NCBI RefSeq assembly: GCF_000189635.1
Contig: NW_002476463.1
Location: forward strand, 744,001 to 808,000
From: Tetrahymena thermophila SB210
Taxonomy: Eukaryota > Ciliophora > Oligohymenophorea > Hymenostomatida > Tetrahymenidae
Direction of reading: 5' to 3'
DNA: 64,000 nucleotides
In this document: one piece after another, positions 1 to 64,000 of the stretch
Layout of the letters: every line of letters starts with the position of its first letter
Position numbering within the stretch: position 1 is the first letter of the stretch
The notes under the pieces: model-generated
What the model was told of the DNA's origin: nothing
The model's input: the letters and a program-made list of their open reading frames with translations, nothing else
Database searches by the model: none
Position numbers and translations under genes: made by a program

Positions 1-575
1 AAATGAATTTTTAATAATAAATTAATTTGCCTTAACTTATGAGTATTGGTAATCAAAATAAAATATCTCTGATATTGTTATATAAAATTGAAATATATTT
101 AAGCTTGAAAGCTATGATCTAAAAATGGTTGAAATTATAAATAAGTATAATTCATTAATTAATATTTATCTTTTAGAAGATATTTTAATTTATATTTATT
201 TTACATCAACAAATTAATTGATTGTATTTTAATCTCTGATTGGGCTTTAATCATTACTAAAACATCATCTTTGTTAAACAAAAACCACATTATTTGTTTT
301 ATTATTCAATGATAATAGTTTAAAAATGTACTTTAAGATGATTAAATACTAAATTTAATTATTTTAACCAACAAAATTCAATTTTCATCAGATAATCTGA
401 TAATTATCAAGATTAAGAAAATCATAGTATTTTATTTATATAAAATGCCTAATAAATTCCAAAATTAACTTGAAAATAATTTTTTATAAAATTGATTTAT
501 AAACTTTGTTATAAATTTGTTTTAAAAAGCTAGTCTAAAAAATATTGCCCCAGACCACACTTTTCCTCTTATATA
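1..575. other. A+T-rich stretch without a recognised gene
   Basis: No reading frame with any recognisable similarity is seen on either strand. The sequence does not match the conserved 5' flank that precedes the other membrane-protein copies, so the duplicated unit is cut off just before position 576. Confidence 0.6.
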
Positions 576-887
576 ATATGCTTTGGTATTATACATTCGA
601 TATGTACTGTTATATTGGTTTTTTTACTAATAACTATTGTATTTGAAAAATCTAACAATCACGGTGAAGAAAATAAAGGATCTGCCATTATTGTTATGCT
701 TTTTTTTATTCTTATCATATGTTTGGTAGTACTCATAGATATACTAAATTATAAGTACTTAAATTAGCTTATTATTTCTCATGAAAATTAAGATGAATTG
801 ACAGCTATATTTAATCCTTATTAAAATTAACAATAAAACCACGTTGAATTAAAAGATGTTGAAAACTAGAATTAAAGATAACGTTGA
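576..887 (+). pseudogene. 5'-truncated copy of the four-helix membrane protein family
   Basis: In table 6 the frame from 576 to the TGA at 885-887 is open (103 codons). It encodes the third and fourth membrane helices, the signature DILNYKYLNQL and a Q-rich tail ending like the intact copies. Everything upstream (initiator, helices 1 and 2) is missing: homology begins abruptly at the codons for ICFGIIHS, and the bases before are unrelated (a short G+C-richer patch near 547-570). No start codon fits. I read it as a dead fragment left at the edge of the tandem array. A fused novel first exon further upstream cannot be excluded. Confidence 0.75.
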
Positions 888-1951
888 AAATAAATTAATA
901 TATTTAAAAATAATATTATTTACTAATTAATTATGCATCTTTGTTGAGGTATTTTGCAATTATTTTAAATTCATAAATTGATTAATATAAAAATAATGAA
1001 AATATTTTGTTTAATTAATTTTGATGATAATTTATTTTCTGTTTTAATAATAAGGAATATTTATGATTAAATAAAAAGTGCAATACTTTTAAATTTTACA
1101 GACTTAAACAATTAATTTGTTAAAAGTTTATTACATTAAATCTTTTTTATTTAAATTACCATATTATCTTGTTAACAGATTTCTTAAACCTCCAAGGTAA
1201 GTTTAAAAAATGCTACCCAGTTAAGGCCAGTAAGTGAGGTGTCTAAACTGAAATCGAGGTGGCCTTAAAAAATGAACCTTTACCGTATTTTATTGACTTA
1301 AAAAATTATTAACAGATTTATGAAAAAAAATATTTATTCAAATGAATGCTTTTTAAATTGATAAATCATATAGAAACATATCAGATAATTGATTCTAGAT
1401 AAATATTACACTTTTTATTATTAAGGGTACTGCATTAACTATCCCAATTTTATCCTTTTTACCATAAATAAAATATATGTTGCTAATTTCATGAAAATTT
1501 AGATAAAGCTAATAAATAAGAAACTTGAAAACAAACTTTAGTTAGTCTAAATTTGTAACATATTATTTTTAAAAATATATTCTATATATTTTGAAAATAC
1601 AAATAAATAATAGGTTAATCAAAACGTATTTTATATTTGGAATAACAGTAAAATGATTTTTATTTTTGCTAATTTTTATCTTTTGTAAAAATTAGAGAAG
1701 ATGTTACTTATTGTAATTCCTAAAAATTTATCTCCTTTGCTTTACAAAATAAACAATAATAACAAACCAATAAATTTGTCTATTTTTATTTGCAATTCAA
1801 GAAAAGAAGAAAAGTATATTTTCAATAATTAATTAAATTGAAATTATAATTTTTAAGTAGTTTGATTATTTAAAAAAGTGAAATTTGATTGAAAGTTAGG
1901 TTATAATTCTATTAAAAAAATAAATTCAAAAGAATTAAATAAAATTAAAGA
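888..1951 (+). repeat. Spacer: 3' flank of copy 1 and conserved 5' flank of the gene at 1952
   Basis: The first part (to about 1200) matches the 3' flanks of other copies (a block around tatctttgttgaggtattt). From about 1285 to 1951 it matches the block of roughly 650 bp that precedes the intact copies, including runs such as aacgtattttatatttgg and attagagaagatgttactta. This flank presumably contains the promoter. No other gene is seen. A G+C-rich hairpin lies at 1221-1268. Confidence 0.7.
1221..1268. other. G+C-rich hairpin in A+T-rich spacer
   Basis: Perfect 9-bp inverted repeat TTAAGGCCA (1221-1229) / TGGCCTTAA (1260-1268) around a 30-base loop. The loop and the preceding TGCTACCCAG are much richer in G+C than the surroundings. 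TGCTACCCAG recurs at about 3083 in the next spacer, without the hairpin. Confidence 0.5.
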
Positions 1952-2533
1952 ATGCAAAATTTCAATTAAAACAACTAAAAAAAACAAATATTGTTGGATT
2001 AAGGAAGAAACCGCTTCTTTGCAATAAATATAATTAGTATATTTTTAACTATTTTCTCGCTTTTTTCTAAGAATGAAACTGAATAAAATAATTTTTCTAT
2101 CCTTTTGACTTTAGCATACTATGGCTTGAATATTTTTGCAGCTTAATAATTAAATCTGTTTTGGATAAAGGTTTCTAAGATTGTATCAATATGCTTTGGT
2201 ATTAAACACTTGATAGTTTTTTTTATCATAGCTTATATTCTAATAGCTATATTAGGAGAATCTTATAATCATGATGAAGAAAATAAACCAACTGCCTTTG
2301 TTATGTTTTTTTTAACTCTTATCTTATGTTTGATATTACTCATAGATATACTAAATTATAAGTACTTAAATTAGCTTCTTATTTCTCTTGAAAATTAAGA
2401 TGAATTGACAAATATGCCTTTTGCTAATAACTCAAATTAACTATAATAGTAGTTTATCAATCATTATTAAAATTAATAATATAACCAATTTGAATTAAAA
2501 GATATTGAAAATTATAATTAAAGATAACCTTGA
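1952..2533 (+). CDS. Four-helix membrane protein, tandem family member (193 aa)
   Basis: Single-exon gene read with TAA/TAG as Gln, ATG at 1952-1954, TGA at 2531-2533. The polar N-terminus of about 20 residues is Gln/Asn-rich. Four hydrophobic segments fall at about 21-38, 48-64, 77-101 and 113-136. The fourth runs into the family signature DILNYKYLNQL, followed by a 55-residue Gln/Asn-rich, probably cytosolic tail ending NQRQP. The ATG was chosen because it is the first in frame and is conserved in position and context (AAAGAATGCAA) in three other copies. The function is unknown. The fold is tetraspan- or MARVEL-like by helix count only, with no family assignment. About 650 bp of upstream sequence is shared with the other copies, so expression is probably controlled alike. 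Confidence 0.85.
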
Positions 2534-3210
2534 AAATAAATTAATATATTTTTAATAACAACATAATAAATATCTAATAATCTACTTAATAATACTTTTC
2601 ACTATTTATGTATCTTTGTTGAGGTATTTGACATTATTTTAAATGGGAAAATTTATTGATTGAGATAAAGGTAATGAAAATATTTTGTTTTATTAATTTT
2701 GATGATAATTTATTTTCTGTATTTATAATAAGAAATATTTATGATTAGATGAACAAAACAATACATTTAAATTTTGCAAACTTAAACAATTAATTTGTTA
2801 AAAGCTTATTATATTAAATTTTTTTATTATTTGATATTACCACATCACCTATCACCCTGTCAACATGTTTCTTAAACCTCCGAGGTTGGTTAAAAAAGAC
2901 TACTAATGAAAACCAAAAATTTGAAAAAATATTGAATACTGTATTTTGAACATTTTTATACTTTATTTTTTTTATATTCAATTTATGAATTTTATTGAAT
3001 AGTTCCTTTACATAATTTTTTCATAAATATTTTAATTTCTTTTTTTATTTTAAATAAAATATATCCATGTATTAAAATACAATGCTACCCAGTTCATCAT
3101 ATTTTAATTCGTGGATTAGCAATAATTTATTAAATTTTAATTTTTTGTTTAAAAATAAATTATATTTAATAAAAATTAAATTTCATAGATAAACTTACTT
3201 AAACACTTTG
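2534..3210 (+). repeat. Spacer: shared 3' flank, then unique A+T-rich DNA
   Basis: To about 2890 this matches the 3' flank of other copies. The remainder is A+T-rich without a recognised gene, except for the recurring TGCTACCCAG at about 3083. The usual 5' flank that should precede the next copy is missing here, in keeping with that copy being dead. Confidence 0.6.
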
Positions 3211-3495
3211 CTTATCCTTCTTGTTTTAGCATGCCATTTCTTGAATATATATGCAGATTATAAATTAAATTGATTTTCGATAAAGGTTTCTAAACGAGCT
3301 ATCAATATTTTTTGGTGTTATTCACTTCAAAATAGTTATTATCATGGTTTTTATCTGATAGCTATTATATTAACAAAATTTGATAACAATAATGAAGATA
3401 ATAAATTAGTTGCATTGTGTTTGATATTACTAATAGAGATGCTAAATTATAAGTACTTAAATTAGCTTATTATTTCTCTTGAAAATTTTGAAGCG
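3211..3495 (+). pseudogene. Degenerate copy of the four-helix membrane protein
   Basis: Homology starts at the segment for helix 2 (cttatccttcttgttttagc) and ends shortly after NYKYLNQLIISLEN. The 5' third of the gene and its promoter flank are absent. A TGA interrupts the frame at the position of the conserved L-N-L-F (aattgattttcg). At least two frameshifts are seen (near tttctaaacgagc and near tttttatctgatagc), and part of the loop and helix 4 is deleted. The C-terminal Q-rich tail is also gone. It is clearly non-functional as a member of this family and marks an older duplication than the intact neighbours. Confidence 0.8.
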
Positions 3496-4358
3496 CTATA
3501 TTTATTTTACAGAATAATATAATAATATTTATTTTTTATTCCATTTATTTCATTTATTTTAAGTATAAGATTTTATTTCAATTTTTCATAAATATGATAG
3601 TTGGTTCATTAACTTATCTTTAAAGAGGCACTACTAAGCTAAATTTTAATTGACTTTTGTAGACCTTTTTGAATTCAGTTAAACTATCTATTTTATTTGC
3701 TGAAAAAATTATTATCAGATTTAATCAATTTATTGAAATACAAATATTCAAATGAATGCTTTAAACACATTATTATAATTTAAATAGACAAATTAAAAAG
3801 AAAAATATTAGATAATTAATTCAAGATAAACATTTCACTTTTTCTTATTAAATAGTACTGTACTAATTATCCCATTTATTCCTTTTTACCATAATTAAAA
3901 CATAATTTCATGAAAATTTAGATAAAGCGAATAAATAAGAAACTTAAAAACTTTAGTTAATCTAAATTTGTAACATATTATTTTTAAAAATATATTCTAT
4001 ATATTTTGAAAATACAAATAAATTATAGGTTAATCAAAACGTATTTTATATTTGGAATGACAGTAAAATGATTTTTCTTTTTGCTAGTTTTATCTTTTGT
4101 ATAAATTAGAGAAGGTGTTACTTATTGTAATTCCTAAAAATTTATCCACTTTGCCTTACAATAAAAACAATATAAACAAACTAATAAATTTTTCTATTTT
4201 TATTTGCAATTCAAGAAAAGAATATTTTCAATAATTTAATTAAATTGAAAATATAATTTTGGGTGATTTGATTATTTATAAAAATGAAATTTGATTGAAA
4301 GTTAGGTTATAATTCAATTAAACAAATCAAATTCAAAAGAATTCAATAAAATTAAAGA
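3496..4358 (+). repeat. Spacer: conserved 5' flank of the gene at 4359
   Basis: From about 3500 it holds the A+T-rich block found ahead of several copies (for example ttccatttatttcatttatttt). From about 3700 it holds the promoter-proximal block shared with the spacers before 1952, 6565, 8334 and 12088. No other gene is seen. Confidence 0.65.
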
Positions 4359-4934
4359 ATGCAAAATTTCATTTAAAACAACTAAAAACAGCAAATATTG
4401 CAGGAAAAAGGTAGAAACTGCTTCTTTGCAATAAAGATAATGAGCTTATTTTTAGCTTTTTCCTCTCTATTTTCTAAGAATTAAATTGAATAAAATAAAT
4501 TATTTATCCTTTTTACTTTAGCATACTATGGCTTGAATGTTTTTGCAGGTTATAAATTAAATCTGTTTTAGATAAAGGGTTCTAAGATTGTATCAATATG
4601 CTTTGGTATTATACACTCAATATTTGTCGTTATAATGGTTTTTATTCTAATATCTATTATATTTGGAAAATCTAACAATCACGGTGAAGAAAATAAAGGA
4701 ACTGCCATTATTGTTATGTTTTTTTTTATTTTTATCTTATGTTTATTATTACTCATAGATAAATACTTAAATAAGCTTATTATTTCTCTTGAAAATTAAG
4801 ATGAATTGACAACTATTTCTTTTGCTAATAACTCATATTAGCTTTTATAGTAGTTTATTAATCCTTATTAAAATTAACAATAAAACCACATTGAATTAAA
4901 AGATGTTGAAGGCTAGAATTAAAAGTAGTGTTGA
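4359..4934 (+). CDS. Four-helix membrane protein, tandem family member (191 aa)
   Basis: Intact single-exon frame in table 6, ATG 4359, TGA 4932-4934. It shares the Q/N-rich N-terminus, the QEKGRNCFFAI segment at the start of helix 1, four hydrophobic segments and the Gln-rich tail with its neighbours. Two features are odd. The signature DILNYKYLNQL is shortened in frame to DKYLNKL by loss of five codons at the end of helix 4. The conserved Trp of LNLFWIK is Gln (TAG). Neither breaks the frame. The flanks match the other copies. The function is unknown; it is probably made, but the altered end of helix 4 could affect topology. Confidence 0.82.
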
Positions 4935-6564
4935 AAATAAATTAATATATGTATAAAAATGATATAATAAATATCTAATAATTTATTTATGATAAAATAA
5001 TATTATTTGCTATTTATTTATGTTCCTTTGTTGAGGTATTTGGCAATTATTTTAAATGCATAAATGGATTGATTAATATAAAAACTAACGAAGAAAATAT
5101 TTTGTTTTATTAATTTTGATGATAATTTATTTTTTGTTTTAAAAATAAGAAATATTAATGATTAAGTAAACAAAGCAATACTTTTAAATTTTGCAGACTT
5201 AAAAAATTAATTTGTTAAAATTTTATTACATTAAACTTTTTTTATTTGATATTACCATATTATCCTATTAACAAGTTTCTTAAACTGCAAGGTAAGTTAA
5301 AAAAATAATATCCAGATACTCGAATTTAAACAAACAAAATTTAGAATTAAAGGGGTTTTATTTTTGGGTTTGTGGAAATTTCATTCATTTTAACTTTCAT
5401 TCAAAATTTAAGATTTCAATCTGAAACTTGAGATTTTTAAAAGCTTCTTGAACTTAAATAAAAAAAATTAAAAATAAATATTATAATTAATAAAACTAAT
5501 AATAAAAATAAATAATTTAATTTAAAATAAAAAATTTTGTTTATCAAAAATAAAATAATATAAAAATGATAAAATGCCTATTTTTAACAAATTATTATTT
5601 ATTGTATTAATCTAATTTATAGCTTATACATTAATTAAATAAATTCTTGCATATCAGTATTCACAAGAATTTAATTCATGGTAGTGCTATATTTATTTTA
5701 CAGAATGATATTATATTTATTTTTTATTCCATTTATTTCATTTATTTTAAGTATAATATTTTATTTCAATTTTTAATAAAATATCAAAGTTGGTGCATTA
5801 ACTTGTCTTAAAGAGGTACTATTAAGCTAAATTTTATTGAATTTTGTAGTTCTTTTTCCGAATTCAGTAAATCAATCAATTTTATTGACATAAAAAATTA
5901 TTAACAGATTTGATCATTTTATTGAAAAAGAAATATTTATTCAAATTAATCCTTTCAAAACATTAATTTAATTTAAATTGATAAATCATTTACAAAAATA
6001 TTAGAAAATTGATTCAAGATAAAAATTACTCTTTTTCTTATTAAAAGTACTGCACTAACTATGTCAATTTATTGCTTTTTACCATAATTAACATATATGT
6101 TGTCTAATTTCATGAATATTTAGATAAAGCTAATAAATAAGAAACTTAAAAACAAACTTTAGTTTGTCATAAATTAGTAACATGTTATTTTTAAAAATAT
6201 ATTCTATATATTTTTAAAATACAAATAAATAATATGTTTATCAAAACGTATTTTATATTTGAAATAACAGTAAAAGGATTTTATTTTTGTTAGTTTTTAT
6301 CTTTTGTATAAATTAGAGAAGATGTTACTTATTGTAATTCCTAAAAATATACCTACTTTACCTTACAAAAAAAATAATAAAAACAAACATAAATTTGTCT
6401 ATTTTTATTTGCAATTCGAGAAAAGGATATTTTCAATAAATTAATTAAATTGAAATTATAATTTTAGAGTAGTTTGATTTTTTAGTGAAATGAAATTTGA
6501 TTGAAAGCTTGGTTATAATTCAATTAAAAAAATAAAACTCAAAAGTATTCAATAAAATTAAAGA
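4935..6564 (+). repeat. Spacer: 3' flank, unique DNA, conserved 5' flank
   Basis: 4935 to about 5300 is the shared 3' flank. 5300-5690 is A+T-rich sequence not seen in the other spacers. From about 5690 onwards comes the shared 5' block (gtgctatatttattttacag and onward) leading into the copy at 6565. No gene is recognised in it. Confidence 0.65.
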
Positions 6565-7146
6565 ATGAAAAATTTCAATTAAAACAACTAAAAAAAACAA
6601 ATATTGTTGGAAAAAGGAAGAAACCACTTCTTTGCAATAAAATAATTAGTATATTTTTAACAATTTTCTTGCTTTTTTCTAAGGATTAAACTGGATAAAA
6701 TAATTTTTCTATCCTTTTGACTTTATCATACTATGGCTTGAATATTTTTGCAGCTTAATAATTAAAACTGTTTTGGATAAAGGTTCTAAGATTGTATCAA
6801 TATGCTTTGGTATTAAACACTTGATAGTAGTTTTTATCATGGCTTATATTCTAATAGCTATTATATTTGGAAAATCTGATAATCATGGTGAACAAAATAA
6901 AGCAACTGCCTTTGTTATGTTTTTTTTTACTCTTATCACAAGTTTGATATTACTCGTTGATATACTAAATTATAAGTACTTAAATTAGCTTCTTATTTCT
7001 CTTGAAAATTAAGATGAATTGACAACTATTCCTTTTGCTAATAACTCAAATTATCTATAATAGTAGTTTATCAATCCTTATTAAAATTAATAATATAACC
7101 AAGTTGAATTAAAAGATGTTGAAAGTTATAATTAAAGATAATTTTA
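6565..7146 (+). pseudogene. Frameshifted copy of the four-helix membrane protein
   Basis: The promoter flank and the start region (ATG 6565; MKNFNQNN) are well preserved, but two single-base deletions break the frame. One lies in gcaataaaataatt at about 6636-6645 (intact copies have gcaataaatataatt). The other lies in ggataaaggttctaag at about 6775-6790 (intact copies have ggtttctaag). The first shift leads to a TGA about 40 codons later. The normal stop (cct tga) is also lost, changed to ttt taa. The fragment coding for helices 3 and 4 is otherwise almost identical to the copy at 1952, so the damage is recent. Confidence 0.85.
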
Positions 7147-8333
7147 AATATAAATTGATATATTTTTAATAAAAACATAATAATTATCTAATAATCTACT
7201 TATGATAAAATAAACTTTTTACTTTTTAATTACGTATTTAAGAAATTATAAAAAGTTCATCTTAATTAAGTTAATAGTTAATTTTATCTTAATCAAATGA
7301 TTATTAGCTGAGAGAAAGTAATTAAAATGATATAGAATTATAAAACTTAAAACTTTAAAATTGAACACAAATAATAAAATTTAATTACATAAATTATTTT
7401 TCTTCACAAAAAGGCTTAAATTCTTAAATTTAAAAAATTATATTTTATTTTATAAATTTAATGTAGCTTATACATCAAATTAAATCATGAAAGTTCTCTA
7501 TTTATATTAAAGAATATAATCTAATATTTATTTTTTATCCCATTTATTTCATTTATTTTAAGTATAAAATTATATTTCAATTTTTCATAAAATATGATAG
7601 TTGGTACATTAAGGCTTATAACTAAGTATGAGCAAAAAACTAAATATTAATTGACTTTTGTAGTCATTTTTCTAAATTCAGTAATTCTATCTATTTTATT
7701 TACTGAAAAAATTATTAACAGATTTGATCAATTTATTGAAATAGAAGTATTTTTCAAATGAATTCTTTCAAAACATTAATTTTAATTTAAATAGACAAAT
7801 CATATAGAAAAATATAAGATAAATGAAAGATAAATATTACACTTTTTCCTATTAAATAGTACTGCACTAATTATCCCAATTTATTCTTTTTTCCAATATT
7901 TAAAATATCTGTTGTCTACTTTCATGAAAATTTAGATAAAGTCAACAAATAAGAAACTTAATAACTTTATTTAATCATAAATGAGTAAAGAAAAATGATA
8001 TTTTTAAAATACAAATCAATTATAGGTTAATCATCACATAATTAATATTTGAAACGACAATAAAATGATTTTAGTTTTGATAATATTTATCTTTTGTAAA
8101 AATTAGAGAATATAATTCATAAAAATTTATCTACTTTTCCTTACATAAAAAATAATTAAAACATACTCCTATTTTATTTGTAATTCAAGAAAAAGATATT
8201 TTCAAAAAATTAATTAAATTGAAATTATAATTTTTGGGTGGTTTGATTATTTATTAAAGGGAGATTTTATTGAAAGTTAGATTATAAATCAATTAAAAAA
8301 ATAAAATTCAAAGGTATTCAATAAAATTAAAGA
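7147..8333 (+). repeat. Spacer: 3' flank, block shared with 14.8 kb, conserved 5' flank
   Basis: The start continues the 3' flank of the dead copy. About 7261-7400 is a block that recurs at 14774-14905 (atcttaatcaaatg.ttattagctgag). From about 7490 the usual 5' block leads to the gene at 8334. No other gene is seen. Confidence 0.65.
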
Positions 8334-8930
8334 ATGCAACATTTCTATTAAAAAAACTAAAATAAACAAATATTATAGGAAAAAGGAAGAAGCTGCTTCT
8401 TTGCAATAAATATAGTTAGTATATTTTTAACTATATCTTAGCTTTTTTCTAAGAATGAAACTTAATAAAATGATTTTTCTATCCTTTTTACTTTAGCATA
8501 TCATAGCTTGAATATATTTGCAGGTTATAAATTAAATCTGTTTTGGATAAAGGTTTCTAAGATTGTATCAATATGCTTTGGTATTATTCACTCAATAGTT
8601 GTTGTTATCATGGTTTTTATTCTGATAGCTATTATATTTGGAAAATCTGATAATAATGGTGAAGAAAATAATGCAGCTGTTTTTTTTATTATGCTTTTTT
8701 TTACTCTTATCTTATGTTTGATATTATTAATAGATATACTAAATTATAAGTACTTAAATTAGCTTATTATTTCTCTTGAAAATTTTGAAAATTAAGATGA
8801 ATTGACAAGTTTGCATTTTCCTCATAACTCATAATAGCTATAATAGTAGTTTATCAATCCTTATTAAAATTAACAATAAAACCACGTTGAATTAAAAGAT
8901 GTTGAAAACCAGAATTAAAGATAATCTTGA
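8334..8930 (+). CDS. Four-helix membrane protein, tandem family member (198 aa)
   Basis: Intact single-exon frame in table 6, ATG 8334-8336, TGA 8928-8930. The N-terminus is polar (MQHFYQKNQNK). Helix 1 follows the conserved KGR-x-CFFAIN, helix 2 contains LAYHSLNIFAGYKLN, helix 3 contains IVSICFGIIHSIVVV, and helix 4 ends in DILNYKYLNQL. An acidic/Asn loop (GKSDNNGEEN) lies between helices 3 and 4. A 60-residue Gln/Asn-rich tail has the motif HVELKDVENQNQRQS. With the copy at 12088 it is the best-preserved member of the array and a good family reference. The function is unknown; four helices with a cytosolic Q-rich tail suggest a small integral membrane protein without an evident enzymatic motif. 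Confidence 0.86.
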
Positions 8931-10515
8931 AAATAAATTACTATTATATTTATATTAACAATATAATAAATATCTAATAATCTACTTATGATAAAATAAT
9001 ATTTTTTACTATTTACTTATGTATCGTACATAGTTGAGGTATTTAGCAATTATTTTAAATGGATAAATTGATTGGTTAATATTTTAATAATGAAAATATT
9101 TTGTTTTTAATTTTGATGATAAATTATTTTTTGTTTTAATAATAAGAAATGTATATGATTATGAGAAAATGGTTGATTATAAAAATGGGTTTATATTCAC
9201 AATATCCTTTATTTAATGTGTAATTAGAATATTTTATAAATATTCATATTTATTATTTTAAAATAATATAAAATTTTTTTAAAAATTAAATTTGATTATA
9301 AATAATAAAAAATAATAATAAAAATTAAATTATTTTTAACTAGATTTCATTTTTTAAATTAAAATGGTTATAAAAATAAACTAAATTAATTTAATAAAAT
9401 ATTATTTATATTCTTCATCACCATTTTCTCATAAATAAACCAATTTTTTTAAATTCATTTTATAAAAACAAAAGTTTAAGGATAAAAAAATAGACATTTT
9501 ATTTTAAAGACTTAAAATATGCTTTATGTTTTTTTTGGTTTCAGCAAAAATTATCTTTTCTAATTAATTGGGAAAATAGTAAATTGTAATTGATAAGCTA
9601 AATTTGTACAAATTTGATTTATTTATAAAAGAATTTACTTACCAATAAGTAGTATAAAAGATACTCTTAAAATTTTTTATTATATATACTTAAGATTTCA
9701 ACAATTCCTCTTAATTAAGTTAAGTTAGACACAATTTTGAGTATATTTTTACAAGTTGATAATAATTAATTATAAAATGACAATTCAAAAGTAAGTTAGA
9801 TTTGAACTTTAGTTTAAGAGTATATAGCTTATGATTTAGATTAAACCAAAAAAGTTGACTAAATTGCTAAGAAAGTAAAAAATAAAAATAACAAGGTTTT
9901 AAGGTATATAAATTATTATGTTTTAATTTTTTGTTTAAAAAATTAAATTAAATTTCATACAAATTCTTCAGGATAAAATAACTATTTTTTATTCACTTTA
10001 TTAAATTTATTTTAAATTTAAGATTTTTTTCATATTTTTCATAAAATATGTTAGTTGGAGCATTAAATTGTTTAAAAATAATTTATAACTAAGTATAAGT
10101 AACTAAACTAAATTAAATTTAATTATATTTTGTAATCCTTTTTCAAAGTTTAGTAAATATTTTTATTTTATTTATGAAAAAAATTATCAATAGAAATGAT
10201 TAATTTTACAGGAATAGAAATATTTACTCTACCAAATTCATTAATATTAATTTTAATAGGCAAATCAAATATTGATAAAAAGTAATTAAATAAATATTAA
10301 AATTTATCTACTTCTTTACATAAAATATTTAAATATACTAATAGATTTTGTCTATTTTTGATTGTGATTCAGAAAAAAGATATTTTCAATAATTTAATTA
10401 AATTGAAAATATATTTTTTGGGTATTGATTGTTATATAAAATGAAATTTGATTAAAAGTTAAAATTATAATTTAATTAAAAAAACCAAATTCAAAAGAAT
10501 ACAATAAAATAAGAC
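8931..10515. other. Spacer with a TA-flanked inverted-repeat insertion
   Basis: 8931 to about 9160 is the shared 3' flank. It is interrupted by the inverted-repeat element at 9162-9431 and resumes after it (taaataaacc matching taagtaaaca of other units). 9480-9980 is A+T-rich with nothing recognised. From about 9985 comes the diverged 5' block typical of the copies at 10516 and 13846. Confidence 0.6.
9162..9431. mobile_element. Small non-autonomous inverted-repeat element (MITE-like), TA target duplication
   Basis: The 12-bp terminal repeats TGAGAAAATGGT (9162-9173) and ACCATTTTCTCA (9420-9431) are perfect inverted copies. Each is flanked outside by TA (9160-9161 and 9432-9433). The interior of about 245 bp is A+T-rich without coding capacity. 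Comparison with sister spacers (atgattaagtaaacaaa near 5158) shows an uninterrupted site with a single TA, as expected for a clean insertion. TA duplication is characteristic of Tc1/mariner-type elements. In a ciliate, a TA-bounded internal eliminated sequence is an alternative reading. No transposase is present. Confidence 0.65.
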
Positions 10516-10995
10516 ATGGAAAATTAGAATTTAAACAATTAAAATAAATAAACTTTATAGGAAAAATGTTGCTTCTTTGGGATAAATATAATTGGCATAT
10601 TTTTAACTATATACTAGCTTTTTTCTTAGAAATACATTGAATAAAATGATTTGCTTATTCTTCTTTCTTTAGCCTACCATTGCTTGAATATATTTGCAGT
10701 TTATAAATTAAATATATTTTGGATAAAAGTTTCTACGATGGTATCAATACTTTTTTGTGTTATTCACTTCAAAGTAGAAATGATCATCGTTTTTATTCTG
10801 ATAGTTATTAATATACTAAATTTTAAGTACTTAATATAGCTTATTATTTCTCTCGATAATTTAAAAAATTAAGATGAAAATACAACTAATAAATCATAAC
10901 AGCTCTTACAATAGTTAATCACTCCTAATTAAAATTAACAAATAAACAACATTGAATTAATGGATATTGAAAATTAAAACTATAGATAACCTTGA
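10516..10995 (+). CDS. Shortened three-helix member of the membrane protein family (159 aa)
   Basis: The frame is open from ATG 10516 to TGA 10993-10995 in table 6. The N-terminus, helix 1 (after QEK; the conserved Gly-Arg is deleted in frame), helix 2 (LAYHCLNIFAVYKLN) and helix 3 are present. An in-frame deletion of roughly 35 codons then fuses the end of helix 3 directly to NILNFKYLIQL, removing the acidic loop and most of helix 4. The Q-rich tail is kept. The frame has stayed open despite the deletion and divergence, so it may still be translated, but the topology would differ from the four-helix copies. It is more similar to the copy at 13846 than to the rest. Confidence 0.65.
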
Positions 10996-12087
10996 AAATA
11001 AATTCACAAATTTACAATATAATACAAACCTTATAATAAATTATGATAAAATAATAAAATTCTTTAATTATGTATCTTTGTTAGGTATTAGTGTTTTTAG
11101 CTTATTTTAATATAAATCTACTTTCAACATATAAATTAAATCAAATTTTTGTAGTGGTTTTAATTTTTTTAACAATTTGTTTTAGAAAGATCTCGACATA
11201 TAATTTTGATATAAAAAAATATTTATTTTTTATACAATCTATTTCATTTATTTTAAGTATAAGATTTTATTTCAATTTTTCATAAAATATATTAGTTGGT
11301 GCATTAACTTATTTGAAAAGTGGATTTATAACTAAATATGAGTAAAAAGCAAAATTTTTATTGACTTTTGTAGTCCTTTTTCCGAATTCAGTAAATCTAT
11401 CTATTTTATATACTGAAAAAATTATTAACAGATTTAATCAATTTATTGAAATAGAAGTATTTATTCAAATGGATGGATCCTTTCAAAACATTAATTTTAA
11501 TTTAGATAGATAAACTATATAGAAAAATATTAGATAATTGCAAGATAAATATTACTTTTTCTTATTAAATAGTACTACACTAATTATCCCAATTTAATCA
11601 TATTTTCCCATATTTAAAATATCTTTTGTCTACTTTCATGAAAAGGTAGATAAGCAAATAAATAAGAAATCTAAAAACTTTAGTTCATCATAAATTAGTA
11701 AAGAAAAATCATATTATTTTTAAAAATATATTTTATATTATTTAAAATAAAAATAAATGATATGTTAATCAATAATATTTTTGTTAATTTTTAACTTTTT
11801 TATAAATTAGAGAAGATATTTACTTATTATAATTCCTAAAAATTTATATACTTTTCTAACAAAAAACATAATAAAGCAAACTAATAAATTTTGTCTATTT
11901 TTATTTATAATTCAAGAAAAGGATATTTTCAATTATTTTAATTAAATTGAAATTATAATTTTTGGGTGGTTTGATTATTTATAAAGATTAAATTTGATTG
12001 ATAGTTATGATATAATTTAATTAAAAAAATCAAATTCAAAAGAATTCAATAAAAAAAATCAACAAAAGTATTCAATAAAATTAAAGA
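10996..12087 (+). repeat. Spacer with a relic coding segment and conserved 5' flank
   Basis: Begins with a 3' flank that contains the relic at 11070-11215. From about 11220 to 12087 it follows the shared 5' block of the intact copies. Nothing else is recognised. Confidence 0.6.
11070..11215 (+). pseudogene. Relic of the membrane protein family (helix 2-3 segment)
   Basis: A frame beginning near 11097 reads LAYFNINLLSTYKLN followed by a hydrophobic stretch, clearly echoing LAYHSLNIFAGYKLN of the intact genes. It lacks an N-terminus, helix 4 and the tail. A related relic lies at 14460-14650. Both sit in the 3' flank of the two diverged copies, which suggests an older tandem neighbour that decayed. 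Confidence 0.4.
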
Positions 12088-12675
12088 ATGCAACATTTCA
12101 ATTAAAACAACTAAAATAAACAAATATTGTAGGAAAAAGGAAGAAACTGCTTCTTTGCAATCAATGCAATTAGCATATTGTTAACTATATCCTAGCTTTT
12201 TTCTAAGAATAAAGATGAATAGAATAGTTTTTCTATCATTTTTACATTAGCATACCATGGCTTGAATATTTTTGCAGGTTATAAATTAAATCTGTTTTTG
12301 GTAAAGATTTCTAAGATTGTATCAATATGCTATGGTATAATTCACTCAATAGTTGTTGTTGTCATGGTTTTTATTCTGATAGCTATTATATTTGGAAAAT
12401 CTGATAATAATGGTGAAGAAAATAAAGCAGCTGCTTTTTTTGTTATGCTTTTTTTTACTCTTATCTTATGTTTGATATTATTAATAGATATACTAAATTA
12501 TAAATACTTAAGTTAACTTATTATTTCTCTTGAAAATTAAGATGAATCGACAAATTTGCATTTTGCTAATAACTCTTAATAGCTATAATAGTAGTTTATT
12601 AATCCTTATTAAAATTAACAATAAAACCATGTTGAATTAAAAGATTTTGAAAACTAGAATTAAAGATAGCCTTGA
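12088..12675 (+). CDS. Four-helix membrane protein, tandem family member (195 aa)
   Basis: Intact single-exon frame in table 6, ATG 12088-12090, TGA 12673-12675. Very similar to the copy at 8334: MQHFNQNNQNKQ start, helix 1 after KGRNCFFAIN, helix 2 with LAYHGLNIFAGYKLN, helix 3 with IVSICYGIIHSIVVVV, acidic loop GKSDNNGEEN, helix 4 and DILNYKYLSQL, then a Gln-rich tail of about 55 residues. Differences from 8334 are mostly substitutions spread along the gene, so both copies seem under some constraint. The function is unknown. Confidence 0.86.
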
Positions 12676-13845
12676 AAATAAATTATTATTTTTATAAATA
12701 ATATAAAAAATGTCTAATAATCTATTTATGATAAAATAATATTATTTACTATTTAATTATCTATCTTTGTTGAGGTATTTCGAAATTATTTTAAATCTAT
12801 AAATTGATTGATTAAGATAAAAATAATCAAAATATTTCGTTTTATAAATTTCGATGATAGTTTATTTTTTGTTTTAATAATAAGAAATATTTATGATTAA
12901 ATGAATAAAATAATACATTTAAATTTTGTTAACTTAAACAATTAATTTGTTAAAAGTTTATTACATTAAATTTGTTTATATTTTATATATCTGTTCCAGC
13001 ATTTGAAATATCACTAACCATGATATCATGATTTGTGATATTTCAAATAATTTTTATATTACTAATGAATATTTTTATTTTCTAAATCTTAATTAATTAC
13101 TTTCTTTATATTTGATTTCAAAATATTTACAAAAATTAATCAAAACACAGAAACCTTTTTTCAAATTTTGAGAGTAAAAAAATTTTTTTTACAGTAACTT
13201 TTTAAAAAAATTGTTTTAAATGATAAAATAATTATTTTTGTATCCCGTTTATTAAATTTATGTTAAATTTAAGATTTTTTTTATTTTTTCATAAAATATA
13301 TTAGTTGCTACATTAAATTGCTTTAAAAATAACTTATAACTAAGTATTTGTAACTAAGCTAAATTTAATTGACTCATGTAATCCTTTTTCAAAGCTTAGT
13401 AAATCTTTCTATCTTATTAATTAAAAAAATATGTGTAGATATGATCAATTTAATGGTATAGTAATATTTGTTATACCGAATTGATTAGGACATTAATTTT
13501 AATTTAAATAGACAAATTATGTCGAAAAAAATAATATAATTGAGAAAAATAAAATGATATCATAAAAAGTACTTAAATAAATCTTAAAAATTAATCTATT
13601 TCTTCTTTGCAAAAACATTATAATAAGCTTATAAATTTTGTCTATTTTGTTTGTGATTGAGAAAAAAGATATTTTCAATATTTTAATTAATTTGGAATTA
13701 TATTTTTTGGATGTTTGATTGTTTATAAAAATGAGGTTTGTTTTAAAGTTAAAATATTTATTTAATTAAAAAAACTAAATTCAAAAGAATACAATAAAAT
13801 TGGAAAATACAAAATTTGAATTTAAACAATAAAAATAAACAAACG
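12676..13845 (+). other. Spacer with a long near-perfect palindrome
   Basis: 12676 to about 12980 is the shared 3' flank. 13001-13048 holds a striking palindrome. About 13240-13845 is the diverged 5' block also found before 10516. No gene is recognised. Confidence 0.65.
13001..13048. other. 48-bp nested palindrome
   Basis: Outer arms ATTTGAAATATCAC (13001-13014) and GTGATATTTCAAAT (13035-13048) are perfect inverted copies of 14 bp. The centre CATGATATCATG (13019-13030) is itself a perfect palindrome. Only two 4-base segments (TAAC and ATTT) break the symmetry. It could extrude as a cruciform or bind a dimeric protein, or be a small foldback insertion. It lies at the edge of the conserved unit. 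Confidence 0.7.
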
Positions 13846-14373
13846 ATGTAGGAAAAAGGAAGAAACTGCTTCTTTGCAATAAATATAATTAGCATATTTT
13901 TTAATATGTACTTGCTTTTTTCTTTGGAATAAATTGGTTTACTTATCCTTCTTACTTTAGCATACCATTTCTTGAATATATTTACAGTTTATAAATTAAA
14001 TAAGCTTTGGATGCAGATTTCTAAGGAGCTATCAATATACTTTGGTGTTTTACACTTCAAAATAGCTATTGTAATGGCTTTTATTCTGATAGATATTATA
14101 TTTGTAAAATTTGATAATAATTCTGAAGATAAGAAATTATATGCTTTTATTGTAGTTTTTATTATAACTCTGATCTCATGTTTAATATTACTCATAGATA
14201 TACTAAATTATAAGTACTTAAATTAACTTATTATTACTCTTGAAAATTAGGATGAACATATAACTAATAACTCATAATAACTCTTACAATAGTTAATCAT
14301 TCCTAATTAAAATTTATAAATAAACAATATTGAATTAAAAGATATTGAAAATTAAAACTTTAGATAACCTTGA
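13846..14373 (+). CDS. Diverged membrane protein family member with lost original start (175 aa)
   Basis: The frame is open in table 6 to TGA 14371-14373. The codon aligned with the family initiator is ATA rather than ATG (at 13807-13809). The first usable ATG is at 13846, just before QEKGRNCFFAINI, so the protein would lack about 13 polar residues but keep all four hydrophobic segments. Helix 4 ends in the full DILNYKYLNQL signature, and the tail is Q-rich with IELKDIENQN. The acidic loop is replaced by VKFDNNSEDKK. Because the N-terminal polar segment carries no helix, the shortened protein could still insert normally. The function is unknown. Confidence 0.7.
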
Positions 14374-16038
14374 TTATAAATTTATAAATTAAAAATATAA
14401 AATATAATAAAAATCCTTTTATATATTGTAAAAAAATAATATAAATTATCTTTACTTTTATACCTTAGTTAGGCATTAGTGTATGTAGCTTACTATAATT
14501 TAAATCTATTATCAACAATCAAATCTTTGGAATGTTTTGAATTCTTTTAACTATTTGCTTTGGTATCTATTGCTCTAAATATATTTTTGATGTGTTTTTT
14601 AATAATTTATCTTCTGGAATAGTGACAGTTATTTATTTTTCATCTTATCTAGTATATTATTTATATGTATTCTTAGTACATGTTCTTAACTATTATTACT
14701 TTAGTTAAATACTTGTAAATAATAAACCAAAAATCAAGATTACACTTAAAACATTTCAAACAGTCTATCTAAATTAAGTTAAAAGTTAATTTATCTTAAT
14801 CAAATGGTTATTAGCTGAGAAAAAATAATAAAAATGATATAGATTTATAAAATTTAAAATTGATTACAAACAATAAAATTTAATTATTTAAATTATTTTC
14901 TGTTTTTAATTATTTGTGTTATGTTTTTTCTAAATTATACAACTTTTTTAATTGAATAGGTTTTAAAAGAAATAAATAAAACTATAATAAGAGTAAAATA
15001 AATGAGGTTTTATTTTAAATATTTTTTAACAATTTTTTTTAATAGCCATAAGAACATTTTTTTAAATTAAATAAGATAAGCATTTTAAAATTTATAATAC
15101 CACATTAATAAAAAATTACATAAATTCTTGATATGAAATAAGCTTATAAAAGCCAAATTCAACATTAACGACTTTTAAATTTATTAATTTACTCTAAATA
15201 TTATTGAATAAAAATCAAATTTGTATTATTGAATGAATAAATGATAATTTAAAAAACAATTATTTTATGATTTTAAAAAATATAAAATGAAAAAAATAAA
15301 AATAAGATAAATTAAAAATTTGAGAAAAAAAAAACAAAAATAAACATATTAAACAAAAATGTTAAAATAAAAAGTAAAACTTGATTTCTCCCTGAGGTTT
15401 TATTTAAATCATGGCATCTAATTAATCAAGATAAATAAAAAAAAAGGATAAAAATATGATTGATGGATAATATTTAAGATTAAAATATAACTGGCATATA
15501 AAGTTTGGCATTTATATAATTTAATAAGATGTAATATAACACTAAAAGTTTCAAATTGTTTGATTGTTTTTGGAGAAACAAGAGAGTTTGCTTAAGAGTA
15601 TTTAATTTTTTATTTTTTATAAATAATTTATTTACTTACAAAAATATGAATCATATTTATAAATATAAAATCAATAATAAAATCTATTTATATTTGTATT
15701 TTAGATTTCAATTTTTTTCAAAATATTATTTAATAAAATATATAATATTATTCAAACATTTTATATTTATTCATCCTTTTTTCAATACTTATTTATCATT
15801 AGAAATTAAAGATAACTAATCTTTTTGATTTACGACACTTGCTTATTACTTTGAATATTTATAATATATTCATTGAGTTATAACTTTTATAATAAATTTG
15901 TGTAAATTATTAATAAATATCAAAATAGAATAAACTTTTAAATTAAAAATGATTCTTTAAATTAATAAATAAAATAATATTAGTTGAATAAAAAAGATCA
16001 AAAAATAAAATAAATAAAAGTTATCAAATAAATTCAAA
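14374..16038. other. A+T-rich spacer between the membrane-protein array and the LRR array
   Basis: Contains the relic at 14460-14650 and a block at 14774-14905 shared with 7261-7400. A frame of about 90 codons at 15556-15831 is mostly Phe/Ile/Asn/Lys/Tyr and looks like chance in A+T-rich DNA. No terminal exon for the minus-strand LRR array was recognised here, though the last unit's intron-like sequence continues into it. Confidence 0.55.
14460..14650 (+). pseudogene. Relic of the membrane protein family (helix 2-3 segment)
   Basis: A short frame reading VAYYNLNLLST followed by hydrophobic residues ends at a TGA near 14625. It matches the relic at 11070-11215 and the helix 2-3 segment of full-length members. 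No start, no helix 4 and no tail are seen. Confidence 0.4.
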
Positions 16039-19000
16039 GAGCTTTTTTGTTTTATATTCATTTTTTTTGTTTAAAAATCACAATCCAAAACAAATAAACT
16101 GTTTTTACCTAAGGTAAAGTGTCAAATTCGAGAGATTAATGCAATTTGCTAAAGCAGAACCTAAGCCTGATGTACCTTCATCACCAATTTAATTGTAACT
16201 TTTTAAATATTCAAGAAAAAAATATCATTAAATAGTTAATTAGAAGGAAAAAATGAAGAAAATATGAAATAATAAGATTAATTAATAATAGAAGCAAAAT
16301 TTAAAAATAAAATGATGAGCTAAATTAACAAAGAAAGAACAAAAAAAAGCAAGCACAATAAAAAGAAAAAGAAAAAAGAGCTTTATTGTTTTTAATTAGT
16401 TTTTATAATTAAAAATATCACAATCTAAAACAAATAAACTGTTTTTACCTAAGGTCAAGTGTCAAATTCGAGAGATTAATGCAATTTGCTAAAGCAGAAC
16501 CTAAGCCTGATGCACCTTCATTACCAATTTAATTTTCACTTTTTAAATATTGAATAAAAAATTTATCATTAAATAGTTAATTAGAAGGAAAAAATGAAGA
16601 AAAAATATGAAATAATAAGATTAATTAATTAATAATAAAAGCAAAATTTGAAAATAAAATGATGAGCTAAATTAACAAAGAAACAACAAAAAAAAAGCAA
16701 GCACAATAAAAAGAAAAAGAAAAAAGAGCTTTATTGTTTTTAATTAGTTTTTATAATTAAAAATATCACAATCCAAATCAAATAAACTGTTTTTACCTAA
16801 GGTTAAGTGTCAAATAGAAATTAATGCACTTTGCTAAACTAGAACATAAGCCTGATGCACCTTCATCACCAATTTAATTTTCACTTTTTAAATATTGAAT
16901 TAAAAAAATATATCATTAAATAGTTAATTAGAAGGAAAAAATGAAGAAAAAATATGAAATAATAAGATTAATTAATTAATAATAAAAGCAAAATTTGAAA
17001 ATAAAATGATGGGCTAAATTAACAAAGAAAGAACAAAAAAAAAGCAAGCACAATAAAAAGAAAAAGAAAAAAGAACTTTATTGTTTTTAATTAGTTTTTA
17101 TAATTAAAAATATCACAATCCAAATCAAATAAACTGTTTTTACCTAAGGTCAAGTGTCAAATTTGAGAGATTAATGCAATTTGCTAAACTAGAACCTAAG
17201 CCTGATGCACCTTCATTACCAATTTAATTTCCACTTTTTAAATATTGAAGAAAAAATATATCATTAAATAGTTAATTAGAAGGAAAAAAAGAAGAAAAAA
17301 TATGAAATAATAAGATTAATTAATTAATAATAAAAGCAAAATTTAAAAATAAAAACAAAGAAAGAACAAAAAAAAAGCAAGCACAATAAAAAGAAAAAGA
17401 AAAAAGAGCTTTATTGTTTTTAATTAGTTTTTATAATTAAACATATCACAATCCAAATCAAATAAACATTTTTTACTTAAGGTAAAGTGTCAAATTTGAG
17501 AGATTAATGCAATTTGCTAAAGCAGAACCTAAGCCTGATGCACCTTCATCACCAATTTAATTTTCACTTTTTAAATATTCAAGAAAAAAATATCATTAAA
17601 TAGTTAATTAGAAGGAAAAAATGCAGATAAAATATGAAATAATAAGATTAATTAATTAATAATAAAAGCAAAAGTTAAAAATAAAATGATGAGCTAATTT
17701 AACAAAGAAAGAATAAAATAAAAGCAAGCACAATAAAAAGAAAAAGAAAAAAGAGCTTTATTGTTTTTAATTAGTTTTATAATTAAAAATATCACAATCC
17801 AAATCAACTAAACTGTTTTTACTGAAGATAAAATGTCAAATTTGAGAGATTAATGCAATTTGCTAAAGCAGAACCTAAGCCTGATGCACCCATTAAACCA
17901 ATTTTATTCCTACTTTTTAAATATTGAAGAAAAAATATATCATTAAATAGTTAATTAGAAGGAAAAAATGAAGAAATAATATGAAATAATAAGATTAATT
18001 AATTAATAATAAAAGCAAAATTTGAAAATAAAATGATGAGCTAAATTAACAAAGAAACAACAAAAAAAAAGCAAGCACAATAAAAAGAAAAATAAAAAAG
18101 AGCTTTATTGTTTTTAATTAGTTTTTATAATAAAAAAATAAACAATCTAAAACAAATAAACTGTTTTTACCGAAGGTCAAGTGTCAAATTCGAGAGATTA
18201 ATGCAATTTGCTAAAGCAGAAGCTAAACCTGATGCACCAATTGCACCAATTTAATTTCCACTTTTTAAATATTGAATAAAAAATATATCATTAAATTGTT
18301 AATTAGAAGGAAAAAATGAAGAAAAAATATGAAATAATCAGATTAATTAATTAATAATAAAATCAAAATTTGAAAATATATTGATGAGCTAAATTAACAA
18401 AGAAAGGACAAAAAAAAAGCAAGCACAATAAAAAATAAAAGAAAAAAGAGCTTTATTGTTTTTAATTTGTTTTTATAATTAAAAATATCACAATCTAAAA
18501 CAAATAAACTGTTTTTACCGAAAGTCAAATGTCAAATTCGAGAGATTAATGCAATTTGCTAAAGCAGAACCTAAGCTTGATGCACCTTCATCACCAATTT
18601 AATTTTCACTTTTTAAATATTGAATAAAAAATGTATCATTAAATAGTTAATTAGAATGAAAATATGAAGAAAAAATATGAAATAATAAGATTAATTAATT
18701 AATAATAAAAGCAAAATTTGAAAATAAAATGATGAGCTAAATTAACAAAGAAAGAACAAAAAAAAAGCTAGCACAATAAAAAGAAAAAGAAAAAAGAGCT
18801 TTATTGTTTTTAATTAGTTTTTATAATAAAAAATATCACAATCTAAAACAAATAAACTGTTTTTACCTAAGGTCAAGTGTCAAATTCGAGAGATTAATGA
18901 AATTTGCTAAAGCAGAACCTAATCCTGATGCACCCATTGAACCAATTTAATTATAACTTTTTAAATATTCAAGAAAAAAAATATCATTAAATAGTTAATT

Positions 19001-22000
19001 AGAAGGAAAAAATGAAGAAAAAATATGAAATAATAAGATTAATTAATTAATTAATGATAAAAGCAAAATTTGAAAATAAAATGATGAGCTAAATTAAAAA
19101 AGAAAGAACAAAAAAAAAGCAAGCACAATAAAAAGAAAAAGAAAAAAGAGCTTTATTGTTTTTAATTAGTTTTTATAATTAAAAATATCACAATCCAAAT
19201 CAAATAAACTGTTTTTACCTAAGGTTAAGTGTCAAATTCGAGAAATTAATGCACTTTGCTAAACTAGAACCTAAGCTTGATGCACCTTCATTACCAATTT
19301 AATTTCCACTTTTTAAATATTGAAGAAAAAATATATCATTAAATAGTTAATTAGAAGGAAAAAATGAAGAAAAATATGAATTAATAAGATTAATTAATTA
19401 ATAATAAAAGCAAAATTTGAAAATAAAATGATGAGTTAAATTAACAAAGAAAGAACAAAAAAAAAGCAAGCACAATAAAAAGAAAAAGAAAAAAGAGCTT
19501 TATTGTTTTTAATTAGTTTTTATAATTAAAATTATCACAATCCAAATCAAATAAATTGTTTTTACCTAAGGTCAAGTATCAAATTCGAGAAATTAATGCA
19601 CTTTGCTAAACTAAAACCTAAGCCTGATGCACCTTTATCACTAATTTAATTGTAACTTTTAAATATTGAAGAAAAAATATATCATTAAATAGTTAATTAG
19701 AAGGAAATAAAGAAGTAAAAATATGAAATTATAAGATTAAAAAATTAATAATAAAAGCAAAATTTAAAAATAAAATAATGAGCTAAATTAACAAAGAAAG
19801 AACAAAAAAAAGCAAGCACAATAAAAAAAAAAGAAAAAAGAGCTTTATTGTTTTTAATTAGTTTTTATAATTAAAAATATCATAATCCAAATCAAATAAA
19901 CTGTTTTTACCGAAGGTCAAGTGTCATATTCAAGAGATTAATGCAATTTGCTAAAGCAGAACCTAAGCCTGATGCACCCATTGCACCAATTTAATTTCCA
20001 CTTTTTAAATATTGAATAAAAAATATATCATTAAATAGTTAATTAGAAGGAAAAAATGAAGAAAAAATATGAAATAATAAGATTAATTAATAATAAAAGC
20101 AAAATTTGAAAATAAAATGATAAAATAAATTAATAAAGAAAGAACAAAAAAAAAGTAAGCACAATAAAAAGAAAAAGTAAAAAGAGCTTTAATTTTTTAA
20201 TTAGTTTTTATAATTAAAAATATCACAATCTAAAACAAATAAACTGTTTTTACCTAAGGCCAAGTCTCAAATTCGAGAGATTAATGCAATTTGCTAAAGC
20301 AGAACCTAAGCCTGATCCACCTTTATCACCAATTTAATTGTAACTTTTTAAATATTGAAGAAAAAATATATCATTATATAGTTAATTAGAAGGAAAAAAT
20401 GAAGAAAAAATATGAAATAATGAGATTAATTAATTAATAATAGAAGCAAAATTTAAAAATAAAATAATGAGCTAAATTAACTAAGAAAGAACAAAAAAAA
20501 AGCAAGCACAATAAAAAGAAAAAGAAAAAAGAGCTTTATTGTTTTTAATTAGTTTTTATAATTAAAAATATCACAATCCAAATCAAATAAACATTTTTTA
20601 CCTAAGGTAAAGTGTCAAATTCGAGAGATTAATGCAATTTGCTAAAGCAGAACCTAAGCCTGATGCACCTTCATCACCAATTTAATTTTCACTTTTTTAA
20701 TATTGAATAAAAAATATATCATTAAATAATTAATTAGAAAGAAAAAATAAAAAAAAAATATGAAATAATAAGATTAATTAATTAATTAAAAATATCACAA
20801 TCCAAATCAAATAAACTATTTTTACCCAAGGTTAAGTGTCAAATTCGAGAGATTAATGCAATTTGCTAAAGCAGAACCTAAGCCTGATGCACCCATTGCA
20901 CCAATTTAATTTCCACTTTTTAAATATTGAAGTAAAAGTATATCATTAAATAGTTAATTAGAAGGAAAAAATGAAAAAAAAAAATATGAAATAATAAGAT
21001 TAGTTAATTAATAATAAAAGCAAAATTAGAAAATAAAATGATGAGCAAAATTAACAAAGAAAGAACAAAAAAAAGCAAGCACAATAAAAAGAAAAAGAAA
21101 AAAGAGCTTTATTGTTTTTAATTAGTTTTTATAATAAAAAATATCACAATCTAAAACAAATAAACTTTTTTTACCGAAGGTCAAGTGTCAAATTTGAGAG
21201 ATTAATGCAATTTGCTAAAGCAGAACCTAAGCCTGATGCACCTTCATCACCAATTTAATTTCCACTTTTTAAATATAGAAGAAAAAATATATCATTAAAA
21301 AGTTTATTAGAAGGAAAAAATGAAGAGAAAATATGAAATAATAAAATAATTAAATTAATAATAAAAGCAAAATTTGAAAATAAAATGATGAGCTAAATTA
21401 ACAAAGAAAGGACAAAAAAAAAAGCAAGCACAATAAAAAGAAAAAGAAAAAAGAGCTTTATTGTTTTTAATTAGTTTTTATAATTAAAAATATCACAATC
21501 CAAATCAAATAAACTGTTTTTACCCAAGGTTAAGTGTCAAATTCGAGAGATTAATGCAATTTGCTAAAGCAGAACCTAAGCCTGATGCACCTTCATCACC
21601 AATTTAATTTCCACTTTTTAAATATAGAAGAAAAAATATATCATTAAAAAGTTTATTTGAAGGAAAAAATGAAGAGAAAATATGAAATAATAAAATAATT
21701 AAATTAATAATAAAAGCAAAATTTGAAAATAAAATGATGAGCTAAATTAACAAAGAAAGGACAAAAAAAAAAGCAAGCACAATAAAAAGAAAAAGAAAAA
21801 AGAGCTTTATTGTTTTTAATTAGTTTTTATAATTAAAAATATCACAATCCAAATCAAATAAACTGTTTTTACCCAAGGTCAAGTGTCAAATTCGAGAGAT
21901 TAATGCAATTTGCTAAAGCAGAACCTAAGCCTGATGCACCCATTGCACCAATTTAATTTCCACTTTTTAAATATTGAAGTAAAAGTATATCATTAAATAG

Positions 22001-22740
22001 TTAATTAGAAGGAAAAAATGAAAAAAAAAATATGAAATAATAAGATTAGTTAATTAATAATAAAAGCAAAATTAGAAAATAAAATGATGAGCAAAATTAA
22101 CAAAGAAAGAACAAAAAAAAAGCAAGCACAATAAAAAGAAAAAGAAAAAAGAACTTTATTGTTTTTAATTAGTTTTTATAATAAAAAATATCACAATCTA
22201 AAACAAATAAACTTTTTTTACCGAAGTTCAAGTGTCAAATTCGAGAGATTAATGCAATTTGCTAAAGCAGAACCTAAGCCTGATCCACCATTATCACCAA
22301 TTTAATTGTAACTTTTTAAATTTTGAAGAAAAAATATATCATTAAATTGTTAATTAGAAGGAAAAAATGAAGAAAAAATATGAAATAATAAGATTAATTA
22401 ATTAATAATAAAAGCAAAATTTAAAAAATAAAATGATGAGATAAATTAATAAAGAAAGAACAAAAAAAAAGCAAGCACAATAAAAAGAAAAAGAAAAAAA
22501 GAGCCTTTATTGTTTTTAATTAGTTTTTATAATTAAAAATATCACAATCCAAATCAAATAAACATTTTTTACCTGAGGTAAAGTGTCAAATTCGAGAGAT
22601 TAATGCTATTTGCTAAAGCAGAACCTAAGCCTGATGCACCCATTGCACCAATTTAATTTCCACTTTTTAAATATTGAATAAAAAATATATCATAAAATAG
22701 TTAATTAGAAGGAAAAAATGAAGAAAAAATATATCATTAA
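16039..22740 (-). repeat. Tandem array of 20 units of about 347 bp, each with one LRR exon
   Basis: Units repeat every 335-352 bp with one short unit (about 224 bp between the exon blocks at 20602 and 20826, because of a deletion in the non-coding part). The conserved landmarks in each (+ strand) are gagctttattgtttttaatt, then tttttac, then a 90-bp block containing gcaatttgctaaagcagaac, then cttttt, then gttaattagaaggaaaaa and an A-rich stretch. The 90-bp block is the coding part on the minus strand. Neighbouring units differ by scattered substitutions. Some are almost identical (16 and 17; 15 and 18), which shows recent duplication inside the array. The array decays after 22740, where only intron-like remnants continue to about 23300. 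Confidence 0.95.
16109..22662 (-). CDS. Putative leucine-rich-repeat gene made of 20 one-repeat exons (terminal exons not found)
   Basis: On the minus strand each unit has an open block bounded by a 3' splice signal (AAAAAG before it) and a 5' signal (GTAAA after it). Blocks are 90 nt: 16109-16198, 16449-16538, 16797-16883 (87 nt), 17144-17233, 17477-17566, 17823-17912, 18171-18260, 18519-18608, 18867-18956, 19219-19308, 19566-19655, 19911-20000, 20254-20343, 20602-20691, 20826-20915, 21175-21264, 21524-21613, 21873-21962, 22222-22311, 22573-22662. Each starts with the third base of a codon and ends with the first two, so joined blocks keep one frame. The codons read xNQIGDEGASGLGSALANC then INLSNLTLDL, a 30-residue leucine-rich repeat of the ribonuclease-inhibitor style. 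No TGA was found in frame. Substitutions fall at variable LRR positions (for example GDEG or GAMG). First and last exons, start and stop are not visible, so it may be partial or inactive. Confidence 0.7.
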
Positions 22741-25091
22741 ATAGAGAAAATTACTATAAAAATTTACAAAAATAGAGTTTTATATACCAGTTTTTCATTT
22801 TATAAAATAAAAATTTTTAATATTTTTTATGAAATTTTTTCTATCCTAGATTTTCAAAATTTATTTTTTTTCAAAAAAAATGATATTTTATGCTTAATAA
22901 AAATTAGCTTTATTTATAATGTAATTTAGATATAAATTAAATAGGTATTTCACTATTGTTAATTATGAGGAAAAAATGAAGAAAAAATATGAAATAATAA
23001 GATTAATTAATAATTAATAAAATTAACAAAGAATTAAAAAATAAGAATTCATAATAAAAAGAAAAACGAAAACAAATCAAATAAATTAAAAGAACTTTAA
23101 TGTTTTAAATTAACTTTTATAATTAAAAATATTATAATGTAAAACAAATAAATAGCTTTTATTAAGTGTAAGTTTTAATAGCAAAAATTAAGAAAAAATA
23201 TCAAATAATAAAAATGAATAATCAATAAATAATTAAAAATTGAAATGAAAATTAAGTTAAAATTGCTAAAAAATTTAAGTTTTAATAAAAATCAATAAAT
23301 AATGATGATAATTTCTTTTATATAAATTATTTATTTAAATAAATTTAAAATAAAATAAACAAAAAATATTAATAATAATAAAAAAATATTTTTTAATTAA
23401 ATATACTTCAGATTAATATGGAGAACCTAATGAGATAAAAGTGAAGAGCTTTTAAACTTTTTTTATTAATTTATATAAATTAAAAGGATATTAATAAAAA
23501 AATAAATAATTACTTCTTCTAATCTATTATATCTTTTAATCTATTATATCATTTATTTTTTTTTTCAAAAATATTGAATAGCAGTTTATGAAATTTAATT
23601 AATTAATTATAAATGGATAAAAAGAACAAATAAATACAATAATTAATTAATTATCAAATATTAATTTATATATTTGGCTTTATGAAGAGATATCACATTC
23701 ACTATTTAAACTTAATATTTTTATTGAAAACATATACTTAAAAATATAGTAGGAATTAAAGACGGCCAGTTATTTATTTAGTAATATTTGAAAAAAACCT
23801 GGTAGTTAATGTTATTAAGTATTATAAAAATAATGTTTAAAAGTAGATTTTTCTGTTTTAGCTATGTAATTTTAGGAATATTTATAATATTTCTAATTAT
23901 AGCCTTATGCCATACAAACAAAAATTTCATGGTTTGTTTGACACTTATTATGAAATATATTTTTTATTTATTTATTAAAAAATCTAATTTATATATATAA
24001 TTTCAAAGATAAATAATTTTTTTACATCAAAATTTTTAAATTGAGCTAGATTTTATATTTTTTAATATTTTTTACTATTAAACATAATTTAAAAAAATTA
24101 TTTAGTCAATAATGTTGAAGAGTTATTTAATAAATTCTATGCAAATAAAAATAATATTGATTTATCATGCCAATATGAATGAAGATTTTCATATTTTATA
24201 TAATTTTTTTAGAAAAAAGGGGTATCCTCTTCAATTCTGTTGGTTAGTCAGCTCAAGGAATTAATGTAATAAAATTATATTCATTTATCAATAGTATGAG
24301 CTTAACTCTTACTAATGGTTTAATTTTTTTCTATTCGAAGAATTATGAATTAAAATTTATTAAATTATTGAAATATGATTTTAAACTTATTTTGGTTCTA
24401 GTAAAATCAAGCAGCAAATTAGTAATTTTTCAAGGAAGTCTTAACTTTTACTTTTAAAAATTTTTAGTTAAATATAAAAATCTATTTACCTAAAAGAAAA
24501 TCATATTCCAAGAGGGAAATATTCCTTATTTGCAATATGTAAACATTTAAACAATTTTCTTAACTTTATTTAGCTTAAGAAGTTTTAAAAAACTTTTTAA
24601 TTTTTGATAAAATATTGTCTTTATTAAAAAGTAATCAATAAAATTTATATAAATACTTTTTATTAGCTTATTAGTATGTTATTAACTATTTTTATATTAA
24701 ATTGAAAATATAAAATATATAACAGCAATCAATCATAAAAATATTTTATGATTTGAATTTTTTTAGTGTAATGCTTTGAATAATAATGCTTTTTAAAATT
24801 TAAATAGATGTTTTCTTCTCTTCCAATTAATATCTACAGTTTATACATTTCTTCATTCCCATAGATTTGTTTTCAATTTATATTAAAAGTAGAAAATAAT
24901 TAATTTTTGAATGTAAGTTTAAAGATGTAATATTTTATTAAATTTAATTAAAGAATTTATCTATTAATAGTAAGTAATTATGTAGTATATATTATTGTTG
25001 GTTACTTTGATTAAGTAATATATTTAAAACTTTCTAATAAATATATAAAAGTTAATTAATCAAAACATTTAACAAACTCGTTTTCTAAAAA
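22741..25091. other. Spacer: decayed repeat remnants and a membrane-protein relic
   Basis: 22741-23300 holds fragments of the non-coding part of the LRR unit (gaggaaaaaatgaagaaaaa, ttataattaaaaatat) with no LRR block. 23809-24012 holds a probable relic of the membrane protein family. The rest is A+T-rich. I looked for a minus-strand first exon of the LRR gene and saw none I could support. Confidence 0.5.
23809..24012 (+). pseudogene. Possible diverged relic of the four-helix membrane protein
   Basis: A frame starting at 23809 has two hydrophobic segments beginning RFFCFSYVILGIF. From RFF to the following SNL the spacing is 49 residues, the same as from RFF to LNL in the intact relative at 25092. 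Beyond that point the frame continues without recognisable family signature. I infer an old copy; chance similarity in hydrophobic A+T-rich sequence is possible. Confidence 0.35.
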
Positions 25092-25682
25092 ATGCTCAGA
25101 AAAAACTTAGACATTGAATTATTACATTAAATCAAGTAAGAAGTATAAGGAAGATATCGATTCTTTACTCTAAACCTATTGTGTATAATTTTAAATTTAT
25201 CTTAATTTTTTTATAAAGATAATTCTCAGTAAATTGGTTTCTTTAGCTTACTTGGATTGGCGTATCATACTTTGAATTTATTAGCTGTTTATAATTTGAA
25301 TCTTTTTTGGATCAAAATTTAAAAGATTTTTTCATTTTGCTCTGGCTTAGTACATTCAATAACTTTTTTGATATTGTTTATCCAAGTGATAATTTCTATT
25401 TTTGTTAATCTTGATCAACCTTCTGTTAATAGTTAATCTTCTGCTTTTTAAACGCTCTTTGTCTTTACATTTTTGTTATGCTTAATATTAATAATAGATA
25501 TAAATAACTTTTTGCACTTAAGTTAGCTTTAAAAATGTATAGAAAGTAAATATGAATAAAAATTTTCTTATGAAAATAAACCCACTTAATTAGATTAAAG
25601 GCTGGTTTCTCCTCATTAAACAGATAGTTTAAGGTAATTTGAGTTATAGGATATAGAAAATTAAAATTAAAAAAATGTTTGA
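25092..25682 (+). CDS. Diverged four-helix membrane protein (196 aa)
   Basis: Complete single-exon frame in table 6, ATG 25092-25094, TGA 25680-25682. It has the family layout: polar N-terminus (MLRKNLDIELLHQ), GRYRFFTLNLL opening helix 1, LGLAYHTLNLLAVYNLN in helix 2, a third helix containing GLVHSITFLI, a short Asp/Ser/Gln loop, and a fourth helix ending IIDINNFLHLSQL. The tail is Q-rich and includes RQFELQDIENQNQKN, matching VELKDVENQNQRQ of the array copies. It lies 11 kb from the array, beyond the LRR repeats, with unrelated flanks, so it is an older duplicate. The function is unknown. All four helices and the tail motif are preserved, which argues that it is functional. Confidence 0.82.
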
Positions 25683-26692
25683 AAATATCTAAATATAAAA
25701 ACAATAACTTTTGCAAAATAATTCTCAATTTTCCTTCAATAAAATTATTAAGATTAAATTTTTACTTGAGTAAAAATTTTAATGTATTCATAAATATTTA
25801 AATATATGTAAAAAAATAATCAATTATAAAACTATTTAAAAGTTTAATTGCAATTTAATTTATTTATTTTGAATTTTAAAAATTAGTATCACTAAAATGA
25901 ATAAAAATATATTAATTACTTCTATCATTTATAAAATTACACAAATTTTTAAATGACTTTATTGTTAGTTAATTCATTATTTTAAAACTTTGAGGTCGAT
26001 TTTACTAAAAACGATAGAATAAATTTAAGTCCCTATGATTAATATTATTTATTCCTATTTTTTGCTTATTATATAAAAAATGTGTTAGTGATTTTTTTTC
26101 TTTTTCCCTTATTATTTTTTTGTTTTTTTTATTATTGAAATTTAATTAATTCAAAAAAAAATAATTTCAATATATTTTACTCAGTTTTAACAATATTTTA
26201 ATCCTAGTTTAAAATAAAATTTATTTTTTTATTTCTAGATGAACTATTTTATATTTAAATATTTTAATTTAATAAGTGAAAATATTTTAAGAAAAAATGT
26301 TGAAAAAAAACATCAACAAAATTAAAATTAATTTGAAACAAAACTAGACAGAAATAATTGCTTAAATATATTTGATAGAAAGATAGATAAACTAATGAAG
26401 AATTTATTGCAAAAATCTTTTATAATATCATAAAATTATTTGTGTAGAGAAAATCAGTAATAGCCGATGATAGGTTTCTATTTGATAAGAAATTTGATGG
26501 GTTCAATCGAAAATTTGATTATCAAAATTTCGATTTACTAAATATAAGAAGCTTTTTGCAGCAATGAATGATATGATAATTAAATATATTAATTATCATA
26601 TGATCATATTCAAATACAGAAAAATCACAAAAAGATAAAAAATATTTAATTTAAAAGATTTCGATTAATCAAATATAAAATAAAGCTAATTA
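25683..26692. other. Upstream region of the gene at 26693, with a 31-bp palindrome
   Basis: A+T-rich, no gene seen. Contains a near-perfect palindrome at 26505-26535 about 160 bp before the ATG. The promoter of the next gene is presumably here, but no core element can be named. Confidence 0.5.
26505..26535. promoter_or_regulatory. Near-perfect palindrome upstream of a membrane-protein gene
   Basis: AATCGAAAATTTGAT (26505-26519) is followed, after T, by ATCAAAATTTCGATT (26521-26535); each arm is the reverse complement of the other apart from one position. TTTCGATTAATC recurs at about 26669 close to the ATG. Possible binding site of a dimeric regulator; this is inference from symmetry and position only. 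Confidence 0.35.
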
Positions 26693-27418
26693 ATGATTTA
26701 ACCAAACTAACAATAATACTTATAACTTGATAATAAAGTTGCAGGTCGTGCTTGCTTCTTGGCCACTAACTTGATTAATGTTTTAGTACATACCTTGGTC
26801 CTTTATGAAGTTTATCATAATATTGGAGCTAAAATTTGGGTCTTATATGTCTTGCTTGGCTACCTTGTTACTTACTATACTTTGGGTGTTGTTTCTGCAA
26901 TTGATTAAAATTAATCATTACACAAATTTTATAAGATTTCATGCATTATCATTAGTGTTGCTCACTCTATTATTGCTTTAATTTGCCTTGGTTGTGTAAT
27001 TTACTTGGGCACAAAGCCATCTTATGGAAGCGTTGCAGACTCTTTGCTCTTTTTACTTTACTTAGCAATTCTTATTTGCACTGTAATTGAAGTCATCATT
27101 GATTATTCTAATTACAAGTACATTAATCAATTAATTGCTTCTTCTAGCAGCTAATATTTCCTTGGTTACTCTCAACCTGCTTAATTCGCTCAACCTCCTA
27201 TCCATTAAGTTGCCCAACCCTAATAACCTTAAGCATAGTTTAGTCAACCTTACGTTATTCACTACCCTTAATTACAATAACAAATTCCTTAACAAAATAA
27301 TATAGATTTAAAGCAATAGTAATTCGCCTAACCTATCACTGCTGATGTTTTGAATGCTTCATACACTACTCATAAGTAGCCTTTAATTTTATAAAATGGC
27401 TTTACTCAATTCTAATGA
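26693..27418 (+). CDS. Four-helix membrane protein with Q/P-rich tail (241 aa)
   Basis: Complete single-exon frame in table 6, ATG 26693-26695, TGA 27416-27418. Short Gln-rich N-terminus, then helices containing ACFLATNLINVLVH, IWVLYVLLGYLVTYYTLG, SCIIISVAHSIIALICLG and LLFLLYLAILICTVIEVI. SNYKYINQLI after helix 4 matches LNYKYLNQLI of the array genes, which links it to that family. The tail of about 90 residues is rich in Gln and Pro (repeated AQP, QPQQPQAQ), unlike the Gln/Asn tails of the array. Codons such as GCT, GGT, GTC, TAC and CAC are used far more than in the neighbours, a pattern typical of well-expressed genes. It is probably the best-maintained member in the window. The function is unknown. 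Confidence 0.88.
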
Positions 27419-28664
27419 GCAATTAAAATAATTGGGGTTATTCTAAAAGTAAAATTTATGTTTTATTAAATATATAAATAGTATGAAAATCAATTAATTT
27501 AGCAAAAATATTATTCAATACTTACTTATTTTATAACAAAATCTTTGAGATAATTTTGATTTTTTTTAGCTATTGGGAAATTCCCTTCTTAAATACAAAT
27601 TTATTTTTATTTTCTCAAGTAGTTTATGTGTAAAACTGATTTTTATAATTCCGAAAGATAATTGTTATTAAATATTAACATTTACATTATTACAATAGAT
27701 GATATGACTAGAAATTTTATCATTACTCACCTTGTTTACATTAATTAATTGCTTATCTTTGATAAAAATCCATTTTTTATTTCTTGAATAATAACAATAA
27801 AAATTATTTTTATATTTCATTTTTGTTGAAGATTTAAAATTTATTTATTAGTATTTTTGGATTTTAAATATCACAAAAAATAAATTTTATTTAAGTTATA
27901 AATTATATTCACAGACAAATAGAATTAAAGAATTGAGCTCTGACGACGTAGTCCTTTAAATAAGAACAACTTTGAATTAGACGAATATAATAAAATAAAA
28001 AAATATAATTCTAAATAATTGTTAGAATACAATGTAAGTATTTCATTTATTTGATTTTAATATTCTTGGATTTAATTTTTAAAATTGAAAATATTTAATT
28101 TTAGAATTTTTATTTTTTTATTTCAAATAAATAAGTGTAAAATTATTTAACTAAAAGGTTCAATTTTTATTATTAATTACTTTTTTTCTTGAACCTTAAA
28201 TGCAAAAAGCAGCATTTAAAAATAAGAAAGGTATTATGCTTAATTTTTATTTATTTTAAAATTATGATTTCTAAAAATTGTTCTATTTGAGTTTCACTAA
28301 ATAAAACAGTATATCATCATATCTTTACATCTTTGAATATATGTATTATTTAATTTGATTGGTAAATAATTAACAATAAAATTTTAATGAAGCTTCATTA
28401 CAAAGCGAGATAAATCTATAAATAATTTTAAGAGTAATATTTTATTTTAATTAAAAATTATTTTATATTTAGTTTTTAAAAATTATTATTGTAAATTTAT
28501 TGATAATATATTGAATTTTGTTTTAAATTTCTTTTAAGAGACTTAAGGCAATTATCAGATTATTGATTTAATTATTAATTTTTATGATACTGATAAGAAT
28601 CAAAAGTGAAGTTGTTTGAAAAACTTTAAATATTTAAAAATCATTTACAAAACACTAATCAAAA
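27419..28664. other. Spacer before the kinase array
   Basis: A+T-rich with no recognised gene on either strand. A short G+C-richer patch (gagctctgacgacgtagtcc, about 27935-27954) stands out but matches nothing I can name. Confidence 0.55.
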
Positions 28665-30804
28665 ATGGAAGATTTAAGTTAAAAATAAATGCTTGAGGAA
28701 TAGTTTGCATCTTAATAAAGAAATTTGTCATATATGATGTAGGATATGGCTAATGATTTTTATTAGGAAAACTATGCACCAAATCTTAATATAAATATAA
28801 ATAATCAGAGTTATACATAGATTAAAATTCAAGATGAATAAGAAGAGTAAAATGATAAGAGATCTCCAGAAATATAGAGAAGAAATTCTTATTTGAATGA
28901 AGATGCTTTTAATTTAAACAAAAAAATAGAATCCCCTAGATTAGAGTACGATTAAGAAGAAGATGATGGTGATGAGAATGTTGAAGAAAGCGATGATGAA
29001 CCATTTATAGAACAAAAAATTAAAATGTATAAAAAAAAAACTAGAACTCGAAAAAGGTCATATGATATGGATGATGATAACTCTTAAGATGAATCCTACT
29101 TTTCGATTTCAAGAGAAGCATAATATAAAAGTAAGAATTTCTTAAAAACAAGAGATATGAATGATATAAAAAATGATTCTTTAAAGACTTCTTTTCATAT
29201 AAATGAAAAATCCTTTAAATGGAGCACATAAATTAACCATCCTACAGTGACATGTAAAATTATAAATAAATAATTTAAAATACACATTATTTTTAATAGA
29301 AAGAAAAGGAAATGTCTCAAAGAATTATAAAATGGATGTTAATAAATTACAAAATAAAGAAAAAACAGAGAAAATGTTCTTCAATAAAGCAAAAGAGACA
29401 GACTCAAATATTCTATTTCATAGAAGCATTTAATAAAGCTTAAATGAAAATTAAAATATTTTTAAAAATATTTCTAAATACTCAAATGCCCTAACAATGT
29501 TTTTGCAGAAATTTATGATTCAAAAAAAAGAAAATATGAATAAAATTGAATTCTATCATTATGAAAAGCTTGATAAGGGTAGTTTCGGATAAGTAGATTT
29601 GTATTTTTTTGAGATAGATCAATATGATTTATGCAATTTCTAGAGTAAATATGAAAACTAACAAAGCAATTATTTTATAAATAGAGAAAATAATAACTAA
29701 TATAATTAAAATTCTTATATCTTCTCTTCATAAAATTCTAGTCAATCGAATCAATCATAATCTACTAATCAAGATACTCTTTAGTAAAATAATATTAATA
29801 ATAGTTAAACATCCTAAGGATCTACTTATTAGGGCTCTACTTAACTATATAGTACAAGTAAGAAGCAAATAATTGGAAATAATAATATTTCTTCTCATTT
29901 AGTGGATCAAAAAAATTAAAACTTAAATTACTAGGTAAATATTTAGCTTAATTCAAAAAATTATCTGCCAGCTGCTGGAAAAAAAATCAAAATTAAATAT
30001 GAATTCATTCGTGAGCTCTTTATTATGTAGAAAGTATAAAGTGAATATATGCCTTCTCTTTTGGGTTAGGATATTGAGTAACAGATTTTGTTTATAGAGC
30101 TTGGGCTTTGCAGTTTATATGATTTAAAAATGTACAGCGAAAAACAAAACTATAAAATAAGTGACAATCTTGCATATTCGATACTTATAAATCTGTTTTA
30201 GGCAATCGAGAGTCTTTTATAAAACTTTGATCAATAGGAAAATAAAATTCTTCCCCTTTTCCATAGTGATATAAAACCTTAAAATATAATCTTGACAGTT
30301 AAAAACTCTAAAGAAAATATCCCATAAATTCAACTCTTATTAATCGATTTCGGAGGAGCCTCTTTCTAAGCTGAAGATTATTGGTCCTACTTTACTCCAG
30401 CTTTTGTATGTCCAAAACTTTGGGAAAAGTTGGTCAATAGTAAATCTCAGAAAGAGTTTTTAACATGGCCAGAAATAAGATATGCTGAATTATATGCCGC
30501 ATGTAGGTCTGTTTAATTTTTAATCTTAAATCAGAATGATTAGAATTTATTTAAAAAAGAAAATAGTTAAGATTTTATTTAATCTTACTAAAAGCTTTAC
30601 CCAAAAACCTGCAAAATTTTAGAGGAGGTGTATCTTAAAAATACAAACTGCTAAGTTATGAAAGGATATTCTAATATTTTAAATGAAGATGAAATTTCTT
30701 CTTAAAATTAGATATATCCTTAACCTATTTATTTCGAAACCCAAAAGTTATTCGAGATATCTAAATTTTACAATATAATAAACAATAATAGCTCCAAACA
30801 ATGA
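28665..30804 (+). CDS. Protein kinase, tandem family member 1 (697 aa, two exons)
   Basis: Exons 28665-29253 and 29300-30804 (46-nt intron), TGA 30802-30804. Eukaryotic protein kinase: glycine-rich loop GSFGQV at about 290, then a 130-residue Gln/Asn/Ser-rich insert, then LPAAGKK (ATP-binding Lys at about 424), RELFIM with the helix-C Glu, catalytic loop HSDIKPQN (Asp about 520) and metal-binding IDFGGAS (Asp about 546). HSD replaces the usual HRD. The activation segment is short (EDYWSYFTPAF) and no clear APE follows. The C-lobe has EIRYAELYAACRSVQ and YPKTCKIL, conserved in all five copies. The first 270 residues are charged and low in complexity, with the family motif TSFHINEKSFKW just before the intron. 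Catalytic residues are present, so it is probably active. Substrates are unknown. Confidence 0.88.
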
Positions 30805-31559
30805 TATCTTATTTTCTAAAAAGTTTAAACAAAACAAATTAACATTACAAAACAATTTCAATTTTTAAAACATTTTAACCACTAAACTTAAAATGTCTAA
30901 TAAAAATACCAAACCGAAAGATTTTATTTAGTCAAATGTAAAAAAAAGTGCTTATAAAGTTATTTTATGGCTTTTTTATATCTTAAAAATCTATAAATTC
31001 TTGTCAAAAATACTCAATTTAATTAGAATATTTGGTATTTCTTTAAATAATTATTAAAAATTAATTAAAAATCAATCAGCAAAACAAGAATAAAGTTATA
31101 AAATTAAAATATGAATTAATTTTTTTAATTTAAGATAAAATGAATTATTTTATATTTATTTATATTATTTATTAATAAGAAATATTATTTTAATTCAAAT
31201 AAAATAATTTAAAATTAAAATTTTAATTAAATTCTTATTTGAATGAAAATTAATGTATCATAATTGATTTATTTTATGACTTTATTTTTTATTTTTTTAT
31301 ATAAAACATGTTTTTAAAAATTAATAAAAGATTCTCTTTAAAATAAATAATTTAATAAAAGTATCATACCATTTTTTTTTTGCTACTTGATGTAGACATA
31401 ATGATTATTTGTATTAGATTCCTGATTAATTGAATTTCTATTTGTATTAGATTCCTGGCTATTATTAATATTAATTTTTGGAAATTTAATTAAAACAAAA
31501 GAAAGCTCTCTTTTTTATATTTTGGAAATCAATTATTCTTTCGAGAGTTTATCCATTAA
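30805..31559. other. Intergenic spacer between kinase genes 1 and 2
   Basis: A+T-rich. A short direct repeat tttgtattagattcctg occurs twice near 31409-31425 and 31441-31457. No gene is seen. Confidence 0.6.
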
Positions 31560-33603
31560 ATGATTAAGAAAACTTGTTCAAATAAACCAAAAAAAGTTTA
31601 AGATTTACCTGTTTTGTAGCAGTTTGCATCTATTATAAGAAACGATGATCTTTAAGTTTAGATTGAAGCTGATAAATATTATTAGCATAATATTGAGAAT
31701 TAATGGTCTAATTATAGCGATAGCTCTTCGTCAGATATTAGTTTAGAAACTTCATAAAAACTAAGCTTTTTAGATACAAAGGATTAAGAAAGTAAGAAAA
31801 TAGAATAATATGATAAAGAGAAAAGTAAGATAGATAATAAGAAAATTATAAGATTTGGAACGAGATAAGAAGAAAATGAAGAAAGCAAAAGGAGAACAAG
31901 ATAGAGATCTTACAATGAAGATGAAGAGGATCAATAATCAAAAGAACTTTATTTTTCTATTACTGGAAAAAATCCTCTGTAGTAAAATGTGATTCAGAAG
32001 AAAAGAAACATGAAAGATATTGTGGATAATTCTTTACAAACATCACATCATATAAAAAACTAATCTTTTAAATGGAGTACGAATTTAAAATACCCATCAA
32101 ATACTTGTATTGTTTATTACTTATAATAAATATTAAATTAAACTACTTATATATGAAATAGTTAAAAAAGGGATGATCAATGCATAAGATAAACAGGCTT
32201 TGAATTAATAAAATTTGAAACAAAAAAATAATTTTTAGATCTAATAAGACTTTAAATAATAGCAAAATATTTATGAAAGTATTACACAGAATGGTTGTGA
32301 TTAATAAAGCATTTCATAGATGTTTGAATCTTTTGAAAATTTTGCCAATATTTAATATTATATTTAAGATACATAGAAAAGATAGTAAGAAAAAAAAGAT
32401 AATGTTTTAACCCATCAGATTATGAAGCATTTTAAGTAATTAGATAAAGGAAGTTTTGGCAAAGTTGATTTATACTTCATTGAAATAGATTACATTTTAA
32501 AAGAAAATTTATAAATTTAATAATAAAATTTGCTCCTTTCTTCGTAAAATTCTAACTAATCTTATTCAACTCAAGCAAGTAATGAAACAATTTAAAACTC
32601 AATCTAAATGCTAAAACAGAAAAGTGATTATATTTTTACAAACTCATCAGCTGATTACTAAAATAGCATGTTTTCTGAAGGCGGACTTCAGTAAAAGACT
32701 TCTAAAGAAAACTAAACTTGGTAAAATAGTCATTTAAGTTTGTAATAAAGCACTTCAAATATGAAAAAACAATTATTACCTGTAGCGGGTAAATAGATTA
32801 ATGTTTAAAGTGAGTTTATTCGTGAACTATATATAATGGAAACAGTTAATTGTGAGTATATGCCTAAATTACTGAATTATGATGTAGATAACTAAATATT
32901 GTTTATGGAGTTAGGATTATGCAATTTGTATGATTTAAAAATTGACAGCATTTAAAATGAATATGATTTTACTGATGAATTCACTTATTCAATTCTCATA
33001 AATCTTATTCAAGCTGTAGAAAGCTTATTAAAAAATTATAATTAGAAAGAAAAAAAATAACAACCATTATTTCATAGTGATATCAAGCCTTAAAATATTA
33101 TGCTTACTGTAAAAAAATCTGAAGATTAATTATTGAATACTTAGCTAATTTTAATAGATTATGGAGGTGCTTCCTTTTAGCTTGATGATTATTGGTCTTA
33201 TTATACACCAGCCTTCGTTTGCAACCAACTTTGGCAAAAGCTTGTAAACTCTAAGAATAACTGGGAGTATTTAACTTGGCCTTAAGTAAGATATGCTGAA
33301 ATATATGCTGCTTGCAGATCTGTTTAGTTTTTGCTTATAGAAAGTTTAGAATCCAATTTGTTTAAGAAAGAAAATACAGGAAAATTTATAGAAAAATACA
33401 GTCAAAGCTATCCAAAAACTTGTAGGATATTAGAAAATGTGCTTATAAAAAATAAAAGTTTTTTGATTTTCAGCGATTACAGAGATATTTTATATGAGGA
33501 TGAAATATCTGAATGTAGTAAATTAAATCATTATCCCATTTACTTTGACTAATCTAAGTTGTTTTAAATTTCTAAATTTTATAAAATAATTAATTAAAAA
33601 TGA
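31560..33603 (+). CDS. Protein kinase, tandem family member 2 (662 aa, two exons)
   Basis: Exons 31560-32106 and 32162-33603 (55-nt intron), TGA 33601-33603. Glycine-rich loop GSFGKV at about 279, low-complexity insert, LPVAGKQ with the ATP-binding Lys, RELYIM (helix-C Glu), HSDIKPQN (about 487-494) and IDYGGAS, in which Tyr replaces Phe of DFG (about 515-517). The short activation segment DDYWSYYTPAFV, VRYAEIYAACRSVQ and YPKTCRIL follow as in the other copies. The N-terminal 180 residues are charged; the motif TSHHIKNQSFKW lies just before the intron. The splice site keeps the same codon phase as in the other four genes. Catalytic Lys, Glu, Asp, Asn and Asp are all kept, so activity is likely. 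Confidence 0.87.
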
Positions 33604-34253
33604 AAAATTTACATTTTAACAAATAAATAAAATTTTAATTAACAATTCGTAACAAACTAATCAAAGAAATAAAATTAAATTATAAAGTATTAAAATAAAT
33701 TTTAAAATTAAAATAATTATATGCACTTTTTGAAAGAAAGAATTAGAAGTAAAACTTGGCTAATTGCAAGGGATGGACTTAATATTCTGTTTTGCATTAT
33801 AAAATAGAGAATATTAAATATACAGCCAAAATTAGATATTAATTTATACAGTAAAGCAGAATTTTCAACCAAATTTTAATTTTTGGAAAATTTCAATTTG
33901 AGTCCACCCCTAATATTTTGTATATTTTATTTATTACTCAGTATAATTTATTTTATGTCAAAAATTCTAAAGAAAATCTAAATTGCATTAAATTTTTTCT
34001 GGTTTAAAGGAGATAATTTTTATTAGTTGTAATTTAAAACCTGATAATTTATTGATAAAATTCATTTGTTCCTTAAATATTTTTATAATTTAAGACTTAT
34101 AATCAAATACTTTGATAATTTTACTCTTCTTTTAAATATATACTGCTTGTAGAAGATTTTTGATAATATTTAGTGTCTATAAATTAATTAGATAATTAAT
34201 TAATTAACCAATAGTAATAATTTCATCAAAAATAAATAATATATTTGATAGAT
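33604..34253. other. Intergenic spacer with a foldback sequence
   Basis: A+T-rich; holds the inverted repeat at 33769-33910. No gene is seen. Confidence 0.55.
33769..33910. repeat. Foldback sequence of about 140 bp
   Basis: AGGGATGGACT (33769-33779) and AGTCCACCCCT (33900-33910) are inverted copies with one mismatch. The similarity continues weakly inwards (aatattctg versus cagaatt). These are among the few G+C-rich words in the spacer. The structure resembles a small inverted-repeat element, but no clear target duplication is seen. Confidence 0.4.
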
Positions 34254-36526
34254 ATGGGTAAGATAAAATAATTCTTAAATCCTTTGAAAGAATAAATATA
34301 ATAACTGCCAGAGTTTTTGAAATCAAGGTAGTTCAATGATAATTTTAAGATTTAAGAATAGGCCAAGTAGAAATATCCGAGTGGCAATTAGAAGCCATAA
34401 GGTTAAAAAAGAATTTTAAAAAAAATAAATAAAAAAAAATAATCAAAAGTTGAATATTAAATTGAAGATTAAAATGAATAAGATTATCCCAATTCTGATT
34501 AATATAATTATGAAGACGAAGATGAAGAAGGTTAAATGGAAATAGAATAAAAATAGATTTAATAAATTAATAAGTTATCTGGTTTACCATCACAAATGTA
34601 ATATAGTTAACCATTTAGCAACTCACCAATGTAATTTAGTTAATCATTTAGCAACTAACAAATGTAATCTAGTTAATTGAAATAACAATTAGATGATTTA
34701 AGTATTTAATCATTAAAAAAGTAAAAAACTATAATTAAAAATGATAATTTAAAGGAATCTGCATAGATTAAAGATAGATAAATTGAGCTAAACTTATTTA
34801 AAACCACAAAGCAAATATAAACTGCTAAAAAATCAATAACACAATCTACTAAAAAAGTGAAGTCAAGATAACTTGATAGCTAGAAAAATAAAAGTAGTGT
34901 TGCTGATTCAAAAAAGAGAAAGAGAGAAAGACCTAAAACAATAAATTAATTTCCCTAAGTTTTAGATGAATCAATCAAAACATCTTATTTTTTAAGCTAG
35001 AGATCATTTAAGTGGCTATCCAAAGCCCAGTCAATGATAAAAACAAGTATGTTTATGCTTAATTTCTAGATTGTTAATATAAAATAATTTTGTATTAATT
35101 AGTTAAGAAGGGAGTTAAAAAACAGAATAAGGAAAAGGCTATGTTTATAAGAAACCTGAAAAAGGCAAATCAAAAGGTGAAATCATTTTCAAATTTTAAT
35201 ATATAAAACCTATAAAGATCTTTTAAAGATTTTAAAACAATTTAAGACTTTACATCTAACATACTTAGATTAATTGACACATATATTAATAACAAAGATA
35301 AAAATTAGAATGTATTTCATTTATACTGTTAACTAGATAAAGGTAGTTTTGGATAAGTTGATCTTTATTTTTGTGAGATTGAATAATAATTTCTTAACAA
35401 TTCAATATAACAAGATATAAAAATAGAAGATATGGAAATTGAATAATCTATAAATATGTAATAAACTTTATATCCATTTAAATAAAAGGAATACTCTTAC
35501 AATCTGAGGAGCTTTAAAAATAAAATGAGTGAATTCAATTTATCAAGTTAGTCTCTAGGGTCTAAGAATTCTAAGAATAATACCTTGGCATCTACATTAA
35601 TTGTTGATGAAAATAAAATATCTAATACTATATCAAGTAGAGATAATAATGAAAGTATATTAATATCTTCAACTATTGCTAGTAATAATAAATAGCAATA
35701 TTTTCCTGTTGCAGGTAAGAAATTTAGTAATAAAGAAGAATTTATCCGTGAACTCTTTATTATGAATTAGATAAGTAGCACTTACAAGCCAAAAATCATA
35801 GAATAAGATATTGAAGAATAAATTATTTTTCTTGAATTAGGACTCTGTAATTTGTATAATCTTAAAATAGACAGCTAAATCAATAATTATAAGCTTACTG
35901 ATGAATTTACCTTTTAGGTATTGATTAATATATTTAATGCCATAGAATCGCTTTTAGGAAATATTAATCCTAAAACACAAACTCCTTTTCCTATTTTTCA
36001 TAGTGATATTAAACCTTAAAATATCATTTTGACAGCGACTTAGCATTTAGAGGATAAGTCTCCTGAAATTAAACTTCTTCTTATAGATTTTGGAGGATCA
36101 TCAAGCGATATACAGGATTACTGGTCTTACTATACACCTGCTTTTGTTTGTTAGGAGCTATGGAATAAAGCAATAGAAGGAACACATAAAAAAGAAAAAT
36201 TAAGCTGGTAAGAAATAAGATATGCTGAATTCTATGCAGCATGTAGAACTATTTAATACATTATCATAGACAAAAATGATGAAGAAAGTTTTAAAAAAGA
36301 AAACTATAAAAGTTTTATAAATAAATATTAAAATGATTATCCAAAGACCTGTTATATTATTGATAAATTGTTTGAATTCAGTAATATATCAAAATTAGAC
36401 AATAATTATAAAGAAATATTAAGCGATTCAAAATTAAATCTTCAGTAATTAACTAATTTAAAAATTTAGTTCGATGTAGTAAAGCTCTACCAAATTTCTA
36501 AAATTTATGAAGTGGTCAATATCTGA
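34254..36526 (+). CDS. Protein kinase, tandem family member 3 (738 aa, two exons)
   Basis: Exons 34254-35046 and 35103-36526 (56-nt intron), TGA 36524-36526. Kinase features: GSFGQV at about 345, low-complexity insert, FPVAGKK (ATP-binding Lys), IRELFIM, HSDIKPQN from about 564, IDFGGSS from about 592. The activation segment QDYWSYYTPAFV is short; EIRYAEFYAACRTIQ and YPKTCYII follow. The N-terminus of about 265 residues is Gln-rich and basic, with an imperfect repeat of SQPFSNSPMQF type near residues 118-142 and a Lys/Arg cluster KKRKRERPK that could act as a nuclear localisation signal (inference). The family motif TSYFLSQRSFKW precedes the intron. It is the most diverged of the five in its C-terminal region. 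Confidence 0.87.
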
Positions 36527-36951
36527 AAGACAAATAATTCATAAATAAATAAATGCATTAGACTTTTATGTTCGATCTATTTTTTAGTTGTATAAATTTC
36601 AAGCATAAAAATAAGATTAAGTTTATTCTAGGTAAATTTTATCAAGTTTTACTGTAAAAAATATTTATTATGTTTTGATCTTAAAATATTAACTGAGTTT
36701 ATAAAACTTTTCAATGATGAAGTAACAAATGTTTTATATATAGATTATCCACTTGATATATCTGATAGATTGCAATAAATAAAGTTAATCCAAAGAATTA
36801 TTTAATATATTAATTTTTGTATTAAAGTCTTTACTCAAAAATTTATGTAATTAGTGTTGGTTGAAATTGCATCAAATGTAAATCAAAAAAGAACAAAAAA
36901 TATATTTTTTAATAATTAATTCTAAAGTGAGAGATTATTTGGTTATTTGAA
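36527..36951. other. Intergenic spacer between kinase genes 3 and 4
   Basis: A+T-rich; nothing recognised. Confidence 0.55.
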
Positions 36952-39347
36952 ATGAGTAAATAACGATCTAGGGAAAGGATTTAGTAAAACAATTAGGAAT
37001 CAAAATCTAATGAGCGAATCAATTCATTAAAGAAAGAATTTTCTTAGATTTAGCAAAATCGTTAGTTTAATGTGTAGCTTGCCGCTTTATCTAATATTAT
37101 GAAGTAGGTAGATCATGCATATTGGGATAAGTGCTTTTCAAAAAAATAAATGAAGGAATGGGAACAAATAAAATCCAAATCTTCTAGAAGCACTTCTCCA
37201 TAGACAGCAAGTATAAGTTTAATTAAATCAAAGCGATCTGAGAAGAGTAAAGAGCCAATTAAAAGTAATAAAGTAGTTTAGTAAAGATAAAGATCTTTTT
37301 CTCTTATTAAGCCCTAATCATAAGGTTAGCATTATCTTATATCAAAAGAGTCTAAAACTCTTACTGATATTTAGCCTATTAGAAGGTCATTTTAAGAAAT
37401 TCCAAATTCGTAAACATTAAAAAAAATACCTGCGAAGAGTGATGAAGAAAATATAGATGAAATGGACGTTGAGCAAGAAAATTATGCTTCAATATCTTAA
37501 AAAATAATTCCAGAATTTAAAATAGGATAAATTACAATGAAAAGGTCAAGGAAGAGATCATATGATGAAAGCGAAAATGAAAAGAGCAGTTAATAAAATT
37601 CTGATTATTTTTCTTACTAAAGAGACCTGCTGCTATCTAATAAGATAAACTCTTAGCAAAGATCTATGCAAGACATTTAAAATGAATCTATGAAAACATC
37701 TCTTTACATAACACAGAACTCTTTTAAATGGAGCTAGAAGCTTTAATAATTTACTTCAACTTGTAAATAATTACTTACATTTACATTTCTATAAATAAGC
37801 TTATTATTACTATAATACAAATAGTGAGAAAGGGAGCACTTTAAAATTTTTATCAAAATTCTAAAAACAAAATTCAACAAGATAGCAATAATTAAATTCA
37901 AAATAATACTAACAGCAAAGCACAAAATTACACCAAATCAACAAGCTTGGAAATAAACATAGAATAGCAAAATATTTCTTAAAATTTATAGCTGCTACAA
38001 TCAGCTGAAACCTTCAGTGACTTGAGTAATATCTACTCTGTATAATAAAAAAGCATAATAGATAGTAATAGCAGTGATTAAAATTTTTAGTATTATTGCA
38101 AGTTAGATTCAGGGAGTTTTGGTTAGGTAGACTTATACCTACTAGAATTTGAAAATAAAATCCCGTCTAAATAAGAAATTCAGAAGAATGAAAAGTAAAA
38201 TGGAGGTTCTCATAGGAACATAGAACAAAAAGATGCATATTATAAGAAATCTTCTACTTATTTTTAGTCAACAGAAAACGAAATTGGAGATTTTGAAAGA
38301 CAAGTGAAGTAATTAGAATTAAATTAGAATACAATTTAACTAAAATAATAAAGATCGCACGAATCAACAAAGGAAGACTCAAATGGAAATAGATTGCAAA
38401 ATTCAAAGCTAGTTGATACTTCAATTAATAGTGATATTTAAAATACTCCAATAATGAATAAAATAAGAGCGAAAGCTAAACAACTTTCAATAAATAAATA
38501 ATATAATTATTAATAAGAATAACTAATTTTACCTGTTGCTGGAAAAATGATAAAGAATTTTAATGAGTTTGTACGTGAACTGTATATAATGCAAACTGTT
38601 TAATTTGATATGATGCCTAAATTAATTGGCTAAGACATAGATCAAAGAATACTGTACATAGAACTAGGATTATGCAGTTTATATGATCTCAAATAGGATT
38701 CATTAAAAAGAGGGTACAAGCTTGATGATCACTTCACATTTTCCATTTTAGTTAATATAATTTAAGCTATAGAATCCATGCTTTCAAACTACAATGATAG
38801 TAAATAGAAATCACAGCCACTCTTTCACAGCGACATAAAACCTTAAAACATAGTTTTAACTATAAAAAAAAATAAGTAAACAAACTAATCAGAAATTAAA
38901 TTAATGCTGATTGATTTTGGTGGAGCATCCTTTGAATTGGAAGACTACTGGTCTTATTACACTCCAGCTTTTGTTAGTCCATACTTATGGGAGAGATTAG
39001 TAAATTCCAAGTTCAAATAAGACTTCCTAACTTGGCCAGAAGTTAGATATGCAGAAGTTTATGCAGCGTGCAGGACTGTCTAATATCTTATGTTAGAGGA
39101 AAGACATAAAGATTTATTTAAAAAAGAAAATTGCTAAATATTTATCAGATAGTATGAAGTAAGCTATCCAAAAACTTGCAAAATACTTGAAAAAGTTTAC
39201 TAAAGCATTTAAGACTACAAAATATTCAGCGACTATAAAAATGTATTTAATAACTAAGATTTTTATTCTATTAACTAAAGAATAGATTTTAACCAAGAAA
39301 AAATATTTGAAATTTCAAAATTTTACTAAGTAATTTAAAATATTTGA
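36952..39347 (+). CDS. Protein kinase, tandem family member 4 (777 aa, two exons)
   Basis: Exons 36952-37762 and 37825-39347 (62-nt intron), TGA 39345-39347. GSFGQV at about 367 follows LDS rather than LDK. Then come an insert of about 120 residues, LPVAGKM (ATP-binding Lys), VRELYIM, HSDIKPQN from about 605, IDFGGAS with Asp at about 634, EDYWSYYTPAFV, VRYAEVYAACRTVQ and YPKTCKIL. The N-terminal 270 residues are rich in Ser, Arg and Lys (for example SRSTSP, KRSRKRSYDES). The motif TSLYITQNSFKW precedes the intron. KRSYD is shared with member 1 (RKRSYDMDD) and, as RQRSYNED, with member 2, so these share an additional short N-terminal motif. Confidence 0.87.
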
Positions 39348-40221
39348 TCTCAAAAAATCACATATATATTCAACCAATTTTAAATATTTAAAAATCTAAA
39401 ATAAATATTCTTAAAAAAAATAATAACTAACCAATTTTGTTAATACTGATTTGTAAATAAATATTTATTAAATTTATATTATTGTATTATTTTATTATTT
39501 ATTATCGATGTAAATAAATCCTATCATATTACAAAGGTTGTTATAGAAAATTATATTAAAACATATGCATTAAACACCAAATAAATTTCAAAATAGTTTT
39601 TAGAATTTTATGTTTGCTCCAATATTATTTGAACCAATTAAATTTAAAATAATAAATTATTTTTTTAAATATCTAATAAAGTAGTTTGTGCTTTATAATT
39701 TTTAGTGAGTGTCTAAGAGATAGATTTTTTCATCAAAAGTTTTATTTCATTTTGGAAAACTTTCAAATACCAAAAAATATAGTTTTTCTTAACTAAAATA
39801 TAATTTTTATGTCTAGTAAAATATTTATGTATAAATAAATGATAAATTTATTAAGTAAATTTAATTAAAAAAATTTTAATGTTAATTAAAAATGAATTTT
39901 TTTATTTTTAGAAAATTAAAATATTTTTAAATAAAAACAAATTTTAAATTGAGAAATGACATATTAAAGTTTGGTAATAATCAGAAATTCACTAAATAAA
40001 GCTAAATTATGATCGAGCTTTTGTCTCTACTTAAAATATATGTATCTCAATCTTATAAAATTGATTTGCATCACCAACTTTTATAATTAATTTAATTAAT
40101 TACGAAATTCTAATAATTTTTTTAATAAAAACTATTAATCGATAATTTAAGATTAATAATTAGGTTATCTATCAAATAAAAAAAGCATATCATTTCAGAT
40201 AGAATTTTACAAGCAGTAAAA
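39348..40221. other. Intergenic spacer between kinase genes 4 and 5
   Basis: A+T-rich; nothing recognised on either strand. Confidence 0.55.
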
Positions 40222-43200
40222 ATGTAGCAAAATTAATCTTAAAATAGTAGACAGCAATAGAATATTGACACACTGAGTTAAAATAATGGTTAATAAGAAG
40301 GATTGCAAGTGATTGGAAGAAATTTTAGAAATTAAAATGAACAACAGCAAGGATATGAAGAGATTTTTAATGAAGATGACTCAATATTATTTGATAAGTA
40401 AAAATAGTAATAAATGCAGTAAAAGAGGGGTTTCTAAATGCAGAAACTTGCTCAAGATTATTACTCGTCAAGCCACGCACCAAGTAATCAAAAAAGCTAG
40501 ATGCAAAAAATGCCTCCAATATAATCTAACAATTTCAACTATATCCAACCATAATATGTTTAATAATAAGGTTAGAATTAATATTTGCAGAATTAGCAAT
40601 AGTAATAATAATAATTTTAACAACCATAATAATAGCCTTAATAGTAATTTAAATAAAATTAATAGAAAAATAAATAAGAATAAACAAATTTAATTACTGC
40701 CCCATATTTTTTTAATGCTAACTAAGTACCTGCTCCTCCTAGTGCATTTCTTATGCCTAATTTTAATATGAATTAAATTCCTACTCCTCCTAGTCTTAAC
40801 CTTTAATAAAATATTCCATAAAATAATTCTAATTTTCTCAACAATTCTTAAAATTAAAATTAGAATTAATATCAAATATATGCTCCTCCTTAATTTTAAT
40901 AGTAATAGTAAAACATTCCTTCACCACCTTAACTTCCAATTATTAATACCAATAATAATATTAATAATAACAATAATTTGTTTGGTTTTGGAAATAATAA
41001 TAGTAATAATAATAATAATTTGTTAGGTTTTGGATTTAATAATTAAAACCAATCATAAAATATATTTAATAATTTATAATCTTAGAACGTTTAATTTTAT
41101 GATAAGCCTAAGGTTTCTTCTTTAGATCAATAAAATGAAAATAAACTTCCTGCTATAGGTGGTGTTTAAAGAAGATATTAGTAAGGAGTCTTTAACCAAG
41201 ATAAAGTGAAAGAAGGTGGCTTTTAGTAATTAACAAGAGAAGGCTATTTATCTTAACATCCAATATTTAAAAAAAATAAAAATGTTTCTTCAGCATAAAG
41301 CTTTGATGAAGAAGAACAAGATTTATCAGAATAAGATGATCAAAAATTTGGTACTTTGTAATAATATTCATTAAAGGAGAAGCTACTGTAAAATCAATCG
41401 AAGAGTTAAATAATAATTTAAAGCCCACTATTAAATAAACAAACTAAATCAAAATTAGATCTTGATATTTAACCACCAATTTAATACAGAGGCTTAGAGA
41501 CAAATGAAATACAATCTGATGATAATTTAAACTTCGATCTCAATATTAATTTACCTAGTAAAAATTAAAATTAATTTATTGATGTTAATAATAGCTTAAA
41601 TTTTGATAGAAACTTATTGGTAGATTAAAGAGATAAAAGTAGGGTAAGAGAGAGATCTCGCTTAGGTGAAAAAAAGAAGAAAAAAGAAAAAACTAAAAAA
41701 TCTGAAACTCATCCTGCATAAGAAGGCCAAATATTATAAATACAAAGTCCTCCATAAATAAATGCTAATCCATTTGAAATAACTGCTAAAGAAATATAAA
41801 TGCCTTCGTAAATAGAATTTAAAATAAGAGACACGTTAACGGGTTAAAAAGTCTTGAGAACTATGATGGATATTTAAGGAGAGTCTTTGAGAACTTCTCA
41901 TTGCTTTTAAGCTTAATCATTTAAATGGACCTCAAAAATAAAAAGCTTTTCAAAAACAAGTATTTAATTAATTTGTTGATTAGCGACAGTTGATTTATAT
42001 TTTATTTATTTATTTATTTTAATTAATTTTTTAAAGTTAAAAAGGGAAATTAAATGAATGATATAATACAGAGATAGAAATAAATTTAAATATAAAATAA
42101 GCAAAACACTAAAATGAAATTAAATGGTCCTTTAAGTTTAATCCCTGAATTCGAAGAGTCTGAAATTCCTCAATAAAGATTAGTGAGTAAACATTTATAA
42201 AATACTGATATTACTAGTAATCCAATATATCAAGATGAGAATTATACTATTAATGACTCAGGTATGGAATTAAAAACAAAAATAAATCAATTTGGAAATA
42301 TTTTTCCATCAGTTGATAACTTTGCATTATAAATGACCCTATTTAAAAAAAAAATAGCTAATTTATATCAAAATGGGTAAACTCCAAACATTTAATTTTA
42401 CTTTCATAGCAACATTGATAATGGGAGTTTTGGAAAAGTAGATTTATACTTTTTTAATTAAAGTAATTTAAATTTATAGGAAATAACACCTATTGAATAA
42501 CCATTTAATTCACCAAAGTATTAAATTACATCTGAAACATCTAACGATACATAGTAATAAGGAATTTAAATAAGCAATGAAATGGAATTTGATGATATTT
42601 TGCCACTAAGTTCCTCATAACAAAAAACTGATATTTTCTTAAGCCAAAAGTAATTATCTGATTAATCAATCAGAAGTAGCAGTAATAATTTTTCAACTTT
42701 AGAAAGTGCATCGCAGCTAAACAGTCAAGGAATTTTTCTTTCTTCAAATCATAGAGAAAAAATTAATTTTATGATTAGCTCTTAAAAAAGAGAAGCAATA
42801 AATATTTTGCCAGCTGCTGGTAAAAAAATTAAAAAATAAGATGAGTTTGTTCGTGAGCTTTTCATTATGTAAACATTTCAGAGCTAATACATGCCTTCGC
42901 TATTCGGTTAAGATATAGATTAATAGATTTTATTTATGGAGTATGGCTTGTGCAATTTATTCAATTTAAAATAAGATAGTATAAAAAATAATTACAGACT
43001 TAGTGATGAATTTACTTATCAAGTACTTTTAAATATCATAAATGCTATAGAATCCTTTCTTAGCTTTAAAGATCCAAATAGCGGAGAACATAAACCTATA
43101 TTCCATAGCGATATTAAGCCATAAAATATAATCCTGACTGTTAAAAAGGAAAATGATCTTTAAAATGCTTAAATCTAACTTCTTTTAATAGATTATGGTG

Positions 43201-43652
43201 GCGCTTCCATAGAAATTGAAGATTATTGGACTTATTACACTCCAGCTTTTGTGAGTAACAAACTGTGGAGTAAATTTGTAAATGACTAAAACTACCAAGA
43301 AAAGCTAAATTGGGAAGAAATTCGATATGCTGAAGTATATGCTGCTTGTAGATCAATCTAATATGTTATTGTAGAAAAGGATAAACAACGTCTTTTTAAA
43401 AAAGACTCTACTTAATTATTTATGAAAGAATATTGGCAATTATATCCGAGAACAACAAGACTTATAAATACAATATATCAACTAGAATAAAAAGGGAGAA
43501 TTGATAGTAAGTACAAAGGAATTTTTAATCAAGACGAAATTTCTTCAATTAAATTTATTAATCCCTAAAAAATAGTTTTTGAAGCCTAAAAAATATTTGA
43601 GCTTTCAAAGCTTAACAACCATTTCAATTTGAATTTATTAGAAAATATTTGA
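40222..43652 (+). CDS. Protein kinase, tandem family member 5, with long Q/N/P-rich N-terminus (1117 aa, two exons)
   Basis: Exons 40222-41959 and 42037-43652 (77-nt intron), TGA 43650-43652. The N-terminal region (about 580 residues) is twice as long as in the sister genes. It is very rich in Gln, Asn and Pro (runs of Gln near residues 110-150, repeated PSPPQ/APPQ/TPPS words, N-runs with LFGFGNNN), prion-like in composition. It ends with the family motif TSHCFQAQSFKW before the intron. Kinase part: GSFGKV at about 709 (after IDN rather than LDK), insert of about 120 residues, LPAAGKK, VRELFIM, HSDIKPQN from about 936, IDYGGAS (Tyr for Phe of DFG, Asp about 965), EDYWTYYTPAFV, EIRYAEVYAACRSIQ. 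YPRTTRLI replaces YPKTCKIL. Likely active by its residues. The Q-runs make phase-separating or scaffold behaviour conceivable (inference). Confidence 0.87.
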
Positions 43653-44760
43653 ATTTTATAATATTTATTTACTTATTTGAATTTTCTAAAAATTTAATTA
43701 AGTTCTTTAACCGAAAAATCACGCTATTTGCTTGGTATTTTAAATTAATAAAAGTTCTAATTTATTGCATTAATAATGCGTTATTAGCTAAATATTTGTA
43801 ATTAATTTTTAATTTAATTTGTATATAGTATTCTCTTACCTAATCTTAAAATATAATAACGAAGTAAATACTTATTTATTTTAATAATCAACTATTACTT
43901 ACTTATTTATTTTAACTTTTAGTTTTATAAAATATTTTCCCTTGTGTATATAAAAATTCAATTTAATCAATTCACTAATACATATGCCTTAAAAGCATAT
44001 TAATTAAGATTATTTGTAAACTCTAAATGTAAAATTCTGTTAATTATAAATTAAAAAACAATTCGCGAGCAGCGGATAGATTTAAATTAGGGGAGAGTAG
44101 CTATTATATCTTTGAATTAGTTTATAGAAACAAATTAATTAAATTGAAAAACAGATATTTTTCTTATTTTTTTGTTATTTTGCTTTCTTTTTTAATAAAA
44201 CCAATTAAATTTCTTTTTAATGAATCAATGCGAAATATTTGAAATTTTTTATGGTAAATCCCAGCTAGTAAATCAAGTATTATAATTAATTCCAAATATT
44301 TTACCAATAAGATTATAAAAAGTAAAACATACAAGAATTCATCAAATTTATGACTTATCCCTAGCTCTAAAAGCTTTTAAAACATTTTGTAATTTTAAAT
44401 TGGCTATTTTCATAATATTTAAATCTATTTTTATATGTTTTTTTTTATTACAAGATAGTTGCTACTGTTAAGAGCTATTATAAATTCCTATTGCAAACTG
44501 AATAGATATTTATATAATTTAATTTACTTCTCTTGCAATTAAAAAATAAATTTTTTTTTTTGAGATTACACTATTTTAGTAGCTAATTTGGTTTTTTAAA
44601 TTTGATAATACAGTTAACAAAGAAATAAACTTATTAGAATGAAAGCTAATTTATAAATCTAATTTCTAAAGATCTCAGATTAAAAAAGATTTGGAATTAG
44701 CTATATTATAATAATTAAATTAACTAAAATATCAAAAAATTATAAGCTTTACTTAAATTG
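43653..44760 (+). repeat. Duplicated upstream region of the first polycystin-like gene
   Basis: From about 43690 this matches 50640-51575, the region upstream of the second gene (shared words such as atggtaaatcccagctagtaa and aaaagtataagctttactta-like ends). It therefore belongs to the segment that was tandemly duplicated with the gene. It holds a conserved G+C-rich element at 44062-44110 and no other gene. Confidence 0.75.
44062..44110. promoter_or_regulatory. Conserved G+C-rich element upstream of polycystin-like gene 1
   Basis: TTCGCGAGCAGCG, then about 14 A+T-rich bases, then AAATTAGGGGAGAGTAGCT. The same arrangement lies at about 50934-50982 before gene 2 (TCGCGAGCAGCG...AAATTAGGTGAGAGTCGCT). 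It is better conserved than its A+T-rich surroundings, about 650-700 bp before each ATG. No equivalent is seen before gene 3. Function unknown; regulatory site or small RNA are both possible. Confidence 0.4.
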
Positions 44761-47700
44761 ATGAACGAAATTAAAAAAAAAGTTTTCTTCATATTTCTAG
44801 GAGTGGTTGTTTATTCCTTTGCCAAATAAGAATAAAGTTTAATCAAAGAGAGAGCCAAAGAACAAGACCAATTTATGATAATGAAGAAAGATAGACAACT
44901 ATAACAATGCTTTAGTAATTGTATTTTATGCAACAATAGTTATTGTTTATAGTGTGCAGTTGATAGAGTTCTTCCTGATTGTAATTGTAGAGAAGGCTTC
45001 TTTCTAGATACCTCTTTAAATTGTCAAAAATGTGGTGAAAACTGTAAGACTTGTCTCCATTAATAACAATGCTAAATCTGTAATGAGCACTATAAGGTAG
45101 TTGGTGGTTTATGCGTTTGTGATGGAAGTAAATTATTTATTTATTTATTAATACTAATATAAAAATATTTAATAAGATTGCGATAATACTGTACTGTATT
45201 ATACAACTCAAGTTGGACAAGATTTATAAAGCATAGTTATTACCTTTAATCAGATAATTGGAATTTAAAAAACAACTTCTAAAGATATTAATAGTGCATT
45301 TACTTTATCTTATGACAATTGCTCTATTCTTACTAAAGACACCTAATAAATCTATGGTGTTTTTGATGCAGGTGATTTACAATATGGTGGCTGCTACATT
45401 CGATAATCCTAGCAAAATTAGTTTATCATAATGCTTAGTAAATTAATTTTATTTTCATAGAAATCTTTTAATTCACTATTTAACTTATTTAATAATTATA
45501 TTCCTTTTTAAATAAAGCTTCCAAACTAGATTAAAGTAATTTATTAAAAGCCCCGAAAATAGATTCTACTTAGATTTTGATATTTAATGGAATTCCGATT
45601 TATAAACCTCTATAATAAGGAGTTACTGCAACAACCACAGAAACTTAGATAGGATCATAACTAGCTTATATACCTAAAATATGTTATTTTTAATAATCAA
45701 AAATTTTTGCTTCACTAACAGAATAAAATTTATCTATATAAATTACTGCGATATAAAATATGTATGACATTTTTTAGGCTGGCAGCGGAAATATAAAGTG
45801 CGAAATAGTAAATTCCTCAGTACCTTCCATAACCTTTGATCCTTGCTCAGCATAAAATGGATTACTAATTTCAACTTAAAAATTTGTAGATTAATCTACG
45901 CTTTAGGTAAGTGTTGAGTGCTCTTTTTTAGGATAAAAAGCTAAAGACATAGTCGATATAGTTTTTACAAGTTAAAATTCATAAAATGTTAGAATTGAGT
46001 ATCAAGATTTATTTTATACATCTTCTTTTAAAGACAATTTTGAAACTAAAGTCTCATTTTTTTCAGATACTGTCTTAGACTAAATTTAAATTAGCTAAAA
46101 TATATATCCACCTTCAAATTTTGCTGCATCCTATTAGTTATTATAAGACAGTTATAATTGTACTTTTTAAATTCCAGGTTCTAATATCATCACAGAATAA
46201 TACATATTTATTTCGGTATTTTTTCTACAGTTTGATATTTTATTTTTTAAACAAATAAAGTGTTAAACTAAAATAATTTTAATATTTAAAAAATAGATTA
46301 TTGCATCTACATAAAATACAGTATCTACATTATAACTTGCTGTTTCATATTTGAGCTCGTTTAGTTTAGATGTGGATTAAAAAGTTATCTCTAATTTCTT
46401 TCCAAGTAAAAGCTTAACGATTAAAGCTAGCTTGATTGATAACGATGTCACAACCCAAGATATTAGTTAGTTTTAATTATAATGGTATTGTATTTCTGAA
46501 GATACTCAAACATAATGCAAGGATCGTAATTAAAATGTTATCTCAATATAATCATCTTTAACTGCACAAATAAGTCCTAAAACATTTAATTTAAATGGAA
46601 AATTTACTCTTTTCATACTAGCGAGAAGAAATAATAATCCGAATACATAGCAAATTGCAGTCACAAAGCTAGACACAGGATAAACTTAGTTCAATACAGT
46701 AACTGATATGAATTCCTTATAATTGATTAACTATTAAGATATTGTTTTCATTGAACTAAAATATGAAACCAATTTATACACAACAAATCAGACATGCACC
46801 TACAAAGCTAATATTTTAAATTCTCTAACTTAAGCATAGAAAACGTATGAGTCAATTTCTAATAAGCTATCTTTCATTATTTAAGATCTCTTTCCAAATT
46901 TAGATGTGATAGCTCAAAATAATTTTTCAATTTAGTTTTAAGTTTATGACTTAACCATAGATGATACTCTTTCTTCAAATACATATGCTATGCAAATTAG
47001 ATAACCTCCTTAAGGATGTAAGCTAGCTTTAAGTAAATTTTAAAAATACGAAATAAAACTCATTTTTTTAATTTAATTTTTTTAATAAAGGTTCCTTAGC
47101 TGTATTTCAAACAATTACTATATCTGTAAACAGCTGCAATTTAAATGGGCAAGATACTCAATATTAATTTTTCTTTTACTCTAGCTAGGAATAATAAGAC
47201 TAAGAAATAAAAACCTCAGGAATAATTGTTAACAGAAGAATGCTAAGCATAATTTCATAAAACACATAAGTCACGGCACATTTACCACCTGGAAATATCA
47301 TAGTTATGGTAGTCACAGTAGGACCTAATAACCTTAGATCTAATTTTACACAAGCAGCTACAATTCAAGACAATAATTGGAGCTAAGTTGAGTATGAGAA
47401 ATACATATAAAACCAATATGATTCAATTTAATAATAATCAACAAAATCTATTTAAGTTTTTGGATATTAATATATCGCAAATGCAGTGGAGTATTATGAG
47501 TCTAAAAATTCAAACTACATTCCTTCAGATAGCACTAATTAGTTAAAAAACTAGATAACTCAATAACTAATAGATTCATCTTGGCAAAATGAAGATGACT
47601 AAGTTTACTTGCTTTCAACTTAAATTAATATTAGGATAAAATAATCAAAAATAAAAATATCTTCAAGTTCTTCATAAGCATTTGTAAATGCTAATGAGAA

Positions 47701-50584
47701 AGAAGTTTAAAATATTTTACAAAAAATTAATTAATCTCAGTTAAATAATCAACAAAGATAGTATTATTAAGAAATATTATCTTCAGTTACTTAGAATTAT
47801 ATGAAGAACATGAATAACTTGAATAATTGGACAACAGGTAACTGCCAGAATGCTATTTAGTAATCAAACAATATAATGTAAGGTATAGCTTAAACAATGA
47901 TTGTTAATTAGTAGCCAATTCAAGTAATTGCTGAAGATGTCTCCCTTTTAGTTGACAAGGTAGACTATATAACTTTATTGTCTAAGTATTACGACGATAT
48001 AAAAATTGAGCCTGGCCAGTCTTAGTATAGCTAAAGTTACTTTGTTTTAATTTAGACATGGCCAACTACTCATCCTTTATATAGGGATGAATTAAAATAA
48101 ATAAATGAGCAATATTATTCAAAATCTACCCCATAATAATTAAGTCTTCTTCAAAAAACATACCCAATTATGATACCTAAAATTCTAGAAGATGATAAAA
48201 GAAGAAGGTAACTCTCTACTGCAAATGCGAATTTGCCTGGGCCTTTTTAGTTATAATTCCCAACTTAAGATGAAAAGCTATAATGTATTTAGAGAAATTT
48301 AAATGGGAAATGGGTATCTAGTAGTTGTAAAACTACCATCAAGTTTATTAAGCAGAAAAGAGTTGTTAATTGCTCATGTTAAACTCCTGACCCAACATCT
48401 ATACTAACAGATATTTCTGAGCTTTTTGAAAACCAAAATATTTAAGACATCTTTAATGGAGAAGGTTTTTGGAGAATATTCCATTTAAATAATTGGTATG
48501 AATATGCACCAATCTGGACAATAATTGCACTTAATATATTTTTTATTGCACTCCTAGTTATTGGATACAAATATGATAAACTTGACAAAGCCAAATATTT
48601 AAAAAAAGCATTCTTATTTTATGATTCTAAAATAGGATAATCATAAACTGTAGGTTAAGAAAACCTATTTATGTAAATTAAGAATTAACGAACTACATAA
48701 AATAAATTAAGTAACAATCCTATCAGCCGACTAAATACATAAAAAACACAAGAATAATTTGAAGATTAAGATGCTATTAATAATATTAACAATAACAAAA
48801 ACAATATTAATAAAATTAGTTTGGAATTTAATAAAAAAAGCATAATTGCTGAAGGAGAAAAGGTACACTCTAACAATTAAATAGCCCAAAAAACACCTAT
48901 TAACAGTTATAATAGTGAAAATTTGACAAGCGTAAATTTGATTTAATAAAATATAAGACAAGAAGGTTAAAATGATTATTAAGAATAACTTATTGATAAT
49001 TAAAACAAAGTTTCGAATGAAAAATCAACTTAGAATAATTAAATAATTATAGAAAATGAATCCTAAACTTTGAAATTTAACAAAAGCTTATCATAGTAAG
49101 GCTAAGAATAAAATTAAAATGATAAATAAAAAGCATTTGGTGAAAAATCTCTTTAGGATATTGAAAATAATAATCAAAATAGAATTAATTAAGAAATCAA
49201 ATCAAGTAACTAATATTAAATTATAAATATAGATTTGAATGAAAACAAAGAATAGGAATAATAAAAACATTCACATAATGATCTTAAGGAAATTAAAAAT
49301 TTATCTCACATTTCTTCTGATTTTTAAAAAATCGATGAAAGAGAAAATTATTAGTAAAATGCTATTGAAAACTTTTAATTCGATATCAAAAAATAATTCA
49401 AAAAAGATGAATTCCTTATTTACGAAGAGCAAGATTATTCAATATATTCTTCAAATCTTGATTAAAAATCTCAAGATCAACAGTAATCTGGTTTATAATA
49501 AATTCAAATCACACCTTAAAATTAAATTAATTTGGAAAATGTCACTCCAGATATTGAAAATAATAAAAGACCAAGTATTAATATCAAGTAAAGTAATGAT
49601 AGCTCAGATATTGAAAATAATAATACTCCTTAAATTGATGGAAAAACTCCATAGTTGGAATCACAAGTCTAGTAAATATAACACATAGACATTAAAAAAT
49701 TATTTATTTAAGAAGAAGACGATTGCGATAATTTCTAGCAAACACCTTAACCAAACAGTAAAGCTGAGAAAAATTTTTTACTTAATACTGATTAGATTCA
49801 ATTAGAATAATTTACGAAATAAGAAGAAAATATTTTATAAATTTAAAATTCAAATATTTAGTAATTAAAATAAGAGACTCCAATAATTAATAATAATTAA
49901 AACGATGAAGAAGCTATGAAAATAGATCATAAAAATGAAAGTTCAGATTAAAAAGCTTGTGATTTGGATATAAATGAATAAAAAAAGCTTGACAAAAAAA
50001 GGTAAAAAGAAATTGAACGGAGTTTATTTTTAAATGCAAAAGAGAAATTATAACTCTATTTATAAAAAGAGACAATAACTAGGGCAACACTTGCCTATCA
50101 TATGTTTTTTTAGACATTCATAATATATGATAATAAAGTATCTAGAGTTCTAAGATTCACTATATATTATAATAGACTGATTTGGCTTTTAACAATAAAT
50201 TCGGTTTTTGGAGTTAAGTTAAGTGTAGTTTAAGTTCTAGTTTTAAGTATAGTTTCAACAGTAATTATATAAGTAGTTACCACTTTACTTATGCTATTAT
50301 ACTTCAGATAAAAATTAAAAGTATTTGGAGTAATAATAACCAGCATATTTTTGCTATTTTGCTACTATAGTATACTGGTAGTAATTTCAGGATAGTAGCC
50401 TTATGATGCAAATATGTGGATTCTCTCTTATTTTTCAACTTTGATTTTATCTGATTATATCTTCGGATTGGCTATAAGTTTTGCCTTTTTTTATTTAAGT
50501 AGAAAATATATAGAAAAAATATAAGACCCTCTATACTTGAATATTCTAGGTTCTGCTTTACTAATCTAAGCTTTTTAATAGTGA
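44761..50584 (+). CDS. Polycystin-1-like surface protein 1 with GPS-like module (1851 aa, five exons)
   Basis: Exons 44761-45127, 45177-45437, 45518-46215, 46297-47032 and 47091-50584; introns 49-81 nt; TGA 50582-50584. Signal peptide (VFFIFLGVVVYSFA), then a Cys-rich segment with CNCREGF and CxxC pairs (about 49-122), then an ectodomain of about 970 residues of beta-rich appearance. A GPS-like module follows (Trp 1095, Cys 1100, CSC at 1115-1117), and a membrane helix begins near 1163 (WTIIALNIFFIALLVIGY). A cytoplasmic loop of about 500 Gln/Asn/Glu-rich residues and four or more helices from about 1690 to the end complete it (YYNRLIWLLTINSVFGVKLS, VVQVLVLSIVSTVIIQ, FLLFCYYSILVVIS, WILSYFSTLILSDY). 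Order and the last motif resemble polycystin-1-family proteins (REJ, GPS, TM1, loop, TM2-5). The PLAT domain is not visible and the channel-like end is absent. Probable receptor or adhesion role; REJ assignment untested. Confidence 0.82.
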
Positions 50585-51575
50585 ATTTTATAAAAAATAT
50601 TCATTATTTACTGTAATTATTTGTTTGTTTTATACTTAATTTAGCTTATTTTCTTTTGGGAATAATAATTTTCAAATCAAGTTATTTGTTTGTATTTTAA
50701 ATTAATAAAAGCTATAAATTAGAGCATTTATAATGAGTTATATTGTAAATATTAATAATAACTTTTTAATTTAATTTGTAAATAGTATTCTCTAATCTAA
50801 ACTTAAAATATAATAATCAAGTAAATATTATTTATTATAATATCAATTATAGATACACTTTTGGGGTCTATTAACTAAGATTATTTATAAACTAAAAATA
50901 CTAAATTTTGTTTACTTTAAATTAAAAATCAAATCGCGAGCAGCGTAAAGAAAAAATTAAAATTAGGTGAGAGTCGCTAATATATTTTTGAATCAGTTTA
51001 TGGAAATAAATTAATTGAATTGAAAAATAAATATTTTTCTTATTTTTTTGTAAAAATTTATGTTTTTTTCTTATTTAATAAAACCAATTATATTTGTTTT
51101 TATTGAATATTTGCGAAATATTTGAATGTTTTAATGGTAAATCCCAGCTAGTAAATAGGATATTATAGTTAACTCAAAATCCTTTAACAAGAAGATTATA
51201 AAAAGTCAAATATACAAGAACTTTTAAAATTTATGGCTGATCCAAAGCTCTAAAAGCTTTTAAATGTATATTTATTTAAATTTGCTACTTTTATAACTAT
51301 TTAAATTAGTTTTTTATTTTCTTTTAACAACAAAATAGTTGTTCCTTCTGAGTGCTGTTATAGATACTTATTTTAAACTGAGATTACACTACTTTAGTAG
51401 CTAATATACTTTTTTAACTTAATAATGTAATTAACTAAGATACAAGCCTATTAGATTGAAATTAATTGAAAAATCAAATTTTTTGCACCTTAGATTAAAT
51501 AATATTTGCGAATAGCTATATTACAAAAATTAAATTAATTAAAATATCAAAAAAGTATAAGCTTTACTTAAATTT
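50585..51575 (+). repeat. Duplicated upstream region of the second polycystin-like gene
   Basis: From about 50640 it matches 43690-44757, with small insertions and deletions. It includes the G+C-rich element at about 50934-50982 and the same bases before the ATG (aaaagtataagctttactta). No other gene is seen. Confidence 0.75.
50934..50982. promoter_or_regulatory. Conserved G+C-rich element upstream of polycystin-like gene 2
   Basis: Second copy of the element at 44062-44110: TCGCGAGCAGCG followed by A+T-rich bases and ATTAGGTGAGAGTCGCT. Here AGCG and CGCT could pair as a short stem. In copy 1 the pairing is weaker, so a folded RNA is not well supported. Confidence 0.4.
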
Positions 51576-54500
51576 ATGAACAAAATTAAAAACATAGTTT
51601 TTTTCATACTTCTAGGAGTTATTCTTTGTTCTTTTGCCAAATAAGAATAAAATTTAATCAAAGAGAGAATTGAAGAACAGGATCAAGTATTTATAAAGAA
51701 AGAGAGACTACTATAATCATGCTCTCCTTCGTGTTTATAGTGCAGTAATAACTTTTGTTTATAATGTATGGATAATACAGTTCTACCATTCTGTTATTGT
51801 GCAGATGGTTTTTATCAAGATTCCTTTTAAAGCTGTAAAAAATGTGGTTAAAACTGTAAGAACTGTTATCAATAACAATGCCAAATTTGTAATGAACACT
51901 ATTAGGTAGATAATGGTTTATGCGTTTGCAATGGAAGTAAATTATGAATTCATTTATTAATACTAATGCAAATATATTTAATAAGATTGTGATAATACTG
52001 TCCTCTATTATACAACTCGCGTTGGATCAGGTTTATAGAGCATAGTCATAACCTTTAATCAAATAATTGGTATTTAAAAAACAACTTCTCAAGATATTAA
52101 CAGTGCATTTAGTTTATCTTATGACAACTGCTCTATTCTTATTAAAGATACTTAATAAATTTATGGAGTTTTTGATGCAAGTGATTTAAAATATGGTGGC
52201 TGCTACATTCGGTAATCCTAGCAAAATCAGTTTATTATAATGCTTAGTAAATTAATTTTCTTTTCATAGCAATCTTTTAATTCACTATTTCATTTATTTT
52301 TGTATAACATCCCTTTTTAAATATAGCCTAGAAATTAGATTAAACTAATATTTTAAAAGCTCCTATTATAGATTCTACTTAGATTTTAGTATTTAATGGA
52401 ATTCCGCTTTATAAATCTTTATAATAAGGAAGTGTTGCAACAACCACAGAAACATTTATAGGATCATAACTAGGTTATATATCTAAAATATGCTATTTTG
52501 AATAATCAAAAGTTTTTGCTTCACTATCTGAAAGTAATTTAAAGATATAGATTAACACAATAAATAATCTTTCTAGCATTTTTTAAGCTAGCAGCGGAAA
52601 TATAAAGTGCGAAATAGTAAATTCCTCTGTACCTTAGATAACTTTTGATCCTTGCTCATCATAAAATGGATTACAAATGACAACTTAATAATTTATAGAT
52701 AAATCTGTACTTTAGGTAAGTGTTGAGTGCTCCTTTTTAGGATATAATACTAAAGACATAGTCGAAATAGTTTTTACAAGTTAAAATTCATAAAATATCA
52801 GAATCGAGTATAATGATTTATTTTTTACATCTAACTTTAAAGATAGCTTTGAAACTAATGTCTCATTTTTATCAGATACTGTCTTAAAATAAATTTAATT
52901 TAGCTATATTATATATCCTGCTACAACTTTTTCTGTGTCTTCTTAGCTATTATAAGACCGTTATAATTCTAAACTTTAAATTATAGGTTCTAGTGTCATG
53001 ACAGAATAAATTATCTTTATTTAGGTATTTATTTTTTATTCAGTTAAAACTTTATTCTTTATTCAAATTTAAGAAGATAAAATGCTAAACTAAAATGATT
53101 TTAATATTTAAAAAATAGCTTATAGCATCTGCATAAAATACAGTATCTACATTATAACTTGCAGTTTAATATTTGAGCTCGTTTAGTTTAGATGTGGATT
53201 AGAAAGTTATCTCGAATTTCTTTCCAAATAAAGGCTTAACGATTAAAGCTAACTTGGTTGATAACGATGTCACAATCCTAGATATTAGTTAGTTTTAATT
53301 ATAATGGTATTGTATTTCGGAAGACACTCAAACAGAATGCAAAGATCGCAATTAAAATATTATCGTTTTGGGATCCTCTTTAACTCTACAAGTAAATCCT
53401 AAAACATTTAATTTGAATGGAAAATTTACTATATTCATACTAGCCAAAAGAAATACTAATCCAAATGCATAGCAAATTGCTGTAACAAAGCTAGATACTG
53501 GATAAACTTAGCTCACTATAGTTACTGATATGAATTCCTTATAATAAATTAACTATTAAGATATTATTTTCATTGAACTAAAATATGAAACTAATTTATA
53601 CATAACAAATCAGTCATAAACCTACAAAGCAATTATTTTAAATTCTCTTACTTAAAAAAAGAAAACAATTGAATCGATTTCTAATAAATTATCATTCATT
53701 ATTTAAGATCTCTTTCCAAATTTAGATATGACTGTTCAAAACAATTTTTAAATTTAATTTTAAGTTTATGATTAAACTTTAGATTAAATTTTTTCTTCAA
53801 ATACATATGTTATGCAAATAAGATAACCTCCTTAAGGATGTAAGCTAGCTTTAAGTAATTTTCAAAATTTTTTATTGAATTGATTTACTTTAATTTAATT
53901 TTTTTATTCTAATCAAGGTCCTTAAGCTGCTTTTCAAATAATTACTATATCTGTAAATAGCTGTAATTTGAATGGGTAAGATACTTAGTATTAATTTTTC
54001 TATTACTCTAGCAAGGAATAGTAAGACTAAGAAATATAAACCTCAGGGATAATTGTGAACAGAAGAATGCTAAGCCTAATTTCGTAAAATACATAAATCA
54101 CTGCATATTTACCTCCAGGAAATATTATAGTTATGGTTATTACAATTGGACCTAATAACCTTAGATCTAATTTTACACAGACAGCTACAATTCAAGATAA
54201 TAATTGGAGCTAAGCTGAATATGAGAAATACCTATAAAACCAATACATTTAAACTTAATAATAATCTACAAAGTCTATTTAAGTTTTTGGATATTAATAT
54301 ATCACTAATGCAGTGGAATACTATGAATCTTAAAATCTAAACTATATTCCCTCAGATAGCATTAACTAGTTAAAAAATTAGATAATTCAATAGCTAATAG
54401 ACTCATCTTGGCAAAATGAAGATGACTAAGTTTACTTGCTTTCAACTTAAATTAATATTAGGATAAAATAATCAAAAATAAAAATAACTTTGAGTTCTTC

Positions 54501-57360
54501 TTTAGCGTCTGTAAATGCTATTGAAAAACAAGTTTAAAATATTTTACAAAAAATTAATTAATCTCAATTAGATAATCAACAAAGATAGTATTATTAAGAA
54601 ATATTATCTTCTATTATTTAGAATTATATGAAGGATATGAATAACTTGAATAATTGGACACCTGATAACTGCCAGAATGCTATCGAATAATCAAACAACA
54701 TCATGTAGGGTATAGCAGAAACAATGATTGTGAATTAGTAGCCAATTCAAGTAATTACTGAAGGAGATTCCCTTTTAGTAGATAGGGTAAACTATATCAC
54801 TTTATTGTCTAAGTATTATGACGATAGCAAAATTGAGCCTGACCAATCTTAGTATAGCTAAAGTTATTATGTTTTAATTTAGACATGGCCAACTACTCAT
54901 CCTTTATATAGGGATGAATTATAATAAATAAATGAGCAATATTATTCAAAATCTACCCCATAATAATTAAGTCTTCTTCAAAAAACATATCCAATAATTA
55001 TACCTAAAATACTAGAAGACGATAAAAGAAGAAGATAACTTTCTACTGCAGATGCAAATTTACCAGGGCCTTTTTAGTTATAATTCCCAACTTAAGATGA
55101 AAAACTGTAATGCATTTAGAGAAATTTAAATGGGTAATGGGTATCTAATAGTTGTAAAACTTCAATCAAGATAATTAATTAGTAAAGAATAGTTAATTGC
55201 TCTTGTAAAACTCCTGACCCTACATCTATTATAACAGATATTACAGACCTCTTTAATAACCAAAATGTTTAAGACATCTTTAATGGAGAAGGTTTTTGGA
55301 GAATATTCCATTTAAGTAATTGGTATGAATATGCACCAATCTGGACGATAATAGGGCTTAATATATTTTTTATTGCACTCCTAATTATTGGATATAAATA
55401 TGATAAGCTTGACGAACGTAAAGATTTAAAAAAGGCATTCTTATTTTATGATTATAAAAAAGGAGAATCCTAAACTATTGGTTAAGAAAGCTTATTTATG
55501 TAAATTAAAAATTTACGAACTCAATAAAATAAATTAAGTAATAATGTTCTCAGCCTAATCAATTCATAAAAAACATAAGAACATTTTGAAGATTAAGAGG
55601 TTAATAATAATAATAATAATAATAACAACAATAATATTAATAAGGTTAGTTTGGAATTTAATAAAAAAAGCATATTTGCTAAAGGAGACAAGGTATACTT
55701 TAACAATTAAATAGTTTAAAATACACCTATTATCAATTATAATAGTGAGCATTTGACAAGTTTAAATATTATTTAATAAAATATAAGAGAGGAAGTTTAA
55801 AATGGTAATTCAGAATACCATATCGATTATTAGACTAAAGTTTTGAGTGAAAAATTAAATCTAAATGATTAAATAATTCAATAAAATGTATCCTAAAATT
55901 AGGAAAGTAACAAAAATATATCATAATAAATCTAGGAATAAAATTAAAATGATAAAGAAAAAAAATTTGGTGAAAAATCACAATAAGATAATAAAATAGT
56001 TACTCAAAATACAATTAAGTAAGGAACAAAGTTAAAAACATAATAAGAAATGATAAGAATTGACTTAAATGAAAGTAATGGATAATTAGAAGAAAAAAAG
56101 TCACTTAGAGATCTTCAGGAAATTAATTCATCTCAAATTTCTACAGATTTTTAAAAGATTGATGAAAAAGAAAATTATTAGAAAAATGATATCTAAAACT
56201 TTGTGTTCAATACTAAAAAGTAATTCAAGTAAGACTATTCAATATAATCTTCAAATCTTGATAAAAAATATCAAAATCATTAGTAAATTAGTTAATAATA
56301 ACTTCAAATTACTCCTGAAAATTAAGTTAATATGGAAAACATAACTCCTACTATAGAAAATAACAAAACACTATCAATTAATTAAAATAATAATAGTTCA
56401 AATCATGAAAATAATAATAATAATAATACTCCTTAAATTGAAGGAAAAACTTCTTAGTAAATAGACGTTAATAAATTATTTACTCAAGAAGATTACGATA
56501 ATTTCTAGTAAACACCTTAGTCAAACTATATAGTAGATCATAATTTTTTACTAAAAACAGATTAGATTTAATTAGATTAATTTACAAATTAAGAAGAAAA
56601 TATTTTAAAAACTTAAACTTAAAATTTCAATAATTGGTAACTAAAATAAGAAATTCCGATTATAAATAATAATTAAACCGATGAAGAAGCTATGAAAATA
56701 TAGCATAAAAATGAAATTTAAGATTAAAAAGCTTGTGATTTAAATTAAAATGATTAAAAAAAAATTGACTAAAAAAGGTAAAAAGAAATTGAACTGACCT
56801 TATTTTTAAAAGCAAAAGAGAAATTATAACTCTATTTGTAAAAAGAGACAATAATTAGGGCAGCACTTGCCTATCATATATTTTTTTAGACATTCATAAT
56901 TTACAATAATAAAGTATCTAGAGTTCTAAGATTCACAATATACTACAATAGACTGATTTGGCTTTTAGCTATAAATTCTGTTTTTGGAGTCAAGTTAAGC
57001 GTAGTTTAAGTTCTAGTTTTAAGTATAGTTTCAACTGTAATTATATAAATAGTTACCACTATACTTATGCTATTATACTTCAGATAAAAATTAAAAATAT
57101 TTGGAGTAATAATAACCAGTCTATTTTTGATATTTTGCTACTATAGTATATTGGTAGTAATATCAGGATAGTAGTCTTATGATGCAAATATTTGGATTCT
57201 ATCTTATTTTTCAACTTTATTTTTATCTGATTATGTATTTGGATTGGCTATAAGTTTTGCAATGCTTTATTTAACTAAAAAATATATAGATTAAATATAA
57301 GACCCTCTATACTTGAATATTCTTGGTTCTGCTTTACTAATTTAATCTTTTTAATATTGA
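51576..57360 (+). CDS. Polycystin-1-like surface protein 2 with GPS-like module (1832 aa, five exons)
   Basis: Exons 51576-51936, 51986-52246, 52327-53024, 53119-53854 and 53918-57360; TGA 57358-57360. It is a close duplicate of the gene at 44761: exons 2, 3 and 4 have exactly the same lengths (261, 698 and 736 nt). Signal peptide (IVFFILLGVILCSFA), Cys-rich N-terminus (CSPSCLQCSNNFCLQC), ectodomain, GPS-like module (Trp about 1093, CSC about 1113-1115), membrane helix from about 1161, Q/N-rich cytoplasmic loop to about 1667, then the same C-terminal helices (YYNRLIWLLAINSVFGVKLS and following). Length differences from gene 1 fall mainly in the cytoplasmic loop, which contains a run of Asn codons. 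No TGA interrupts any exon, so it is probably functional. Confidence 0.82.
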
Positions 57361-58084
57361 ACAGTATAAATTTTCATTATATAGTGTAATTTTTTGTTTG
57401 TTTGTTATATATTTAATTTAGCTTTGTTTCTTTTAAAAATTATTTATGGTCAAAGCAATTACCTATTCATTTTTTGTTAAAAAGGAAATAATTTCGATGG
57501 AATATACAGTAAATTAATTATTAGTTAAAAGCAAAATTCATCAATTTATCTTTATAACATTTTAGTAAAATGTTAAATTATAACGTAAATTTTGTCATAA
57601 TCAATCAAAACAAATTAGAAGACAATTCTATTTTATTTTTATTTAAAATTTTAATTTGTGGTAATTTGTTTATTCATATTTTTTTTAACAAATTAAATGC
57701 TAGACTTTATTTATTTGTATTGAATAAAACTTTAATACGTAAGTACTGGTTAATTATTAAAATTCATTTAATTAAAAACTGTTTAATACATTTTCCTGAA
57801 CTAAAATTATAAAGAAACCAATTTCAGGTAAAACCTTTAATAATCAAATAAATTAAATTTAGAGCATTTTAATATTACTTGTAGGGGTCTTAATTATATT
57901 AGTTAGTAATAGTTATTTGAGAGAATAATTATTAATCTATATATTTATCTACTGTATTTTAAGCTAATATCATGTTTTATTAAAAAAAATAATAAAATTA
58001 TCAGCAAAATTAAATACAAAAAAAAGAGAGAAACTAATTTCATAAAAAATAAAAATTGAAAAATAATTAAAAAAAAAAAATTCA
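57361..58084. other. Intergenic spacer before polycystin-like gene 3
   Basis: A+T-rich and not a copy of the regions before genes 1 and 2. An 80-codon frame near 57570 is composed of common A+T-rich codons and is not convincing. Nothing else seen. Confidence 0.55.
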
Positions 58085-61000
58085 ATGAGCTCAAATAAAA
58101 TAACATTTCTCTTAATCTTATTAGTTACAATTAATGCTTAAAATTATATTAAATATAATAAGATTATTGATGAAAATAACTAAACTAATCTAACAATTAG
58201 AGAGCTATAAAATAATCCAAATACATCTTAAGATAATGAAAAATGCATTGCTTAAAATAGTTCTGGCTTGTATTGTGTTTAATGCTAATTAAATAGAGTA
58301 CTTCCAGATTGCAAGAGTATTGACGGCCATTATTTTGATAAAAGTAATAACTTATAAAAGTGTCCAATAAACTGCAAAAAATGTTTAAATTCTAATAACT
58401 GTTTAGATTGTAATGAAAACTACTCATTTGTATAAGGCGAGTGTGAATGCAATGGGAGTAATTTAACAATTAATTTTCAAGTAAAAAATATAATTTTTTT
58501 TAAATAATTTTTTATAGCTTGCGATAATTCTGAGCTTTATTATTCTTCTCAGCTAGGAAAAGACTTAAAAAGCATTGTCATTACTTTTAATTAAATTATT
58601 GGAGTTAAAAAAACTACATTAAATTAAATAAATGATGGATTTGCCTTGTCTTATGACAACTGTTCTATTTTAGCTTAGTAGACCTAAATTAATTATGGAT
58701 TATATGGTACTAGATCTAGTCATTCTGGGTGTTATATTAGATAATCTTAGTAATATTAATTCGTCATACAGCTGGGTAAGTTTTTTAATTATTTAGATTA
58801 GCTTTACTATTTTATTTATTAATAGGTGAAGAAATGGTTTTAAATAATTTAGCAAAACCTCCATAAATTGATTCAAGTTAAATTTTAGTTTTTACTGGAA
58901 TACCTCTTTACTCCCCTCTTAAAATAGGAGTTAGTGCTATAACATCTTAAGAATCTTTAGATATGTAAATAAGGGCCATACCACCAATTTGTTAGTTTTA
59001 AAGTAGATCTTTTTCAGTTTCAACATCCTAAACTACAGTAAAAATACCTATTAACACCATCTTTCCTTTCAGCATTTACAAAGATAAATAATAAGGAATA
59101 AAATGCTAACCTTAAGAAAACTATTCTAAATATTATGTAGACGTTTTAAGCTGTTCAGATGCAGAAGGATTGGTCTTTTCAGTAAAATAGCCGTCAGAAA
59201 ACATTAAGCTAACATTTTATGTGAATTGCTAATATTTATCTTTTGAAACACAAGATTCAGTTTCTATAACATTTACTAGTTAGAAAGAAGAAAAAATACT
59301 AATTTAATAAAATGAATGGTTTTATTAATCTAATTTCAAAGATAATTTTAAATAAAATATTTTATTCTCTTTTTAAAACTAAATTAGTATACACTAATAA
59401 AATTTAAATTAAATTATACTTCGATACCCTCTATATTCATCTGAAGCAGTACAAAATTCATCCAAAAACGATTACAATTTGAATGTAAATTGTACTAACA
59501 AACAAAACTAAGATATTGATTGTTCTATTGAGTTAGAAGGTTCATAATTTAATTAAGAGATTGAACTAATGTACATGGTATGGTGTTCATTTAAATTTAT
59601 TTTTTTTTTATAACAAAAAAACTAACCCTTATTCTTTTATTATTTCCTTTTTTTAAAAAAAAAATAAAAAATTTACCTACTTTTTATTTAAAATAGATAT
59701 CATATATGTATAATGTGCCATCCTATAAAGATCTTAAATTGGTTACTTCTAAATATTTTATAGTTTAGCTCTTAAGTTCATTTACCTTAAGCGTTGATTA
59801 ATAAATTATTTAGAACTTCAATATAGACCAGGCTTTGAAAATAACAGGAATTGTAACTGATAATGATAGTAATATTACTGATATTAGTAAATTTGAGGTT
59901 AAGTGGATTTGTATATTAGAAGATGGGTAAACTGAATGCACGGATCGCAATTAAAATAAATTTAAATATAAATAATCTTTAACTCTAGAAATAGATCCTT
60001 AAATTCTTGATAAAAACTAACAATATAATTTCTACTTGATTGTAAATAGATTAAATAAGCCCAATACTTAATAAATTGCTTAAGTCAAAGTTATTACTAT
60101 AACTGACTAGCTGGTTGTATAAACGGATATGAGTCTTATTTAACAGGTTAATTACTAAGATATAATTCAAATCTCATTATAATACAAATCTTAATCTAAG
60201 ATATAGAATACTTAATACATTTATTTAGCAAATATTAAGCATTAAAAATCATAAATAATTAAGTAATATCAATCTAATTCCAACCAATTATCATTTATTT
60301 TTTAAGATATGTTTCCTGAATTAGATTTGAATGTTTTAAATCAATTTAGTATTAGCTTTTCTGTTCAAGATAATTCTACAGGCTTTAATATATCTTCAGC
60401 TATTTATTTTATAGAGTTAAGATAACCTCCAAGTGGATGTTAGCTAAGCTTAAGTAAATGCTTAATTTCTTTTTAATTAATTTTATTTTTACCTAATTCT
60501 TTATTTTATTCTTCATCCGTTTTTTTTTCGTAATTTTTAATAGGTTCTTAATTTTCATTTTCTGAGATATATTTATCAGTTGATAGCTGTAACCTAAATG
60601 GATAAAGAACTTAGTACTAGTTTTTCTATTACTCTAGCTTGGAAAAATAGACTGAAGAGATAATAACTTCTGGATAAATAGTTAACAGAAAAATGTTAAG
60701 CCCAATTATTAAAAATAGGGTGATTAAGACAAATCTACCTCCTGGTAATATTATATTAATGGTTGTAACAATTGGGCCAAATAATGTAAGGGCTAATTTT
60801 ACACTGTAAACTACTATTTAAGATAATAATTTTGACTAAATATTATATGAATAGTATTTGAAAAATTAATTTGGCATTGCTTAATAATTAAAATCAAATT
60901 CTGATAAAATTTTTCATTATCAAAACATCACTAATGCTGTAGAGTATTATGAGTCTAAAAATCCAGACTACATTTCATCATATCTAATAAATTAAATAAA

Positions 61001-63506
61001 AGATCAAATCATCGAGAAATTATCAGACTTATCATGGTAAAATTAAGATAAGGAAATATATTTGCTTTCAATATAAATTAGACTTAGGATTTAATAAACA
61101 AGAATTTAAATAGATTCTAATACTTCACAAGCATTAGCTAGTAATAATGTGTAATCTATTTAAAATATTCTTAAGAGCATAAACTCTACTCGATTAGATA
61201 GTTAATAGAGGTAGTATTATTAAGAAATTATATCTTCTATCGCTTAAGATTACATGATTAATATTAACAATATCAATAGGTGGGAAGCAGTCGATTGTTA
61301 AAATTATATTTCATAAACAAGCAATATTATGGAAGTTATTGCTTAAACTATGATAACAAATTAATAGCCGCTTCAAATAAATACAGAGGGAGCTTTTCTT
61401 TTTATCGATAAATTAGACTACATCACTTTTATGTCAAAGTATTACAACGATTATACAATTTAACCTAGTCCTTTAGAGTTGGATTAAATCTATTATGTCA
61501 TAATTTAGGAATGGCCTGCTTCTCACCCTTTATATAGAAATGAGTTAAGCAATGTTAATGAAAAGTATTATAGTTAAATATCACCATAAATGATTTTTGC
61601 TATAAGAAAAACCTATCCTGTAATTTTACCTCAAATATTAGTAAGCAGTGATAGTAGGAGAAGATTATTATCTTTATCTGATGCAAATCTCCCAAGCCCT
61701 TTCTAAGTGTTAATTCCTACAGTAGATGAAAAATTAGAGTGTGTACAAAGAACTTCAAGTGGAAAATGGGTATAAAATAGCTGTTAAACAAGTATCAAAT
61801 TCTCTAATTAAAAAAGATATGTTGCTTGCTCCTGTAAAACTCCTGATATAACATCCCTAATAGCAGATGTTTCCGAGCTTTTTAACAATAAAAATATTCA
61901 AGACATATTCAATGGTGCAGGATTGAAAAGAATACTTCATTTAACTAATTGGTATTTGTATGCACCTATTTGGACAATAATTGGACTTAACATTCTGTTT
62001 GTTATTCTATTAATAATCACATATAAATAAGACAAGTAAGATCAAAGCTAAAATCTAAAAAAATAACTCACTATTAATAGTAACTCAGATAGTAAAAAAT
62101 AAAATAAGGAAAATACTTTTATGTAGATAAAAAATATGAGTATTAGATCAAATGATTTAAGCAAAAAAATTAACTCAATTTAAATTTTTGAGAATCAAAC
62201 AAATAAAAATTCAGAAAAAAAAAAAAACATTATTTAAAAAAGCGCCAATTCTTAAAATTTATAAAATGAATAATTAAGAGCTAGTGAAATGATAACTTCA
62301 AATATATTTTAATAACCAAATAAACAAAGCAGTAAATTTAAAATAAATGAATAAATTCTCAACAATAAAAACAGAGATAATTTCAATTTAGATTGTGAAT
62401 CCTTAAATAAATCTAAAAATTCTTGCGATTTTGAGGAAATAGATGAGTATGAAAAGGATAAATAAAATGATGCTTCCAATCCTGAAAAGAAAATGAATAA
62501 AATAGATCTATTTGTTTTTTAGCATCCATAGCTCAAATAATTCAAATGCTAAAATAGATTTTAATCATCATCCTCATCATAACGAAGTGATAAAACTGAG
62601 CATGTTTTTTCATAAATATTTAATTAAATTTAAAATGAAAATAACATTTAAAGGGAATGTAATAATTTATAGATTGTAGCATAAGATAAAAATAATAGTA
62701 AATTTGAAAGTCAAAACGAATAGGAAAACTTAAGCTAAGACTTGAAAATATAACAAAATTAAAATGCAAAATGCGATCAAGAATAAGGAATTCATATAGT
62801 TGATATTGAAATTAATTAAGTAAACTAAGAGATGTAAATTTAAACTTATTAAGAAAATCAAAATTCCAAATAAGAGCTTTCAAACACAAATAAAGAAGGA
62901 TAGAAAAAGTCAGACAAGCAAAGATAAGCAGAAATTAAATAGCGCATATTTTAGATAGCAAAAGAAAAATTGGAAATATATCTAGAAAAGGAGTAAAAAA
63001 TAAAGGCAATACTTGCATACCATTTATTTTTCTAAATATTTATTATTTACAATTAAAAAATACCTAGAATGCTAAGAACAACTATTTATTATAACAGATT
63101 AATATGGCTTTTAGCAATAAATTCAGTTTTTGGAGTGAAATTGAGAGTTTTCTAAATTTTTGTGTTGAGTCTTGTTTCAACAATAATAATATAAATAGTT
63201 ACCATTGTTCTTACTATTTTGTATAAATACAAAAAACTCTAAATACTTGGAATAATCACAACAAGTTTATTTTTGTTGTTCTGCTATTATAGTATTCTAG
63301 TAGTCATATCTGATCAATAACCCTACGATGCAAATATCTGGATTATTTCTTATTTTTCTACTTTATTTTTATCAGATTATATTTATGGCATGATCATATG
63401 CTATATTATGTTTTATCTCAATAAAAAGTACATTCAGAAAATAAAAAATCAAATTTACATAAATATTCTGGGATCTGCGTTACTGATTTAAGCATTTTAA
63501 GAATGA
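58085..63506 (+). CDS. Polycystin-1-like surface protein 3 with GPS-like module (1700 aa, five exons)
   Basis: Exons 58085-58457, 58518-58775, 58826-59577, 59697-60453 and 60544-63506; TGA 63504-63506. All four introns sit at the same places and phases as in genes 1 and 2 although the protein is much diverged. Signal peptide (ITFLLILLVTINA), Cys-rich start (CIAQNSSGLYCVQC, CNENYSF), ectodomain sharing SYDNCSI, LPPGNI and TIGPNNVRANFT with its sisters, GPS-like module (Trp about 1122, CSC about 1142-1144), membrane helix from about 1190, a shorter Q/N/S-rich loop of about 330 residues, and conserved C-terminal helices (YYNRLIWLLAINSVFGVKL, FLLFCYYSILVVIS, WIISYFSTLFLSDY). The ectodomain and C-terminal helices are conserved while the loop is not, which points to selection on the former. 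Confidence 0.82.
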
Positions 63507-64000
63507 TAAAACATTTTATATAGCATATGTTTTCTTAGAATTATTAAATTATATCTATATAAATGCTTTTCAAAAATGTTTTGGATTAAATCCTATTTAA
63601 TAATTTTAAGGTTCATCTAATTACTATATTTAACTAAAATTTTTATTTAGTTTAATTTTTGTTTATAGTTTTCAAAAATATATTAGCACATATAATGAGC
63701 TATTTATTGATTAATCTTAATTATTTACAACCAATAATATATTTCAGAAACTTAATTTCAAAATATAGTTCAAATATCAGAAAGCTTATTCGTGGATGAT
63801 CTACTTTATAAATTATTGGATTATTCAATTAAGAATTTTAGAATAACTATTTAATCTACATAACTCCTAAAATTTAATCTTAATATTGTGTAATCGTATT
63901 ATTTAAAGAGTATTTTTGGCGAATTCTTTAAGTTTATATAACAAGCATTTATTTATTTATTTATTTTAAAATATAAACTTAATTTAAATATATTAAATAA
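63507..64000. other. 3' flank of polycystin-like gene 3
   Basis: A+T-rich; short words (cacatataatgagctattta, near 63686) resemble the 3' flanks of genes 1 and 2 (gcatttataatgagttata near 50724). No gene seen before the window ends. Confidence 0.5.

Follow-up and report, generated by a model that had tools for sequence, protein, structure and literature searches.

Tetrahymena genes for leucine-rich repeat (LRR) proteins with arrays of exactly 90-bp exons, separated by phase-2 introns, have been described by Xiong et al. 2019 (PLoS Biology, PMC6564038). According to the main text of that paper, each 90-base exon encodes one leucine-rich repeat with conserved leucine codons centred at nt 36, 48, 66, 75, 81 and 87, at least three tandem 90-bp exons define a member of the family, and the number of repeats differs from gene to gene. 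The group III introns of T. thermophila are given there as mostly about 257 bp long, hence a unit of about 347 bp. Further characters of the group III subset are masking by one of the published consensus repeats, linkage to the REP retrotransposon and a pericentromeric or subtelomeric location in the germline. The same source proposes an origin by unequal crossing-over, perhaps with participation of the REP retrotransposon, and reports extensive ectopic recombination among the 90-bp exons, purifying selection for most whole genes and, in the S8 legend, RNA support for such arrays in general. From the abundance and diversity of these genes it is suggested that some of them may serve the recognition of bacteria (PMC6564038). 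The nearest described parallel that we found is that of the fungal NLR repeat domains (WD, ANK and TPR), for which PMC4986451 describes concerted evolution together with diversifying selection.

The window (the whole stretch of 64,000 nucleotides that was analysed) contains on its minus strand, from position 22662 down to position 16109, 20 coding blocks, nineteen of 90 nt and one of 87 nt (16883-16797), exactly the number and lengths put forward in the original prediction. All of them (20/20) are bounded by AAAAG on the 5' side and GTAAAA on the 3' side, donor and acceptor sequences are nearly alike in every unit, and no block contains an in-frame TGA under table 6 (0/20). Tandem Repeats Finder reports the region as two adjoining repeats with periods of 348 (16036-20786, score 7826) and 349 (20783-22732, score 3298). 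Each 90-nt exon consists of 1 base, 29 whole codons and 2 bases, with phase-2 introns on both sides; the predicted symmetric phase is thus present as phase-2 ends on every array exon together with lengths divisible by three. Between the array exons lie 19 introns, 18 of which measure 243-262 nt and one 134 nt. The alignment of the window introns has 18 distinct gap intervals (8 of 1 nt), that of the 20 exons only one, of 3 nt. The exons thus keep their length and frame and the introns do not keep their length, just as had been claimed for this array. The coordinates of all features are listed in Table 1.

Table 1. Features of the LRR gene and its surroundings in the window
Feature	Positions	Strand	Remarks
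Outer limits of sequence common to other arrays (flanks and array)	15051..24024	-	limits differ by array
Exon 1 (start exon)	23407..23552	-	146 nt, ATG, phase-2 end before GTATATT
Intron 1 (inferred)	22663..23406	-	holds a decayed intron-like stretch
Array exon 1	22573..22662	-	90 nt
Array exon 2	22222..22311	-	90 nt
Array exon 3	21873..21962	-	90 nt; 1/259 sites differ between the introns downstream of exons 3 and 4
Array exon 4	21524..21613	-	90 nt
Array exon 5	21175..21264	-	90 nt
Array exon 6	20826..20915	-	90 nt
Short intron after array exon 6	20692..20825	-	134 nt
Array exon 7	20602..20691	-	90 nt
Array exon 8	20254..20343	-	90 nt
Array exon 9	19911..20000	-	90 nt
Array exon 10	19566..19655	-	90 nt
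Array exon 11	19219..19308	-	90 nt
Array exon 12	18867..18956	-	90 nt
Array exon 13	18519..18608	-	90 nt
Array exon 14	18171..18260	-	90 nt
Array exon 15	17823..17912	-	90 nt
Array exon 16	17477..17566	-	90 nt
Array exon 17	17144..17233	-	90 nt
Array exon 18	16797..16883	-	87 nt; one codon gone, frame intact
Array exon 19	16449..16538	-	90 nt
Array exon 20	16109..16198	-	90 nt
Probable terminal exon	15771..15837	-	67 nt; 21 codons and TGA after the junction base

The earlier assumption that every coding block encodes one LRR, and that the spliced blocks form an LRR domain, agrees with the Pfam search, in which the spliced blocks match LRR_6 with an E-value of 4.7e-60. A part of 179 amino acids moreover matches 15 distinct solved chains with E-values up to 0.001; a dynein regulatory complex subunit and a Ran GTPase-activating protein are two of these. 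Leucine is found at codons 12, 16, 22, 25, 27 and 29 in 19, 19, 17, 18, 17 and 18 of 19 window exons, respectively. On the DNA level, the 348/349-bp units are found as repeats elsewhere, one unit giving 279 matches in the genome, and the number of repeats differs between the sampled arrays. The window gene exhibits the tested characters of the published family, namely tandem 90-nt exons (19/20), phase 2, the leucine codons and the intron length (18/19); compared with the main text of PMC6564038 it is alike in exon length, phase, intron and unit length and leucine positions, without any structural difference. This type of gene structure is already published, and the window gene appears to be of the group III type of the Tetrahymena 90-bp-exon LRR family. 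The same applies to the duplication of each exon together with its intron, a part of the original prediction that is supported here and had already been described for Tetrahymena in PMC6564038.

The genome searched is an assembly of 101.0 Mb in 445 contigs. Its telomerase domain, which has TAA in frame, is identical to chain 2r4g over 101/102 aligned residues, and a ciliate telomerase RNA was found in the assembly as well. We take chain 2r4g to be from Tetrahymena thermophila, and the host genome looks like that of this species, to whose published unit and intron lengths the window array also conforms. Within the window, neither ARAGORN (bacterial code) nor Rfam at the gathering threshold gave a match.

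The extent originally given for the locus, 16109..22662, is right for the array, but the reading frame continues to 23552 on one side and to 15771 on the other, so that a start exon and a terminal exon had been missed. Exon 1 comprises 48 codons, the last part of which encodes half an LRR strand (HINL). From 40 listed matches to this exon, 26 were used (the window's own, 20 from newly added loci and 5 from loci already sampled) and 14 left out; with further copies in the already sampled loci, 35 were examined in total. All but one of these (34/35) have exactly 146 nt and are open, the exception being a copy with a 1-nt shift at the locus L024. For the other end, 17 downstream flanks of our own selection were aligned. 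The acceptor AG of the terminal exon is found in 16/17 of them, and the same 21 codons with TGA in 9/17; since the terminal exon is intact in the latter only, the 3' end of the gene is less sure. The start exon, the 20 array exons and the terminal exon add up to 22 exons with 2010 nt and 669 amino acids, and this frame contains a single stop, at its end. Sequence common to other arrays extends over approximately 1.36 kb of the upstream and 1.06 kb of the downstream flank. Judged from the sequence, the window gene is apparently one complete member of the family. A gene end by unspliced read-through from the last array exon, with a TGA after about ten codons (counted by eye), was set aside as less likely because the phase-matched terminal exon is conserved further downstream. 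Satellite DNA was rejected in view of the kept frame, exon length and splice signals and the conserved gene ends.

The prediction that the coding exons are conserved is true for their length and frame, but base for base the exons diverge more than the introns (pi 0.110 versus 0.061 among the window units). In 19 window exons, pN is 0.114 and pS 0.070. For comparison, arrays were hand-picked from the listed part of the 279 matches and comprise 20 stretches on 18 contigs. Their 191 exon matches and the 20 of the window make 211 exons, of which 5 without a clear splice signal and 14 that are not 90 nt long (including the window's 87-nt exon) were left out; some of the odd lengths may be wrong boundary calls. 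None of the remaining 192 clean 90-nt exons contains an in-frame TGA, and the 173 from other arrays have a pN of 0.153 and a pS of 0.126.

The variation is concentrated at codons 1, 6, 7 and 28 and at the two exon-end bases of the junction codon, and it is because of these few hypervariable codons that the array exons are more variable than the introns. The corresponding 14 nucleotides were selected from the window units and subsequently checked in 121 units from other arrays, a sample that is not fully independent, since these arrays share ancestry with the window. In 17 window units, pi amounts to 0.451 at the 14 hypervariable nucleotides, 0.049 at the other exon nucleotides and 0.057 in the introns; the values for the 121 units are 0.504, 0.071 and 0.075. 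Third bases of ten conserved codons have a pi of only 0.01-0.11 (192 exons). The exon as a whole is thus not fast-mutating, and a few codons differ from the rest: at the third base, pi is 0.03, 0.03 and 0.11 in codons 2, 27 and 29 versus 0.49-0.69 in the hypervariable codons. The G+C content is 0.40 at the hypervariable nucleotides, as against 0.33 at the remaining exon positions and 0.16 in the introns of the window. The leucines stay fixed while amino-acid change is confined to particular residues.

LRR strands follow the consensus LxLxxN, in which the x residues face outward. The register of the repeat can be seen in the alignments to the solved LRR chains. In the strand predicted from it, codon 28 is the x between the two leucines of LxLxxN, the xx in front of the Asn correspond to the junction codon and codon 1, and codon 26 is the x just before LxL; these are the residues predicted to face outward, and the first three of them are hypervariable. 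Codons 6 and 7 lie in the loop that follows the strand. Exon 1, which lies outside the array and stops halfway through a repeat, varies at the same two places, in its D/N/Y codon and at the junction.

Pairs were formed between units according to the 260 nt of adjoining intron, no unit entering more than one pair, which gave 91 pairs from 186 units (those of the 192 exons with 130 nt on both sides). In the 50 pairs with less than 4% intron difference, the introns differ by 0.021 (270/12787) and the other 25 codons by 0.024 at synonymous and 0.043 at nonsynonymous sites; at codons 1, 6, 7 and 28, the nonsynonymous difference reaches 0.345 (176.1/511), which is 13-20 times that of the introns by bootstrap. 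When the pairs are binned, the synonymous difference in the other codons is 0.013, 0.033 and 0.051 versus 0.009, 0.031 and 0.055 in the introns. Synonymous sites therefore track the introns bin by bin, which argues against both a bias from pairing by introns and an assembly artefact.

The pattern is also found without the units of the window. In the 22 closest of these pairs (0.9% intron difference), the amino acid differs at a frequency of 0.64 at codon 1, 0.64 at codon 28, 0.50 at codon 6, 0.41 at codon 7 and 0.36 at codon 26, and these five codons rank at the top of 29 in the 22 as well as in the 40 closest pairs. Among the 22 closest pairs of the full set, 46/88 codons at positions 1, 6, 7 and 28 differ in their amino acid. 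Codons that encode an unchanged amino acid are themselves different in 1/42 cases at hypervariable positions and in 5/509 at the others (6/86 and 20/1139, respectively, in the 50 pairs). Array exons 3 and 4 of the window differ at 6/14 hypervariable and 0/76 other exon nucleotides, next to almost identical downstream introns (Table 1). At the locus L015, the 260 nt of flanking intron are identical between units 3 and 5 and between units 6 and 7, and 10 and 11 exon bases differ, mostly in the hypervariable codons.

The diversity of residues thus appears to exceed neutral divergence and to be concentrated on the predicted binding face, with the reservation that these codons show synonymous change as well. 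Their synonymous difference is 0.39 (34.9/89) versus a nonsynonymous one of 0.345 in the 50 pairs, 0.45 versus 0.46 in the window and 0.65 versus 0.48 in the other arrays; since the former is as high as the latter, dN/dS at these codons alone is not above 1. Much of the synonymous difference there accompanies an amino-acid change. This codon-level pattern indicates that, beside new point changes, whole codons have been replaced, be it through exchange among old variants or through some local process. A further result against selection for difference is that exon 1 over its full length (pi 0.083) is no more variable than the upstream sequence (0.082) and less variable than the following intron (0.136).

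We read the excess of amino-acid difference at the hypervariable codons as diversity that is probably kept or driven by selection on the predicted recognition surface. That the window gene belongs to a family in which selection keeps the scaffold and keeps or drives the outward residues apart, and that its protein is part of a variable recognition repertoire, is in our opinion likely. If expressed and folded as we infer, the gene would be transcribed from the minus strand, and removal of its 21 phase-2 introns would give a solenoid of 669 amino acids with an N-terminal cap, 20 LRRs and a short C-terminal tail. The array would have grown as units of one exon and one intron were duplicated, most likely through unequal crossing-over, as in the published proposal and as the structure of the units suggests. 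Selection would maintain the exon length, the frame and the leucines, and would keep or drive apart the outward residues of LxLxxN and the two loop residues, with introns and the majority of synonymous sites remaining almost the same. Duplication of units, their exchange and selection favouring difference would together have produced a fixed scaffold with a variable inner face, and the protein would most likely belong to a large and variable set of recognition proteins. The purifying selection reported for most whole genes in PMC6564038 is a gene-wide average, which can hide a few codons.

It could be argued that gene conversion and unequal crossing-over homogenise the introns and the exon core, and that old variants of the hypervariable codons persist and are reshuffled in short tracts with little selection for difference. 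The variable elements of the exons are indeed almost unlinked (z -0.5 to 2.8 in seven tests of linkage equilibrium), codons 6-7 consist largely of two alternative blocks (GATGAA in 75/192 and GCAATG in 34/192 exons), a state that may be structural, and the synonymous change that goes along with amino-acid change, as well as the extensive ectopic recombination among exons described in the main text of PMC6564038, would fit such a reshuffling. However, the hypervariability ends within one codon, too sharply for conversion tracts alone. Moreover, codon 1 differs in 14/22 of the closest pairs, in 7 of them by one base, in 4 by two and in 3 by three, and the 7/14 with a single changed base look like new point changes. 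Reshuffling of standing variants as the main explanation is therefore rather unlikely.

We consider it improbable that the hypervariable codons are made by a targeted process and not just sifted by selection, whether whole codons were replaced from a pool or mutation was targeted, and whether this took place in the germline or as the macronucleus develops. Identical introns beside differing exons, the limitation to one codon including its synonymous third base and the near linkage equilibrium would all fit such a process. So would the third base of Leu48 at the end of exon 1, which is synonymous but has a pi of 0.69. If such a process were real, the 90-bp-exon LRR genes would be a diversity-generating recognition repertoire in a single-celled eukaryote.

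It is likewise improbable that diversity is generated by splicing, with varied numbers of exons included to yield proteins of different length from one gene, as put forward in the original prediction. Any subset of exons would splice in frame, since the 20 exon lengths are multiples of three and the junctions are phase 2, and the splice sites of the units are nearly alike in sequence. However, symmetric exons follow from unit duplication alone, many genes already differ at the DNA level in their residues and their number of repeats, and the main text of PMC6564038 does not mention alternative splicing. A satellite or pseudogene remnant without coding function, whose open blocks are inherited and still undecayed, might be suspected from the nearly identical units, the frameshifted exon 1 copy at L024, the 14/211 exons that are not 90 nt long and the 5/211 without a clear splice signal, but is highly improbable given the intron length that varies while exon length does not, the absence of in-frame TGA from 192 clean exons, the start exon intact in 34/35 copies, the amino-acid change limited to particular residues with fixed leucines and the RNA support that PMC6564038 reports for such arrays in general.

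What the present study adds to a known family is a hypervariable predicted recognition face between near-identical introns. The main text of PMC6564038 does not discuss strand-facing hypervariability in terms of positive or diversifying selection, solvent or a concave face. Among the matches listed in a search of open-access titles and abstracts, no other paper deals with variable binding-face residues in Tetrahymena LRR genes. Diversity of the predicted binding face is evidence of the kind that supports the bacteria-recognition idea of Xiong et al., and it names the residues.

The fungal NLR repeats described in PMC4986451 resemble the window array in that nearly alike repeats are exchanged within and between genes, and in that a few positions per repeat are variable; there these have been mapped to the binding face, whereas here the face is predicted. 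As far as described in that paper, they differ in their repeat types, in the presence of effector and NOD domains and in the lack of one-repeat exons with long introns. With this pattern, the window gene and its relatives provide a unicellular case to set beside these fungal repeats, the plant LRR receptors and the variable lymphocyte receptors of lampreys. Both the plant and the lamprey receptors vary mainly at the x positions of their LRR strands. They differ in that the plant receptors carry kinase or NB domains and the lamprey receptors are assembled somatically from cassettes.

Among 34 copies of the start exon, the last three bases 5' of the donor site (window 23407-23409 in the minus-strand gene with the 90-bp leucine-rich repeat (LRR) exons) are all strongly variable (pi 0.69, 0.54 and 0.59), and the synonymous third base is one of the variable ones. 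The variability of these three bases is not explained by selection on the amino acids alone. Among the matches listed there is also a further start-exon copy with 94% identity, which lies on the same contig as the window gene, approximately 1 Mb away (G000:C91:1772857-1773014).

At one other LRR-array locus, L024 (G000:C182:379000-388900), the exon 1 copy has a length of 145 nt and its frame is shifted, the sole such case in the 35 start-exon copies. This copy, which adjoins an array with 17 exons of 90 nt, is either a pseudogene or an assembly error.

Several LRR arrays among the matches listed reach to within about 330 bases or less of a contig end (contigs C142, C229, C413, C414, C241, C141 and C427 of the assembly). 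Because of this, the assembly is probably broken at the arrays, and their copy numbers are thus uncertain.

Four further open frames of the window and two short tandem repeats, both with a period that is a multiple of three, are compiled in the table. For the frames of 1224 and 1313 amino acids, no Pfam match was found at E ≤ 0.001.

Other open frames and short tandem repeats in the window
Feature	Position	Strand	Remark
Open frame, 552 aa	41994-43649	+	resembles protein kinases weakly (29.9 bits at E 4.8e-7), slightly below the cut-off of 31.7
Open frame, 1224 aa	46910-50581	+	
Open frame, 1158 aa	53884-57357	+	Pfam CCDC28 match at E ≤ 0.001, 20.9 bits, below the cut-off of 25.6
Open frame, 1313 aa	59565-63503	+	
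Tandem repeat, period 33 bp	34590-34676		
Tandem repeat, period 42 bp	40951-41043		within open frame 39709-41979

Intron 1 of the window gene contains a decayed segment (window 22972-23161; flank coordinates converted) with a similarity of approximately 70-77% to the starts of the array introns and of the 3' flanks downstream of the arrays. This segment looks like a former repeat unit from which the exon has been lost.
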